Assembly: GCA_016935755.1 (NCBI GenBank)
Contig: JAFGQI010000015.1
Span: 62,001-126,000 of the forward strand
Direction: 5' to 3'
Origin: Anaerolineales bacterium
Lineage (GTDB): Bacteria > Chloroflexota > Anaerolineae > Anaerolineales > UBA4823
DNA length: 64,000 nt
Part shown: positions 1 through 64,000 of the stretch, piece by piece
Layout of the letters: the number at the start of each line of letters is the position of its first letter
How positions within the stretch are numbered: the first letter of the stretch is position 1
The notes under the pieces: generated by a model
Databases searched by the model: none
Seen by the model: only the letters and a program-made list of their open reading frames with translations
What the model was told of the DNA's origin: nothing
Program-made: the position numbers and the translations under genes

Positions 1-7
1 TGGTCAT

Positions 8-898
8 GTGAAAATCCTGCAATTTACTCGCCCGCCCCAACGGGTGGTCTCACTGGTCCCCTCGCTTACCGAAAGCCTTTTTGATCTGGGGTGCGGCCAG
101 GCAGTGGTGGGTATCACTGACTACTGCGTTCACCCTGCCGAATCCCTGGTGAACCTGCCCCGGTTGGGTGGGCCAAAAAATCCACGCCTGGATGATATTG
201 TAGCTCTCGAGCCAGACCTGGTGCTGGCGAACCAGGAGGAAAACTCCCTCCAGGACGTAGAAGCCCTGGAAGCTAAAGGTGTACCGGTGTGGGTTACTTT
301 CCCCAAAAAGGTTTCACAGGCGATGGAGGTGCTGTGGAAGCTGGCCGAACTTTTCCGCAGCCCCGCAGCCGCCGTTCGCCTGGAAATGCTGGAGCGCAGT
401 TTGGAATGGACAGCTTCAGCTGTCAGAGAGCGTTCATCAGAGCGCTATTTTTGCCCGATCTGGTACGACACAGCCCCTGGCGAGAAAAACTGGTGGATGA
501 CTTTTAATGGCGATACCTATTGTCATGATCTGCTGGCAACTATGGGTGGGGTAAATATCTTTGCAGGTCGTGCTCGGCATTATCCGTTGGAGGCAGACCT
601 GGGGCGAGGAATCCCCGAGGATCCCGGTTCACGTGATACCCGCTACCCCCGCATCACCCTGGAAGAGATCGAGGCAGCCCAGCCCGAGATTATCTTGCTG
701 CCAGATGAACCATTTTCGTTCGATCAAGCACACCTTGAGCAGTTATCCTCTCTCTTGCCCGATACCCCTGCGGTAAGGAATGCTCGCGTGCATCTCGTGC
801 AGGGCAGCCTGATTACCTGGCATGGCACGCGCCTCGCCCGCGCCTTGCGCGAGTTGCCAGCCCTATTTGATCTTTCAAGCGAGGCTGCCGGGCAATGA
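8..898 (+). CDS. Cobalamin/metal ABC transporter substrate-binding protein (BtuF-like helical backbone metal receptor)
   Basis: ORF with RVVSLVPSLTESLFDLGCGQAVVGITDYC...LPRLGGPKNPRLDDIVALEPDLVLA, typical of the BtuF/FhuD fold. Confidence 0.85.
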   Translation: MKILQFTRPPQRVVSLVPSLTESLFDLGCGQAVVGITDYCVHPAESLVNLPRLGGPKNPRLDDIVALEPDLVLANQEENSLQDVEALEAKGVPVWVTFPKKVSQAMEVLWKLAELFRSPAAAVRLEMLERSLEWTASAVRERSSERYFCPIWYDTAPGEKNWWMTFNGDTYCHDLLATMGGVNIFAGRARHYPLEADLGRGIPEDPGSRDTRYPRITLEEIEAAQPEIILLPDEPFSFDQAHLEQLSSLLPDTPAVRNARVHLVQGSLITWHGTRLARALRELPALFDLSSEAAGQ

Positions 899-1003
899 TG
901 GGGCACAAAAAATACTCTATCACCGGAACTGATCAGAAAAAAGGTAACAACAATATTTGATAAGAGGCAATGAATTTCGGGAGATTTTATCTAAGGAGTC
1001 GAT

Positions 1004-2842
1004 ATGTCTGAAAAACAAACATCAGTAGAAGCACAAACGGTCAGTGCTGCACATCATGTGGTGAATGATTTCTCTATCACAGTCGCAACAGTGAATGGCT
1101 CGGGCAGTCAGACTTCCAACCTGACGATCTTACGGGCGATTTTTAAAATGGGTGTTCCTGTTTCTGGGAAAAATCTATTCCCCTCCAATATTCAGGGTTT
1201 GCCGACCTGGTATACCATTCGCGTCAGCAAAGACGGTTTCCTGGCGCGTCGAGATGTACACGAGATTGTCATTTCGTTAAATCCAGCCTCTTTTGCTCAA
1301 GATCTGGCTGATGTTGACCCTGGTGGGGTTTTCCTATATGCGGATGATATCCGTATGCCGATCGAACGGAAAGATATTTCTGTGTATCCGATGCCGGTAA
1401 AGAGCATCGTCAAAGATTCTGATGCTCCCATTAATCTGCGAGACTATGTGGCTAACATGGTTTATGTAGGTGTACTGGCGTGGGTTCTAAACATTGATCT
1501 GGAAAAAATCTATCAGGCCTTGAGCTTCCATTTCAAGGGCAAAACCAAGCCCATTGATCTGAATTATGGTGTGGTGAAAACCTCGTTTGATTGGGCTTCG
1601 CAGAACCTGGTAAAACAGGATCCTTATCACCTGGAGCCGATGAACCTCACTGAGGGGTACATCATGGCTGACGGGAATACAGCCGCGGCGATTGGGTCTA
1701 TTTATGGTGGCGTACAGTTCGCTGCCTGGTATCCGATCACACCAGCTACCAGTCTGGCGGAATCCCTGGTGGAGTACCTGGGTATCTTGCGCAAGGATAC
1801 TGAGTCGAACCAAAAAAATACCTATGTTGTTCTGCAGGCTGAAGACGAACTGGCTGCTATTGGTATGACGGTGGGAGCTGGATTTTCAGGCTTGCGAGCC
1901 ATGACTTCCACCTCTGGGCCTGGGCTCAGCCTGATGGCGGAATTTGCGGGTCTGGCTTATTTTGCTGAAGTTCCGATCGTGGTGTGGGATGTCCAGCGAG
2001 TTGGCCCCAGCACGGGTCTGCCCACCCGAACTGCGCAGGGCGACCTGACCTTTGTCAATTTTATCGGTCATGGGGATACCCAACAAATAATTCTGATTCC
2101 AGGTTCGGTAAACGAATGTTTTGAGTTTGGATGGAAGGCCTTTGATATCGCCGAACGAATGCAAATGCCGGTCTTTGTACTAAGCGATCTGGATTTTGGC
2201 ATGAATCAGTGGATGACCCAGCCATTCCAATACCCAGATACTCCAATGGATCGAGGCAAAATCCTTTGGGAAGCGGATCTGGATCGAATCGAGGGTAAAT
2301 GGGGACGCTATCTGGATGTGGATGGCGATGGCATCCCTTATAGGACGGTGCCAGGCAACCGCCACCCACGGGCGGCATATTTCGCGCGCGGTACCGGTCA
2401 TGATGAGAACGCTCGCTATTCGGAGGATAAAGATGTCTGGAACAAGCTATTAGGTCGCCTGAAACGAAAATATGAAACTGCCCGCCATTATGTGCCTAAG
2501 CCCATCGTTGAGAACATGCAAGGTGCTCATGTGGGGATCATTGCCTATGGCTCTACGGATCCAGCTGTTCAAGAAGCTCGCCATCTTTTGGCTCAGGATG
2601 GTCAGAAGACGGGTTACCTGCGTTTGCGTGCTCTTCCTTTTACCAGCGAGGTAGATGACTTTATCCGAACTCATGACCATGTTTATGTGGTTGAAATGAA
2701 CCGTGACGGTCAACTGCACCAACTGTTAAAAATTGAATATCCCCAATACGCGCTGAAGTTAATTTCCCATGCATGTACCGATGGCTTACCCCTGACCGCT
2801 CGCTTTGTGCGGGAAGCCATTGACTCCAAGGAGGCGAAATAA
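1004..2842 (+). CDS. korA: 2-oxoacid:acceptor oxidoreductase alpha subunit with fused gamma domain
   Basis: 612 aa; N-terminal gamma-like domain (VNGSGSQTSNLTILRAIFKMGVPVSGKNLFPSNIQGLPTWY), then alpha domain (ADGNTAAAIGSIYGGVQFAAWYPITPATSLAE). Confidence 0.9.
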   Translation: MSEKQTSVEAQTVSAAHHVVNDFSITVATVNGSGSQTSNLTILRAIFKMGVPVSGKNLFPSNIQGLPTWYTIRVSKDGFLARRDVHEIVISLNPASFAQDLADVDPGGVFLYADDIRMPIERKDISVYPMPVKSIVKDSDAPINLRDYVANMVYVGVLAWVLNIDLEKIYQALSFHFKGKTKPIDLNYGVVKTSFDWASQNLVKQDPYHLEPMNLTEGYIMADGNTAAAIGSIYGGVQFAAWYPITPATSLAESLVEYLGILRKDTESNQKNTYVVLQAEDELAAIGMTVGAGFSGLRAMTSTSGPGLSLMAEFAGLAYFAEVPIVVWDVQRVGPSTGLPTRTAQGDLTFVNFIGHGDTQQIILIPGSVNECFEFGWKAFDIAERMQMPVFVLSDLDFGMNQWMTQPFQYPDTPMDRGKILWEADLDRIEGKWGRYLDVDGDGIPYRTVPGNRHPRAAYFARGTGHDENARYSEDKDVWNKLLGRLKRKYETARHYVPKPIVENMQGAHVGIIAYGSTDPAVQEARHLLAQDGQKTGYLRLRALPFTSEVDDFIRTHDHVYVVEMNRDGQLHQLLKIEYPQYALKLISHACTDGLPLTARFVREAIDSKEAK

Positions 2843-2844
2843 TC

Positions 2845-3888
2845 ATGTCTGAACAAACTGCTGCTTCAAGAATTCAGGTTAATTTGGTTGGCCTGACGAA
2901 GGCAGATTACCGCGGCAATCCCACCACCTTATGCCAGGGATGCGGACACAACTCCATTTCCAGCCAGATCATTGCTGCCTGTTACGAACTGGATATTATC
3001 CCCGAGAATGTGGTCAAGTTCAGTGGGATTGGCTGTTCCAGTAAGAGCCCGGCTTATTTCTTGAATCGCTCCTTTGGCTTCAACGGCTTACATGGCCGTA
3101 TGCCCTCCCTGGCTACCGGAGCGCTGTTCGGCGATCATACTTTGAAAGGTATTGGGGTGAGTGGAGATGGCGACACCGCCAGCATCGGGATGGGGCAGTT
3201 CAAACACGTGCTGCGCCGCAACCTGCGTCTGGTGTATATCATTGAAAATAACGGTGTTTACGGTCTGACGAAAGGCCAATTTTCAGCTACAGCAGATGAA
3301 GGCCTGGCGCTCAAAGGTCAGGGCACCAATCCCTATATGCCAGTGGATATTGCCTGGGAAGCCCTGGTCGGACATGCCACTTTCGTGGCTCGTTCGTTTG
3401 CTGGAGACCCCAAACAGGTGAAGGAGCTAATCAAGGCTGCTCTAAGCCACGATGGCATCGCAGTTTTGGATATCATCAGCCCTTGCGTCACTTTTAATAA
3501 TAAGGATGAAGCCACCCATTCCTACAGTTGGGGCAAGGAGCACGAAGTAGCGCTGCATGAGTTATCTTATGTGCCGGTGGCGGAAGAAATCCTGGTGGAT
3601 TATGAGCCAGGGCAGGCTGAAGAAGTCACTATGTATGATGGCTCAAGGATTATATTAAAAAAATTGGCCCACGATTATGACCCATGCGACCGGGCTGTAG
3701 CAATGCGAATGCTAGAAGAAGCAAACGCCAGGGAGTGGCTGCTCACAGGCCTGATCTACATTGATCCAGAACAGCCATCCCTGGCAGAAATCTACAACCT
3801 GACCGAAACGCCATTGAACCGGCTTCCCGAGACTCGTCTCCGCCCGCCACGCCAGACGATAGATGATGTGAATGCCATGATGTTCTAA
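2845..3888 (+). CDS. korB: 2-oxoacid:acceptor oxidoreductase beta subunit (TPP-binding)
   Basis: TLCQGCGHNSISSQIIAACYELDI, GIGCSSKSP, GDGDTASIGMGQF; directly follows korA. Confidence 0.9.
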   Translation: MSEQTAASRIQVNLVGLTKADYRGNPTTLCQGCGHNSISSQIIAACYELDIIPENVVKFSGIGCSSKSPAYFLNRSFGFNGLHGRMPSLATGALFGDHTLKGIGVSGDGDTASIGMGQFKHVLRRNLRLVYIIENNGVYGLTKGQFSATADEGLALKGQGTNPYMPVDIAWEALVGHATFVARSFAGDPKQVKELIKAALSHDGIAVLDIISPCVTFNNKDEATHSYSWGKEHEVALHELSYVPVAEEILVDYEPGQAEEVTMYDGSRIILKKLAHDYDPCDRAVAMRMLEEANAREWLLTGLIYIDPEQPSLAEIYNLTETPLNRLPETRLRPPRQTIDDVNAMMF

Positions 3889-3913
3889 AAATCACAATCC
3901 GTATCTTGTTCAA

Positions 3914-3922
3914 TGGTATAAT
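3914..3922 (+). promoter_or_regulatory. Putative extended -10 element (TGGTATAAT) upstream of mreB
   Basis: TGNTATAAT in the korB-mreB gap; no convincing -35. Confidence 0.45.
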
Positions 3923-4038
3923 CCCTCGCGAGGTGCGCCTGTAAGGCGTATTCGCAGTTAGTGTTCTACCTGGATTTTGACACTGGGTACATCTTGGATA
4001 ACCGCAGTTGCTCGTCGTAAACTGCCAAGGAGCCACAG

Positions 4039-5106
4039 TTGGCATTTAACCCTCTGAACTGGTTATGGGGTTTATTTTCATTAGATATCGGCATTGACCT
4101 GGGAACTGCCAACACCCTGGTCAATGTACGTGGGAAAGGAATCACGATCAATGAGCCCTCCTGGGTGGCGATTGATAAGCGCACCCGGCAGCCTTTAGCA
4201 ATTGGAGCTGAAGCCAAGGAGATGGTAGGACGTACTCCTGCCAACGTGATCGCTTTACGACCGCTGCGGGATGGCGTCATCTCCGAATTTGAAATTACCC
4301 AGGCAATGCTGGAATATTTCATCGGAAAGGCCCATGAGCAGAGCATCGTTCCGGTGCCTCGTCCACGTGTGATTGTCGGCATCCCTTCGGGGGTGACTGA
4401 AGTTGAAAAACGAGCCGTTTATGATGCGGCCATGTCGGCTGGGGCGCGCGAAGTAGGCTTGATTGAAGAACCGGTAGCCGCTGCACTGGGTGCTGGCTTA
4501 CCGGTGAACGATGTACGTGGCAGCATGATTTGTGATATCGGTGGTGGAACTTCTGAGGTTGCCATCATGTCGATGGGTGGGGTAGTCGTCTCCCGCTCCT
4601 TGCGAGTGGCCGGCGACGAGATGGATCAGGATATTGTCCAGTATATGCGCAGTAAGTATAACCTGCTGATCGGTGAACGCATGGCCGAACAGGCAAAAAT
4701 TGAAATTGGATCGGCCTATCACCTACCTGAAGAAAAAACAATGCTCATCCGCGGTCGGAATCTGATCACCGGTCTGCCCGAAGCGGTCGAAGTTTCCTCT
4801 GTAGAAATTCGCGAGGCCATTGCCAGTTCTGTACAGACCATTCTGGATACGATCAAAGACGCTCTGGATGAGGCTCCACCGGAAATCATCTCTGATCTGA
4901 TGGAAATGGGCATCTGCATGGCGGGCGGAGGTTCGCTGCTCCAGGCGTTAGACAAACGTTTGATGGAAGAATTGCGCATCCGTGTCTGGGTTGCTGAAGA
5001 TCCTATGAGCTGTGTGGCACGCGGCGCGGGTATGATATTGGAAAACTATGATATATTGAGACGCCTGCTGGTAGGACTGGAACGTGGCAGCACGCGTCAC
5101 AATTAA
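4039..5106 (+). CDS. mreB: Rod-shape-determining protein MreB (TTG start)
   Basis: DIGIDLGTANTLVNVRGKGITINEPSWVAID, EEPVAAALGAGLPV, DIGGGTSEVA. Confidence 0.97.
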   Translation: MAFNPLNWLWGLFSLDIGIDLGTANTLVNVRGKGITINEPSWVAIDKRTRQPLAIGAEAKEMVGRTPANVIALRPLRDGVISEFEITQAMLEYFIGKAHEQSIVPVPRPRVIVGIPSGVTEVEKRAVYDAAMSAGAREVGLIEEPVAAALGAGLPVNDVRGSMICDIGGGTSEVAIMSMGGVVVSRSLRVAGDEMDQDIVQYMRSKYNLLIGERMAEQAKIEIGSAYHLPEEKTMLIRGRNLITGLPEAVEVSSVEIREAIASSVQTILDTIKDALDEAPPEIISDLMEMGICMAGGGSLLQALDKRLMEELRIRVWVAEDPMSCVARGAGMILENYDILRRLLVGLERGSTRHN

Positions 5107-5109
5107 AAA

Positions 5110-5967
5110 ATGAGATATAACTCCCCTCGCTCTTTACAGACCGTTGTACTGGTAATGATGGTCATCGGCCTGATCGCCCTGGCGCTGGGTGGTTATTTGA
5201 CCCCCCTGACTCGATTCATTCTGTCTCCCTTAATTGGCGTCCAGAGCTGGTTAGCCACCAGGATCCAGGCTTTAGAGAACTATGTCAATGCGCCACAAGA
5301 TATAAGCCGTTTGCGCGAGCGAAATCGGGAGTTGGAAGATGAAGTCGCCCGTTTGCAAATAGAAATTATTGATCTCAAGCAGCAGATATCCGAAACCCGC
5401 ATCCTCTCAGCCCTGGTGGATTTTGCCCGCGTTCACCCGGACAATCGCTATCTGGCGGCTGCTGTTATCGGTCAAGACCCCAGCCCCTTTATGAAGTATG
5501 TAATTATTAACCGCGGCTCGGACGATGGGTTGCGGCGCGGGATGCCCGTGGTTGTCCAGCAAGGACTGGTTGGTCGTGTGGCTGCGGTGACCGCGAATGC
5601 TGCTCGGGTGCAATTGATTATCGACCCAGCTTCCTCTGTCAATGTCCGCCTGGATCCGTCCAGTGCCCAGGCGGTACTATTGGGCAGTCTGACGGGCGAA
5701 CTAACCCTGGATATGATCCCTCAATCTGCTTCGGTACAGGTCGGCGATTTGGTGCTTACCTCGGGTTTGGGTGGTAATTATCCGGGTAGTATCTTGATCG
5801 GGCAAATTATCTCTGTTCGGCGCCGGGAGACGGACCTCTTTCAGGAGGCGAATGTACAGCCGGTGGTGGATTTCAGCCAGTTAGAAATCCTGTTGGTCAT
5901 TACTAACTTCCGACCAGTAGATATCAGCCCCTTAGTTCCCACGCCTGGAACATCAAGCGTTCCATAA
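5110..5967 (+). CDS. mreC: Rod-shape-determining protein MreC
   Basis: N-terminal TM plus coiled coil; VIGQDPSPFMKYVIINRGSDDGLRRGMPVV; position after mreB. Confidence 0.95.
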   Translation: MRYNSPRSLQTVVLVMMVIGLIALALGGYLTPLTRFILSPLIGVQSWLATRIQALENYVNAPQDISRLRERNRELEDEVARLQIEIIDLKQQISETRILSALVDFARVHPDNRYLAAAVIGQDPSPFMKYVIINRGSDDGLRRGMPVVVQQGLVGRVAAVTANAARVQLIIDPASSVNVRLDPSSAQAVLLGSLTGELTLDMIPQSASVQVGDLVLTSGLGGNYPGSILIGQIISVRRRETDLFQEANVQPVVDFSQLEILLVITNFRPVDISPLVPTPGTSSVP

Positions 5968-5981
5968 TCTAGTGGGAGCGA

Positions 5982-6482
5982 ATGTCCATCCTGATAGCTT
6001 TTCCGCTCTTTGCTTTTCTGACCATCGTACAATCGGTCATTGTCAGTCGTTTCCCACTGCTGAATGGGTCAACAGACTTGGTGCTGTTGACCTTAATTGC
6101 CTGGGCATTACAAAAAAGGGTGCGAACTGCCTGGCATTGGTGTGTGATTGGCGGTGGAATGATCAGTTATGTTTCGGCCCTGCCCACAGGTGTTCCTCTG
6201 GGCGGATATCTATTGGTGGTTGGGATGGCGCAGCTCTTGCGGCGCCGTGTTTGGCAGGTTCCTATCCTGGCGATGCTGGCGACGACTTTCTTAGGGACTC
6301 TGCTATCTCAATTGATCAGCCTGTTGGCATTGAGTCTGGTGGGCGCCTCCATCTCTATCCTGGAGGCCATAAACCTGGTCATCCTGCCCAGTCTGTTGCT
6401 AAATTTATTGTTTTCCATCCCGGTTTTCGCGATTTTCTCGGATATGGCGAGCTGGCTTTATCCCGAACCGTTGGAAGTATAA
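5982..6482 (+). CDS. mreD: Rod-shape-determining protein MreD
   Basis: Small multi-pass membrane protein directly after mreC; alternative overlapping frame 5972..6538 rejected. Confidence 0.8.
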   Translation: MSILIAFPLFAFLTIVQSVIVSRFPLLNGSTDLVLLTLIAWALQKRVRTAWHWCVIGGGMISYVSALPTGVPLGGYLLVVGMAQLLRRRVWQVPILAMLATTFLGTLLSQLISLLALSLVGASISILEAINLVILPSLLLNLLFSIPVFAIFSDMASWLYPEPLEV

Positions 6483-6524
6483 TCTTGTTGGTCTTTGATA
6501 AAATAACATTGGTGTCTAAACCTT

Positions 6525-8666
6525 ATGAATGGAAATAGTTCAGCGCAAAATAATTTAGAAAATTGGCGCCTGATGATTTTTATTGTCATCGTGGGAATGG
6601 TTTTTGCTGTCTTCTTTTTTCGCCTGTTTGTACTGCAAATTCTCCAGGGCGAGGAATGGGCTGCCAAAGCAAGTGAGAACAGCACTCAGGATATAAATTC
6701 GGCTGCTTTGCGTGGCATTATCTACGATCGCAATGGTGTTGTTCTGGCCCGTAATGTTGCCTCATACAATATCGTCCTGACTACAGCGAATTTGCCTGAT
6801 GACTCTGGAGCAGTACAGCAGATTTTCCGCGAGCTATCAACGCTGATTGGTTTACCTGTGAACCGCAGCCAAATCACGCCCGATAACCCTTATGTCCCTT
6901 GTATCTCAGACCACGGCATTGCCCAAATAGCTGAATATGGCGAGACCACTTCACCTTATCAGCCAGTTAGCGTTAAATGTGACGTCGATCAACGAGTGGC
7001 AATGATTACAATGGAAAAAGAGTCGGACTGGCCTGGTGTATCGGTTGTAATTCAACCGATCCGCGACTATCCTACCAATTCGATAACCGCCAATATTATC
7101 GGGTTCTTAGGTCCAATCCCTGCTAGTCAGGAGGATTATTTTTTGCAGAAAGGCCTGGTCGCGAATCGTGATAAGGTAGGTTATGCGGGTCTGGAACTGC
7201 AATATCAGGATCTCCTGGCTGGCAGGAATGGGCTACGAGTGGTTCAAGTAGATGTCGCCGGGCAGGTGCTGCGTGATATTGATCCCCCCATCCCGCCTCG
7301 AGCGGGTTTGAGTTTACGCCTGACGATCGATACGCGCTTGCAGCAGGCTACCGAAGCCATCCTGGTAAATGAGATGGATGAGTGGAATCGCTACTTTAAT
7401 GATCTGCGTTATACCAGCGGGGTAGTGGTGGCGATGAATCCGAAGACAGGCGAAATCCTGGCGATGGTTTCGTATCCCACCTATGAAAATAACCGTATGG
7501 CCCGGTTGATTCCTCAATATTATTACAACCAACTCACTCAGGATGCCACGTTACCGCTGCTCAACCATGCTGTGGGGGATGTTCTTCCTGCCGGATCGGT
7601 GTTCAAACTGGTGACAGGTACAGGTGCGCTGAATGAAGGCGTGATCACTCCAGACCAGATCATCGAGACACCCCCAAAGCTGGAGGTCACGGAGAAATAT
7701 TACGCCAATGACCCTGGACAGGCGCGCGAGTTTGTTGATTGGAACAAAGCTGGTTTTGGCAGTTTGGACTTTGTACACTGCCTGTCTAACTCCAGCAATG
7801 TGTGTTTCTACAAGCTGGGCGGCGGGTATCAAGATGAAATACCTGACGGTGGTTTGGGGATCTGCCGTCTGGGCACGTACGCGGCAGCTCTGGGTTATGG
7901 AGAGGCTGCAGGCATTGGCTTGCCTGAAGAAGAGAGTGGTCTGATCCCCGATCCTACCTGGAAAAGGATAAACCAGGCTGAAAGCTGGTCTTCAGGGGAT
8001 ACTTATATTGCCAGTGTGGGACAGGGGTATGTGCTGGCTACTCCGGTGCAGGTATTGATTTCAGCCGCGATTATTGCCAATGATGGCGTTTATATGCAGC
8101 CTACGCTTGTGCGTGAGGTGTTAGATAGTGAAGGGAACGTGGTTCCTACCTGGCGCGACCTGGCGGGAAACGTCTACGATACCGTTGTCCAGGGGTCCTG
8201 GCAGATGTCTCCTCTCTTACCTCATATCAAATGGGATCTAACGGTTGATCCGATGATTCAGGAATACAGTGAAACCACAATCCGAGGTTGTGAACCCATC
8301 CCAGGCCAAAAGAGAACGGTAGAACCATGGGTTTTTAAACTGATCCAACAGGGGATGCGTCTGGCAGTTACTGAAGGAACCTTGGAGGAGCAATTCAAAA
8401 CTGCAACCATCTCTGCAGCAGGGAAGACTGGCACTGCTGAATATTGTGATAAATATGCCAATGAAAAGAACCGCTGTATTCCCGGCAACTGGCCTACTCA
8501 TGCCTGGACAGTAGCCTACGCCCCCTATGAAAATCCAGAAATCGCTGTGGTGGCGTTTGTGTATAACGGAGGCGAGGGTGCTTCGGTAGCAGGTCCTATA
8601 GTCCGCCGCGTGTTGGAAGCATACTTCGGCCTGAAGTCGGTGGATATTGCCAATCAGTCGCCGTAA
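6525..8666 (+). CDS. mrdA: Penicillin-binding protein 2 (transpeptidase)
   Basis: RGIIYDRNGVVLARN, GYAGLELQYQDLLAGRNG, AGSVFKLVTG, KTGTAEY. Confidence 0.93.
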   Translation: MNGNSSAQNNLENWRLMIFIVIVGMVFAVFFFRLFVLQILQGEEWAAKASENSTQDINSAALRGIIYDRNGVVLARNVASYNIVLTTANLPDDSGAVQQIFRELSTLIGLPVNRSQITPDNPYVPCISDHGIAQIAEYGETTSPYQPVSVKCDVDQRVAMITMEKESDWPGVSVVIQPIRDYPTNSITANIIGFLGPIPASQEDYFLQKGLVANRDKVGYAGLELQYQDLLAGRNGLRVVQVDVAGQVLRDIDPPIPPRAGLSLRLTIDTRLQQATEAILVNEMDEWNRYFNDLRYTSGVVVAMNPKTGEILAMVSYPTYENNRMARLIPQYYYNQLTQDATLPLLNHAVGDVLPAGSVFKLVTGTGALNEGVITPDQIIETPPKLEVTEKYYANDPGQAREFVDWNKAGFGSLDFVHCLSNSSNVCFYKLGGGYQDEIPDGGLGICRLGTYAAALGYGEAAGIGLPEEESGLIPDPTWKRINQAESWSSGDTYIASVGQGYVLATPVQVLISAAIIANDGVYMQPTLVREVLDSEGNVVPTWRDLAGNVYDTVVQGSWQMSPLLPHIKWDLTVDPMIQEYSETTIRGCEPIPGQKRTVEPWVFKLIQQGMRLAVTEGTLEEQFKTATISAAGKTGTAEYCDKYANEKNRCIPGNWPTHAWTVAYAPYENPEIAVVAFVYNGGEGASVAGPIVRRVLEAYFGLKSVDIANQSP

Positions 8667-8671
8667 AGTTC

Positions 8672-8680
8672 TGCTATAAT
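8672..8680 (+). promoter_or_regulatory. Putative extended -10 element (TGCTATAAT) upstream of minC
   Basis: TGNTATAAT 43 nt before the minC start codon. Confidence 0.45.
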
Positions 8681-8723
8681 CACGGGCATTATTCAGGTTA
8701 TCCAGGCAAAGGGTCATCAGGGC

Positions 8724-9422
8724 ATGGGTCCGAAGGTTCAAATTAAAGGCATCCGCGATGGATTGCTAATAACCCTGGGCGAGGGGAGTTGGGATGAACT
8801 GCACCAAGCTTTGTTGGATCATCTTGACCAACAAGCCGAGTTTCTGCGAGGGGCGCGCCTGGCAGTGGATGTGGGTACACAAATCCTGAAAGCCGCCGAC
8901 CTGGGCCAACTGCGCAAAGAGGTTTCAGAACGGGAAATTACCCTTTGGGCGGTGATCAGTGAATCTCCAACGACTGTGCAAACTGCTCAGACGTTGGGGC
9001 TGTCAACCAGCATAACCCAACCCAGGCCTGGTTCCCGCTTGGAAAGACCACTGCCCGCCTTAGAAACCACCCTGCGCGTAGGCGAAGAAGCTATCTTTGT
9101 GCGGCGTACGCTGCGCTCAGGTTTCAGGCTGCAGTATGCCGGGCATGTGGTGGTTATTGGAGATGTCAACCCGGGAGCAGAGATTGTGGCCGGTGGCAAT
9201 ATTATTATTTGGGGTCGTTTGCGTGGCACTGTCCACGCAGGCGCTGAAGGGAATGATAGCAGTGTGGTCTGCGCTCTTGACTTATCGCCTACCCAACTGC
9301 GCATTGCTGGAAAGATTGCCCTCAGTCCGAAGAGAAAGGGTAAGCCTCAACCGGAGATAGCACGCCTGGAAAATGGTCAGGTTATAGCCGAACAGTGGGA
9401 CCCGAAGAGAGAGAGATTATGA
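8724..9422 (+). CDS. minC: Septum site-determining protein MinC
   Basis: C-terminal FVRRTLRSGFRLQYAGHVVVIGDVNPGAEIVAGGNIIIWGRLRGTVHAG typical of MinC. Confidence 0.93.
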   Translation: MGPKVQIKGIRDGLLITLGEGSWDELHQALLDHLDQQAEFLRGARLAVDVGTQILKAADLGQLRKEVSEREITLWAVISESPTTVQTAQTLGLSTSITQPRPGSRLERPLPALETTLRVGEEAIFVRRTLRSGFRLQYAGHVVVIGDVNPGAEIVAGGNIIIWGRLRGTVHAGAEGNDSSVVCALDLSPTQLRIAGKIALSPKRKGKPQPEIARLENGQVIAEQWDPKRERL

Positions 9423-10222
9423 CCGCGAAAGTTGTTACTGTTACCTCCGGTAAAGGGGGAGTGGGCAAAACAACCGCCACAGCTAATGTGGGGGCTGCCC
9501 TGGCAGATCTGGGGCACAAGGTTGTCTGCATCGATGGCGATATCGGGCTGCGCAACCTGGATGTTGTCCTGGGTTTGGAGAATCGGATTGTATATGATCT
9601 GGTGGATGTGATCGAGGGGCGCTGTCGTCTTCGTCAGGCAATGATTCGAGATAAACGCCTTCCAGAGCTGTACCTGATCCCGGCTGCTCAAACGCGCGAT
9701 AAGAGCGCAGTATCTCCCAGTGATATGGTGCGTTTGTGCGATGAACTCCGTCAGGAATATGATTGGATTTTAGTCGATTCACCCGCAGGTATTGAGCGCG
9801 GATTTCGCAATGCAGTCGCTCCGGCGGATATTGTCCTGGTGGTCACCAATCCGGAAGTATCTGCCGTGCGGGATGCAGATCGTATCATTGGCCTGGTTGA
9901 GGCCGAAGAAAAAGGCCCTGCACGGCTGTTGATCAACCGGTTAAAGCCCAACATGGTCCGCCGGGGTGATATGCTCTCGGTGGATGATGTGCTCGAATTG
10001 CTGGCAATTGAGCTGCTTGGCATGGTGCCAGATGATGATAACGTGGTGTTGAGCACCAATCGCGGCATGCCAGTAGTATTAGACGGGAAGAGTAGAGCCG
10101 GTCTGGCATTTCGCAACATTGCTCGTCGATTGACTGGGGAGCATGTTCCCTTCTTAAACCTGGAAGAAGAAAGCGGGTTCCTTGGGCGTCTGGCGCGCCT
10201 GATCCGTCCTGGAGGTAACTAA
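9419..10222 (+). CDS. minD: Septum site-determining protein MinD
   Basis: VVTVTSGKGGVGKTTATANVGAALADLGHKVVCIDGDIGLRNLD; overlaps end of minC. Confidence 0.97.
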   Translation: MTAKVVTVTSGKGGVGKTTATANVGAALADLGHKVVCIDGDIGLRNLDVVLGLENRIVYDLVDVIEGRCRLRQAMIRDKRLPELYLIPAAQTRDKSAVSPSDMVRLCDELRQEYDWILVDSPAGIERGFRNAVAPADIVLVVTNPEVSAVRDADRIIGLVEAEEKGPARLLINRLKPNMVRRGDMLSVDDVLELLAIELLGMVPDDDNVVLSTNRGMPVVLDGKSRAGLAFRNIARRLTGEHVPFLNLEEESGFLGRLARLIRPGGN

Positions 10223-10223
10223 C

Positions 10224-10493
10224 ATGGGCAGCTTTTTTGATCGCCTGATGCATCGTCAACCAAAAAGCGCAGTCCAGGCCAAAGACCGCCTGAAACTTGT
10301 TCTCAGCCATGATCGGGCAGACCTGCCCCCAGGTGTTTTGGAAGAGCTTAAGGATGAGATTGTTGATATCATTTCTCGCCGCATCGAAATTGATCCGGGT
10401 GCGGTACGCATCCAGATGACTCATGATGGGAGAGAACAGCGACTGATTGCCGATATTCCTCTGCGCCCGTCGCGCAAACGGCGGATGGGATAG
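10224..10493 (+). CDS. minE: Cell division topological specificity factor MinE
   Basis: AKDRLKLVLSHDRADLPPGVLEELKDEIVDIISRRIEIDP. Confidence 0.92.
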   Translation: MGSFFDRLMHRQPKSAVQAKDRLKLVLSHDRADLPPGVLEELKDEIVDIISRRIEIDPGAVRIQMTHDGREQRLIADIPLRPSRKRRMG

Positions 10494-10549
10494 AAGCAGG
10501 CTTTTCCTTTGGCTTATTGTAATCCGTACGATCGGAATTTATTATCGGT

Positions 10550-11680
10550 ATGAGAGAGAAAAGGTACACCACCACTCCGATTATCACAAACTGGCGCCAC
10601 TTTGATTTTTGGCTCTTGGGGGCAGTTTTATTGTTAGTAATTGTGGGTGTCACCATGATCCGTTCAGCGGTAGCGGGGAATATTGAACTGGCCGAACTAA
10701 ACCTTGTCAACCGGCAGCTCATCTTCGCTGGGGCAGGTTTTGTTGTTATCCTGATTCTATCAGCTATTGATTACCGTTTTTGGTCTTCAATTAGCCGGGC
10801 CATGTACCTGGGTACAATATTGATCCTGGCTATTTTATATGTAGTGGGGTCAGCCCTATATGGCTCTGCGCGCTGGTTTGACACAGGCGTGATCTTGATC
10901 CAGCCTTCTGAGGTTGCTAAGATTGTCATGATCCTGGTGCTGGCTGATTTCTTTACCCGTCACAAAGGGCAGCTTGGTGATCTCACCTGGGTGGCGCGCA
11001 GTTTCATCCTCGCCCTGGGCATTGTCATTTGGATTCTTCTCCAGCCTAATCTGAGTACTTCGATCGTGATGTTGGTTTTATGGTTTGCTATGCTCTGGGC
11101 CAGCGGTCTGCGCATTAAACATTTGTTCATGTTTGTTGCTGGGGGGGTTATCTTACCATTTGCTGCTTTCCCGTTCCTGGTGGATTACCAGCAACGGCGG
11201 GTGATAAATTTCCTTTTTCCTGATCCCAATGCCAGTTATGGAGAGAGCTATAATATCCAACAAGCCCTGATCAGTATTGGTTCCGGAGGACTGTTCGGCC
11301 AGGGTTATGGCCACGGCACGCAGGTGCAGCTCCGTTTTCTGAAAGTGCGCTGGTCCGATTTTATTTTCTCTGCTATGGCCCAGGAATTCGGTTTTGTTGG
11401 TATGATTATTTTAATAGCAATCCTGTTCTTTGTAATCTACCGCTGCTTACGCGCAGCCCACCTGGCGCGCGATACTTTTGGAGGGCTGATCGCTTATGGC
11501 GTAGCGGTCTTGATTGCTTTCCAGGTGATCGTCAACATTGGTGTAAACCTCAACCTGATGCCCGCAACGGGTTTGACTTTGCCATTTGTTAGCTATGGGG
11601 GGAGTTCGTTGCTTTCAATCTTGATTGGCATCGGCCTGGTTGAAAGTGTTGTCCTGCGTCATAAAGCTTTAGAGTTATAA
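10550..11680 (+). CDS. rodA: Rod-shape-determining protein RodA (SEDS family)
   Basis: SEDS signatures: GSARWFDTGVILIQPSEVAKI, NIGVNLNLMPATGLTLPFVSYGGSS. Confidence 0.93.
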   Translation: MREKRYTTTPIITNWRHFDFWLLGAVLLLVIVGVTMIRSAVAGNIELAELNLVNRQLIFAGAGFVVILILSAIDYRFWSSISRAMYLGTILILAILYVVGSALYGSARWFDTGVILIQPSEVAKIVMILVLADFFTRHKGQLGDLTWVARSFILALGIVIWILLQPNLSTSIVMLVLWFAMLWASGLRIKHLFMFVAGGVILPFAAFPFLVDYQQRRVINFLFPDPNASYGESYNIQQALISIGSGGLFGQGYGHGTQVQLRFLKVRWSDFIFSAMAQEFGFVGMIILIAILFFVIYRCLRAAHLARDTFGGLIAYGVAVLIAFQVIVNIGVNLNLMPATGLTLPFVSYGGSSLLSILIGIGLVESVVLRHKALEL

Positions 11681-11736
11681 TACTGGCTTATGTGTTCCTA
11701 TGGAACACGCTATTTGGTATTCGACGGGATTAGATT

Positions 11737-13224
11737 ATGTCCACACCTCAACCTGTCCGTGTCCGTTTTGCACCCTCACCAACTGGCCGAACCCATTTGG
11801 GCAGCGGTCGCACAGCTTTGTATGATTACCTGTTAGCCCGCCAGACGGGTGGTCAATTTATCCTGCGCATCGAGGATACCGATCAGAAACGTTATGTCCC
11901 GGGCGCAGAGAAGGAACTGATGGAAAGTCTGCATTGGCTGGGGTTGAATTGGGACGAGGGGCCTGACGTGGGTGGAGCGAATGGGCCTTATCGCCAATCG
12001 GAGCGCAGGGAGATCTATCAGCAACATGCCAGGCAGTTAATTGAGAGTGGCCATGCCTATTACTGTTTCTGCTCGCCCGAGCGGTTGGACAAGGTGCGCC
12101 AGGGTCAAATGAGCCTGAAACAAACCCCACGCTATGATGGCACCTGCCGCCGTCTGGATCCGGATGAGGCTGCCCGGCGTGTGGCAAATGGGGAGCGTCA
12201 TGTGGTGCGCTTTAGAATGCCCGTAGAAGGCGCTATCACTGTTCACGACCATCTGCGGGGTGATATCACCGTTGAGAACGCCAACCTGGATGATTACATT
12301 ATTGTAAAATCGGATGGCTTGGCTCTTTATCATCTGGCTGCCATGGTAGATGACCACCTGATGAATGTCTCACATGTGATCCGTGGTTCTGAATGGCTGT
12401 CCACTTTTCCTCTGCACGGCCATATCCTGCGCGCTTTCGGCTGGCAGGAACCAGTTTGGGTGCATCTTTCTATTTTTTTGAAACCCAGCGGCAAGGGCAA
12501 GATGAGTAAACGCGAATCTGCTCAAATTATGCAGGATGGTTACTCAATTTTTGTTAACGATCTGGCGGAGCTTGGATATCTTCCAGAGGCAGTGGTCAAT
12601 TGGATCGCGCTGATGGGATGGAGCTATGATGATCGTGGTGAATTTTTTACTATGGACGACCTGGTAGAGAAATTCAGCTTGGATCACCTGAATCCGGCCC
12701 CTGCGGCGATTAATTTCACTAAACTGGATCACTTTAACGGTTTGCACATCCGCAGCCTGCCGCCTGCTGAACTATCTCGCAGGGTCAAGCCTTTCTTACA
12801 GGCAGCCGGTTATGTCGTAAACGATGAAAAACTATTGAAAATTTACCCGATCATCCGCGAACGACTAAGCACCCTGGATGATATTGTGCCAATGGCGGGA
12901 TTCTTTTTCAAGGGAGATGTATTTCCTGATCCGAAAGAATTGGTGGGTGAGAAGATGAGCCCCTCCGAATCGGCAATTGCTGCTCGTTGTGCTTACCAGA
13001 TTTTGGATGCGCTCCCCGAGATTGGCTTGCAGACCGCTGAACCTCCCATGCGCCAGTTGGCTGAAGAATTGGGCTTGAAGGCGGGTCAGCTCTTTGGAAT
13101 ATTGCGTGTAGCTGTCACTGGTCAAAAGGTCAGTCCGCCGCTTTTTGAGAGTATGGAAATCATTGGCAGAGAGCAAGTATTGAATCGCCTGCAGCGGGCG
13201 ATCAAGCTGTTGGATGGGTTGTAA
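11737..13224 (+). CDS. gltX: Glutamate--tRNA ligase
   Basis: VRVRFAPSPTGRTHLGSGRTALYDYLLAR, GKGKMSKRES (KMSKS-like). Confidence 0.95.
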   Translation: MSTPQPVRVRFAPSPTGRTHLGSGRTALYDYLLARQTGGQFILRIEDTDQKRYVPGAEKELMESLHWLGLNWDEGPDVGGANGPYRQSERREIYQQHARQLIESGHAYYCFCSPERLDKVRQGQMSLKQTPRYDGTCRRLDPDEAARRVANGERHVVRFRMPVEGAITVHDHLRGDITVENANLDDYIIVKSDGLALYHLAAMVDDHLMNVSHVIRGSEWLSTFPLHGHILRAFGWQEPVWVHLSIFLKPSGKGKMSKRESAQIMQDGYSIFVNDLAELGYLPEAVVNWIALMGWSYDDRGEFFTMDDLVEKFSLDHLNPAPAAINFTKLDHFNGLHIRSLPPAELSRRVKPFLQAAGYVVNDEKLLKIYPIIRERLSTLDDIVPMAGFFFKGDVFPDPKELVGEKMSPSESAIAARCAYQILDALPEIGLQTAEPPMRQLAEELGLKAGQLFGILRVAVTGQKVSPPLFESMEIIGREQVLNRLQRAIKLLDGL

Positions 13225-13229
13225 AAAAG

Positions 13230-13250
13230 TCGGGCGGTTTACCCGCCCGA
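13230..13250. terminator. Bidirectional terminator between convergent gltX and glnS
   Basis: tcgggcgg-N5-ccgcccga, preceded by A-run and followed by T-rich tract. Confidence 0.8.
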
Positions 13251-13258
13251 TTTCTTTT

Positions 13259-14968
13259 CTAAGTGGTCAGGGCTTTTTCGATCCTGGCCCATTCATCCTT
13301 CAATGTCACTGTGCGATTAAAAACCAGGCTTTCCCCATTTGAATCTGGATCAACACAAAAATAGCCCAGGCGTTCAAACTGGAAGCGGTCGCCAGGTTTT
13401 GCAGTCATCAGGCTGGGTTCCACGTAGCTGGATGTAAGCACCCGCAGTGAGGTTGGATTGATCGTCTCCAGGAAGGTGCTGCCTTCTTCGACATCTTCGG
13501 GGTTTTCCTGGGTGAAGAGGCGCTCGTAAAGGCGAACTTCAACCGGCAGGGCATGAGGAGCAGACAGCCAGTGGATCGTGGCTTTTACTTTGCGACCATT
13601 CGGAGCTTCACCTCCACGTGTCTCTGGATCGTAGGTACAGAGCAGTTCTACCGCCTGGCCTTGTTCGTCTTTGACTACGTCAATGCACTTGATGAAATAG
13701 CCATAGCGCAGGCGTACTTCTCGCCCTGGCGCCAGACGATAATACTTGGGCGGCGGGTCCTCCCGGAAATCATCCTGTTCGATATACAACACGCGGGAGA
13801 AGGGGACTTTGCGTGTCCCCATATCTGGATCTTCGGGGTTGTTGATCGCATCTAACTGTTCTACCTGATCTTCAGGATAATTGATCAGCACAACTTTTAG
13901 CGGGTTCAGAATGCCCATCACTCGCGGCGATCGTTTATTCAGATCCTGGCGCACACAATGCTCTAGAAGGGCAATATCCACCACGCTGAAATGTTTTGCC
14001 ACACCAACGCGGCTGCAAAACTCAACTACTGCCTCAGAAGGGTAGCCCCGCCTTCGCATCCCAGAGAGCGTTGGCATGCGTGGATCGTCCCAACCGCGCA
14101 CATAGCCCTCCTTGACCAGTTTGATGAGTTTGCGTTTGCTGAGGACAGTATAATTCAATTCGAGACGGGCGAATTCTAACTGCCGCGGCTGGTAGATGCC
14201 CAACTCTTGCAAGAACCAGTCATACAACGGGCGGTGATCTTCATATTCCAGGGAACATAGCGAATGGGTAATTCCTTCGATCGAGTCGGATTGACCGTGG
14301 GCAAAGTCATACATCGGGTAGATGCACCAGGCATCGCCTGTGCGGTGGTGGGGTGGTTCATGCAAAATGCGATACATCACCGGATCACGCATGTTCATGT
14401 TGCCGGAAGACATATCGATTTTTGCCCGCAGCACACAAGCGCCATCGGGAAATTCGCCTTTGCGCATCCGTTCAAACAAATCCAGGTTCTCTTCAACTGA
14501 ACGGGCGCGGTAGGGGCTTTCTCTACCAGGCTCAGTCAGGGTGCCACGATAGGAGCGGATTTCATCGGCGCTCAAGTCATCAACGTACGCTTTTCCCTTT
14601 TGAATTAATATTAAAGCAAACTGGTAAAGCTGCTCGAAATAATCGGAAGCATAGTATTCCCGATCTTCCCAGTCGAAACCCAGCCAACGGATATCTGCTT
14701 TGATTGCATCCACGTATTCGACTTCTTCCTTAACCGGGTTGGTATCGTCAAAACGCAGGTTGTACAGCCCACCGTAATCGCGGGCTATGCCAAACGTAAT
14801 GCAGATCGCTTTGGCATGCCCGATATGCAGATAGCCGTTTGGCTCTGGCGGAAAACGTGTATGCACACGGGTAAACCGCCCCGTACGCATATCCTCGTTC
14901 ACTGCTTCACGGATAAAATCGGTTGCAGCAGGTATTTCATCAGGGTTCATCAATAATCCAGGCCTCAC
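13259..14968 (-). CDS. glnS: Glutamine--tRNA ligase
   Basis: [53 protein letters not shown]. Confidence 0.95.
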
Positions 14969-15017
14969 TTTCTATGAAAAAATCCTATCCATTATAACAA
15001 AGCTCTGACGGATTGGT

Positions 15018-15046
15018 TTGACGTTCCTGGTTAATCGTGGTAAAAT
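15018..15046 (+). promoter_or_regulatory. Sigma70-type promoter of tRNA-Gln
   Basis: TTGACG-N17-TAAAAT, 14 nt upstream of the mature tRNA 5' end. Confidence 0.7.
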
Positions 15047-15059
15047 GCCCTTCGCTTGT

Positions 15060-15133
15060 TGGGGGCTCGTCTAACGGTAGGACAGCAGACTCTGGATCTG
15101 TATGTAGAGGTTCGAATCCTTTGCCCCCAGCCA
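15060..15133 (+). tRNA. tRNA-Gln (anticodon CTG), CCA encoded
   Basis: 7-bp acceptor stem TGGGGGC/GCCCCCA; anticodon arm GCAGA-CTCTGGA-TCTGT with CTG at 34-36; T-arm GGTTCGAATCC; encoded CCA. Confidence 0.93.
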
Positions 15134-15137
15134 AAAA

Positions 15138-15177
15138 GATCCCTCCACCGGTGTGGTAGAGGGTTTCTTTTTTTTTG
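15138..15177 (+). terminator. Terminator after tRNA-Gln
   Basis: ccctccaccggtgtggtagaggg hairpin followed by tttcttttttttt. Confidence 0.75.
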
Positions 15178-15206
15178 CTGCCTCTATTTTGGTGATCAGC
15201 CTCGCA

Positions 15207-15215
15207 TGGTATAAT
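15207..15215 (+). promoter_or_regulatory. Putative extended -10 element (TGGTATAAT) upstream of sucC
   Basis: TGNTATAAT 49 nt before the sucC start codon. Confidence 0.45.
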
Positions 15216-15264
15216 GCCCATGCTAAAAACGTCAGTTTGACCAATTTAGGGAGAGAATACCTGC

Positions 15265-16401
15265 ATGAAACTACATGAATATCAGTCTAAACAAATATTT
15301 GCCAGATATGGCATCCCGATTCCTCAAGGACGGGTGGCGGCTACCGCAGATGAAGCGAAACAAATCGCGAAAGAACTGGGTGGCCGCGTTGTAATTAAAT
15401 CCCAGGTTTTGGTAGGTGGACGAGGCAAGGCTGGGGGTATTCGTCTTGCCAGGAGCCCCGAAGAAGCTGGTGAACTGGCTGCGATGATCCTGGCGATGGA
15501 AATCAAGGGCTTGCCTGTTCGCAAAGTGCTGGTGGATCAGGCAGCCAGCATCGATAAAGAAATTTACCTGGGGATTACCAATGATCGTTCTGCCCGCCGC
15601 CCAGTAATGATGGCATCATCTGCAGGTGGTGTGGAAATTGAGGAGGTTGCGCGTCTGACCCCAGATAAAATTATTAAAGTACATATAGATCCTCTGCTTG
15701 GGCTGCGAGATTATCAGGCGCGGGATATCGCCGCAGGGATTGACCTGCCACGCGACTACTGGCGTACTTTTGGACAGATAGCCCACGCCCTGTGGCAGGC
15801 TTATCAGGAATGCGATGCTACACTGGCCGAAATCAATCCTCTGGTGACGACCGCAGATAAGCAGTTGATCGCTCTGGATGGTAAGATGCTGATTGATGAC
15901 AATGCTCTATACCGTCAGACAACCCTGGCAGAAATGCGTGACCTGGATGTTGAGGCGCCTTCGGAGATCGAAGCCCGGCGATATGGCCTGTCCTTCATCA
16001 AGCTGGATGGTAATATTGGTTGCATGGTGAACGGTGCTGGTTTGGCCATGACCACGATGGATATCATCAAGCTTTTTGGAGGTTCTCCAGCCAATTTCCT
16101 GGATATTGGTGGCGGGGCATCCTCGGAGAAGGTGGCGGCTGCTTTGCGTATCATCCTATCTGACTCGAATGTCAAAGCAGTTCTCTACAACATTTTTGGC
16201 GGGATTACCCGCTGTGATGAGGTCGCGCGCGGCATCCTGGCTGCCCTGGCAGAGGTAAAGACGCAGGTGCCGATGGTTGTTCGCCTGGTTGGCACAAATG
16301 CAGAGGAAGGCCGTCAAATACTGGCCCAGGCCAACATGATCACTGCAGAAACTCTGGCCGATGCCGCTCAAAAAGCGGTGGCTGTGGCAACGGGAGGCTG
16401 A
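15265..16401 (+). CDS. sucC: Succinate--CoA ligase (ADP-forming) beta subunit
   Basis: [41 protein letters not shown]. Confidence 0.95.
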
Positions 16402-16403
16402 AC

Positions 16404-17267
16404 ATGAGCATATTGATCAATAAGCATACACGCTTGCTGGTGCAGGGGATCACTGGGAACGAGGGTTTATTCCACACGGAGCAAATGGTAGCCTATGGCA
16501 CGCAGGTGGTGGCTGGCGTCACCCCTGGCAAGGGTGGCGAGTGGGTGCTGGGAGGCAAAGTCCCGGTTTTTGACTCTGTCAAATTGGCAGCTGAGGCCAC
16601 TGGAGCAAATGCGAGCGTTATTTTTGTCCCGGCGCGCTTTTCTGCCGATGCTATCTATGAAGCTGCGGATGCGGGTTTGCCCCTGATTGTGTGCATCACA
16701 GAGGGGATTCCTGTACAGGATATGATGCGCGTGCGCAATTATCTGGATCAAAAAGGTGCCCGCCTGGTTGGCCCGAACTGCCCCGGCTTACTCACTCCTG
16801 GAGAAGCTAAGGTCGGCATTATCCCAGGCAATATTGCTATTCCAGGTAAAATTGGGGTTGTGTCCCGCTCAGGCACTCTGACCTACGAACTTCTGTATGC
16901 TCTGAAGCTGCATGGTATGGGGGTCAGCACCTGTGTGGGGATTGGTGGCGATCCCATTAACGGCACGAATTTTATTGACTGCCTGAGCATGTTTGAGGAT
17001 GATCACCATACTGAGAAAGTGGTTATGATTGGTGAAATCGGTGGAACAGATGAAGAGAAAGCGGCTGAGTTTATCTCTGATCACATGACCAAGCAGGTCG
17101 TCAGCTTCATTGCTGGTCAGACCGCGCCACCTGGTAAACGCATGGGGCACGCCGGAGCAATTATTGAAGGGGGTTCGGGTACCGCCGCGGATAAGGTCAA
17201 AGCTTTGGAGACTGCTGGGGTGCATGTTGCCCGTCACCCGGAAGAAATCCCAGATCTGTTGAAGTAG
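16404..17267 (+). CDS. sucD: Succinate--CoA ligase alpha subunit
   Basis: [52 protein letters not shown]. Confidence 0.95.
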
Positions 17268-17296
17268 ATCTGTGGATCGTTGATGTTGGTGTCAGA

Positions 17297-17343
17297 ATAT
17301 AATAAAAAGTCCGCTCCAGCCAGGAACGGACTTTTTATTATAT
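17297..17343. terminator. Bidirectional terminator between sucD and acpP
   Basis: Perfect 17-bp inverted repeat atataataaaaagtccg / cggactttttattatat. Confidence 0.85.
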
Positions 17344-17371
17344 TGATAGAATTTAAGGCTGGTGGGCGCGA

Positions 17372-17605
17372 TTATTGGTGGGATTCGAGGTATTTGATTG
17401 CCTCACCAACAGTGGTGATTTTCTGAGCGTCTTCATCCGAAATTTCGCCGCCGAACTTGTCCTCAAAGGCCATGATCAGTTCGACCAGGTCGAGCGAGTC
17501 TGCTTCCAGATCTTCCCGAAAACGTGCTTCCGGGGTAACTTTCGCTTCATCGACGCCGAGCAGATCGACGATAATTGCCTTGATCTCTTCAAAAGTATCA
17601 GCCAT
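17372..17605 (-). CDS. acpP: Acyl carrier protein
   Basis: [33 protein letters not shown] with DSL phosphopantetheine site. Confidence 0.95.
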
Positions 17606-17717
17606 GAGTGGTTTCTCCTAAATCTTGGATTTAATCTTTCAAATGATTGGGCCAATTGTAATCTCCTGTCCGGTTCTGTCAAGGATGAGTTATATGCAAG
17701 TCATCAATATGCTTATG

Positions 17718-17746
17718 TTGACAGAGCTTGGACAGGCTGGTAATAT
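17718..17746 (+). promoter_or_regulatory. Sigma70-type promoter upstream of fni
   Basis: TTGACA-N17-TAATAT, 28 nt before the start codon. Confidence 0.7.
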
Positions 17747-17773
17747 AGCCTCATCGAAAAGGAACACCGACGG

Positions 17774-18811
17774 ATGCCAGAAGTTACGCCAATTGGCTCG
17801 CGCAAGGCAGATCATATTCGCATAAACCTAGAAGAGGATGTGCGCTCGGGTCTCACCACTGGACTCGAACAGTATCATTTTATCCACCGAGCGGTGCCCG
17901 AGCTCAATCTGGATGATATCGACATGAACCAGGTTATATTTGGACGCCATCTGCGGTCTCCAATCCTGATTTCTTCGATGACTGGCGGTACACCCGAGTC
18001 AGGGGAGCTCAACCGGATCCTGGCCGAAGCTGCTCAGGCGGCTGGCATAGCTATGGGGCTGGGTTCACAGCGCGCAGCTATCGAGCATCCTGAACTTGCT
18101 GATACATACCAGGTGCGCAAGTATGCCCCGGATGTGCTGCTTCTGGCAAACCTGGGGGCCGTGCAGTTGAATTATGGCTATGGAATCGACCAATGTCGGC
18201 GCGCGGTCGAGATGATTGAGGCTGACGCTTTGATCCTGCATTTCAACGCCCTTCAGGAAGCTGTCCAGCCCGAGGGAGATACCCGTTTTGCGGGCTTGCT
18301 GGGCAAGATTGAGGAAGTTTGCCGGGCTTTACCCGTTCCAGTAATTGCTAAGGAGGTAGGTTGGGGGTTCTCTGAGGAAGATGCTCGTCGGCTTGCACAG
18401 GTAGGGGTGACAGCGATTGATGTCGCTGGTGCAGGAGGCACATCCTGGTCGCAGGTGGAAATGCACCGGGCAACATCTGAAGGCCAGCGCAGATTGGCGG
18501 CGGCTTTTGTGGAGTGGGGTATTCCTACCAGCGAGGCGATTCTCAACGTCTGCCGGGGCGCGCCCGGGATGGTTATTTTTGCCTCGGGCGGCTTACGCAG
18601 CGGGGTAGAAATTGCGAAGTGCCTGGCATTGGGCGCCTCCCTGGGCGGGATGGCAGGGCCTTTTATCAAGGCTGCTGCCTCCTCGCTGGAAGATACACTT
18701 CAAACGATCCAGGAGATTCGCCGTGAGATTCAGGTGTGTATGTTTGCCAGCGGGGCGGGTAATCTCCAGGCTCTGCAGAAAGGTCGCATTGTGAAGAAAG
18801 GGACGGTATGA
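17774..18811 (+). CDS. fni: Type 2 isopentenyl-diphosphate delta-isomerase
   Basis: [48 protein letters not shown]. Confidence 0.93.
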
Positions 18812-19821
18812 ACCTGGACATTTGTCTCCAGGAGTGGATGCCCTTAATTGAACTTGAATTACAGCAGGTGGTAGCGCTGGCAGATGGGCCTGGACTGGAG
18901 TCGCTGCACCAGATGCTGGCTTATCACATGGGCTGGAATGGGGAAGGCGCCGGGGTGGAAGCACGCGGCAAGCGTATTCGGCCTTGTCTGGTCTTGCTGG
19001 TTGCGGCTGCGGCAGGAGCTGAATGGCAGTCGGCGATTCCTGCAGCGGCTGCGGTCGAACTGGTGCATAATTTTTCGCTGATTCATGATGATATTGAAGA
19101 TAATAGCACCCTGCGGCGGGGAAGACCAACGCTTTGGGTCAAATGGGGTGTTCCCCAGGCGCTGAATGCCGGTGATGCAATGTTCACCCTGGCGCATCTG
19201 GCAGTTATTCGCCTCCAGGAGACGATCTCGCCGCAACTGACCCTGCGCGCAGCTCATCTGCTGCAAGAAACCTGTCTGAGACTTACCCAGGGCCAATATA
19301 TGGATATAGCCTACGAGAAGCGCGGTGACCTGACGACAGAAGCTTATTGGCCGATGATCAGTGGAAAAACGGCGGCCCTGTTGGAGGCATGCACCGGTCT
19401 GGGCGCCCTGGTCGCTGGCGTATCAGATTCGACTTATCAGCACTACCGCAGCTTTGGGCACTATCTGGGTCTGGCTTTCCAGGCACAGGATGACTTATTG
19501 GGAATATGGGGGGAAGCAGCCCTCACAGGGAAGTCGTGTGAGAGTGATCTGCTCTCCGGCAAGATGTCTCTCCCCATTTTATACGGGCTGCAGCAAGGTG
19601 GATCATTTGCCAAACGTTGGGCAGAAGGTCCAATTACACCGGATGAAGCGCCTGCTCTGTCTGCTCAATTGGAACAGGAAGGCGCACGTGAATACACGCA
19701 GGCTAAAGCCGATGAACTGACTGCCCAGGCATTATGCGCGCTGCATCAGACCCATCCAAGAAGTGGGGCCTGTCAGGCGTTGGAAACCCTATCCAGACTG
19801 CTGCTCCGACGGCACATGTAG
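18808..19821 (+). CDS. Polyprenyl (geranylgeranyl/farnesyl-type) diphosphate synthase
   Basis: [26 protein letters not shown] and second Asp motif [12 protein letters not shown]. Confidence 0.92.
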
Positions 19822-19845
19822 ATCATGCCTATCGGTCGCTGTGGA

Positions 19846-21042
19846 TCAAAGAAACTGCATGAAAACCTGATTGCCTAACAGCCTTCCGCGCTTACTCAGC
19901 CGCAAGATAGCTCTCTCGTTTCCTGCCCATTCCAGCAGACCCAGGCCCACCAGCTGCTGGATTTGGTTTCTATATACTTGATCCAATTCCTGACCAAAGC
20001 GTTGGGCAAAGACTTGAGCAGAGACGCCTTCCTGAACCAGGCGCAATCCGACCATCATGGTTTCACCCATTTCTGTGGAGCGGTCGATGGAGATCAGCTC
20101 TTGCGTGGCGGGCGTAGCAGGAAACTCCGGTTCATTCAGGGGGGATTCTGATCCAGTTCGCAACCGTTGGGCATAATCAAAAGGCGAAAGCACATTGGCG
20201 GTACGTTTGCCGGCTGCAAAGCCGTGCGCACCGGCTCCAAAGCCCAGGTAGGGGAGGTTTCGCCAATATTGCAAGTTGTGGATACATGGCAGTTTGCCCC
20301 AGTTTGAAATTTCATACTGCGCATAGCCGTTATTTTCAAGCTGTTCAGAAGCCCATTCGTACATATCTGCGACGGCATCCGGGTCTGGCATTGAGAGCAG
20401 ACCGCGCTCGACCCACCGACCGAAAGGGGTCCCGTGTTCAATCGTCAGAGCGTAGAGCGAGAGATGCTCCGGGTGCAGCCCTAAAGCCAGCTCCAGGCTG
20501 TGCTGCCAGCTTTCGAGCGCTTGTTCGGGCAAGCCAAAAATGAGATCCAGATTTAAGTTGTCAAAACCTGCCTGGCGCGCCCAACAGACTGAGCGGATGA
20601 CATCCTCGAAACCATGCTGCCGTTCCAACAGCCGCAGTTCAGATGGGTTGGCAGACTGCATGCCCAGACTGAGCCGGTTTACACCCGCCTGGCGTAATTC
20701 GCTCAAATAGGAAAGGGACAGGGTGCCAGGATTAGCTTCCAGTGTGATTTCGGCTGACGATACGATGTCGAAATTAGCTGTAAGCGTATCAAGAATCCTC
20801 GCTACTCCGTCTACACTTAGAAGAGAAGGAGTCCCTCCTCCAAAGAAGATCGTATGAACGGGCAGGCGTTTTCCCACCGTTCTTGAGCACCAGGTAATTT
20901 CTGCACATAAGGCGTCAAGATACGCAGGGATCAAATCCACCAACCCGGCATAGGTGTTGAAATCACAGTATCCGCAGCGATGGAGGCAAAAAGGGATATG
21001 CAGGTAGATGCTGTAGGGACCCATCGGCGATGAGTATACCAT
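19846..21042 (-). CDS. hemW: Radical SAM coproporphyrinogen III oxidase-like / HemW family
   Basis: SIYLHIPFCLHRCGYCDFNTYAG (CxxxCxxC), FFGGGTPSLL, NRLSLGMQS. Confidence 0.88.
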   Translation of the reverse strand: MVYSSPMGPYSIYLHIPFCLHRCGYCDFNTYAGLVDLIPAYLDALCAEITWCSRTVGKRLPVHTIFFGGGTPSLLSVDGVARILDTLTANFDIVSSAEITLEANPGTLSLSYLSELRQAGVNRLSLGMQSANPSELRLLERQHGFEDVIRSVCWARQAGFDNLNLDLIFGLPEQALESWQHSLELALGLHPEHLSLYALTIEHGTPFGRWVERGLLSMPDPDAVADMYEWASEQLENNGYAQYEISNWGKLPCIHNLQYWRNLPYLGFGAGAHGFAAGKRTANVLSPFDYAQRLRTGSESPLNEPEFPATPATQELISIDRSTEMGETMMVGLRLVQEGVSAQVFAQRFGQELDQVYRNQIQQLVGLGLLEWAGNERAILRLSKRGRLLGNQVFMQFL

Positions 21043-21049
21043 TTCCCTA

Positions 21050-21058
21050 TGGTATAAT
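21050..21058 (+). promoter_or_regulatory. Putative extended -10 element (TGGTATAAT) upstream of the LysM protein gene
   Basis: TGNTATAAT just before the start of the downstream ORF. Confidence 0.45.
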
Positions 21059-21070
21059 CGCCAAGTCTAT

Positions 21071-22240
21071 TTGGATAACTATATGAGTCCTGAAAAAACT
21101 TCTTCTCCCACGCGACTTTGCCCCACCTGCGGAACGCGCCTGAGCGCTGATGCCACGCGCTGCCTGGTGTGCGGAACGGATCTAACCCCGGCCGGTGAAA
21201 AGCCATCCCGGCCTTCAAAAGTAGTGCAGGGCAGCCGTATGCCAGAAGTCACGCTCAGCTTGCCGGCTGTCTTAGGACTGCTGGCGATATTTCTAGGGGT
21301 TGGAGCAGCGCTGGTGTATTTTGCCCTCCGACAGACTGCTGGCCCGGCGCTTTCCCCAACGGATACTCCCACCCTGACCCTGACTGTTACTCCCAGCCTG
21401 ACTCCTACGCCATTAACTCCTACTCCCACTGACACTCCGGCAGCCTCTCCGACACCTTTTACATATACTGTCCAGGAGAACGATTCCTGTCTGAGCATAG
21501 CCTTTTCATTCGATATATCAGTAAACAGCCTGGTATTGCTCAATAACCTTCCAGCGGATTGCAGTACATTAATTATTGGGCAAAAGCTGCTCGTCCCGCA
21601 GCCCACGCCAACATCCACACCACCTGCAACGGCGACTCTCTCTGCTGGCGAGGCTACCGAAGCAGCCTGTGAAAAGTACGAATACGAAGTCAAAGAAGGC
21701 GACACCTTGGGTAGCATCTCCCTAAATTTCAACGTGCCTTCGGATGCGATCCGGGAGTATAACGGGTTGGTGAATGATGTGGTGCGTTTTGGACAAAAGC
21801 TAGTCATTCCGCTCTGCCGGCGCAACGCCACCCCAGGCCCAACGCCGACAGCTACATTACCTCCACCATATCCTGCAGTGCCCTTGCTGCTGCCTCCGGA
21901 TGGCGCTCCATTCACTTTGATTGATGAGGTCATTACCCTGCAATGGGCTTCTGTAGGAACATTGCGCGAGAATGAGGCCTATGGGGTAACGATCGAAGAT
22001 CTCACCGAAGGACAGGGACGTAAGCTGATTGAATATGTCACCGATACCCGTTTCATTGTCCCAGAAACTTTCAGACCGAATGACAACATCCCGCATATCT
22101 TTCGCTGGTGGGTGTTTGCAGTGCGCCAGATGGGCACCGATTCGGATGGCAATCCGATTTGGGAGACAGCCGGTGCGGTCAGCACTCCTCGAGTGTTCAC
22201 CTGGGTTGGCATCCTGGCGATTGTCTCGCCGACTCCATAA
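21071..22240 (+). CDS. Zinc-ribbon / TM / double-LysM membrane-anchored protein
   Basis: CPTCGTRLSADATRCLVCG zinc ribbon, one TM, Thr/Pro linkers, two LysM units (YTVQENDSCLSIAFSFDISVNSLVLLNN; YEVKEGDTLGSISLNFNVPSDAIREYNG). Start could be TTG 21071 or ATG 21083. Confidence 0.85.
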   Translation: MDNYMSPEKTSSPTRLCPTCGTRLSADATRCLVCGTDLTPAGEKPSRPSKVVQGSRMPEVTLSLPAVLGLLAIFLGVGAALVYFALRQTAGPALSPTDTPTLTLTVTPSLTPTPLTPTPTDTPAASPTPFTYTVQENDSCLSIAFSFDISVNSLVLLNNLPADCSTLIIGQKLLVPQPTPTSTPPATATLSAGEATEAACEKYEYEVKEGDTLGSISLNFNVPSDAIREYNGLVNDVVRFGQKLVIPLCRRNATPGPTPTATLPPPYPAVPLLLPPDGAPFTLIDEVITLQWASVGTLRENEAYGVTIEDLTEGQGRKLIEYVTDTRFIVPETFRPNDNIPHIFRWWVFAVRQMGTDSDGNPIWETAGAVSTPRVFTWVGILAIVSPTP

Positions 22241-22246
22241 ATAAAA

Positions 22247-22281
22247 CATCCCCCCTTTGTGCAAGCGCAGAAGGGGGGATG
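22247..22281. terminator. Bidirectional terminator between the LysM gene and gltA
   Basis: catcccccctt-N13-aaggggggatg. Confidence 0.7.
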
Positions 22282-22286
22282 GCTCA

Positions 22287-22336
22287 ATATCCTCTGGTCA
22301 AACCAATTACGATATCCTCTGGTCAAACCAATTACG
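22287..22336. repeat. Perfect 25-bp tandem duplication spanning the gltA stop codon
   Basis: (atatcctctggtcaaaccaattacg)x2, period 25; the second copy contains the gltA stop complement. Confidence 0.95.
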
Positions 22337-23642
22337 ATCCTTTTGCCTTGGCAGCAACTGCTTCCAACATGGCGGTCGATAGCGATTTGGGCCGCTCTAA
22401 TGGCTGCCCCAGGGCACGCGCCCATACCGCGTTTGTAGTGACGCCCAGCGCCCTGCTAACGCCGAATAACACAGTGAGAAAATCGAACTCGCGCACACCG
22501 TAATGGTGCTGCAGCGAGCCGCTGATCGCATCCACATTCGGCCATGGATCCTTTGTGCGGGAATGGTCTCGCAGTACATCTGGCACAACATCGTAAACTA
22601 ATGATGCCAGGGCAAAAATTTGATCCTCTGGGAAGTGTTTTTTGCCGAAGGCCAGCTGAGCACTGAAGCGCGGGTCAGTCTTGCGCAGCACAGCATGACC
22701 ATATCCGGGGATAACCAGCCCACCTTGCAAGGTCTTCAGGGCATATTGATACAGTTGTTCTTTCGTGGGTAAGCCACCGAACTCATCATACACAGAGAGC
22801 AGCCAACCCAGGCATTCCTGATTTGCCAGCCCGTGCAGGGGGCCTGCTAATCCATTCATCCCAGCCGATAGAGCGTAATAAATATCACTCAATGCTGAAC
22901 CAACCAGGTGGGTGGCATGGGCGCTGACATTGCCGCTCTCGTGATCGGAATGGAGCAGCATATACAAACGGGTCAATTCATCATACCCTGAAGCTTCTAT
23001 TCCCATCATACGGGCGAAGTTTTGCCCAAAATCCAGCGCAGGATCGGGGGCGATGTAATTGCCATCTTTATACTTAAGACGATAAATGAAGGCAGCAATA
23101 CCGGGAAGTTTGGCAGTCAGGTTCAAACTATCTTCCAACATTGGATCCCAATATTCATCTTTTTTCAAGCCAGTATGATAGTGGTGGGCAAAGAGCGACT
23201 CGCGCTGCAGAGCCAGGATGCCCTGAGAGAGCAGGGTCATTGGGTGTGTGTCGACTGGCATGGCTTTCAGTACATCAAAGAGGTAACCGGGCAGCTTGCT
23301 GCGCTTCTTCCATTCGCTTTCAATTTCATTGGCTTCTTCTAGAGAAGGAATTTCACCGACCAATAGCAAATAATATAACCCACCGACCAGAGGAATTTCG
23401 TGCCCTGGCTGCTTGGGAAGCTTTTCCAGAAGATCATCGATGGTGTAGCCACGCAAGCGAATGCCCTGCTCCGGATCGACATAGGATATGTCAGTAACCA
23501 GGCTCTTGATATTCCGCATGCCGCCATAGATCTGGCCGATGTTGACTTCGTCAACTTTCACATCGGCGCTCTCTGCCAACAGCTTCTTCACCCGGGCGCG
23601 CCAGTCGGGCAGCTGTCCCGCAATTTTATGTTTAAGGTTCAT
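22332..23642 (-). CDS. gltA: Citrate synthase
   Basis: IRLRGYTIDDLLEKLP, HSDHESGNVSAHATHLVGSALSD, GLAGPLHGLANQECLGWL, GYGHAVLRKTDPR. Confidence 0.93.
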   Translation of the reverse strand: MNLKHKIAGQLPDWRARVKKLLAESADVKVDEVNIGQIYGGMRNIKSLVTDISYVDPEQGIRLRGYTIDDLLEKLPKQPGHEIPLVGGLYYLLLVGEIPSLEEANEIESEWKKRSKLPGYLFDVLKAMPVDTHPMTLLSQGILALQRESLFAHHYHTGLKKDEYWDPMLEDSLNLTAKLPGIAAFIYRLKYKDGNYIAPDPALDFGQNFARMMGIEASGYDELTRLYMLLHSDHESGNVSAHATHLVGSALSDIYYALSAGMNGLAGPLHGLANQECLGWLLSVYDEFGGLPTKEQLYQYALKTLQGGLVIPGYGHAVLRKTDPRFSAQLAFGKKHFPEDQIFALASLVYDVVPDVLRDHSRTKDPWPNVDAISGSLQHHYGVREFDFLTVLFGVSRALGVTTNAVWARALGQPLERPKSLSTAMLEAVAAKAKGS

Positions 23643-23663
23643 GACTCCTCCAAAATTACCATT

Positions 23664-25630
<1,967 letters not shown>

Positions 25631-25722
25631 GTTATTGCCTCAAATATCTAAAGAGTAGTCATTGTTAACGTCATCGTTTTAGATGCACAGGGATTAAAAA
25701 GGTTACGGTTTGCCGGAATCGA

Positions 25723-27342
25723 TTATGGCGCCTTCGGACCTGCAGCAGCCGCTTCGGCTGGCACCTGATCTGCATATTGGGCAAAATTGGCCTGGAATTT
25801 GCTCACCAGGCCGCGAACCTGCAGATCATAAGCCTGCGGATCTTTCCAGGTGCGGCGTGGATCAAGCACCTCATCGGGTACATCAGGTGCCCGTTCTGGA
25901 ACCAGGAAGCCGAAGTTCGGATCTGTACGCATGGGCACGCCCTCCAGGCTGCCAGTTAGAACTGCGCGCACCATTGCACGAGTGAAGGGCAGGCGGATGC
26001 GGCTGCCAACACCATAGGGTCCGCCAGTCCAGCCAGTGTTGATCAGCCACACCTGGGATTTATGGGTGGCCAACTTTTCTCCCAACATCTTGGCGTAAAC
26101 ACTGGGGTGCATGGGCAGGAAGGGTGCGCCGAAGCAGGCGGAGAAATTGGGCTGTGGCTCTTTGATGCCTTTTTCCGTTCCGGCCAGTTTGGAGGTGTAA
26201 CCGGAGATGAAGTAATACATGGCTTGCTCAGGTGTAAGACGGGCGATGGGTGGGATAACGCCAAAGGCATCGGCTGTCAGGAAAAAGACATGCGAGGGGT
26301 GGCCGCCGCGACCATCTGGAACGATATTTTCCAGGAAACCGATCGGGTAGGCTGCGCGTGTGTTTTCTGTCAGAGATTGGTCATCGAAATCAACCCGTCG
26401 AGTATAGCTGTCGATGGCAACATTTTCCAGAATGGTGCCAAAGTGTCGGGTGGCTTTCCAGATCAAGGGCTCCAGATCCGCGCGCAGGTTAACCGTCTTG
26501 GCATAACAGCCGCCTTCAAAGTTGAACACACCATCATCTCCCCAGCCATGTTCGTCGTCACCGATCAGCATTCTCTCGGGGTCCGAAGATAGGGTGGTCT
26601 TTCCTGTTCCAGAGAGGCCGAAGAACAAGGCGCATGCGCCAGTTTTGCTGACATTGGCTGAACAGTGCATGGGCAGCACTCCCTCCAGCGGAAGGAGGAA
26701 GTTGAGTGTGGTGAAAATCGATTTCTTAATCTCGCCGGCATAGCTGGAGCCGCCAATCAGGATCAAGCGCTGTTCCAGGTTTAAAATGATGAAGACCTCT
26801 GAGTTGGTGCCATCATCTTCAGGGTCAGCATAGAAACCTGGAGCGTGCAGGATGGTGAAGACCGGTGTATGCTCCGGCAGTTCTTCCGGCTTTCGCCGGA
26901 TGAAAAGGTTGCGGGCGAACAGGTTATGCCAGGCGGTTTCGGTGATCACCCGGATGGGCAGGGAATGCCTGGGGTGTGCGGCTGCATAAGCATCCTGGAT
27001 GAACACATCTCGCCCTTGCAAGTACGCGCGCATATGGTCGTATAAACGGTCGAACACTTCGGGCGACATGGGTTTGTTGATCTTACCCCACCAGATTTTG
27101 TCGTTATCTTCCTGGCAGCAAACAATGAATTTGTCATTCGGCGAGCGACCGGTATGGAAACCGGTGCGTACTACGATCGAACCTTCATGCGCCAGGGTGC
27201 CTTCTCGGCGGCTGACAATACGCTCAACAAGAGCCGCGGTGGTCAGGTTCCAATACTCAAAGCTCAAGTTGCGTAATCCTTGCTGGTTTACTCCGTACTT
27301 GCTGGCAATTCCCATCATATTCGAAGTCATCCCTACCTCCAT
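25723..27342 (-). CDS. pckA: Phosphoenolpyruvate carboxykinase (ATP)
   Basis: ALFFGLSGTGKTTLSSDPERMLIGDDEHGWGDDGVFNFEGGCYAKT. Confidence 0.96.
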   Translation of the reverse strand: MEVGMTSNMMGIASKYGVNQQGLRNLSFEYWNLTTAALVERIVSRREGTLAHEGSIVVRTGFHTGRSPNDKFIVCCQEDNDKIWWGKINKPMSPEVFDRLYDHMRAYLQGRDVFIQDAYAAAHPRHSLPIRVITETAWHNLFARNLFIRRKPEELPEHTPVFTILHAPGFYADPEDDGTNSEVFIILNLEQRLILIGGSSYAGEIKKSIFTTLNFLLPLEGVLPMHCSANVSKTGACALFFGLSGTGKTTLSSDPERMLIGDDEHGWGDDGVFNFEGGCYAKTVNLRADLEPLIWKATRHFGTILENVAIDSYTRRVDFDDQSLTENTRAAYPIGFLENIVPDGRGGHPSHVFFLTADAFGVIPPIARLTPEQAMYYFISGYTSKLAGTEKGIKEPQPNFSACFGAPFLPMHPSVYAKMLGEKLATHKSQVWLINTGWTGGPYGVGSRIRLPFTRAMVRAVLTGSLEGVPMRTDPNFGFLVPERAPDVPDEVLDPRRTWKDPQAYDLQVRGLVSKFQANFAQYADQVPAEAAAAGPKAP

Positions 27343-27574
27343 GATTATTAAAAGCTGTCGATTGTTATTGTAAGTGATGAAAGGGTAATAAGACTGGCAA
27401 GCCCTTATAACGAAAAGAGCTGCGTCCAGCCTGTCAGGCGTTAATCACGCCAGATCGTTATTATAACTTTTTCTAGCTACACGGGGGATGAAAGCTTAAT
27501 AAATATCCAGCTTTTCTGTCAAGGGGCCATGGTTTGAAAAGCCTGTATCTCAGCTCATGCAGCTGCCGAATCAA

Positions 27575-27601
27575 AGGCGGCGCCCCAAAAGGGCACCGCC
27601 T
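27575..27601 (-). terminator. Terminator-like hairpin after pnp
   Basis: aggcggcgccc/gggcaccgcct inverted repeat; short T tail on the minus strand. Confidence 0.55.
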
Positions 27602-27617
27602 GATTAGATCTTACTGG

Positions 27618-29858
27618 TTAGCGCCGGTCTCGCCGGCCTCCGCCGGAACTGCGCCGGTCATCACCGCGGCGGTCGCCGCCGCGGCTTTGTCCCCCCCCAG
27701 ACCGCGAACCGCCGCCAGAACGTGAACTGCTGCCGCGCCGATCGCGCTCAGCTGCTTCTTCGGCAGTCCAACCTTCCAGCACTGCCTGGCGCGAGAGGCG
27801 GATTTTGCCAGCCGGGTCGATGCCGGTGACCATCACCGTGATTTCATCGCCGAGGCGTACGACATCTTCGACTTTCTCCACGCGCTGGGAATCAAGCTGT
27901 GAAATGTGAACCATGCCATCGATATTGGGCAAGATTTCTACGAAGGCGCCAAAATCGGCTACTCGAACCACCTTGCCGGTGTAAATCCGCCCAAGTACTG
28001 CACTCTCAGTCAGCGACTCGATCTTTTCCATGGCGATGCGGGCGCTGTCGCCATCGGCAGCCGCAATGAATACGGTGCCATCATCGTCAATGTCAATTTT
28101 GACGCCGGTCTCTTCCTGGATGCTGCGGATCATCTTCCCGCCAGGGCCGATCACTGCGCCGATCTTGTCAACCGGGATATGCATGATGGTGATGCGGGGC
28201 GCGTGCGGCTTGAGAGCTGTTCGCGGTGTTGGCATGACAGCCAACATCTGATCCAGGATGAAAAGGCGCGCCGTGTGAGCCTGTTCTAGAGCCTGGGACA
28301 TCACCTGTGAGGTGATACCCTTAATTTTGATATCCATCTGCAGGGCAGTGATGCCCTGGGCGGTGCCAGCAACCTTAAAATCCATGTCGCCCAAGTGATC
28401 TTCAGCGCCCAGGATGTCGGTCAGGATCGAGTAGCGTTCCCCTTCCTTAATCAATCCCATCGCGACGCCAGCAACGGGAGCCTTGATCGGCACCCCTGTG
28501 TCCATCAAGGCCAGGGTTGAACCACACACCGAAGCCATCGAGGACGAGCCGTTTGAGGAAAGAACCTCGGAGACCAGGCGCAAGGTATAGGGGAATTCTG
28601 TCTCGGGAGGGATAACAGGCACCAGAGCGCGTTCTGCCAGGGCGCCATGCCCGATATCGCGCCGGGATGCTCCACGCAGCGGGCGAACCTCACCCGTCGA
28701 AAATGGCGGGAAGTTGTAGTGGTGCATGTAGCGTTTTGAATCGGCCGGGGTCAGGCTGTCTAATTCCTGGGCCTCGCGTGGAGTGCCCAAGGTAGCCAGG
28801 GTAAGCACCTGCGTTTCGCCGCGGGTGAAAAGCCCAGAGCCGTGGGCGCGCGGGCTGACATCCACCTCGCACCAGATGGGCCGGATTTCTGTCAGGTTGC
28901 GCCCATCCGGGCGGACACCCTGTTCCAGGATGCGCAGGCGGACAACTTCGCGCAGCACATCATCGTAGGCGGCTTTAACCTGCACCACCTTCATTTCATC
29001 TTCACCTGCCACGTCGCTCAGCAGGCTGGTTCTCAACTCATCGAGAGCAGCATTACGCTCGGATTTGTCATAAGGCTGCTGCAAGATTTGCTGTAGAGCC
29101 GGTCGGGCGCGTTCGATTACAGCCAGGCGAATGCTCTCATCGATTGTAAAGGAAGTATAAGCTCGTTTGGGTTTACCCACCTGGGCTGCCATCTGCTCTT
29201 GCAGGTCGATCAGGGGCTGGATGGCGCTGTGTCCGTAGTCCAGAGCCGCAATCATGATTGCCTCAGACACCTCTTTCGCGCCGCATTCTACCATCAGCAG
29301 CGCATCACGCGTGCCCGCGAGACGCAGATCTAACTGCGATGACTCCAGGTCAGTGAAGGTTGGGTTAGTGACGAATTGTCCATCAATATAGCCAACGCGC
29401 ACAGCGCCAACCGGACCGCCCCAGGGGACATCTGAGATCATCAAGGCAGCCGAAGCGGCGTTGATTGCCAGGATGTCGAGTGGATTTTCACCATCAGTGG
29501 ATAGTGAATAAAGCAGCACCTGGATATCATTGATCAGGCCCTTGGGGAAGAGCGGCCGCAGGGGACGATCAGTCAGCCGGGCGGTGAGGATTGCCTCTTC
29601 GGTGGGTCTGCCTTCGCGGCGGAAGAATGAGCCGGGGATCCGCCCTCCGGCATACATGCGTTCTTCGTAATCTACCGTCAATGGTAGGAAGTCGATGCCG
29701 GGCCGAATCTCTGAACTCATCGTAGCTGCTGCCAGGATCATTGTGTCCCCAACTCGCAGCGTGACCGATCCGCCAGCCTGTCCGGCTAGCTTACCGGTTT
29801 CGAATGTAAAAGCCTGTTGGCCCACATTCGTTTGAAAACGTACACCTTCTGGTTTCAT
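27618..29858 (-). CDS. pnp: Polyribonucleotide nucleotidyltransferase with Gly/Arg/Ser-rich C-terminal tail
   Basis: RNase PH domains, KH ([25 protein letters not shown]), S1 ([33 protein letters not shown]), tail [38 protein letters not shown]. Confidence 0.96.
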
Positions 29859-29984
29859 ATTTTTCTCCTATATTGGCCCACCTGGTCAGGGACTGAAAGT
29901 CAAGGGCAACAGGGAGCTGTTCTGCTCCTGGGTTGTCATCGTCTTTCAATTCCCAACCGGCAGGCAGGGTTAATGAAAAAAAGA

Positions 29985-30015
29985 GAGTAGATGGAGACCT
30001 GCACACCATCTACTC
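29985..30015. terminator. Terminator downstream of rpsO
   Basis: gagtagatgg-N11-ccatctactc with T-runs on both sides. Confidence 0.75.
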
Positions 30016-30029
30016 ATCATTTTTTTGAC

Positions 30030-30302
30030 TTATTTACGACGGATGCTTAATCGATCTGTCAGGGCCATATACCGCTGGAAATCTTTCCGCCGAATATAGG
30101 CCAATAACCGGCGGCGTTGGCCGACAAGTTTGAGTAATCCCCTCCGAGATGATTCATCGTGAGTATTCACTCGCAGGTGGTCGGTCAGTTGGCTGATCCG
30201 GCTGGTCAAAAGGGCAACCTGTACTTCGGGCGAACCCGTATCGCCCTGATGACGAGCGAATTCCTGCATCAATTTATCTTTCGAATCCTTATCAAGTGGC
30301 AT
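30030..30302 (-). CDS. rpsO: 30S ribosomal protein S15
   Basis: ARHQGDTGSPEVQVALLTSRISQLTDHLRVNTHDESSRRGLLKLVGQRRRLLAYIRRKD; start placed at MPLDKD. Confidence 0.96.
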   Translation of the reverse strand: MPLDKDSKDKLMQEFARHQGDTGSPEVQVALLTSRISQLTDHLRVNTHDESSRRGLLKLVGQRRRLLAYIRRKDFQRYMALTDRLSIRRK

Positions 30303-30529
30303 GACGTCTGCATACTCCTTTTCTAAAATCCTTGGCAGGTCTCCTTGCTGATAGTCGTGTAACTCGGGATACCCCTGTAACACAACCTCCAGCAGGTCTA
30401 GTCAAAGTGCAGGGATTATACCAAAGAGGCCCTTTCCAGACAAGGTTTTAGCATTTTCGGGTCTCGATTGCTAAGCTGGTATTAACTTCATTACTGGTGT
30501 TTTACCAGGAGATTGCGCTCCTGCAGAGA

Positions 30530-31387
30530 TTATCCCCCAGGCTGGCCTCGTCCTCGTCTGGCCGATTCTGTCTGTCTCGCAACAGGTTCTGGCCCGCGGG
30601 CTGCTTTACGCAGGCTGTCCTGGATTTCTTTTGGAAAAGCATGCAGCGACTGGCGAACTAGCCAGGGTGTGTCCGGGCTGTTGGGTAACGCCAGCGTCTG
30701 GCGCAGGTAAAAGGCGGTTTCTTGCGGGGATCGCTGAGCAAAGGAGGCAAGTACATCGAGTAAATCGGAGCGCAGCCCAGCAGGTGCTACCCGCACCAGG
30801 GGATGGACCAATCGAAAACAGGTGGGCAGGTTTTCGATCTCTGGGTTGCGGATCATCGGCAGCAGCGCCTTCAGTCCAAGCTGTTGATTAAAGATATTCG
30901 GTCGGTCTAACCACTCCTGGATGAATTGCATCACAGCGGGGAGATGCGCCTGCTGTAGATAGATCAAACCGTGGTTCAGTACTGCCTGGGTGAGGTGCTC
31001 CTCAAGATCCACTGTGAGCCATGTGTTTACCCGCTGCAGCACCGGCTCAGGGTGATCTACGGGAATTTGCCCGAGCAGCATCACCGCTAACAGGCGGAAT
31101 TCCAGGAAAGGCTGCTGCCAGAGCTGATCGCACAGTTCAAGGGCTGCAGGAATATTCATGGATGCCAGCGGAACCAACTCCTGGAAAATCTGCCGTATGA
31201 CGGGCGGCCCGACTTTATAAGCCTGGGTGAGCGGTCTTGGTTTGCCCGCCTGCCCTGGGCGATGAGAGCGATCGGCGTAAAAATCCAACAGATGGTGCAG
31301 GCCGCGTAAAAAGGCAGCTGGATTTTGGTATTGTTCTGCCAGGAGCGCGGCTTGCTGTTTCAGACGGGCGGGTTGAATGGCGGGCAC
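30530..31387 (-). CDS. HEAT-like alpha-helical repeat protein, function unknown (possible DNA alkylation repair-like fold)
   Basis: 285 aa, helix-rich pattern (LEFRLLAVMLLGQIPVDHPEPVLQRVNTWLTVDLEEHLTQAVLNHGLIYLQQ). Confidence 0.5.
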   Translation of the reverse strand: MPAIQPARLKQQAALLAEQYQNPAAFLRGLHHLLDFYADRSHRPGQAGKPRPLTQAYKVGPPVIRQIFQELVPLASMNIPAALELCDQLWQQPFLEFRLLAVMLLGQIPVDHPEPVLQRVNTWLTVDLEEHLTQAVLNHGLIYLQQAHLPAVMQFIQEWLDRPNIFNQQLGLKALLPMIRNPEIENLPTCFRLVHPLVRVAPAGLRSDLLDVLASFAQRSPQETAFYLRQTLALPNSPDTPWLVRQSLHAFPKEIQDSLRKAARGPEPVARQTESARRGRGQPGG

Positions 31388-31471
31388 GGTCTAGTAGGCG
31401 CAGGCAAAAATCTCATGCTTGAAAGTGGGCTGTCCGCAAGCGAAGATTCCTTTCATACACCCGGGCGGCGG

Positions 31472-31999
31472 CTATGCTTCTATGGCGCCTTGTGCAGCCT
31501 CTTCGACGGTTGCAGCGAACTTCAGCATCTGCCGTTGATGGACAGGGATGTATTCGCTGAAGGATTGGAAAAACTGCCCCATGAGTTCCTGCCACTGCAC
31601 TCCGACCAGGATAAGCGGGCGGCGATTCTCTCCGATAACCAGGTGATTCCAGGATAGGGCGATTTCCGCCAGTGTTCCAGGCCCACCAGGCAGGGCAATC
31701 GCTGCCTGGCATCCGTCGATCAATTCAAACAGGCGCTCTCGCAGGGTGGCAAAGCGGCGTTCTTCTTTGATCCACTGGTTTGGGTGTACAGGTCGCCAGG
31801 CTTCGATTTCCTCACAGGTCACGCCGATCACATGCCCGCCAGCTTCGGATGCCCCGCGCGAGATGGCTTCCATCGTGCCGATATAGCCGCCTGTCATGAC
31901 TGCACAGCCAGCCTGGCCCAAAAGCCTGCCCAGTTTCATTGCCTGCTCGTAATCCGCCGGGCCGGGATTGGCCCCTCCAAAAACAGTCACAACTCTCAT
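31472..31999 (-). CDS. LOG-family / SLOG-type nucleotide-binding protein (TIGR00725-like)
   Basis: MRVVTVFGGANPGPADYEQAMKLGRLLGQAGCAVMTGGYIGTMEAISRGASEAGG, ALPGGPGTLAEI. Confidence 0.85.
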   Translation of the reverse strand: MRVVTVFGGANPGPADYEQAMKLGRLLGQAGCAVMTGGYIGTMEAISRGASEAGGHVIGVTCEEIEAWRPVHPNQWIKEERRFATLRERLFELIDGCQAAIALPGGPGTLAEIALSWNHLVIGENRRPLILVGVQWQELMGQFFQSFSEYIPVHQRQMLKFAATVEEAAQGAIEA

Positions 32000-32331
32000 C
32001 ACGATGTTCCATTCCCTTCCCGCTGGGCATCGACATCCCATTTGCGGGTGTAATTCTTCTCCAGTTTACTCAAAATAGCCTGCTCCAGGTCGATCCCGGC
32101 TATGCTGGCGATTTGTAATAAGTACAAAGCCACATCTGCCAGCTCATCCGCCAGTTCAGGGCTGTTTTTTAGATCATTTCCCCATTGAAAGTGCTCGAGC
32201 ACTTCTGAGGCTTCCAGGCTTAAAGAGACCGCCAGGTTGCGCAGCGTTTGTGGGCGCGGACTGCTGGCCTCATACCAACCCTGGGAGCGCACAAAGTCAT
32301 GCATCGCTTCGGTTAGCTGCCGGATGTCCAT
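31999..32331 (-). CDS. MazG-like nucleotide pyrophosphohydrolase
   Basis: SLSLEASEVLEHFQWGNDLKNSPELADELADVALYLLQIASIAGIDLEQAILSKLEKNYTRKW. Confidence 0.88.
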   Translation of the reverse strand: MDIRQLTEAMHDFVRSQGWYEASSPRPQTLRNLAVSLSLEASEVLEHFQWGNDLKNSPELADELADVALYLLQIASIAGIDLEQAILSKLEKNYTRKWDVDAQREGNGTS

Positions 32332-32339
32332 CCTGCGAA

Positions 32340-32609
32340 TTATATACCATCCTTTAGTGCCTGCAAGGCCTGTTCAGCGGAGAGCCGCTGCTCTGGATGC
32401 CAGCCTGATTCGTTTGCCATGCGTTCCAGATGCTGTAAAACTGCAGCCTTTTCCGTCTCAGAAAGGCTGTGGAAAGCCTCCCGCACCTGTTCGGGTTGGC
32501 GAGATAGCAGACGATCCCATAGAGATTCTAATTCTTCGTATGCGAAGTCCATTGGCATGTTCCAGGCGCTATAGATCGGTTCCTCGTGCGCAAGTGGTAA
32601 TAATATCAT
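32340..32609 (-). CDS. Small uncharacterised protein
   Basis: 89-aa ORF collinear with the MazG/LOG genes. Confidence 0.55.
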   Translation of the reverse strand: MILLPLAHEEPIYSAWNMPMDFAYEELESLWDRLLSRQPEQVREAFHSLSETEKAAVLQHLERMANESGWHPEQRLSAEQALQALKDGI

Positions 32610-32717
32610 AAAAGCCGGGTTTCCTGAGCTAATAAGGAACGGAGGATGATGTCTTACCGAATTTCGGATTACTTTTGAGCCGAATCTCGAGTATGATAGT
32701 ATATATTCTGGATAACT

Positions 32718-33797
32718 ATGATGCCTCCACTGCTGCGTTATATTCTCATCCGCTTGCTTTTCATTCCGATCACTTTAATTGTTATCACCGCGCTGTTGTA
32801 TGGGTTCGTTATGCTCACACCACCGGAGGTTCGCGCTACGCTTTTTTTGCCAGTCGGTGGAAATCCCGAGCGCATGACAGCCGAACAGATCCAGCGCTTG
32901 ACCGAGCGGATCATCCGCGAGCACCATCTGAATGATCCCTATCCGGTTCAGTATGTCGGCTGGGTGGCTGGTCTGGTGCGCGGCGAATGGGGATGGAGCC
33001 CGGTGCTAAAGCAAGATGTGCTGGCTGCCTTAGTGCGCCGCACGCCCGTCACAATTGAGCTGACCCTCTATGCGGTGCTGTTATTTGTCCCCTTGGGGAT
33101 GGTCAACGGGGTATTGGCAGGCTGGCGGAAAAACCGGATCACCGATCATATCTTCCGTCTGTCTGCTTTTACGGCTACATCGCTGCCCATCTTTGTTCTG
33201 GCTCAGGTTCTAATGGCCATTTTCTACGTTGTCCTGGGCTGGTTTCCTCCAGAGCGGTTAAGCATGGAAAACATGCTGCTGGTACGTTTGCCTGAATTTC
33301 ATGCCTACACCGGTTTAGTGACTGTGGATGGGTTCCTAAACGGGCGCGTGGATATCAGCCTGGATGCCTTCCGTCACCTGGTACTTCCGGTGATTTCGCT
33401 CAGCCTGCTGCATTGGGCAACCCTTGGACGGGTCACCCGGGCCTCCATGATTGAAGAATTGGGCAAAGATTATACGCTTGCAGCAAAGGCGCGCGGACTT
33501 TCAAACCAGGAGGTTGTCTGGAAACACGCCTTCCGCAATGCCCTTACCCCGTCCTTGACCAGCAGCGCTCTCTCGGCGGCTTCCCTCTTCACCGGTGTTT
33601 TTGTGATTGAGAGAATCTATAATTTCAAGGGCATTTCAGATTTGGTGGTTATATCGGTATATGAGACGCCAGATGCCGCCCTGGTATTGGGTTTCGCGGT
33701 TTACAGCGTATGCATTGTGCTGATGATTATGGTCATCCTGGATATCTTGCAGGGGCTGTTTGACCCGCGGGTGCGCGAGGGGATTTTACAAACATGA
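32718..33797 (+). CDS. Peptide/nickel-type ABC transporter permease (DppB-like)
   Basis: RYILIRLLFIPITLIVITALLYGFVML..., GRVTRASMIEELGKDYTLAAKARGLSNQEVVWKHAFRNAL (EAA loop). Confidence 0.9.
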   Translation: MMPPLLRYILIRLLFIPITLIVITALLYGFVMLTPPEVRATLFLPVGGNPERMTAEQIQRLTERIIREHHLNDPYPVQYVGWVAGLVRGEWGWSPVLKQDVLAALVRRTPVTIELTLYAVLLFVPLGMVNGVLAGWRKNRITDHIFRLSAFTATSLPIFVLAQVLMAIFYVVLGWFPPERLSMENMLLVRLPEFHAYTGLVTVDGFLNGRVDISLDAFRHLVLPVISLSLLHWATLGRVTRASMIEELGKDYTLAAKARGLSNQEVVWKHAFRNALTPSLTSSALSAASLFTGVFVIERIYNFKGISDLVVISVYETPDAALVLGFAVYSVCIVLMIMVILDILQGLFDPRVREGILQT

Positions 33798-34747
33798 TTG
33801 GGTCAAAGCGCTTCCTCTCTCACTGGCAGAATATCCTCGGCCTGCTGATCGTCAGCATTTTTCTCTTTTTTGCACTGGCTGCACCCCTCCTGGCTCAACC
33901 CGAAGATCCTGAGAATTTTTCCCCGTTTCTTACCGTGAAGGGGGTGAAGAGCCGGATTCCTTTGCCGCCAGGGGAGGTCGCTCCGTTGGGAACCGTTCCC
34001 AGCGGCATCTTGGGCAGACAGATGGATGTCTATTACACCCTGATATGGGGGTCGCGCTTCGCCTTGATCTTCGGATTGACCGTGGCACTGTCGACTGCGC
34101 TGATTGGGGTGTTGGTCGGCGCAGCCAGCGGATTTTTGGGCGGCTGGTTCGGCAGCCTGGCGATGCGGGTTACAGATGCTTTTCTGGCTTTCCCGACCGT
34201 TGTGGCGGTGGTGCTGTTCCAGCAATTGCTCAATATCACCCTCCGGCTCATCGACATGGGGATCTATGAGGAGGCTGTCACGCAGCCCAGCCTGATCCAG
34301 GAACTGCTCTCCCAGGTTGACCCGGTGATGTTCGCACTGGTGACTTTCTCCTGGATGCCTTACGCTCGCCTGATGCACACCATGGTGATTGGATTGCGGC
34401 AGGCTGAGTTTATCCAGGCAGCGCGTGCCCTGGGGGCTGGCTCGGGGCGGATCATCCTGCGCCACCTGATCCCCAATGCCATTTCTCCCGCTATTGTCCT
34501 GGCTGCCCGAGATATTGGCGGGATGGTGTTGGTGCAGGCAACTTTCACCTATATCGGCCTGGGAGGGGGATCGGAATGGGGGGAAATGCTGGTTATTTCA
34601 CGCCAGTGGATTATTGCTCCGGGTGGCAATCCGCTGACCTATTGGTGGGTATTCCTGCCTATTACCCTGGCGCTGATTCTCTTTGGCATCGGCTGGAATT
34701 TGCTGGGCGATGGCCTCAACGATCTGCTCAACCCTCGCGAAAAATAA
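33794..34747 (+). CDS. Peptide/nickel-type ABC transporter permease (DppC-like)
   Basis: EFIQAARALGAGSGRIILRHLIPNAISPAIVLAARDIGGMVL; 4-nt overlap with upstream permease. Confidence 0.9.
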   Translation: MIGSKRFLSHWQNILGLLIVSIFLFFALAAPLLAQPEDPENFSPFLTVKGVKSRIPLPPGEVAPLGTVPSGILGRQMDVYYTLIWGSRFALIFGLTVALSTALIGVLVGAASGFLGGWFGSLAMRVTDAFLAFPTVVAVVLFQQLLNITLRLIDMGIYEEAVTQPSLIQELLSQVDPVMFALVTFSWMPYARLMHTMVIGLRQAEFIQAARALGAGSGRIILRHLIPNAISPAIVLAARDIGGMVLVQATFTYIGLGGGSEWGEMLVISRQWIIAPGGNPLTYWWVFLPITLALILFGIGWNLLGDGLNDLLNPREK

Positions 34748-34843
34748 ATAGCCCCAAGATTTATCTCCGTCATTTCATCCTGGATAGATTTTTTGACTGA
34801 TTGACTGGTCTCCTTTCCCACAACAATCGATTACAATTAACTT

Positions 34844-37465
34844 ATGCATATCCTGCTGACTCACGAACAGGCTGATTTTGACGCCCTGGCATCGCTCTTG
34901 GGGGCTTACCTGCTGGATGAAGACGCCCTGCCGGTTCTGCCGCGCCGCATGAACCGCAACGTGCATGCATTTTTGGCTCTATATGGCGCTGATCTGCCCT
35001 TTCTCGATCCGCGTGATCTGCCCGCCGAGCCAGTGGAAGTGGTCACCCTGGTCGATACCCAGTCGATGGTCAGCGTCAAAGGCATGAGCGCATCCACTCG
35101 GGTGAGAGTGATTGACCACCATCCCATTCGTGATAACCTGCCTGCCGATTGGGTGATTTCTCTCGAAGAGATCGGAGCGACCACCACGATGCTGATCGAA
35201 GCGCTGCGCGAGCATAATGGTTTGCTCTCTCCCATTCAGGCCACGCTGCTCCTGCTGGGCATCTACGAAGATACTGGTTCACTCACCTACACCCGCACCA
35301 CCGCGCGCGACCTGAGGGCTGCCGCTTACCTGATCGAGCAGGGCGCCAGCCTGCAGATTGCCAGCAGCTTCCTGAACCATCCCCTTTCGCATGCGCAGCA
35401 AGAATTCTATGAAAGACTGCGCACCAATGCCGAGCATTATCACATTCACGGCTACACGGTGGTAATGGCTTGCGGCGATGCCCTGGAGATGGATGAGGAG
35501 CTTTCCTCGATTGTGCATAAGCTGCGCGACTTGCTCGACCCCGATGCAATATTTATCGTGGTCACAACCCGCAGCGGAGTGCAGTTGATCGCCCGCTCTA
35601 CCACTGACAACATCGATGTCTCCACCATCCTGGCAAATTTTGGCGGGGGGGGGCACGAACGCGCTGCCGCCTGTTTGATCCGTGGACGCGACGTGGACAG
35701 CGTGCGCGTTGAACTGATCGGGCTCTTACCCCAATACATCCGCCCGGCGGTTACTGTAGCGCAGATTATGTCCCTCGGCGCGCAGGTGCTCTCCCCAGAT
35801 ACCCTGGCGGAGGAGGCTGCCGTGCGCATGCGCCGTTATGGTTACGAAGGCTACCCGGTGGTTCAAGATGGGAAAGTGATCGGCCTGCTGACCCGCCGGG
35901 CTGTGGATCGTGCCCTCAGCCACAGACTCAACCTGCCGGTCATCCGCTTGATGGAGGCTGGTGAACACACGGTTGAGCCGGATGATTCGGTCGAATATCT
36001 GCAGCGTCTGGTAACCGAGACCGGTTGGGGGCAGGTTCCGGTGGTTGATCCCCAGAAGGGGGAAGTGATTGGCATCGTCACCCGCACCGATCTGCTCAAG
36101 ACGCTGACCCCTCACTCCCGTTTGCCGGGCTCGACCAACCTGGCCTCCCGCCTGGAGGCAGCCCTGCCTGCCGACCGGTTGGGGCTACTGCGCACCATCG
36201 CCGAAGCGGCCTATGATCAGCGCTCTGCCCTGTACATTGTGGGTGGGTTTGTGCGCGATCTGCTTTTGGAGCGTCCCAGCCTGGATTTTGACCTGGTGGT
36301 GGAGGGGGACGCGGTTGCCCTCGCGCACGCCTTAGCCCACCAGTATGGCGGGCGCGTTACCAGCCATACCCGCTTTGGCACGGCCAAGTGGCATATTCTA
36401 ACTCCCTCCACTGGCGGTTCGAAACCTGGATTTGCCATCGCCGGTTTGGAGGCCGTCGATCTTGTTTCGGCCCGCACCGAGTTCTATACCCACCCGACAG
36501 CTTTGCCCACTGTCGAACGCGGCGGCATTAAGCTGGATCTGCACCGCCGGGATTTCACCATTAATACCATGGCGCTGCGGCTGGATGGGCGGCATTATGG
36601 CGAACTTCACGATTATTGGGGTGGTTTTCAGGATTTGCGCTCCGGATTGGTGCGCATCCTGCATTCGCTCTCCTTTGTAGATGATCCTACTCGCATCCTA
36701 CGGGCGGTGCGCTTCGAGCAGCGCTTTGAGTTTCGCATCGAAGAGCGCACCATGGAACTGCTTCAGGAAGCTCGTCCTATGATCGCCCGTCTGTCTGGCG
36801 ACCGCATCCGCCACGAAGTGAACCATATCCTGGACAGCCCTGCACGGGTGGAGATCCTGGCGCGCCTGCATGATCTTGGCTTGTTAACCGATGTACATCC
36901 GGATCTGGGTTGGGATGATTGGCTGCGCCGCCATCTGCAGGCGCTCGCTGCATTAAATATTACCGAGGAATGGCAGGCGGCAGGTCTGACCTCCGATGCC
37001 ATCACACGCCGGGAGCTTGCCTATATCTTATGGATGATTCGCTTCCCCGCAGCGCGAGCGATCTCGGTGGCAGAGCGTCTGAAGCTGCCAGTTGCATTAC
37101 AAAAAAACTTGCGATCTGCCTGTTCACTGTGGCCTCGCCAGGAAGAACTGGTCTGCGCTTCCCCCAGCCGCCTGGTCGCCTGCCTGGAAGATCAGCCTAT
37201 CCAGGCGGTCTATGCCCTCTTCCTGGCAAGCGCGGATGTAGAACTGCGCCAGTTGCTGCGCTCATTTGTCTCCAGATGGCGTATGGTTGCGCCGCATACA
37301 ACCGGCGATGATCTCAGAAAGCTCGGTTTGCCTCCTGGGCCGCAGTACCGCCGCATCCTGGACGCGCTGCGTGATGCCTGGCTGGATGGAACCATTAATA
37401 GCCATGAAGATGAACTTGTTATGCTGGATATACTTGTGAGCCAGGATAGGTCTCATGAGGTGTGA
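34844..37465 (+). CDS. DHH-CBS-CBS-nucleotidyltransferase fusion (CCA/A-adding tRNA nucleotidyltransferase type)
   Basis: N-terminal DHH (VIDHHP...GGGGHERAAACLI), two CBS units, then class II NTase (YIVGGFVRDLLLERPSLDFDLVVEGDA, RRDFTINTMALRL, DPTRILRAVRFEQRF). Confidence 0.92.
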   Translation: MHILLTHEQADFDALASLLGAYLLDEDALPVLPRRMNRNVHAFLALYGADLPFLDPRDLPAEPVEVVTLVDTQSMVSVKGMSASTRVRVIDHHPIRDNLPADWVISLEEIGATTTMLIEALREHNGLLSPIQATLLLLGIYEDTGSLTYTRTTARDLRAAAYLIEQGASLQIASSFLNHPLSHAQQEFYERLRTNAEHYHIHGYTVVMACGDALEMDEELSSIVHKLRDLLDPDAIFIVVTTRSGVQLIARSTTDNIDVSTILANFGGGGHERAAACLIRGRDVDSVRVELIGLLPQYIRPAVTVAQIMSLGAQVLSPDTLAEEAAVRMRRYGYEGYPVVQDGKVIGLLTRRAVDRALSHRLNLPVIRLMEAGEHTVEPDDSVEYLQRLVTETGWGQVPVVDPQKGEVIGIVTRTDLLKTLTPHSRLPGSTNLASRLEAALPADRLGLLRTIAEAAYDQRSALYIVGGFVRDLLLERPSLDFDLVVEGDAVALAHALAHQYGGRVTSHTRFGTAKWHILTPSTGGSKPGFAIAGLEAVDLVSARTEFYTHPTALPTVERGGIKLDLHRRDFTINTMALRLDGRHYGELHDYWGGFQDLRSGLVRILHSLSFVDDPTRILRAVRFEQRFEFRIEERTMELLQEARPMIARLSGDRIRHEVNHILDSPARVEILARLHDLGLLTDVHPDLGWDDWLRRHLQALAALNITEEWQAAGLTSDAITRRELAYILWMIRFPAARAISVAERLKLPVALQKNLRSACSLWPRQEELVCASPSRLVACLEDQPIQAVYALFLASADVELRQLLRSFVSRWRMVAPHTTGDDLRKLGLPPGPQYRRILDALRDAWLDGTINSHEDELVMLDILVSQDRSHEV

Positions 37466-38012
37466 TCTTCAGGCCTCTCCAACTATCGCACCCTGGCTGG
37501 CGGGCTTGAAGGTGCGCCTGTTGGTGGAGGCAGACCTGCCCGCCTTGGAGTGGGGGGGAGAGTTCACCCATTTCCGGCGTTTGTACCAGGAAATTTACCG
37601 CGCCATGCTCCAGGGTCGCGTACTGATGTGGGTGGCGGAACGGAGAAGCGATCCACCCGTTCAGGAAGAAATCATTGGTCAGGTGTTCGTCCAGCTCAAC
37701 AGCAGCCGGGCGGATATGGCGGATGGCGCCCGGCGGGCGTATATTTACAGCTTCCGGGTTAAGCCTGAATATCGCGGCTATGGAGTGGGGGCTTGCATGC
37801 TGCAGACGACCGAACGGGATTTAATCCAGCGGGGTTATCTCTGGGCAACTCTGAATGTCGCTCAGGATAACCCGGCTGGTCTGCGTTTTTACGAACGCTA
37901 TGGTTATCGGATGATTGGGGATGATCCTGGTCGCTGGACTTATATCGATCACCAGGGCAGCCGGCGCGAGGTGATCGAACCAGCGTTTCGCATGGAAAAG
38001 AGGCTGGGATAA
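37455..38012 (+). CDS. GNAT family N-acetyltransferase
   Basis: AYIYSFRVKPEYRGYGVGACMLQTTERDLIQRGY...NPAGLRFYERYGYR. Confidence 0.88.
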   Translation: MRCDLQASPTIAPWLAGLKVRLLVEADLPALEWGGEFTHFRRLYQEIYRAMLQGRVLMWVAERRSDPPVQEEIIGQVFVQLNSSRADMADGARRAYIYSFRVKPEYRGYGVGACMLQTTERDLIQRGYLWATLNVAQDNPAGLRFYERYGYRMIGDDPGRWTYIDHQGSRREVIEPAFRMEKRLG

Positions 38013-38014
38013 AA

Positions 38015-38248
38015 CTATCCCGCTGGGCTTTCTGGCTGGTCTGAGGTTTCACCTTCTTCGGCGACGCCTTTCCAATCGGGGGCGGCGCGCTGCAGTTCGG
38101 GCTTTGAGATGCGGTTGACCCGGCGGCAGTGTGGACAGGGGGCGTTGTAGTGCTGCAAACCCTGGGTGACGATTTCGTCCAGGGCGGCATGGACAGCCTC
38201 TTTGCTCAAAGCGTAGGGTTTATGGCAGTGATAGCAGCGAATTTGCAT
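38015..38248 (-). CDS. Small zinc-ribbon protein
   Basis: MQIRCYHCHKPYALS...HYNAPCPHCRRVNRI (two CxxC). Confidence 0.7.
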   Translation of the reverse strand: MQIRCYHCHKPYALSKEAVHAALDEIVTQGLQHYNAPCPHCRRVNRISKPELQRAAPDWKGVAEEGETSDQPESPAG

Positions 38249-38414
38249 TTTTTCACTCCTTCTATTATCTCGTTACAAACATGCTTCGCATCATGATTTT
38301 AGCGATGTGCGTGATCAAATTATACTCTGTAAATTGGACAGCCGCAGTTTAGATTGTTGTTAAAATCACCTCTCCGCAGTCTCAGGGTGGATGGGAACCT
38401 GGCTTGCCAGGTCA

Positions 38415-38423
38415 TGCTATAAT
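38415..38423 (+). promoter_or_regulatory. Putative extended -10 element (TGCTATAAT) upstream of the PduO-type gene
   Basis: TGNTATAAT ending 7 nt before the predicted ATG at 38430, so transcript may be leaderless. Confidence 0.5.
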
Positions 38424-38429
38424 TCAATC

Positions 38430-38978
38430 ATGCCCACATTTTATACCCGCACCGGCGACGATGGCAGCACCGGGCTGCTCGGTGAAGGTCGCGTCGCCAA
38501 GTTCCATCCTATCCCGGAGGCGGTTGGCGCGCTGGATGAAGCTACCGCTGCCCTGGGATTGGCGCGCTCGGCCTGCCGCGCCAGTGTATCGGCTCCGCTC
38601 CTGCTGGCTGTGCAGCGCGACCTGTACCACCTGATGGCGGAAATTTCCGCCACGCCTGAAAACGCAGCCCGCTTCCGCAAGATCGAGGCTGAACGGGTTG
38701 CCTGGCTGGAGGAGCAGATCGAAGCCATCAGCGCGTTGATCGAGATGCCGGGCGAGTTCATTGTCCCGGGCGATACACCGGCTTCCGCCGCCCTATCTCT
38801 GGCGCGCACTATCGTCCGCCGCGCTGAGCGCAGGGTGGTCTGGCTGGCGCATGAGGGGATGGTGGAAAACCCCGAACTGCAGCGCTACCTCAACCGGTTA
38901 TCGTCGCTGTGTTTTGTGCTGGAGCTGCTGGAAAACCAGGCTGCCGGGCTGGATAAACCGACGTTAGCGAAGGACTGA
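38430..38978 (+). CDS. Cob(I)yrinic acid a,c-diamide adenosyltransferase (PduO type)
   Basis: FYTRTGDDGSTGLLGEGRVAKFHPIPEAVGALDEATAALGLARS. Confidence 0.93.
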   Translation: MPTFYTRTGDDGSTGLLGEGRVAKFHPIPEAVGALDEATAALGLARSACRASVSAPLLLAVQRDLYHLMAEISATPENAARFRKIEAERVAWLEEQIEAISALIEMPGEFIVPGDTPASAALSLARTIVRRAERRVVWLAHEGMVENPELQRYLNRLSSLCFVLELLENQAAGLDKPTLAKD

Positions 38979-38987
38979 GAATTGAAA

Positions 38988-39668
38988 ATGAACGCTCATG
39001 AATCGTATGAATCAGACATAATCTCCACCTCAGCGGGGGACTTGAAGATTACTTTCCTGGGTCATGGCAGCTTGCTGATGGTCTTCAATGGGGAAATGAT
39101 CTATGTCGATCCATATAGCAAAGTGGCTGACTACAGTCTGCTTCCCAAAGCGGATCTCATCCTGCTGACCCACGAACACGGCGACCACCTGGACCCGCAG
39201 GCTTTGGCTTGCGTACGGATGAAAGATACTCAAATCGTTCTGACTGCGGCCTGCGCCCGTCAGGTGCAGGGAGGAATCGTGCTGGGCAATGGGCAATCGC
39301 ATACTGTCCTCGGTTTGCATATCGAGGCTGTTCCAGCCTATAACCTGCTCCACAAACGGCCTAATGGACAGCCTTTTCACCCCAAGGGGGAGGGCAACGG
39401 TTATATCCTGACTTTTGGCGACTTGCGCCTGTATATCGCCGGGGATACGGAAAATATCCCTGAGATGAGCAAGCTAGAGAACATCGCTGTCGCCTTCCTG
39501 CCTATGAATTTGCCCTACACCATGACGCCTGAGATGGTCGCTGAGGCTGCCCGGTTATTCCAGCCGAAAATCCTGTACCCCTACCATTATGGCGATACCG
39601 ATCCGGGAAAGCTGGTCGAGCTGTTGAAGAAGGAGCCGATCGAGGTGCGTATTCGTAAGCTGGCGTGA
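38988..39668 (+). CDS. MBL-fold metal-dependent hydrolase
   Basis: LLTHEHGDHLDPQAL, GNGYILTFGDLRLYIAGDTENIPEM. Confidence 0.9.
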   Translation: MNAHESYESDIISTSAGDLKITFLGHGSLLMVFNGEMIYVDPYSKVADYSLLPKADLILLTHEHGDHLDPQALACVRMKDTQIVLTAACARQVQGGIVLGNGQSHTVLGLHIEAVPAYNLLHKRPNGQPFHPKGEGNGYILTFGDLRLYIAGDTENIPEMSKLENIAVAFLPMNLPYTMTPEMVAEAARLFQPKILYPYHYGDTDPGKLVELLKKEPIEVRIRKLA

Positions 39669-39712
39669 TATGGGGCAAGTGGGTTTATTATCCCCTTGTT
39701 GTGGATCAAGTT

Positions 39713-39749
39713 AAAAAGGCATCCTCTTTGTTCTCAAGGATGCCTTTTT
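39713..39749. terminator. Bidirectional terminator
   Basis: aaaaaggcatcct-N11-aggatgccttttt between convergent genes. Confidence 0.85.
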
Positions 39750-39779
39750 GCTGTTTCTTCTCTTATCTTGTTCTGTTGA

Positions 39780-40517
39780 TTACTGCGCCAGGGCCTTCTC
39801 TACCGCCTCGCGGATCTGCTCAAAGGTGGGCACGTAACCGGGGGTGAGGTATTCCCCATTGACAAACACGCTGGGTGTGCCCTGCACCTGGTACTGTTGG
39901 CCCAGGGCGATGCTGGCGTCGATATCTGCCTGATAACGCTTCTCGCTGTAACAGCTCTTGAACTGCTTCATGTCCAAATTGATCATTTCCGCGAAGGACT
40001 CCAGTCTTTCATCGCTGAATTCTCCCCACACAAACTGCACATTCGCATAGAGCAGGTTTTTCAAATCCCAGAAACGATTTTGTTCCCCTGCGCATAGGAC
40101 TGCCATGGCGGCGTTATCCGAATCCTTAATCGTGCTCTGGTCATCTTCGAATGGGTAGTTGTGAAATTCATAGTAGGCTTTGCCAGTGATCACCAGTTCT
40201 TTGATCACTGTGGGTTCAATGCTCTGGGTGTAGGCCTGACAGGCGCTGCAGTGAAAATCCTCGAATATTTCGATCTTTACCTTAGCGTTCGGATCGCCTA
40301 CCCTCGATCCATCCATCTGCGGATAATCCACCGGAGTGACCTTTATCATTCCGGCGCTGACCTGTTGTGAGGAATAGACTAACAGACCGATGAAGACAAC
40401 GGTGACGAGCAGGATCCCTCCGACGGTCAGGATGCGCGTCGTGCGCTGCTTCCTGGCGCGCTCCAGGCGCAACGCCTGGCGCTTGCTCATCGGTTCTTTC
40501 TGCGACTTCTTGTTCAT
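39780..40517 (-). CDS. Membrane-anchored DsbA-like thioredoxin domain protein
   Basis: TM segment, FEDFHCSACQAYTQSIEP (CxxC), GTPSVFVNGEYL. Confidence 0.9.
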   Translation of the reverse strand: MNKKSQKEPMSKRQALRLERARKQRTTRILTVGGILLVTVVFIGLLVYSSQQVSAGMIKVTPVDYPQMDGSRVGDPNAKVKIEIFEDFHCSACQAYTQSIEPTVIKELVITGKAYYEFHNYPFEDDQSTIKDSDNAAMAVLCAGEQNRFWDLKNLLYANVQFVWGEFSDERLESFAEMINLDMKQFKSCYSEKRYQADIDASIALGQQYQVQGTPSVFVNGEYLTPGYVPTFEQIREAVEKALAQ

Positions 40518-40588
40518 AAACTCTCCTGAAAGGCGATAAAGATAGGCCGAATTTTGCCATGAGCTGGCTGTTTTGTCCAGGGGTTAAA

Positions 40589-41425
40589 TCAAGCGGATAC
40601 TTTACTATCCATCCAGCCCAGGTTATATGCCAATACTTCGGCTTTCTCCGGCTCATTGTGAGTCTCGTGCGAGAGCCCTTCCCATATCTTCAAGGTCACT
40701 TCGCCTTTCACTAATTTCGCAAATTCCTGGCTGCCCTTCGGATAGGCTAAAGCATCACCAGAGCCATGTACCAACAACAGAGGAAGAGCAAATTCCGGAG
40801 CATGAGCAAAAGCCCATGAGATCGTTTCCGTCAGGGCTTTTGCCATCCCCAGGGTGACTTTATTATGCACCAGAGCATCCTGACGGTAGGCTTCAACGAC
40901 GGCTGGATCACGGGAAATGGCAGCCGGGTCCAGCCCGGAGACCAGGCTCATGCTGGGCAGCAGACTTCCCGCGATTTTTGCGAAAGCGACTTTCGATTTC
41001 TGCTCTTCCAGTGCGGTACGCAGACCAGAGGAGGTGGCAATCACGCCCTCAAGTTTGGGTTTGCGGCGTAGGGCGTAATTCAGCACCAGGATGCCTCCCA
41101 GGCTGTGGCCATAGAGAAACTGCGGTTTCGCCGGGTAGCGCTGGCTGGCTTCCTGGAAGAGCAGGTCGATATCCTGCATAAAGGCTTCAAAAGATGGCGT
41201 ATGCCCGCGCTGTCCGCCAGACTTGCCGTGACCGCGCAGGTCAAAGCTCAGCACAGCGTAGCCAGCCTCAGTATAGGTCTCGGCAACATGGGCATATCGA
41301 CCGCTGTGTTCTCCCAGCCCGTGCACCAGGCAGATTACAGCTTTGGGTTCTGGTTCTGGCTCCCATCCCTGCACAAACAGGGACAGATTGTCCTGGGTAT
41401 TCCAGGTGGATTCAAAATGTTTCAT
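40589..41425 (-). CDS. Alpha/beta hydrolase (monoacylglycerol lipase-like)
   Basis: CLVHGLGEHSGRYAHVAETYTEAGYAVLSFDLRGHGKSGGQRGH, YGHSLGG. Confidence 0.9.
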   Translation of the reverse strand: MKHFESTWNTQDNLSLFVQGWEPEPEPKAVICLVHGLGEHSGRYAHVAETYTEAGYAVLSFDLRGHGKSGGQRGHTPSFEAFMQDIDLLFQEASQRYPAKPQFLYGHSLGGILVLNYALRRKPKLEGVIATSSGLRTALEEQKSKVAFAKIAGSLLPSMSLVSGLDPAAISRDPAVVEAYRQDALVHNKVTLGMAKALTETISWAFAHAPEFALPLLLVHGSGDALAYPKGSQEFAKLVKGEVTLKIWEGLSHETHNEPEKAEVLAYNLGWMDSKVSA

Positions 41426-41442
41426 GATTATTTTTCCTTTTT

Positions 41443-42306
41443 CTATGGGATTTCTAACTGATAGATAGGATACTGTTCACCGGTCAATTGGAAGCCGGCT
41501 TTGCGGTAGATCGCCAGCGAGGGCTCATTTTTCTGCTGGGTATTTACGGTAACGGTCTGCGCGCCGCTCTGTTCGAAGGCCGCCAGAAGATCGCGCACCA
41601 GAGCGTACCCGATTCCCTGGCCTTGCAGCTCAGGCAGCACAGCCAGGCGCGCTAGGTGTCCGCCCATTGGGGTAGCAGTGCTGATCTGATAAGCTACAAC
41701 ATGTTCCCCCAGGGCTACCACCGTGGCGACCGCCGCCTGGCGCAAGGCATACTCCAGACATACCAGCGAATTTTGCCATACCGGTACGAAGGCAGTTTTG
41801 TCCACTACCTGCACCTCGGGCAGATCTTCCGGAGTCATCGGCCGTAGAATGGCCCCCGTGGGCAGATAGGCTTTCGGCAGCGGAGCGCCGTGATTCCAGC
41901 GCAGCATAACGATGGCATGAGTACGTTCGAAGCGGCTCTTCTTGAGCAGTTTTTCGAACCATTCATGAAGAGGGATTGCCGCCGCACAGGAGACAATAGA
42001 GTCCTCTGCCAGCTGCTCCAGTCCGGCCGTCCACAACCTGTCCCAGGCTCTATCGGGCGTGATCTGGTAGGAAGCGGCAAACAAGTGGATCCAGGCCACG
42101 TGGGGAGGGTCAGTTGGGCAGGCCAGCGCGGCTACGATCTCGCCGTCATGGCACAGGAGCGGAAATGGACGTTCTCCTACCCAGCTTAGGGGTGGTCGAT
42201 AATCCAGGTGGCGGTGCACGAATGAGTCGAAGTGGATCAGATTTGCCAGGCTTTGGATATCTTCAGGCGTAGCTGTACGTACAGCGAGGGTTGGGGGGGT
42301 GACCAT
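41443..42306 (-). CDS. GNAT family N-acetyltransferase
   Basis: HLARLAVLPELQGQGIGYALVRDLLAAFEQSGA...YRKAGFQLTGEQYPIYQLEI. Confidence 0.85.
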   Translation of the reverse strand: MVTPPTLAVRTATPEDIQSLANLIHFDSFVHRHLDYRPPLSWVGERPFPLLCHDGEIVAALACPTDPPHVAWIHLFAASYQITPDRAWDRLWTAGLEQLAEDSIVSCAAAIPLHEWFEKLLKKSRFERTHAIVMLRWNHGAPLPKAYLPTGAILRPMTPEDLPEVQVVDKTAFVPVWQNSLVCLEYALRQAAVATVVALGEHVVAYQISTATPMGGHLARLAVLPELQGQGIGYALVRDLLAAFEQSGAQTVTVNTQQKNEPSLAIYRKAGFQLTGEQYPIYQLEIP

Positions 42307-42349
42307 ATCTAGCTGTGCTGTCGGGGAGTAATTTCAAGGGCAGAAATGA

Positions 42350-42901
42350 TCAGGATGATTTCTTGTTGAGCATCTCGAACGGGATGCGCAGCAGCCGCTT
42401 GAGAAATTTTTGTTTTGGAGAGGGGCGTTTCAAACCTTCCAGGCCATCCTGCATGCTTGCCAATGCTTGAAGCTGTCGGCCTGTGCGAAACTGCAGACCA
42501 GATATGGACTGCATCACGCTGGCGCGCAGCTCATCCTCGCCGCACTGCTGCAGCACCTCGGCAGATTGCTGGTATGCCTGCAGAGCTTCGTCCGGACGAG
42601 CCAGAGCTTCCAGCGCTGAACCCAGATTGCCCAGAGCCATACCCTGGCGGCGCAGATCGCCAGCCTGGGCAAAGATAGCTGCGGTCCCTTCCGCAGCCTG
42701 CAAGGCAGCCTGGGCTTCCCCAGCCTGCAAATAAGCCACACTGGCGTTGTTCGCCATCTCGGCAGCATTTAATCGGTCTTCGGAGGCTGTATAACCCTGG
42801 CGGGCTGCTTCGAAAAAAGCGGCGGCTGCAGGGTAATCGCCCCGCTGGTACGCCTGTTTGCCTTCTTTTGCCAGTTGTTCGGGTGTTTTTGCTTCGCTCA
42901 T
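42350..42901 (-). CDS. Tetratricopeptide repeat protein
   Basis: KQAYQRGDYPAAAAFFEAARQGY...GMALGNLGSALEALARPDEALQAYQQSAEVLQQ. Confidence 0.8.
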   Translation of the reverse strand: MSEAKTPEQLAKEGKQAYQRGDYPAAAAFFEAARQGYTASEDRLNAAEMANNASVAYLQAGEAQAALQAAEGTAAIFAQAGDLRRQGMALGNLGSALEALARPDEALQAYQQSAEVLQQCGEDELRASVMQSISGLQFRTGRQLQALASMQDGLEGLKRPSPKQKFLKRLLRIPFEMLNKKSS

Positions 42902-42911
42902 CCGTTAAATC

Positions 42912-43598
42912 CTAGTAGGTAATTTCCAATAATCCTTCTGCCACCCCGCGCAGCCGGTCTACTGACATTTCGCTCAAGCGGATCGCCAGCTCCAGATAGG
43001 GACGGTTTATTGGTTTGCTGACAAACTCCTGCAGTTCGGGCGGCATGTCGAGGAAATCTTTCACCGCTCGCTGTTGCGCGGTCCAGGCGCCTACCGGCCC
43101 ATGCCGGTCCAGGAACTCGCGCAAAGACCGGTTGAGCTCACCGCTGAGCACTTCCAGCTGGGGAAGCGGTACAGATTCCTGGCCTAGTTCAAAAGCCTCC
43201 AAATTTTCCACCGGGATTTGGGTTCGTTGGGAGAGGGAGGCGATGTCCAGACCCGCCTCTAGCCTGGCCTGTCGCAGCGTAGCGCCCACCATGCGGTTGC
43301 GCAGCATCATTAAGGCAGGCATATTGGGCTGTTTTTTATCCAAAGAGCCTGCAACCAGGGAACGGTTTCCCCAGAAGTTTTCCACAGGCACATCCAGATA
43401 ATAAGCCAGCCCTTCCAGTTCCGGAAGGGAAGGAGCTTGATCGCCCAGTTCGTAAGCTTCCATCCTTTGCGGGTCGATGCTGATCGCTTCGGCGCAATCG
43501 GGAATGCTCTTTGCAGCTGCCAGCCGGGCGTCACGGATCAGAGCGCCAATAATCTTGGCTCGCAAGGTGAGTGCGATTGGATCGACGGTCATAGGCAT
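42912..43598 (-). CDS. Regulator with two tandem XRE-type HTH domains
   Basis: IIGALIRDARLAAAKSIPDCAEAISIDPQRMEAYELGDQAPSLPELEGLAYYLDV and MVGATLRQARLEAGLDIASLSQRTQIPVENLEAFELGQESVPLPQLEVLSGELN. Confidence 0.85.
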   Translation of the reverse strand: MPMTVDPIALTLRAKIIGALIRDARLAAAKSIPDCAEAISIDPQRMEAYELGDQAPSLPELEGLAYYLDVPVENFWGNRSLVAGSLDKKQPNMPALMMLRNRMVGATLRQARLEAGLDIASLSQRTQIPVENLEAFELGQESVPLPQLEVLSGELNRSLREFLDRHGPVGAWTAQQRAVKDFLDMPPELQEFVSKPINRPYLELAIRLSEMSVDRLRGVAEGLLEITY

Positions 43599-43686
43599 TT
43601 CCTCGGCATCAGTTTACCATTCTCTTCCATTATAACTCACATGACAGCAGCCGGATTTTTATTGATTGCCCAAAAACGGTGTGTAC

Positions 43687-45033
43687 TTACCAGTTCCTAC
43701 CCGAACCACTTTTTCGATTGGCAGCAAGCATCTCAGCGATGTTTACCCCGAATATTTCCGGGCGCAGTTTGAAACCAGCTTGCTCCAGCCGGCTGGAGAA
43801 CATTGGTCGAATGCCGGTGGGTTTCAGATCCCCCAACACGCGCCCTTCGGTGCTGATCCCAACTTGCTCAAATTTGAAGATATCGGTCAACACAACTGTA
43901 TCGCCTTCCATTCCAGCCAGTTCGGTAATTTGGGTAACTTTGCGTGATCCATCTCGCAGACGGGTGACCTGTACGATGAGATCGACAGCCGAGGCAATCT
44001 GCTCGCGGATCACGCGCACGGGCAACTCAATTCCAGCCATCAAGGTCATCGTCTCCAGGCGGGCGATCGCGTCCCGTGGTGTGTTGGAGTGCAAGGTGGT
44101 TAATGAGCCATCGTGCCCTGTGTTCATCGCCTGGAGCATGTCCAGGGCCTCGCCGCCACGGACCTCGCCAACCACAATGCGCTCGGGGCGCATGCGTAAG
44201 GCGTTGCGCACCAGATCGCGCACCGTCATGCCGCCTGATCCATCCGGATTGGGCAGCTTGGTCTCCAACCTCACCACGTGTTCCTGTTGGAGTTGTAATT
44301 CAGCGGCGTCTTCAATTGTTACAATGCGTTCTTCCTCTGGAATGAACTGGGAGAGGATATTCAACAGCGTGGTTTTGCCAGATCCAGTGCCGCCTGAAAT
44401 GATGATATTCAGCTGGGCGCTGACACAGGCGCGTAGGAACTCTGCCATTCCCTCGGTGAGTGAATTCATCTTGACCAGTTGATCCATGGTCAGCCGTTCT
44501 GCGCTGAATTTTCGAATAGTGATGGCTGGACCGTCAATTGCCACGGGTGGGATGACCGCGTTAACGCGCGAGCCATCTGGTAGGCGGGCGTCCACTGCCG
44601 GGTGGTCCAGGTCTATCCGCCGCCCGAGTGGGGCGACGATCCGTTCGATCACTCTCAATACATGCTCGTTATTTTCGAACGAGACAGTGGTTTTGCTTAC
44701 CTTCCCTTTTTTTTCGATGTACACCTGCGACGGACCATTGACCATGATTTCGGTAATATCTGGATCATCCAGCAATGGCTGAATGGGGCCATAACCTAAC
44801 ATCTCATCTAAAACCTCAGAGAATAGCTGCGCCCGCACAGCTTCGTCGAGCTGCAGTCCTGTTTTAGCATAAATTTGAGCCAGGCTTTGCTCTGCTACCT
44901 GCCGGCGCTGGTCAACAGGAGGTTTATCGGTATCCAGCCCACGCAGCAAGGCGCCAGTCAGGAAGCTTTTTACCTTAATCAAATCGACAGTCTGTCCACG
45001 GCGATCGGTGGTTGATTTTGAGGCAGGGGTCAT
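43687..45033 (-). CDS. cpaF: CpaF/TadA-family type II/IV secretion ATPase
   Basis: EMLGYGPIQPLLDDPDITEIMVNGPSQVYIEKKGK, IIISGGTGSGKTTLLNILSQFIPEEERIVTIEDAAELQLQQEHVVRLETK. Confidence 0.93.
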   Translation of the reverse strand: MTPASKSTTDRRGQTVDLIKVKSFLTGALLRGLDTDKPPVDQRRQVAEQSLAQIYAKTGLQLDEAVRAQLFSEVLDEMLGYGPIQPLLDDPDITEIMVNGPSQVYIEKKGKVSKTTVSFENNEHVLRVIERIVAPLGRRIDLDHPAVDARLPDGSRVNAVIPPVAIDGPAITIRKFSAERLTMDQLVKMNSLTEGMAEFLRACVSAQLNIIISGGTGSGKTTLLNILSQFIPEEERIVTIEDAAELQLQQEHVVRLETKLPNPDGSGGMTVRDLVRNALRMRPERIVVGEVRGGEALDMLQAMNTGHDGSLTTLHSNTPRDAIARLETMTLMAGIELPVRVIREQIASAVDLIVQVTRLRDGSRKVTQITELAGMEGDTVVLTDIFKFEQVGISTEGRVLGDLKPTGIRPMFSSRLEQAGFKLRPEIFGVNIAEMLAANRKSGSGRNW

Positions 45034-45329
45034 TCTTCGCCTCCCTGCGTCTTGCGTTGATCCTCGGGGAGCAGCCAGACCAGGTGTTCGCGGTTGATCG
45101 CCAGGAATTCGGTCTGATAGAGTAATTGACCGCTAAGATCATATACGGTGGCATCGGTGATTGCCAGGAAGAGTTCGGATTGATTGATCTCATCTTTCAA
45201 GCGGTGACCTGGACGGACATGCAGCCTGCCTCTAACGCGGTTGGTGGTGGTCTGGATGATGACCTGCACGGCCTCTTTAGAGATTACATCGGTGAAGAAC
45301 TTCCCTTTTTCGTCAAAGTAAATGCCCAT
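45030..45329 (-). CDS. Uncharacterised protein translationally coupled to cpaF
   Basis: 99-aa ORF overlapping cpaF start by 4 nt (VISKEAVQVIIQTTTNRVRGRLHVRPGHRLKDEINQSELFLAITDATVYD). Confidence 0.75.
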   Translation of the reverse strand: MGIYFDEKGKFFTDVISKEAVQVIIQTTTNRVRGRLHVRPGHRLKDEINQSELFLAITDATVYDLSGQLLYQTEFLAINREHLVWLLPEDQRKTQGGEE

Positions 45330-45344
45330 GTTTGCTCCTTCTGG

Positions 45345-46037
45345 TTATGCTGGGGGCATGGTATAACCCAACCCCGAACGGGTCACAATATGCTGTGGAT
45401 TCTTTGGGTCGGTCTCTAGCTTCTGGCGCAGGCGAGAGATGCTCACCCACAAGATTTCCTTGTCGTCACGATATTCTGGGCCCCAAACATCGATTAACAA
45501 CTGCTCTGAAGTCAACACGCTGCCGATGTTATGGGCAAATTGTAACAACAGACGATACTCGGTAGCAGAAAGATAAACAATACGGTCCTCTCGGAATACT
45601 TCTGCTCGAGCGAAATCAATGCGCAAATTGCCATGTGAGAAGATGGCTTGCTGGTAGGCCCCTCCTGAGGTTTGCGCCCGGCGGAGCACTGCCCGCACGC
45701 GTGCCAGCAGCTCAGTAGCCGAGAAAGGTTTGACGATGTAATCATCCGCACCTAGATCGAGACCGCGCACCCGGTCGTTTTCGTTCCCACGCGCGGTCAC
45801 AACAATGATGGGAATATTTGAGAATTCACGGATACGCTCGCAGGCTTCGAAACCGTCCAAAATCGGCATCATCAGGTCCAACAGCACCAGGTCAGGGTGT
45901 TTTTCGGCGACAATATCCACCGCCTCCTGACCGTTGGTCGCTTTGAGTACCATGTACCCTTCGGTGACCAGGTTTGCCTCAATCAGACGCAGGTAGCGAG
46001 GCTCATCATCTACAACCAGGATCGTCTTCCCCATCAT
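45345..46037 (-). CDS. OmpR/PhoB-type response regulator
   Basis: ILVVDDEPRYLRLIEANL...DLVLLDLMMPILDGFEACERIREF...KPFSATELLARVRAVLRR plus winged-helix C-terminus. Confidence 0.93.
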   Translation of the reverse strand: MMGKTILVVDDEPRYLRLIEANLVTEGYMVLKATNGQEAVDIVAEKHPDLVLLDLMMPILDGFEACERIREFSNIPIIVVTARGNENDRVRGLDLGADDYIVKPFSATELLARVRAVLRRAQTSGGAYQQAIFSHGNLRIDFARAEVFREDRIVYLSATEYRLLLQFAHNIGSVLTSEQLLIDVWGPEYRDDKEILWVSISRLRQKLETDPKNPQHIVTRSGLGYTMPPA

Positions 46038-46048
46038 CGGCTCCTTTT

Positions 46049-47299
46049 CTACTTCTGAATATTATTATCATGACATGGCAACAAAATAATAAATGTGGTG
46101 CCATGACCTGGCGTCGATTGGGCGTAGATATCACCGCCATGCGCCTGGATAATTTTCCGGCAGATATAGAGACCCAAACCAGTGCCGCGGACGGATACGT
46201 TTTTCTCTGGAACGCGATAAAACCGGCTGAATATTTTCAGCAGATGTTCTTGGGCGATGCCTGGCCCGAAATCCCGAATGGCGATACGCGCCTGCTCGCC
46301 ATCTTTATCCAGGGTGATCGTCAACCGGGAGCCTGGAGCGTACTTAATGGCGTTATTAAGAATGTTATCGAAAACTTGGGTCAAACGGGTTGGATCCGCC
46401 CATATTTGCAGTCCCGGTTCTATGACCTCCAGATCAATGTGCATCTTATCGGACATGGAACGACCACGTTGGCATATTTCTTTAAGGAGAACTTCTACAC
46501 GGATGGTTTGGAAAGTCATCTGCAGGGTGCCGGTCTGCAGTCGGGAGGAATCCAACAGCATATCAATTAATTCATGCAGCCGGTCGGCTTCTTCTTCGAT
46601 ATAGGTTAAAAACTCCCGCTGGTATTGTTCATCCCAATCTGTATCTTCCCGCAGTAAGGTGGAGGCATATCCCTTGATAAAACCAAGCGGCGTGAGCAGT
46701 TCATGGGTGATGGTGGAGATGAAGTCATCCTGCAGGCTATCCAGTTTGCGGTGCGCTTCCAGGCTGGCAACTTGCTCTACCAGGCGGTGACGTTCTATGA
46801 GTTGGGCGATATGAACAGCAACAAATTCTGCCAGGTGGATCTGTTCGCTGGTGAAGTTTGGCCCGCCAAAACGAATAAAAACCAACCCGCCAATGCAGAG
46901 CGTCTGTCCCACTGACTGGAGGTCGCTGATCTTGAGGGGGAGGCCCAAAGAGTGGCGAACGTTTGTTCGATCTTCTTTGCTTCCGCTGCTCTCCTCAATG
47001 CGCACAACCACGGTTCCGGATTGATAGGTGTCCTGGGCGGTCAATTCGCCCCAGGCCAGGTCTGCTTCTCGGAAGCGCCCGCGTCCGATGGCGCGGGCAT
47101 ATACAGGCTCCAGGCCGGCTTCACCACGCTCTTCATATAATACAACACTATCGAATATGAAGATAGAGCGCAGCAGTCGCGTTATTTGGTTGAGGGTAGC
47201 TTCTTGATCTAATCCTCCGGCTACGGCCTGGCTGATGGCATAAATTGCTTCCAGCTCTTGAGGAGGTAAATTAGGTGGGTATTTCTTCTCTTCGCTCAT
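46049..47299 (-). CDS. GAF-domain sensor histidine kinase
   Basis: GAF region, FISTITHELLTPLGFIKGYASTLL (H box), DNILNNAIKYAPGS, DFGPGIAQEHLLKIFSRFYR, GTGLGLYICRKII. Confidence 0.93.
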   Translation of the reverse strand: MSEEKKYPPNLPPQELEAIYAISQAVAGGLDQEATLNQITRLLRSIFIFDSVVLYEERGEAGLEPVYARAIGRGRFREADLAWGELTAQDTYQSGTVVVRIEESSGSKEDRTNVRHSLGLPLKISDLQSVGQTLCIGGLVFIRFGGPNFTSEQIHLAEFVAVHIAQLIERHRLVEQVASLEAHRKLDSLQDDFISTITHELLTPLGFIKGYASTLLREDTDWDEQYQREFLTYIEEEADRLHELIDMLLDSSRLQTGTLQMTFQTIRVEVLLKEICQRGRSMSDKMHIDLEVIEPGLQIWADPTRLTQVFDNILNNAIKYAPGSRLTITLDKDGEQARIAIRDFGPGIAQEHLLKIFSRFYRVPEKNVSVRGTGLGLYICRKIIQAHGGDIYAQSTPGHGTTFIILLPCHDNNIQK

Positions 47300-47329
47300 A
47301 CGGTGGCTCTGGCCTGGCGCGTGAAGGGC

Positions 47330-48481
47330 CTAAATGGCGGGTAAGCTGAATTCAAAACGTGAGCCTCTTCCCACAACTGAACGAACAACGATTTGGGTCC
47401 CGTGGGCTTCAATGATCCGCCTCACCATAGCCAACCCAAGGCCGGTTCCGGAATACCGCCGGGTGGTGTTCCCGTCCAGCTGATGGAAGGGTTCGAAGAT
47501 TTCAGCAATCTGTTCTTTGGGGATACCAATCCCGCTGTCCATGACTGCAACGGTTACGATTCCATCTTCAGAAGTAGCTTGAACAGCTACTTTGCCTCCC
47601 TTGGGGGTGAATTTTAAGGCATTATCTAGCAGCTGCATAATGACCCAGGCGATTTTTTCTTCATCGACCTTGACAGAAAGTGAAGCTTCGGGAAGATTGG
47701 CAGCCAGGGCAATCTCTTGGCTGCTGGCTTTATGCCGGGAGCGATCAATAGCTATACGGATCATGCTCTTTAGCTCAACTTCCTGCAAATCCAGACTCAA
47801 TTCACCTCGCGAGGCCAGGGAGAACTGGATCAGATCTTCGATCAACCGTTCCAACCTTTCCTCTGCGCGTTTCATCACCTCCATTGCTTCAGCCTGGGCT
47901 GAGGTTAATGGCCCTAAACCACTATCGGCTAGAATATCCAGATAGCCTTTGATATGGGTGAGAGGCGTGCGTAATTCGTGAGAAATATTTGCAATAAAGT
48001 TGGATTTTAACTTGTTGAGCTCGGTTAACCGTTCAAGCGCTTTCTGAAGTTCAGCAGTGCGCTCTTCCACTCTCTGCGTCAGTCGTTGGTTGGCGTTATT
48101 CAAAGCCTGGTGCAGGTTCAGGATGCGAGTGGTAATCACCTGGTCCAGGTCTTCCCGGCTGATCAGGCCCAGCTCCAACAAAGCCTGCCCGACCAGTATG
48201 GGTTTGCCAGTTGAAGAGTGATCTTTCTGGTACGCCAGGGCTCTCTGCAAATCTTCCGGGCGAATAAGCCCCTGCTCGATCATCGTGTCGCCGATGCGTG
48301 GCACCAGCACTTCGGGGGCAATCGGTACACCGGTAGGGATTATCTCTGGCGTGATCACATCCTGTTCAGCCAGCACAGCTGCCACAGCTATGTCAACGCC
48401 ACAATGTTCGCAATACCGGTTCTTGGGATGGACCTTACGTCCACAACGAGGACAGGAAATTTCGGAGCCCATGGTCACCAC
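47330..48481 (-). CDS. Histidine kinase with N-terminal zinc ribbon and MshEN-like domain
   Basis: CPRCGRKVHPKNRYCEHCG; RIGDTMIEQGLIRPEDLQRALAYQ...VGQALLELGLISREDLDQVI; FIANISHELRTPLTHIKGYLDIL; HATPase motifs. Confidence 0.9.
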   Translation of the reverse strand: MVTMGSEISCPRCGRKVHPKNRYCEHCGVDIAVAAVLAEQDVITPEIIPTGVPIAPEVLVPRIGDTMIEQGLIRPEDLQRALAYQKDHSSTGKPILVGQALLELGLISREDLDQVITTRILNLHQALNNANQRLTQRVEERTAELQKALERLTELNKLKSNFIANISHELRTPLTHIKGYLDILADSGLGPLTSAQAEAMEVMKRAEERLERLIEDLIQFSLASRGELSLDLQEVELKSMIRIAIDRSRHKASSQEIALAANLPEASLSVKVDEEKIAWVIMQLLDNALKFTPKGGKVAVQATSEDGIVTVAVMDSGIGIPKEQIAEIFEPFHQLDGNTTRRYSGTGLGLAMVRRIIEAHGTQIVVRSVVGRGSRFEFSLPAI

Positions 48482-48685
48482 CAGTTTCTATAGATAATCA
48501 TATCATATCTCTATTCGGTTATGCAGGTCTTCCAACCTACTGATATTTTTTCGCTCAAGGCTTACGTCATTGTTAAGTATCTGAAAGGTGTAGAGAAGGA
48601 TTATTATGGTAAATTATTAGGGAATGGTTTGCCCTCAGGCAGAACATCAATCTATAAATAAAGAACCGGAGTCTGATCTGGGAAC

Positions 48686-49147
48686 ATGGTTTCACCGAGC
48701 ATGACCACCTACAACAGCACACTATTGTTTAACCCAACCCAGGCAGCCAGAGTGTTGGTAGTCGATGATGATATTGACACTACGGATCTGCTCAAGATCA
48801 TCCTGGAGCCGAATGCTTTTGAAGTGTTTACTGCTAACTCTGGTCTGGAAGGCGTGGAGATGGTGCGTGAGCTGAACCCAGATGTGGTTATTCTGGATTT
48901 GCTGATGCCCGGCCTGGATGGGATGGGGGTATGCAAGGAAGTGCGCCAGTTCAGTCAGGTGCCGATCCTGGTGTTATCTGCGGTGAGCAAACCGGGTATT
49001 GTGGCAGAAGCTTTAAACGTAGGGGCAGACGATTATCTTACAAAACCGATGAAGAGCAGCGTATTGATCGCGCACTTGAAGAAACTGGTGCGCCGTTCCC
49101 GCGCTGAACAAGACGCAAACCGGGAGAACCAGCCCTCTCCTGAGTAA
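48686..49147 (+). CDS. Response regulator receiver protein
   Basis: VLVVDDDIDTTDLLKIIL...DVVILDLLMPGLDGMGVCKEVRQFSQVPILVLSA...GADDYLTKPM. Confidence 0.92.
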   Translation: MVSPSMTTYNSTLLFNPTQAARVLVVDDDIDTTDLLKIILEPNAFEVFTANSGLEGVEMVRELNPDVVILDLLMPGLDGMGVCKEVRQFSQVPILVLSAVSKPGIVAEALNVGADDYLTKPMKSSVLIAHLKKLVRRSRAEQDANRENQPSPE

Positions 49148-49208
49148 AACCCTTTGACGAGTGCGTGACTTGAGTTAGAATAGAGGAAATCTTCTCAGGA
49201 GGACTACC

Positions 49209-49505
49209 GTGCAAACCTGTTCTAAGTGTCATGCTCAGCTGCCCGATTCGGTCACCCATTGCACCCAATGTAATGCAGATCTGATGGAATGGTCTGAAAC
49301 CGCTGTGGCGCTCAAACGGCTGCAAGCCAATCCGCGCGTCAACTATATCCGCATCGCGGTGTCGCAGGACTGCTGCCCGGCCTGTCGCCAGGCGGAGGGG
49401 GCGTATGCGAAGGATTCGACGCCGCGGCTGCCAATCGAGGGCTGCTCGCATGAGCTAGGCTGCCGCTGTTTTTACCAGCCGGTGCTTGAGGAAATCTATC
49501 CCTGA
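49209..49505 (+). CDS. Small zinc-ribbon protein with extra Cys motifs
   Basis: MQTCSKCHAQLPDSVTHCTQCNADL, CCPACRQAEGAYAKDSTPRLPIEGCSHELGCRCFYQPV. Confidence 0.75.
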   Translation: MQTCSKCHAQLPDSVTHCTQCNADLMEWSETAVALKRLQANPRVNYIRIAVSQDCCPACRQAEGAYAKDSTPRLPIEGCSHELGCRCFYQPVLEEIYP

Positions 49506-50992
49506 TTTTTGCTGATCCAGAGACGGGCAAAGTCCAGAGCTTCCTCGCGGGTGTGGATTTCACCGGCGGCTTGTGATTCACGCAGTTCATCCAGCAGTTG
49601 GCCGATGAGTTTGCCCGGTGTCAGGTTGAAGGTTTGGATTAATTCATAACCATTCAGCAGGGCAGGGGGGGACACTGTTCGCGGATTCTCCCACCAGGTC
49701 TCAAGCAAAGTTCGCACCACTTCCAATTGGCGCGCCCATATTTCTTGTGGCAGGCTGGATTCATAGGTGGCCAGCGTGTCTGCCAGGGCGAGCAGGCCTA
49801 TATCCACGCCAGCTGGTCCACAGTCGCGAAAATAGCGGTAGATAGCACGCTTTGTGGGCATTTCGGGCAGCTTCGCCAGCAAGATCGGGCGCATGTGGTT
49901 TCCCACGATGATTTTCAGGCGCTCGACTTCGTTGTTGCTCAACCGGAGCTGATGGCCGCGTTTGCCAGCTAATTGGGAGCCAATGCGCTCATGATCAATG
50001 AAGCGGATGCGTCTATTTTCATCCATCTTGCGTGTGGCTGGTTTACCGATGTCGTGATAAAGCGCAGCCATGATGAGAAGAGCTTTGATGGATCGCTCTG
50101 GATTTAAGGGTGATTTTAGATGCTCATCCAGTTGAGAGCGATAGCGACCCAGACGGAGGGAGACCAGACCATAGGTCCAGTTGGCTGAAATTTCTGGATC
50201 TGGTTCTTGAGCCAGTACATTCAGGAGGGTGTGTAATTTTTGGGCAGCCGCCAGGGTGTGTGTCCAGGCATCATGAGTATGTGGAAGTGGTTGGGTAATG
50301 CCCTTTAGAGCGCTAAGTTCGGGCAGGGTGTACGGTAAAGCGCCGAGAAGATCCAATGTTCGGATCGCAGCCGCCGGGCGGGGGCCATCCAGAATCCTGA
50401 AGATTTCATCGCGCAGGCGCTCGCGTGAGACATCCACCAGCAGCGGCGCCGCCTCCCGGATCAGTTGTTGGGTTTGTGGGTCAATTTTTAGCCCCAGGGC
50501 GATGGCCTGGCGCACCGCGCGCACTGCGCGAACCGGATCATTTCGGATAGAAGTTTCAGAGCAGGCGCGCAGTTGCCTGTGGCGTAAATCGGCAGCCCCA
50601 TTCAGTGGATCCACCAGGGAACAGTCATTGTGCAGGGCAAGCGCCATGGCGTTGATGGTGAAGTCACGATCGCGCAGATCGCTTTCCAAATCTGGCCCGC
50701 GCATGGCGGCAATATCCAGGCATTTCAATTCACCCAGCGGCTCGCTCAGGAAAAGCCGGACGGTATCTCTTTCAACATCCAGCGGGTAAAATGCGGCCTT
50801 CAGGTGATGCGCCAGCTTGCGCCCGGTCTCGATGACATTGCCAGGTAGAATCAGATCCAGATCGTGGATCGGGCGGTCTAACATGGCGTCTCGGATAGCT
50901 CCCCCGACCACGTAAAGGGGGGTGTCTTCAGGTAGAAAAGCCTGGATTTGTTTCAGCAGGTCAAGAGGCAGGTGCGATGAGAATGTTGTCAT
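49496..50992 (-). CDS. Class II tRNA nucleotidyltransferase / poly(A) polymerase family with HD domain
   Basis: LYVVGGAIRDAMLDRPIHDLDLILPGN, DRDFTINAMALAL, HDIGKPATR. Confidence 0.9.
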   Translation of the reverse strand: MTTFSSHLPLDLLKQIQAFLPEDTPLYVVGGAIRDAMLDRPIHDLDLILPGNVIETGRKLAHHLKAAFYPLDVERDTVRLFLSEPLGELKCLDIAAMRGPDLESDLRDRDFTINAMALALHNDCSLVDPLNGAADLRHRQLRACSETSIRNDPVRAVRAVRQAIALGLKIDPQTQQLIREAAPLLVDVSRERLRDEIFRILDGPRPAAAIRTLDLLGALPYTLPELSALKGITQPLPHTHDAWTHTLAAAQKLHTLLNVLAQEPDPEISANWTYGLVSLRLGRYRSQLDEHLKSPLNPERSIKALLIMAALYHDIGKPATRKMDENRRIRFIDHERIGSQLAGKRGHQLRLSNNEVERLKIIVGNHMRPILLAKLPEMPTKRAIYRYFRDCGPAGVDIGLLALADTLATYESSLPQEIWARQLEVVRTLLETWWENPRTVSPPALLNGYELIQTFNLTPGKLIGQLLDELRESQAAGEIHTREEALDFARLWISKNQG

Positions 50993-51549
50993 CCTTCGGG
51001 ATGGTAGCGGTTCAGGTCAACGGTGGCGATGAAAGGCAGATTGCGATAATAACCGTCCATATCCAATCCGTATCCGAAGACAAACTTGTTTGGGATTCGA
51101 AAACCAAAATAGTGGATTGGGACATCTACTTCACGGCGTTCGGGTTTGTCCAGCATGGTGCAGACGCGCAGGCTGTTTGGATGGCGGGTGTTCAGAAATT
51201 CCAGGACGGAGGCAATCGTATAGCCGCTGTCAACGATATCCTCAACCAGCAGCACATTTCGATTGTGAATATCATCCTTTAAGTCCAGCGTGATGCGCAC
51301 CTGCCCGGTGGACTGGCGAGTAAATCCATAGGACGACACCGCCATGAAATCCAATGTATTGGGCACAGTCAGGTGACGCATCAGATCGGTGAGGAAAACC
51401 ACCCCGCCGCGTAAGATGCAGATCAGGTGTAAATCCTTCCCCTGGTAATCTGCGCTGATTTGCTCAGCAAGCTCAACAACACGCGCTTGCAGCACTTCTT
51501 CGGGTATTAAGATTTCATCAAGAAACTGGCGGTAGTCCTGCATAATCAA
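50989..51549 (-). CDS. hpt: Hypoxanthine phosphoribosyltransferase
   Basis: [60 protein letters not shown]. Confidence 0.94.
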
Positions 51550-52118
51550 TCCTTTGGCACCTGGTGGTGCAGCCGGCAGCGGGCCTCATACATCTCCGCA
51601 GCGCCAACAATCACCACCGGATCGTGATAATGCGCCGGCTTTCCGTTGACCAGGCGCTGGGTGCGGCTGGCGGGTTCACCGCACACCATACAGATGGCGT
51701 GCAGTTTGTCCACTACCTCTGCTTTGGCCATCAAGACTGGCATGGGGCCAAAAGGTTCACCGCGGAAATCGGTATCCAGCCCGGCGACAATCACCCGCAA
51801 ACCCCGGTCAGCCAGCAGTTGGGCAATGTCGATGATCTTATCATCGAAGAATTGGGCTTCATCGATGCCAACCACAGTGGTATCGCTGTCCAGCCGTTTG
51901 AGGATTTCACCAGAGCCCTGCACTGGCAGCGCGGCGAATTCTGTCCCCGCATGCGACTTGACCTTCTCCACGGCGTAGCGGGTATCAATAGCGGGCTTGA
52001 AGACCTGCACCTTCTGACGGGCAATCGTAGCCCGGCGCAATCGCCTGATCAGTTCATCCGTTTTTCCGCAAAACATAGATCCGGTAATGACTTCGATCGA
52101 ACCCGTGTGGTGTTTCAT
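51546..52118 (-). CDS. tdk: Thymidine kinase
   Basis: [56 protein letters not shown]. Confidence 0.95.
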
Positions 52119-52192
52119 GGCGCTCCTCGAGGAAGAATATGGCTTATTTTACCCCCTGCTTCCCCGAACCTGCAAGCCAGGTTGATTAAAAA

Positions 52193-52228
52193 AATTCAGC
52201 CCATCCGGATCTCAGGATGGGCTGAATT
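52193..52228 (-). terminator. Terminator of the rplU-rpmA-rpmE operon
   Basis: aattcagcccatcc-N8-ggatgggctgaatt with U-tract on the minus strand. Confidence 0.85.
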
Positions 52229-52244
52229 TGAGATTTCTTATGGT

Positions 52245-52718
52245 TTAGACGATAATTTCTTCCATAGCAGAGGGCAGTTCGTAGCCCAGCTGGCGCAGGC
52301 GTTTCTTTAAGTCAGCCAATGACTTCCGACCAAAGCCATCGATTGCCAGAACAGCCGCTTCTCCGCTGGCCATCTTATCCAGGATCTGACCAACGGTTGC
52401 AAAGCCAGCTTTGATGAGGGCTTCAGTTGGGCGAGTGCCCAACTCCAGCTCTGCAATGGGGCGATCCATCGAGGTGCGGGCTGCATCGCGGGCTTCCTGA
52501 TCATCGATAAACTGCTGGCGCGCCTGGAGCTTCTTGTAGAAGCGATCAACCTGCCCTTCGGTATCGACGATGCGCTGCTCACCCGTGAAGAACGGGTGGC
52601 ATTTTGAGCATACATCGGTGCGGATTGCTTTCTTGGTAGAACCCGTGGTCCAGGTATTTCCGCACGAACAGGTCACCTGTGCATCCGGGTAATATGTGGG
52701 GTGAATGCCTTGTTTCAT
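52245..52718 (-). CDS. rpmE: Ribosomal protein L31 fused to an RNA polymerase alpha-CTD-like (HhH) domain
   Basis: [63 protein letters not shown] (L31), then [62 protein letters not shown] (alpha-CTD-like). Confidence 0.92.
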
Positions 52719-52731
52719 AAAAGTTAATTCC

Positions 52732-53007
52732 TTACTGGCTGCTTTCTTTCTCTTCCACCGGTAAAACGCTGATCCGCTTACGGTCGTCGCGGATGTCTTC
52801 GAAGACGACGATGCCATCCAGCATGGCATACAGGGTGTCATCTTTGCCAATACCAACGTTTAAGCCGGGTTTGATATGTGTGCCCCGCTGGCGAACCAGG
52901 ATATTACCGCACAACACGCGTTCCCCGCCATATTTCTTGACGCCGAGGCGTTGACCCTGGCTATCTCGACCATTGCGGACAGAGCCGCCACCTTTTTTGT
53001 GAGCCAT
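52732..53007 (-). CDS. rpmA: 50S ribosomal protein L27
   Basis: [61 protein letters not shown]. Confidence 0.97.
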
Positions 53008-53024
53008 AGTAACCTTCCTTCTAC

Positions 53025-53342
53025 CTATTCCATCGAAATGGATTCGATCTGCAGGCGGGTATATTTTTGACGATGCCCCGTCTTTGAGCGGATGCGTTTT
53101 TTGGGCTTGTACCGGAAAACGATCAGCTTGGGGCCTTTTACCTGGGAGACCACCGTAGCCTGAACTTTCACACCGGCTACCACAGGTGTGCCAATGTTGA
53201 TATTGTCGCCATCAACTACCATCAACACACGTTCCAGGTCGACCTGCTCACCAATTTCCGCTGGGAAATGGTCCACTTCGATGGTGCCGCCCTCGACGGC
53301 TTTAAATTGCTTGCCGCCATCTTCTACAATTGCATATTTCAT
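53025..53342 (-). CDS. rplU: 50S ribosomal protein L21
   Basis: [24 protein letters not shown]...[39 protein letters not shown]. Confidence 0.97.
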
Positions 53343-53487
53343 AAGCTCCTCCAAGCTTCACTTCACCACATTCACTGCCCTGCGGGTCCGGCTCAGGCTT
53401 CCAGGCCGTCCAGGCTGCTGTGCGGGGAAGTTGGGGATTATACAAGATTTTGCCCCAGCAATGTTCTGCCGGGACAATGCGGGCTGT

Positions 53488-53516
53488 ATTATACCGGGGT
53501 TGATCTTGTCTGTCAA
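53488..53516 (-). promoter_or_regulatory. Consensus sigma70-type promoter of rplU-rpmA-rpmE
   Basis: Minus strand TTGACA-N17-TATAAT, exact consensus; leaves a ~140-nt 5' leader. Confidence 0.85.
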
Positions 53517-53540
53517 TGAAAAAGTTTCGGGAAAAATAAA

Positions 53541-53564
53541 AAAGGCGGTCCGCAGACCGCCTTT
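53541..53564 (-). terminator. Terminator of the S8 protease gene
   Basis: AAAGGCGGTC-TGCG-GACCGCCTTT followed by TTTATTTTT on the minus strand. Confidence 0.85.
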
Positions 53565-53583
53565 AGCGTTGATGTAATGGTGG

Positions 53584-55611
53584 TTAATCTTCAGTTGACA
53601 GCTCGGTGTCTGCCCAGAAACCGCCGTCCGACCAGAAGCGACCGTCGGTCCAGAAGCCGCCGTCCGACCAGAAGCGACCGTCGGTCCAGAAGCCGCCATC
53701 CGACCAGAAGCGACCATCCGACCAGAAGCCGCCATCCGACCAGAAGCGACCATCCGACCAGAAACCGCCATCCGACCAGAAACGGCCTTCAGTCCAGAAA
53801 ACGTCATCCGACCAGAAGCGACCGTCAGCAAAGAAGCCGCCTGCATCGGCCCAGAAGCCGCCATCAGACCAAAAGCGACCATCGGTCCACAGACCGCTGT
53901 CTGACCAGAAGCGACCATCGGCCCAGAAGCCGCCATTGTTCCAGAAACCGCCCTCGCCCCAGAAGCTACCATTTGACCAGAAGCCGCTGTCCGCCCAGAA
54001 ACCGCCGTCCGACCAGAAGCGACCATCCGTCCAGAATTCGCTCTGGGTCCAGTCGCCGCCATCGCCCCAGAAGCCGCCATCCGACCAGAAGCGACCGTCA
54101 ATCCAGGCGCCACCTTCAAGTGGGGAGGTGACTCCATCCCAGACACCCGAACCGGCTGCCCAGCGACCGTCATCGCCGTACAAGCGGTAGATACCCTGGT
54201 CGTCGCGGAAACCGAAGCCCATGTAATGCACCTGGTTAGCCAGGTCTGCGGCGATATCCATATCGGAATTGGCAGAATCGTCCACAATCTGTGAGAAAAC
54301 AGCCAGAGGAGCGAAGACGCGCCCGGCGCCTTGTTGGTATACGCTGTAGATGGGCTGTCCGGTTTTTTCATTGAACTGCGGGATCGCGGTTGCCCTCAGC
54401 CGAGATTTGACCTGCGAAGGCGTCAGGGAGGGGTCATAGGATAGCATCAGGGCGGAAATTCCACTGACGACCGCGGCTGCCTGCGATGTGCCTGACATGC
54501 TGGAGTAATATGCGCTGAGTTTCTTGGGCGGCAGTAATTTGGCCAGTACAGCGTTGGGGTCCATGAGCGATAACATGTGCGCGCCAGGGGCTACCAGGTC
54601 AGGTTTAATAAAGCCATCATGGGTTGGTCCAGCCGATGAGAAGCTCGGGATGTAGTCGTCGCTCCAATCTGCAGGCGTATAGGCGTCAGTGAAAGCGCCT
54701 ACCGTGATGATGTAAGGATTGTTGCCGGGGACACCGACTGAGAGGGCATCCGGTCCAGTGTTGCCTGCTGCTGCGACCACCACGATGCCTGATTGCCAGG
54801 CGGCCATCAAAGCCAGGTTGACTGGATCTGCCCAGTAGGGTGTATGCACCGGGGCAGACATAGAGAAGTTCATTACGCGGGTATTGTAGCGCTGCTTAGT
54901 TTTTACAATCCACTGGATGCCCTGAATGACCTTCTCGTAGGTCGCAAAACCCTCTGCATTGGATACGCGAGCCACAACCAGGTCCACGTCAGGGGCGATA
55001 CCGTTATAGCTGCCGTCCAGGCCTACTTCGCTGTTGGCAATCACACCAGCCGTATGAGTGCCATGTCCATTCGGATCAACTTTATTATTGCTCCCATCAA
55101 TAAAATCCGCCCAGCCAATGACGCGGTTGCCTTTGCCGTTTGTGCCTTTTACCAGGCCAGGGTGTTTGATGATGCCGGTATCGATCATGGCGACAGCAAT
55201 ATCATTGCCAGTGAATCCTGCGGCCCAAACCGCATTGGCCCCGACGACCTCCGGATAATCGGTATCTGGCGCGGGATTGCCCTTGGGTTTGTAATCCAGG
55301 CTGTTGGTTTGCATCTCATGGTTAGGGGTCACAGAGATAATGCCCGCTGCCTTGGATAGGTTTTCCACGGCAGATGGGGGCAGGATGGCGCCAACAGCGT
55401 TAATAATGTCTAATTCCGATGTGATCGCGCCGCCATAGGCTCGCACCAGCTCAATTGCCTTACCAGTCGTTTCGCCCATGACGATGTAAGAGTCTCCCAT
55501 CGCGAGCGAAGCCGTCACCATGCTGGATGGAGTAACAAGCATGGTGATGGTGACTAGAAAGACAGTCATCCAGCAAAGGATCCGTTTATATCTAGTGGAG
55601 CAAGTGGTCAT
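53584..55611 (-). CDS. Secreted subtilisin-like (S8) serine protease with C-terminal Trp-rich hexapeptide tandem repeats
   Basis: Signal peptide-like N-terminus (MTTCSTRYKRILCWMTVFLVTITMLVTPSSMVTA); catalytic motifs VAMIDTGI (Asp), NGHGTHTAGVI (His), MSGTSQAAAVVSG (Ser); ~27 x [ST]DG[GR]FW tail; GGAGG upstream of ATG. Confidence 0.93.
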   Translation of the reverse strand: MTTCSTRYKRILCWMTVFLVTITMLVTPSSMVTASLAMGDSYIVMGETTGKAIELVRAYGGAITSELDIINAVGAILPPSAVENLSKAAGIISVTPNHEMQTNSLDYKPKGNPAPDTDYPEVVGANAVWAAGFTGNDIAVAMIDTGIIKHPGLVKGTNGKGNRVIGWADFIDGSNNKVDPNGHGTHTAGVIANSEVGLDGSYNGIAPDVDLVVARVSNAEGFATYEKVIQGIQWIVKTKQRYNTRVMNFSMSAPVHTPYWADPVNLALMAAWQSGIVVVAAAGNTGPDALSVGVPGNNPYIITVGAFTDAYTPADWSDDYIPSFSSAGPTHDGFIKPDLVAPGAHMLSLMDPNAVLAKLLPPKKLSAYYSSMSGTSQAAAVVSGISALMLSYDPSLTPSQVKSRLRATAIPQFNEKTGQPIYSVYQQGAGRVFAPLAVFSQIVDDSANSDMDIAADLANQVHYMGFGFRDDQGIYRLYGDDGRWAAGSGVWDGVTSPLEGGAWIDGRFWSDGGFWGDGGDWTQSEFWTDGRFWSDGGFWADSGFWSNGSFWGEGGFWNNGGFWADGRFWSDSGLWTDGRFWSDGGFWADAGGFFADGRFWSDDVFWTEGRFWSDGGFWSDGRFWSDGGFWSDGRFWSDGGFWTDGRFWSDGGFWTDGRFWSDGGFWADTELSTED
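53614..54102 (-). repeat. Coding tandem repeat, 18-bp unit (36-bp higher-order unit), encoding (SDGGFW[ST]DGRFW)n
   Basis: ~27 hexapeptide units read from the translation; one 7-aa irregular unit (ADAGGFF). Confidence 0.95.
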
Positions 55612-55687
55612 CGTAAGGCCTCCAAAAACGATCAGGAAAAGAACCAGATTGATCAAATAAAGATGCAAGATAATGACCAAAATCAAA

Positions 55688-55710
55688 ACGAGCCTGGAAT
55701 CCAGGCTCGT
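55688..55710 (-). terminator. Intrinsic terminator / attenuator downstream of the c-di-GMP riboswitch
   Basis: Minus strand ACGAGCCTGG-ATT-CCAGGCTCGT followed by TTTGATTTT. Confidence 0.8.
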
Positions 55711-55732
55711 GGAGTCGACAATTTTAACACTG

Positions 55733-55820
55733 TCCACCTCGGCAGCCTGGCAGTCATAACCTGAATAGGTCGTAGACCCATAGCTTTGCGCCACCGGCTT
55801 TCGCCGGGTTTGCCTTTTCG
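55733..55820 (-). ncRNA. Cyclic-di-GMP-I (GEMM-I) riboswitch
   Basis: Minus strand AAAAGGCAAACCCGGCGAAAGCCGGTGGCGCAAAGCTATGGGTCTACGACCTATTCAGGTTATGACTGCCAGGCTGCC; conserved GGCAAACC, GAAA tetraloop, GGNGGCGCAAAGC and GGGNCUA blocks of the GEMM-I family. Confidence 0.92.
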
Positions 55821-55829
55821 TTTGAAATA

Positions 55830-55858
55830 ATTCTAGCATAAATAGAGTGTAAAGTCAA
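55830..55858 (-). promoter_or_regulatory. Sigma70-type promoter of the riboswitch-S8 protease unit
   Basis: Minus strand TTGACT-N17-TAGAAT; predicted start ~7 nt downstream, at the aptamer 5' end. Confidence 0.8.
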
Positions 55859-56074
55859 CGGAAACATTATTTTCTAATCTTTACGCAATTATTATTGTCA
55901 GGAGGTAACAACTTCTTTTATTTTACTTGCATAAAGATGATCTGTTGGGCATCATCGATCACAAAACGGGTCGAGTTGGGGCCAATTTCGCCTAAATGAG
56001 CAGTATGATTGTGGTAAACTATACGGTTGGTGTTTCCGCTCAAGGAATCGTATATACATTTTAGGAGAATTACA

Positions 56075-58846
56075 ATGACAGTAAAGAAATGGGTTTTTCT
56101 ATTTACCGAAGTCGCTGAGGCGGAACGCTCCGTCGGCGGCAAGTGGGATCATGTGCGCGCGCTTCTGGGGGGTAAGGGAGCAGGCCTGGCGGATATGACC
56201 CGCGCAGGCGTCCCGGTTCCTCCGGGTTTTACGGTAACAACCGAAGCCTGTAATGCTTACCTGGCAGGCGGGGAGCAGTTCCCAACGGGAATGTGGGATC
56301 AAGAACTGGCTGCTCTGAAGAACGTGGAAGAGCAGACTGGTAAGAAATTTGGCGATCCTGTTAATCCGTTGCTGGTTTCCTGCCGCTCGGGTGCCAAGTT
56401 TTCCATGCCGGGTATGATGGACACGGTGTTGAATATCGGCCTGACAGATAGCACGGCTCAGGGCATGATCAAGAAAACGGGCGATGCCCGTTTTGTCTAC
56501 GACTCCTATCGTCGCCTGGTGGAAATGTTCGGCTCCGTTGTGCTAGGCATACCCGATGAGGCCTTTGAAGAACCGCTGGCAGAGTACAAGGCGCATAAGG
56601 GCTACAAGCTGGATACTGAAATGACGGCTGATGATTGGAAAGCCATCACCGAGACCTTCAAAGCCGTGGTGCGTAAACATGTGGGCTTTGATTTTCCCCA
56701 GGACCCCTACGATCAGCTGCGCCTGGCAACCGAGGCGGTTTTCAAATCCTGGAATGGCAAGCGCGCTGTCGATTACCGCAACGCAGCCGGTATTGCCCAT
56801 GACCTGGGTACGGCGGTCAATATCGTTACGATGGTCTTTGGCAATATGGGCGATGACTCGGGGACCGGCGTAGCCTTCACGCGCGATCCATCGACTGGTG
56901 AGCACAAGATGTATGGCGATTACCTGCTCAACGCCCAGGGCGAAGATGTGGTAGCGGGCATTCGCAATACCGAGAAAATTGAGACGCTTGGACAGCGGCT
57001 GCCCGAGGCTTATCAGGAATTCCTGGATATATGCGCCCGCCTGGAAAGCCATTATCGCGATATGCAGGATGTGGAATTCACTATCGAAAATCGTAAACTT
57101 TGGATGCTGCAAACGCGCTCTGGAAAGCGTACGGCTCGCGCGGCAGTTAAATTAGCAGTGGACATGGCCAATGAAGGCCTGATTACCCGCGAAGAAGCGG
57201 TGCTGCGGGTAACCCCAGAGCAGGTTGATACTATGCTGCACCCTCAGTTTGATGATAAGGCCAAGGCAGACGCAAAGGCCAAGGGCCGAATCTTTGCGAA
57301 GGGTGTCAATGCTTCTCCGGGTGCGGCAGTTGGGCGTATCTACTTTGATGCCAATACAGCCGAGAAGAAAGCCAAAGAAGAACGCCAGGCAGTGATTATG
57401 GTGCGGCCCTTCACCAAGCCGGATGATGTGCATGGGATGCTGGCTGCCAAGGGTATTCTCACCAGCGAAGGCGGCGCGACCTCGCATGCCGCAGTGGTAG
57501 CCCGCCAGTTCGGTGTACCCTGCGTAGTTGGCGCGTCAGAAATTCGCATCGACCTGGAACGGCGCCAGATGGAAGCCAACGGCGTGGTTGTAAAAGAGGG
57601 CGAATGGATTTCAGTTGATGGTACCACTGGTCAGGTTTTCCTGGATCAAATTCCCACCACTGCTCCCAAGCTGGAAGAACAGACGGATCTGCTGACTCTC
57701 CTGAAGTGGGCAGATGAAATTTGCGCTACCCCTGGCATTCGTCAGGCGCCTGAAGGTTGGCCAAGCCGCGGTTTGCAGGTCTGGGCCAATGCCGATTATC
57801 CTGCTGATGCTCGCCGGGCGCGCTCCTATGGCGCGGTCGGGATTGGCCTGTGCCGGACAGAGCATATGTTCTTCGAACAGGAGCGATTGCCGATTGTCCA
57901 GCGGATGATCCTGGCAGAAACATCTGCCGGGCGCACCGAAGCCTTGAATGAACTGCTGCCTTACCAGCGGGCGGACTTCGAGGGCTTGTTTGAGGCGATG
58001 GATGGCTGCCCGGTCATCATCCGCCTGATCGACCCTCCGCTGCATGAGTTTATGCCTGACGAAGAGAAGCTTTTTGAAGAAGTGATCACCATGCGCGTCA
58101 AGGGCGAGACCGCTGGTCTGGCTCAGAAAGAAGAACTGCTGGCTGCCATCCGCTCGATGCATGAAAGCAACCCGATGATGGGCCTGCGTGGTGTGCGCTT
58201 GAGCATCTATATGCCTGAAATCGTCGAGATGCAGGTGCGAGCGATTTTTGAAGCTGCTTGCAACCAGGCCAAGAAGGGTGTGGTGGTAAAACCTGAGGTA
58301 ATGATCCCACTCACGGGTACAGTGAAAGAACTGGAGTGGATCCAGCCGCGACTGGTGCGGATTGCTAAACAGGTCATGGATGAGACAGGGGTTTCCTTCG
58401 AGTATAAGTTTGGCACGATGATCGAGATTCCACGCGCGGCTGTCACTGCTACTGAGATTGCCGAGGCAGCCGAGTTTTTCTCCTTCGGCACCAATGACCT
58501 GACTCAGATGACCTTCGGCTACAGCCGGGATGACGCTGAGCGCAACTTCCTGGTGACTTATGTCGCCGAGGGCATCCTGCCCGTAAATCCCTTCCAGACC
58601 ATCGACCGTGACGGCGTGGGACGGCTGATGCAGATAGCTGTGACGGACGGGCGTAAGAGCCGCATCAACCTGGAAGTCGGCATCTGCGGTGAACACGGCG
58701 GCGATCCGAATTCGATTGAGTTTTGCCACCTGGTCGGAAATAACTATGTTTCCTGCTCACCGTTCCGCGTCCCCATTGCCCGCCTGGCGGCGGCGCATTC
58801 AGCCTTGAAGTTCAAAGTCGGGGCGGATGTGGTTGAGGATAAGTAG
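56075..58846 (+). CDS. ppdK: Pyruvate, phosphate dikinase
   Basis: WVFLFTEVAEAERS...LGGKGAGLADMTRAGVPVPPGFTVTTEAC, GGATSHAAVVARQFGVPCVVG, FGTNDLTQMTFGYSRDDAE. Confidence 0.96.
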   Translation: MTVKKWVFLFTEVAEAERSVGGKWDHVRALLGGKGAGLADMTRAGVPVPPGFTVTTEACNAYLAGGEQFPTGMWDQELAALKNVEEQTGKKFGDPVNPLLVSCRSGAKFSMPGMMDTVLNIGLTDSTAQGMIKKTGDARFVYDSYRRLVEMFGSVVLGIPDEAFEEPLAEYKAHKGYKLDTEMTADDWKAITETFKAVVRKHVGFDFPQDPYDQLRLATEAVFKSWNGKRAVDYRNAAGIAHDLGTAVNIVTMVFGNMGDDSGTGVAFTRDPSTGEHKMYGDYLLNAQGEDVVAGIRNTEKIETLGQRLPEAYQEFLDICARLESHYRDMQDVEFTIENRKLWMLQTRSGKRTARAAVKLAVDMANEGLITREEAVLRVTPEQVDTMLHPQFDDKAKADAKAKGRIFAKGVNASPGAAVGRIYFDANTAEKKAKEERQAVIMVRPFTKPDDVHGMLAAKGILTSEGGATSHAAVVARQFGVPCVVGASEIRIDLERRQMEANGVVVKEGEWISVDGTTGQVFLDQIPTTAPKLEEQTDLLTLLKWADEICATPGIRQAPEGWPSRGLQVWANADYPADARRARSYGAVGIGLCRTEHMFFEQERLPIVQRMILAETSAGRTEALNELLPYQRADFEGLFEAMDGCPVIIRLIDPPLHEFMPDEEKLFEEVITMRVKGETAGLAQKEELLAAIRSMHESNPMMGLRGVRLSIYMPEIVEMQVRAIFEAACNQAKKGVVVKPEVMIPLTGTVKELEWIQPRLVRIAKQVMDETGVSFEYKFGTMIEIPRAAVTATEIAEAAEFFSFGTNDLTQMTFGYSRDDAERNFLVTYVAEGILPVNPFQTIDRDGVGRLMQIAVTDGRKSRINLEVGICGEHGGDPNSIEFCHLVGNNYVSCSPFRVPIARLAAAHSALKFKVGADVVEDK

Positions 58847-58881
58847 TCCGTAACACAGGCAAGGGTTAATCAGATTGAAAC

Positions 58882-58911
58882 AAAGATGCGCTCCACACGG
58901 AGCGCATCTTT
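58882..58911. terminator. Bidirectional terminator between ppdK and the ABC permease gene
   Basis: aaagatgcgctcc-acac-ggagcgcatcttt. Confidence 0.85.
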
Positions 58912-60693
58912 TTATTCAGCTAATTTCGGCACCCGGTTGCGCACCAGCCAGAGGGGAAGGATAGCGCAGAGCAAGCTGAATGCCCCCCCGATCACCAACC
59001 CCAGCGCCTGCCCCAGAGTTCCGGAAAGGCCCAGTGCTACGAATAAGATGCCTGGCCCGAAGAACAATCCCAGACTGAGCGGCAGGTAGAGCATCACTGC
59101 GATGGCGCTCAGGCAGCCTGTGCTGCCTCGCTGCATTTGTTGAGGGTTCTCCCAGGCCATGTTGGCGCCGGCAATGCCGAAAGCAAGGTTGAGCCCGGCA
59201 TTGCCAGCAATATTTAACGCTACGACGGGCAGTGAAAACAAGAGCACCCCCAGACTGGCCCTTTGCAGCAGCGATATGACGATCAAGAACAGCCAACCCA
59301 GGCAAAGAACGGGTAGATAAGCTACGAGGAACTTCGCCGCGATCAATCTTCCTGTGCTTATTGGGGCTGATTTCAACAGCCAATAATGTTTTCCTTCTTG
59401 CGAAAAACCCATCCCTGCCAGACGCCCGAGCAGCACCCAGCCAACAAACAAGGAGATACCCACATTGCCATATACCAGCAGGTTTTTCATGGCTTCCATT
59501 ACCCAGGCAGGCGCCTCGCCTTGCCCAGGAGGCGGCTCGCTCCCGCTGCGTAGAAACATGAAAGCATAGATGATGCCTAGAATCAGCGGCGTGACCAGTT
59601 GAGACATGTTCCGCAGGTCGCGGCGCAGCACCAGGGAATCTTTCCAGATGATCGCCCGTACATCCGAAGGAATCAGGCGTTGGATGGGCGCGATGAGCAT
59701 AGCCACGGGAGCCAGCCCGGTCGGAACCGACCGTGGTTGGACGGTGTGGGTTGGGCGAGGGGCTTTCTTCTTGCGTTTTATACCCTGCATGCTGGCCCAG
59801 CCCGAATAATACAGTTTTTCTGCGGTGGTTAGAGCCCCATAGAAGGCGATGGAGGCCAATCCCAGGGTCAAGCCAAGATAGAGCAGGGCGGTCAGCCATC
59901 GCTCGGAGCCCAGATCCATCAGGCCGCGACCAGCCCAGGTCAAAGGCGACCAGGGTTGGTTAAACCTGGATAGGAGCTGAAGAGCCTGGGTGGCTTGATC
60001 CTCGCTTACATTTGAGTATTGGGCTAATTGCCCAGATTGTGAGCAGATAAACGATAATACAGCTCCAACAAAACCCAACACTTCGGCGATCCGGCGGGCG
60101 GGGAAAATCCGCACCACCAGCATCACCAGCAAACTGGATACACCCGCGGCCGCCAGGGCCAGCGCGACCAGCACTAAAATCACCAGAGGGTAATATAGAA
60201 AGTTATAGGAGCGGGCAATGCCCAGCCCGAAGAGCACTGGCAGCGAGAACAAGCTGATCAGGCTGAAGTTCGGTAGGATCGCTTGAAGCATTTTGGAGAT
60301 AAATACCGCCCGGATGGGGATTGGGGCGCTGAGCAAGAAATCCATATCTCCTGCCAGGTACAGCGCCTGGAGCAGTACGCCAAAACTGGTGATCAAGATG
60401 CCTAAGAAGGCTCCCCCGACGATCATGATGGGTACACTGTCGATCAACGAGGCCAATTCTGGGATATATTCCGCCATCCTGGGATCCTGCAAAAAGCGCA
60501 GCAGGGCCCAGCTGATAAATACAATGAAGCCCAGGAAAGCCAGCAGCAGAATCCCGAGCACGATCATACCGAATTTTTTGCGGGTCTTGGCGCGGCGAAA
60601 TGAGCTGATCTGGATGATTAGCCGTAAGCGCAGCAGCTTCCAGACCATGCTCCACAGGCCCGGCGTTGGTCGCGCCCCTGCGTCAGCGTTCAT
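58912..60693 (-). CDS. ABC-2-type exporter permease (putative ABC exporter family)
   Basis: 593 aa, many TM segments, adjacent to an ABC ATPase with 4-nt overlap. Confidence 0.85.
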   Translation of the reverse strand: MNADAGARPTPGLWSMVWKLLRLRLIIQISSFRRAKTRKKFGMIVLGILLLAFLGFIVFISWALLRFLQDPRMAEYIPELASLIDSVPIMIVGGAFLGILITSFGVLLQALYLAGDMDFLLSAPIPIRAVFISKMLQAILPNFSLISLFSLPVLFGLGIARSYNFLYYPLVILVLVALALAAAGVSSLLVMLVVRIFPARRIAEVLGFVGAVLSFICSQSGQLAQYSNVSEDQATQALQLLSRFNQPWSPLTWAGRGLMDLGSERWLTALLYLGLTLGLASIAFYGALTTAEKLYYSGWASMQGIKRKKKAPRPTHTVQPRSVPTGLAPVAMLIAPIQRLIPSDVRAIIWKDSLVLRRDLRNMSQLVTPLILGIIYAFMFLRSGSEPPPGQGEAPAWVMEAMKNLLVYGNVGISLFVGWVLLGRLAGMGFSQEGKHYWLLKSAPISTGRLIAAKFLVAYLPVLCLGWLFLIVISLLQRASLGVLLFSLPVVALNIAGNAGLNLAFGIAGANMAWENPQQMQRGSTGCLSAIAVMLYLPLSLGLFFGPGILFVALGLSGTLGQALGLVIGGAFSLLCAILPLWLVRNRVPKLAE

Positions 60694-61460
60694 TTGAGCA
60701 CCTCGGTAATTTCGGCATACTCAGCGCCGCCCGTCAGGCTGAGGAAGATATCTTCCAGGCTGGTCTCTCCCTGACCCAACTGGCGCAGTTCGTCCATGGT
60801 GCCCACAGCGATGACCTTACCCCGGTTGATGATCGCAATCCGGTCGCACATGCGCTCGGCGATCTCCAGGATGTGTGTGGAGAGAAAAACAGCTGCACCC
60901 CGTTCTGCCATCTGGCGCAGGATGTCTTTGATCAGGCGGGCTGATTTGGGATCCAGACCAACAGTCGGTTCATCCAGCACCAGGACGCGAGGATCATGCA
61001 CCAGGGCGCCCGCCAGGGTGATTTTTTGCTGCATGCCGTGGCTGTAAGAGTCGATGGTATCATCCCCGGCCTGGGCAAGATCGAACAGGCGCAGCATTTC
61101 ATCGATGCGCCGTTCCACCTGCTGGCGTTCGATGCCATACAGATCGCCGATGAAGCGCAGGAATTCTCGCCCGGTCAGCTTTGGGTACAAGTTTGGCTCA
61201 TCGGGTACATATCCATTCACCGCTTTGGCCTGGAGCGGCTGCTGCTGCACATCGAAACCAGAGACGCGCACCACCCCCGAGGTGGGTTGAAGAAGACCTA
61301 CAATCATTTTAATGGTGGTCGTTTTCCCAGCGCCATTTGGCCCAAGAAAACCGAAGATTTCGCCGCTGTATACTTCGAAACTGACATCGTCAACAGCTGC
61401 TTTATCCCCATATCGTTTCACCAGGTTGAGCGTTTGGATGAGAGGTGATGAATTTGGCAT
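60690..61460 (-). CDS. ABC transporter ATP-binding protein
   Basis: FGFLGPNGAGKTTTIKMIVGLLQPTSG, YSHGMQQKITLAGALVHDPRVLVLDEPTVGLDP. Confidence 0.95.
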   Translation of the reverse strand: MPNSSPLIQTLNLVKRYGDKAAVDDVSFEVYSGEIFGFLGPNGAGKTTTIKMIVGLLQPTSGVVRVSGFDVQQQPLQAKAVNGYVPDEPNLYPKLTGREFLRFIGDLYGIERQQVERRIDEMLRLFDLAQAGDDTIDSYSHGMQQKITLAGALVHDPRVLVLDEPTVGLDPKSARLIKDILRQMAERGAAVFLSTHILEIAERMCDRIAIINRGKVIAVGTMDELRQLGQGETSLEDIFLSLTGGAEYAEITEVLK

Positions 61461-61608
61461 GGTATTTGCCGGCCTTTCGTTGCGCTTTGAGATAGCTTTT
61501 TTTCATCATACATCAGGTTCCCATAACTGGCAAGATGCATTTAACTCTGGCGAGCTGTGAACAGTCACCTAGGCAACCAGGGTTCGATTTGTTACAATGG
61601 TTTCGCTG

Positions 61609-62688
61609 ATGAAAAATCTATCGAGACGAGATTTTCTCAAAATAAGCGGGCTTGCCCTGGGCAGCCTGGCGTTTGGTCCAGTCTATCCATATGGAGAAGA
61701 GCAGGACCAGGGTTTGTTGGCGCGAGTGGCTTCCAAACAGGTGGATATTCGCTCTCGACCCAGTGATTCTGCCCCCATCACTGGGAATCGTTTCCGCGAT
61801 CAAATACTGCATATCTATGCAGAGATTCATCCCACAGATGCGCCCCGTTTTTACAATACACTCTGGTATCGGGTGTGGGGTGGTTATATTCACAGCGCCC
61901 ATCTGCAGGTTGTTCAAATTCGCTTGAACCAACCGGTAAATTGGATACCCGAATCCGGGCACCTGTGTGAAGTGACGATCCCCTACACAGTAGCTTACCA
62001 ATATAACAAATGGGATGGCTGGCTGCCGTGGCGCGGCTCTCGGTTGTATTATTCTTCTACCCATTGGGCAACGGGAGTAGAAGAAGGGCCAGATGGGCGA
62101 GCCTGGTACCAGGTGACCAATGAGCTCAGCACGACGGAAAAATACCTGGTGCCGGCAGAACATCTGCGCCTGATCAAACCAGAAGAATACTCCCCATTAA
62201 GTCCTCATGTACCGGCTGAGAAGAAACGTATTGAAGTATCATTAACCCAGCAGAAATTATTGGCTTTTGAAGATAATCAAGTGGTGTACGAGGCGAGCAT
62301 ATCATCGGGCATTCCTAAACGAAACCTACCGGCAGGAGAACTGCCTACTGCCACACCCGAAGGTCGTTTTACGATCTATTCCAAAATGCCTTCCAAACAT
62401 ATGGGCAGCGTAGCAGGGGGCGAGGAGGTTGAAGATAATGGCGGTTTCAGCCTGCCAGGGGTGCCCTGGACATGCTTCTTCCGCAGCCCTGGTGGTTACG
62501 CCCTGCATGGGACTTATTGGCACAACAACTTTGGCCTGCAGATGAGCCATGGCTGCATTAACATGCGCAATGAAGATGCCCGCTGGCTGTTTCGCTGGAC
62601 AACTCCGGTCTTCGATCCAATGAAAATCGAAAGCCGGGCGGATTGGGAGATGACTGGAAATGGCACCCTGGTACTGATTTATTCATGA
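61609..62688 (+). CDS. L,D-transpeptidase (YkuD) with Tat-like signal
   Basis: NLSRRDFLKISGLALGSLAFG (RR motif); YALHGTYWHNNFGLQMSHGCINMRNEDARWLF (HGT...SHGCIN). Confidence 0.9.
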   Translation: MKNLSRRDFLKISGLALGSLAFGPVYPYGEEQDQGLLARVASKQVDIRSRPSDSAPITGNRFRDQILHIYAEIHPTDAPRFYNTLWYRVWGGYIHSAHLQVVQIRLNQPVNWIPESGHLCEVTIPYTVAYQYNKWDGWLPWRGSRLYYSSTHWATGVEEGPDGRAWYQVTNELSTTEKYLVPAEHLRLIKPEEYSPLSPHVPAEKKRIEVSLTQQKLLAFEDNQVVYEASISSGIPKRNLPAGELPTATPEGRFTIYSKMPSKHMGSVAGGEEVEDNGGFSLPGVPWTCFFRSPGGYALHGTYWHNNFGLQMSHGCINMRNEDARWLFRWTTPVFDPMKIESRADWEMTGNGTLVLIYS

Positions 62689-62732
62689 TAGTCGCTCCCC
62701 CATATAATCTGGGGTGCTTTGAGCCACTAGCG

Positions 62733-63587
62733 ATGGAGATTTTTCAAGAACGTTTACGCAAGTATCGGGCGCAAACCTTCCGTTTGGCTGCAGATCGAAG
62801 GTTAAAGGATCGCGATCAGGCAGTTGACTATGTTAATGAGCGGGGCTTTGTATATTTCTGGCCGATCACCGGGATACTTCTTCCAAGCCTGTGGGTGGCT
62901 GCTGCAGGAGACCGGCCAGTAGCCGACGAACATGATGACCCTGGTCATGTTACCTGGGGATGGAAAGACTCTCTTCTGGGGCAGCGCCTCTGGTACTACG
63001 CCAAGGTGCTGCGCAAAAAAGCGACCATGATCTCTCTGGGTGCGGCGCCTTATTTTTATGCTCTGTCGGAAAATTATGGCTCTGCAGAGGAGGATTATCT
63101 AATTCAATATGAACAGGGGCATCTGACTCAGGAAGCCAAGGTTCTCTATGAAGCGCTGCTGGATGAAGGCCCGCTGGATACAGTAGCGCTGCGACGGGTC
63201 ACACACATGTCCAGCCCCTCCAGCGAAGGGCGTTTTACCCGCGCCTTAAGCGATTTGCAGGCAGATTTTAAAATTCTGCCGGTTGCCGTGACCCAGGCGG
63301 GCGCCTGGCATTACGCCTTTGCCTATGATGTGGTTGCGCGCCATTATCCAGAACTTCCCGAACAGGCGCGAACCATTTCTGAAAGCGATGCCCGCCGGAA
63401 GCTGGTTGAGCTTTACTTCCATTCAGTAGGGGCTGCACAGGTGAACGATGTCTGCAAGTTATTTGGCTGGAAGCTGGCTGTGGTGGATCAAACCATCCAA
63501 CATCTGGTTGAATCAGGAGTACTCCAGCGAGGCCTGTCTCTGAATACCCGCCCAGGGGAATGGGTTGGTTTAGCAGAATTAACTTGA
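62733..63587 (+). CDS. AlkZ/YcaQ-related winged-helix protein
   Basis: GFVYFWPITGILLPSLWVAA...DDPGHVTWGWKDSLLGQRLWYYAKVLRKKATMISLGAAPYFYALSENYG; repeated winged-helix-like segments towards the C-terminus. Confidence 0.6.
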   Translation: MEIFQERLRKYRAQTFRLAADRRLKDRDQAVDYVNERGFVYFWPITGILLPSLWVAAAGDRPVADEHDDPGHVTWGWKDSLLGQRLWYYAKVLRKKATMISLGAAPYFYALSENYGSAEEDYLIQYEQGHLTQEAKVLYEALLDEGPLDTVALRRVTHMSSPSSEGRFTRALSDLQADFKILPVAVTQAGAWHYAFAYDVVARHYPELPEQARTISESDARRKLVELYFHSVGAAQVNDVCKLFGWKLAVVDQTIQHLVESGVLQRGLSLNTRPGEWVGLAELT

Positions 63588-63650
63588 GCTGTATGGTTTG
63601 GCTTACTGCATTGGCTTTAGCTGGGGGTATAATCACTTTGGGAGAGGAGC

Positions 63651-64000
63651 ATGCCAATGAAAGATGATCAAGCGGATCACTATCGCATCACCACGATTGA
63701 GAAGCACATCCTGGATCAGCAGCGGCAGTATCCAGAAGCGACAGGTATTTTAACCAGTCTGCTGTATGATATTGCTTTGGCGGGCAAGGTAATCTCCAGT
63801 AAGACGACCCGGGCGGGGTTGGCAGAAATTTTAGGCCGTACCGAAGAGGTCAATATTCAAGGAGAAATTGTCCAAAAATTGGATCAGTTTGCGGATCTGA
63901 CTATTTATCGGTTGAACGATCATACCGGACGATTGGCTGTGTTGGCTTCCGAAGAAAATGAATTGCCTCTGCCAATTCCTGAGCATTACCCCATCGGCAA
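63651..64000 (+). CDS. fbp: Fructose-1,6-bisphosphatase class 1, 5' fragment (runs off the window)
   Basis: [81 protein letters not shown]; open to the window end. Confidence 0.85.

Follow-up and report, generated by a model that had tools for sequence, protein, structure and literature searches.

Introduction

Class I c-di-GMP riboswitches of Clostridioides difficile are transcriptional OFF switches, and one of them belongs to the gene of PPEP-1 (ZmpI/CD2830), a secreted surface protease that is made at low c-di-GMP and releases adhesins from the surface (PMC11477304). The locus described here, which lies in a 64,000-nucleotide stretch of Anaerolineales DNA (the whole stretch is referred to as the window), likewise combines a secreted protease gene with a class I c-di-GMP riboswitch. 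However, PPEP-1 is a zinc metalloprotease, whereas the window protein is an S8 serine protease with a tryptophan-repeat tail, in which Pfam detected only Peptidase_S8 and no zinc metalloprotease domain. The likeness is therefore one of presumed function between unrelated proteins.

For the protease part, the closest described proteins are those of peptidase family S8 (PF00082; best solved matches 9UES and 3AFG), with which the window protein has the complete catalytic domain and triad in common. These matches stop at residue ~434, whereas the window protein adds a conserved linker and the tail. With choline-binding and other aromatic cell-wall-binding repeats, the tail shares the principle of multivalent aromatic repeats on secreted enzymes, which carries the idea of retention; choline-binding units, however, are beta-hairpins of about 20 residues, and the window tail has no Pfam match to them. 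The ryegrass ice-binding beta-roll 3ULT, with its Gly-rich units of about 7 residues and one strand each, is a more tentative comparison, made through a period-7 relative. The catalytic domain and the riboswitch are thus of known kinds, but the tail itself and its fixed combination with them are without a match in Pfam, NCBIfam, PDB sequence matches and the open-access literature searched. The same literature yielded no description of the tail or of c-di-GMP switches in Chloroflexota.

Results

The protease and its domains

The features of the locus are collected in Table 1. The gene encodes 675 residues plus stop, and its ATG at 55611 is preceded by a GGAGG ribosome-binding site. A longer in-frame reading frame would extend back to 55839, across the riboswitch, and is an unlikely start. 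Pfam assigned a score of 173.1 bits to Peptidase_S8, against a gathering score of 21.8, and found no other domain in the whole protein. The triad and oxyanion motifs are in place (DTG with D144, HGTH with H183, AAGN with N284, and GTSQ with S376). The protein is accordingly a member of family S8, with catalytic activity predicted. The putative prodomain, to which the Pfam I9 model gave no match, forms a compact alpha/beta unit in the AlphaFold2 model (pLDDT 93-97 across residues 41-100), and the linker at residues 431-499 likewise has no Pfam match.

Table 1. Positions of the predicted features of the locus in the window.
Feature	Position	Strand	Evidence
S8 serine protease of subtilisin type, 675 aa, secreted, with a Trp-repeat tail	53584..55611	-	ORF and Pfam; D144, H183, S376 and oxyanion N284 invariant in the 18 members of alignment A1
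Signal peptide (putative), residues ~1-34	55510..55611	-	Basic n-region, then hydrophobic stretch; helix in AlphaFold2 model
N-terminal prodomain (putative), residues ~37-104, inhibitor-like	55300..55503	-	AlphaFold2 model and subtilisin-propeptide position
Catalytic domain Peptidase_S8, residues 135-430	54322..55209	-	PF00082, E 1e-50
Post-catalytic linker, residues 431-499, MDIxADLxxxxHYxGYxY motif	54115..54321	-	Conserved in alignment A1
Trp hexapeptide tail ([STA]DG[GR]FW)n, residues 500-675, 27 Trp, acidic C-terminus	53587..54114	-	Sequence, self-identity test, codon comparison
c-di-GMP-I riboswitch aptamer	55738..55824	-	RF01051; helices covary across 23 homologues
Helix P3 of the aptamer, 3' strand (CCAGGCT), potential antiterminator partner of the terminator 5' arm	55744..55750	-	Complementarity, folding, covariation
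Intrinsic terminator ACGAGCCTGGATTCCAGGCTCGTTTTGATTTT, downstream of the aptamer and ahead of the ATG	55679..55710	-	Sequence, leader survey, folding
Terminator-like hairpin after the gene AAAGGCGGTCTGCGGACCGCCTTTT	53540..53564	-	Read from sequence

The tail repeats at the protein level

Within its ~176 residues, the tail contains 24 units with an FW end and 18 Asp-Gly pairs. Its self-identity reaches 0.54 at a lag of 6, 0.60 at 12, and 0.57 at 24, compared with 0.25 as the best value of 2000 shuffles at any lag. The slight excess at 12 corresponds to alternating GR and GG units. At the DNA level, the copies are only ~70% alike at the 18-nt period, and the eight identical SDGGFW units have five different DNA spellings. 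The repeat is a protein-level and not a DNA-level repeat. Together with the open reading frame and the Peptidase_S8 match, the lag test bears out the original prediction of an S8 protease ending in Trp hexapeptide repeats. The view that the repeat has no named domain also held, as no Pfam or NCBIfam model matched the tail at E<=1, including models of RTX, choline-binding, hexapeptide, and pentapeptide repeats and of C-terminal sorting tags.

Relatives were sought in 61 related genomes and, by family alignment, in 84,980 species genomes. A contig search with the single window protein gave no match, and the family alignment A1 was needed there. The relatives from the two sets are located in Chloroflexota (Anaerolineae and neighbours) and in three Gammaproteobacteria (Colwellia, Glaciecola, and Halioglobus). 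A regular Trp tail, defined by at least three regular Trp steps, was present in 75 of the 77 S8 reading frames with a complete 3' end; the exceptions were the Halioglobus protein L122 and L061 with its short tail. Of the two findings that would have spoken against the original prediction, a known domain on the tail and absence of the tail from relatives, neither was made. The regular tails have 7 to 69 Trp (median 15) at a period of 6 or 7, so that the strict period of six proposed before applies to the window tail, where it is far above shuffles, but not as a general rule. As nearly all relatives come from metagenome-assembled or draft genomes, in which tandem arrays may collapse during assembly, these copy numbers are approximate.

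The units differ from clade to clade. Those around the window protein use GDGGFW, ADGGFW, and TDGGYW, and other relatives with period 6 use TGGYVW, TGGYSW, LGGYSW, and VGGYSW. Period-7 units include SGGYGAW, AGGYGAW, SGKYGVW, AGGHGSW, AGAMGNW, and ADGFDSW; more distant paralogues have a period of 5 (VNWNS/VNWNA), and in Glaciecola (L125) the tail has a period of 12. Searching the 61 genomes with a period-7 tail returned these protease genes only, noise aside. Its match L176 is a fragment of the Trp-tail protease family, while L173 was discarded as noise, being a dispersed repeat of the DNA (LEFGVWS) that was translated in three frames. A phylum-wide search with the tail alone gave weak matches, mostly to unrelated Trp-rich proteins; L037, L038, L041, and L045 belong to a different secreted family, and L042 is an S8 protease with a QTWTGG tail. 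No Trp tail is present in the S8 relatives from Actinobacteria and Bacillota that lie on plasmid records (L181-L184).

Units are uniform within a protein and can change together between species

Within one protein the units are nearly identical, and between species they differ. Their synonymous spelling varies from copy to copy: 11 SGGYGVW units of L055 have 10 DNA spellings, 11 TGGYSW units of L099 also have 10, nine AGGYSGW units of L091 have seven, and 23 DGGLVW units of L083 have 15. Selection therefore acts on the peptide, and the arrays are not fresh slippage products; recent DNA slippage as the origin of all arrays is ruled out by this synonymous diversity of identical units. As judged from codon comparison, the tail peptide is under purifying selection.

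In the GYxWxGG clade, 13 or 12 units are split 7(6)+6 around a fixed linker, with a unit residue that shifts in concert from one species to another (T/L/V/S). The proteins L099 (TGGYSW) and L101 (LGGYSW), which are very close on the tree, differ by T versus L in every unit while sharing the 7(6)+6 arrangement around a linker that ends in WQS, and they show no clear positional codon match. Most of the species pairs that we tested gave no clear signal of positional orthology of units. Replacement of an array followed by synonymous drift and a need for units to match one another would both fit such whole-array changes.

A c-di-GMP-I riboswitch precedes the gene

The riboswitch proposed upstream of the gene was confirmed by the RF01051 covariance model, which matched over its full length (1-87 of 87) with 80.1 bits (gathering score, 35), and by its conservation in relatives. 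It is the sole c-di-GMP-I riboswitch detected in this 4.1-Mb draft genome, which is 87.5% complete. The aptamer helices covary in the homologues: 93.4% of cells are paired and 14 pairs show double changes, a result equalled by 0 of 500 shuffles. The element is a real c-di-GMP-I riboswitch, for which ligand binding and gene control are predicted.

Nineteen of the 20 closest loci (L006-L025) have a c-di-GMP-I or c-di-GMP-I-GGC aptamer upstream, with L024 as the exception. Of 80 named loci, 33 have an aptamer directly upstream according to our own covariance model, which gave hardly any further matches in 881 kb; the 80 loci partly repeat the genomes of L006-L025, and the two counts are not independent. 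Across the 61 genomes, 26 of 31 Trp-tail protease matches had an aptamer upstream, as counted by hand from coordinates. Aptamer carriers form one clade on the tree (34 of its 39 rows, the window included), which requires as few as three state changes. The riboswitch-free clades keep the tail, and the tail and c-di-GMP control are therefore separable.

Aptamers also precede the paralogues L028 and L030-L033, several of them as tandem pairs. Such pairs stand before a second paralogue (L030:1066-1253, L031:2855-3042, L032:928-1165, and L033:1603-1790) that has VNWNA/VNWGS tails, the reading frame of L033 being cut before the tail. In two sister genomes, the protease gene is closely followed by a cobalamin riboswitch (L006:3547-3700 and L007:3590-3743). 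Other c-di-GMP-I aptamers in relatives head a secreted sortase-like family of ~250 aa (TLQTC...WGRLFV) and other predicted secreted surface proteins (L128:592-1350 (-), L134:604-1350 (-), L141:1770-2492, L143:702-1466 (-), and L144:1653-2351); in two of the sortase-like proteins, Pfam Sortase scored below the cut-off.

The leader has the architecture of a probable OFF switch

About 30 of the 34 leaders have a strong intrinsic terminator 20-40 nt past the aptamer, and three or four (L064, L072, and L075 among them) are without a clear one. The 5' arm of the terminator, which usually resembles GGCCTGGC, can base-pair with the 3' strand of helix P3 in the aptamer (GCCAGGCTGCC). Compared with shuffled downstream sequence, the duplex energy has a mean z of -1.8, with 16 of 34 leaders below -2 and the window at -1.3, and the complementarity is not significant in every leader, the window's own included. 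When the window RNA is cut before the 3' arm of the terminator, CCAGGCU pairs with AGCCUGG in an antiterminator fold, and the complete leader folds into the terminator.

As ligand binding needs P3, and as the P3 strand is shared with the antiterminator, c-di-GMP should promote termination. The riboswitch is thus probably a transcriptional OFF switch, with the protease made at low c-di-GMP, a direction that we infer from static folding. The original prediction of a possible c-di-GMP-regulated surface or matrix-processing factor is upheld as to the riboswitch; as to the sense of regulation, the OFF architecture suggests expression at low c-di-GMP and favours release or dispersal over matrix building.

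Signalling genes adjoin the protease in many relatives

In the window, the downstream neighbour is the rplU end of a ribosomal-protein cluster and the upstream neighbour is the divergent ppdK (names from reading the translations). With a terminator-like hairpin behind it, the protease gene appears to be its own transcription unit. Many relatives have, within a few hundred bases, a convergent gene for a protein of ~1150-1250 aa with zinc-ribbon, class III nucleotidyl cyclase, AAA_16, and TPR parts (L047:7830-11540 (-) and ~30 other loci, such as L048, L051-L053, L056-L059, L063, L065, L066, L068-L072, L074, L079, L081, L083, L085-L090, L093, L100, L103, and L126). The only paralogues of this protein in the window genome are 23-39% identical to it, and none adjoins the protease.

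In the riboswitch-free GYxW clade, a gene for a membrane histidine kinase of ~500 residues follows on the same strand 0-330 bp downstream at 13 loci (L095:7725-9275, L098, L099, L101, L104, L106, L107, L108, L110, L113, L116, L117, and L121), with two protease-kinase pairs each in L098 and L107. An HD-GYP gene starts 4 bp downstream of the protease in L102 (7966-9450). In the marine Gammaproteobacteria, too, c-di-GMP or two-component genes adjoin the protease: a propeller-GGDEF gene 105 bp downstream in Glaciecola (L125:7821-11132), a propeller hybrid kinase gene in Colwellia (L112:7515-12131), and a GGDEF gene upstream in Halioglobus (L122). These recurrent neighbours suggest that in most lineages the protease is controlled by signalling, through means that differ between them.

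Discussion

What the tail could be

We tentatively favour, at slightly below an even chance, a secreted subtilase made at low c-di-GMP that is retained at the surface or matrix by its multivalent Trp tail and cuts surface or matrix proteins. Among the other explanations, a structural one makes the tail a beta-roll or beta-solenoid with one strand per 6-7 residues and two units per coil, which polymerises or stacks in register and builds the protease into a fibre; identical units would then be needed because equivalent residues stack on one another. The uniformity of units despite differing codons agrees with this, as do the fixed unit count and linker of the GYxWxGG clade during coherent shifts of the unit residue. 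As lag 12 is the strongest in the window tail and the Glaciecola tail repeats at 12, a beta-roll with two units per coil is a reasonable guess, to which disorder with evenly spaced aromatic stickers would be the alternative. The models speak less clearly. AlphaFold2, with an 18-row alignment, modelled the prodomain and much of the catalytic domain with good confidence but left the window tail unstructured (pLDDT ~25). The tail of a period-7 relative, modelled alone, showed a weak pattern of one strand per unit, with pLDDT ~60-64 in its best blocks. The profile of this tail matched 3ULT with E 1.8e-4, which may be compositional and is without structural support, as Foldseek with the low-confidence model gave nothing significant (best E 0.47, for a CsgA fibril and 3ULT). 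The solenoid or stacked beta structure originally proposed is a candidate fold, and the glycan-binding surface a candidate role. As units of 5, 6, and 7 within one superfamily also argue against one rigid solenoid, we regard a fibre-building beta-roll as doubtful.

The disorder of the modelled tail would suit a substrate-like, autoinhibitory, or processing tail that is lost on activation instead of a binding module, and subtilases commonly bear removable C-terminal extensions. However, some clades preserve both the number of units and the internal linkers, and hardly any tail has lost its regular Trp, which is more than a disposable tail would need; we consider such a role improbable. The neighbouring genes raise the thought that protease and tail belong to a signalling loop, processing or presenting a ligand for a neighbouring sensor, with c-di-GMP or a kinase setting the level. 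The kinase, HD-GYP, propeller-GGDEF, and propeller hybrid kinase genes beside riboswitch-free proteases, and the cyclase-AAA-TPR protein at other loci, point in this direction, but none of these genes adjoins the window protease, and the cyclase neighbour is convergent and therefore not co-transcribed with it; this makes the loop unlikely, though less so than a disposable tail. Least probable is that an ordinary secreted protease acquired the tail by neutral expansion of a DNA repeat. Repeat number does differ between sister species (13 versus 21 Trp in L050 and L054), but identical units are spelled with different synonymous codons, the tail persists in almost all complete relatives despite their differing unit sequences, and within the 61 genomes only these proteases carry period-7 tails.

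A possible course of events

By the surface-retention reading, events could run as follows. The c-di-GMP-I aptamer, identified by the covariance model, heads the mRNA. With c-di-GMP bound, P3 would hold CCAGGCT, the terminator would form, and transcription would stop; without the ligand, CCAGGCT would pair with the 5' arm of the terminator and the gene would be read, an architecture taken from sequence and folding. The domain order suggests that a pre-pro-subtilase would be exported and matured by loss of the prodomain. The 10-70 equally spaced Trp could then form a multivalent aromatic module which, by binding or self-stacking, would keep the protease on a polymer such as the sheath, EPS, the S-layer, or another cell-surface protein. 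Cleavage of surface or matrix proteins would favour detachment or remodelling as c-di-GMP falls, as switch polarity and analogy to PPEP-1 suggest.

The best reading is that the protease would be functionally like PPEP-1, though unrelated to it. Retention by the tail is a real possibility that we put just under one half; surface proteins as the substrate class have the same standing, and so does a role in dispersal. For the reading as a whole it counts that further aptamers of relatives precede genes for predicted secreted proteins and for a sortase-like family. With less assurance, we further propose that the tail may represent a novel class of Trp-ladder modules whose units are all required to match, and which would make the protease a surface-retained actuator, coupled to c-di-GMP or to a sensor, that occurs widely in Chloroflexota and extends to a few marine Gammaproteobacteria.

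If the surface-retention reading is true, the locus provides a concrete c-di-GMP output for Chloroflexota, a phylum for which we found no published target of such riboswitches, and a second, independently evolved riboswitch-controlled surface protease. The arrays, in which codons drift, 10-70 copies are kept alike as protein, and residues switch together between species, amount to a natural experiment with conserved spacing and uniformity but changing letters. They should help to address how uniformity is maintained in protein repeats and which ligands aromatic ladders bind. Elsewhere in the window, a short perfect 25-nt tandem repeat with 2.1 copies lies at 22287-22338.
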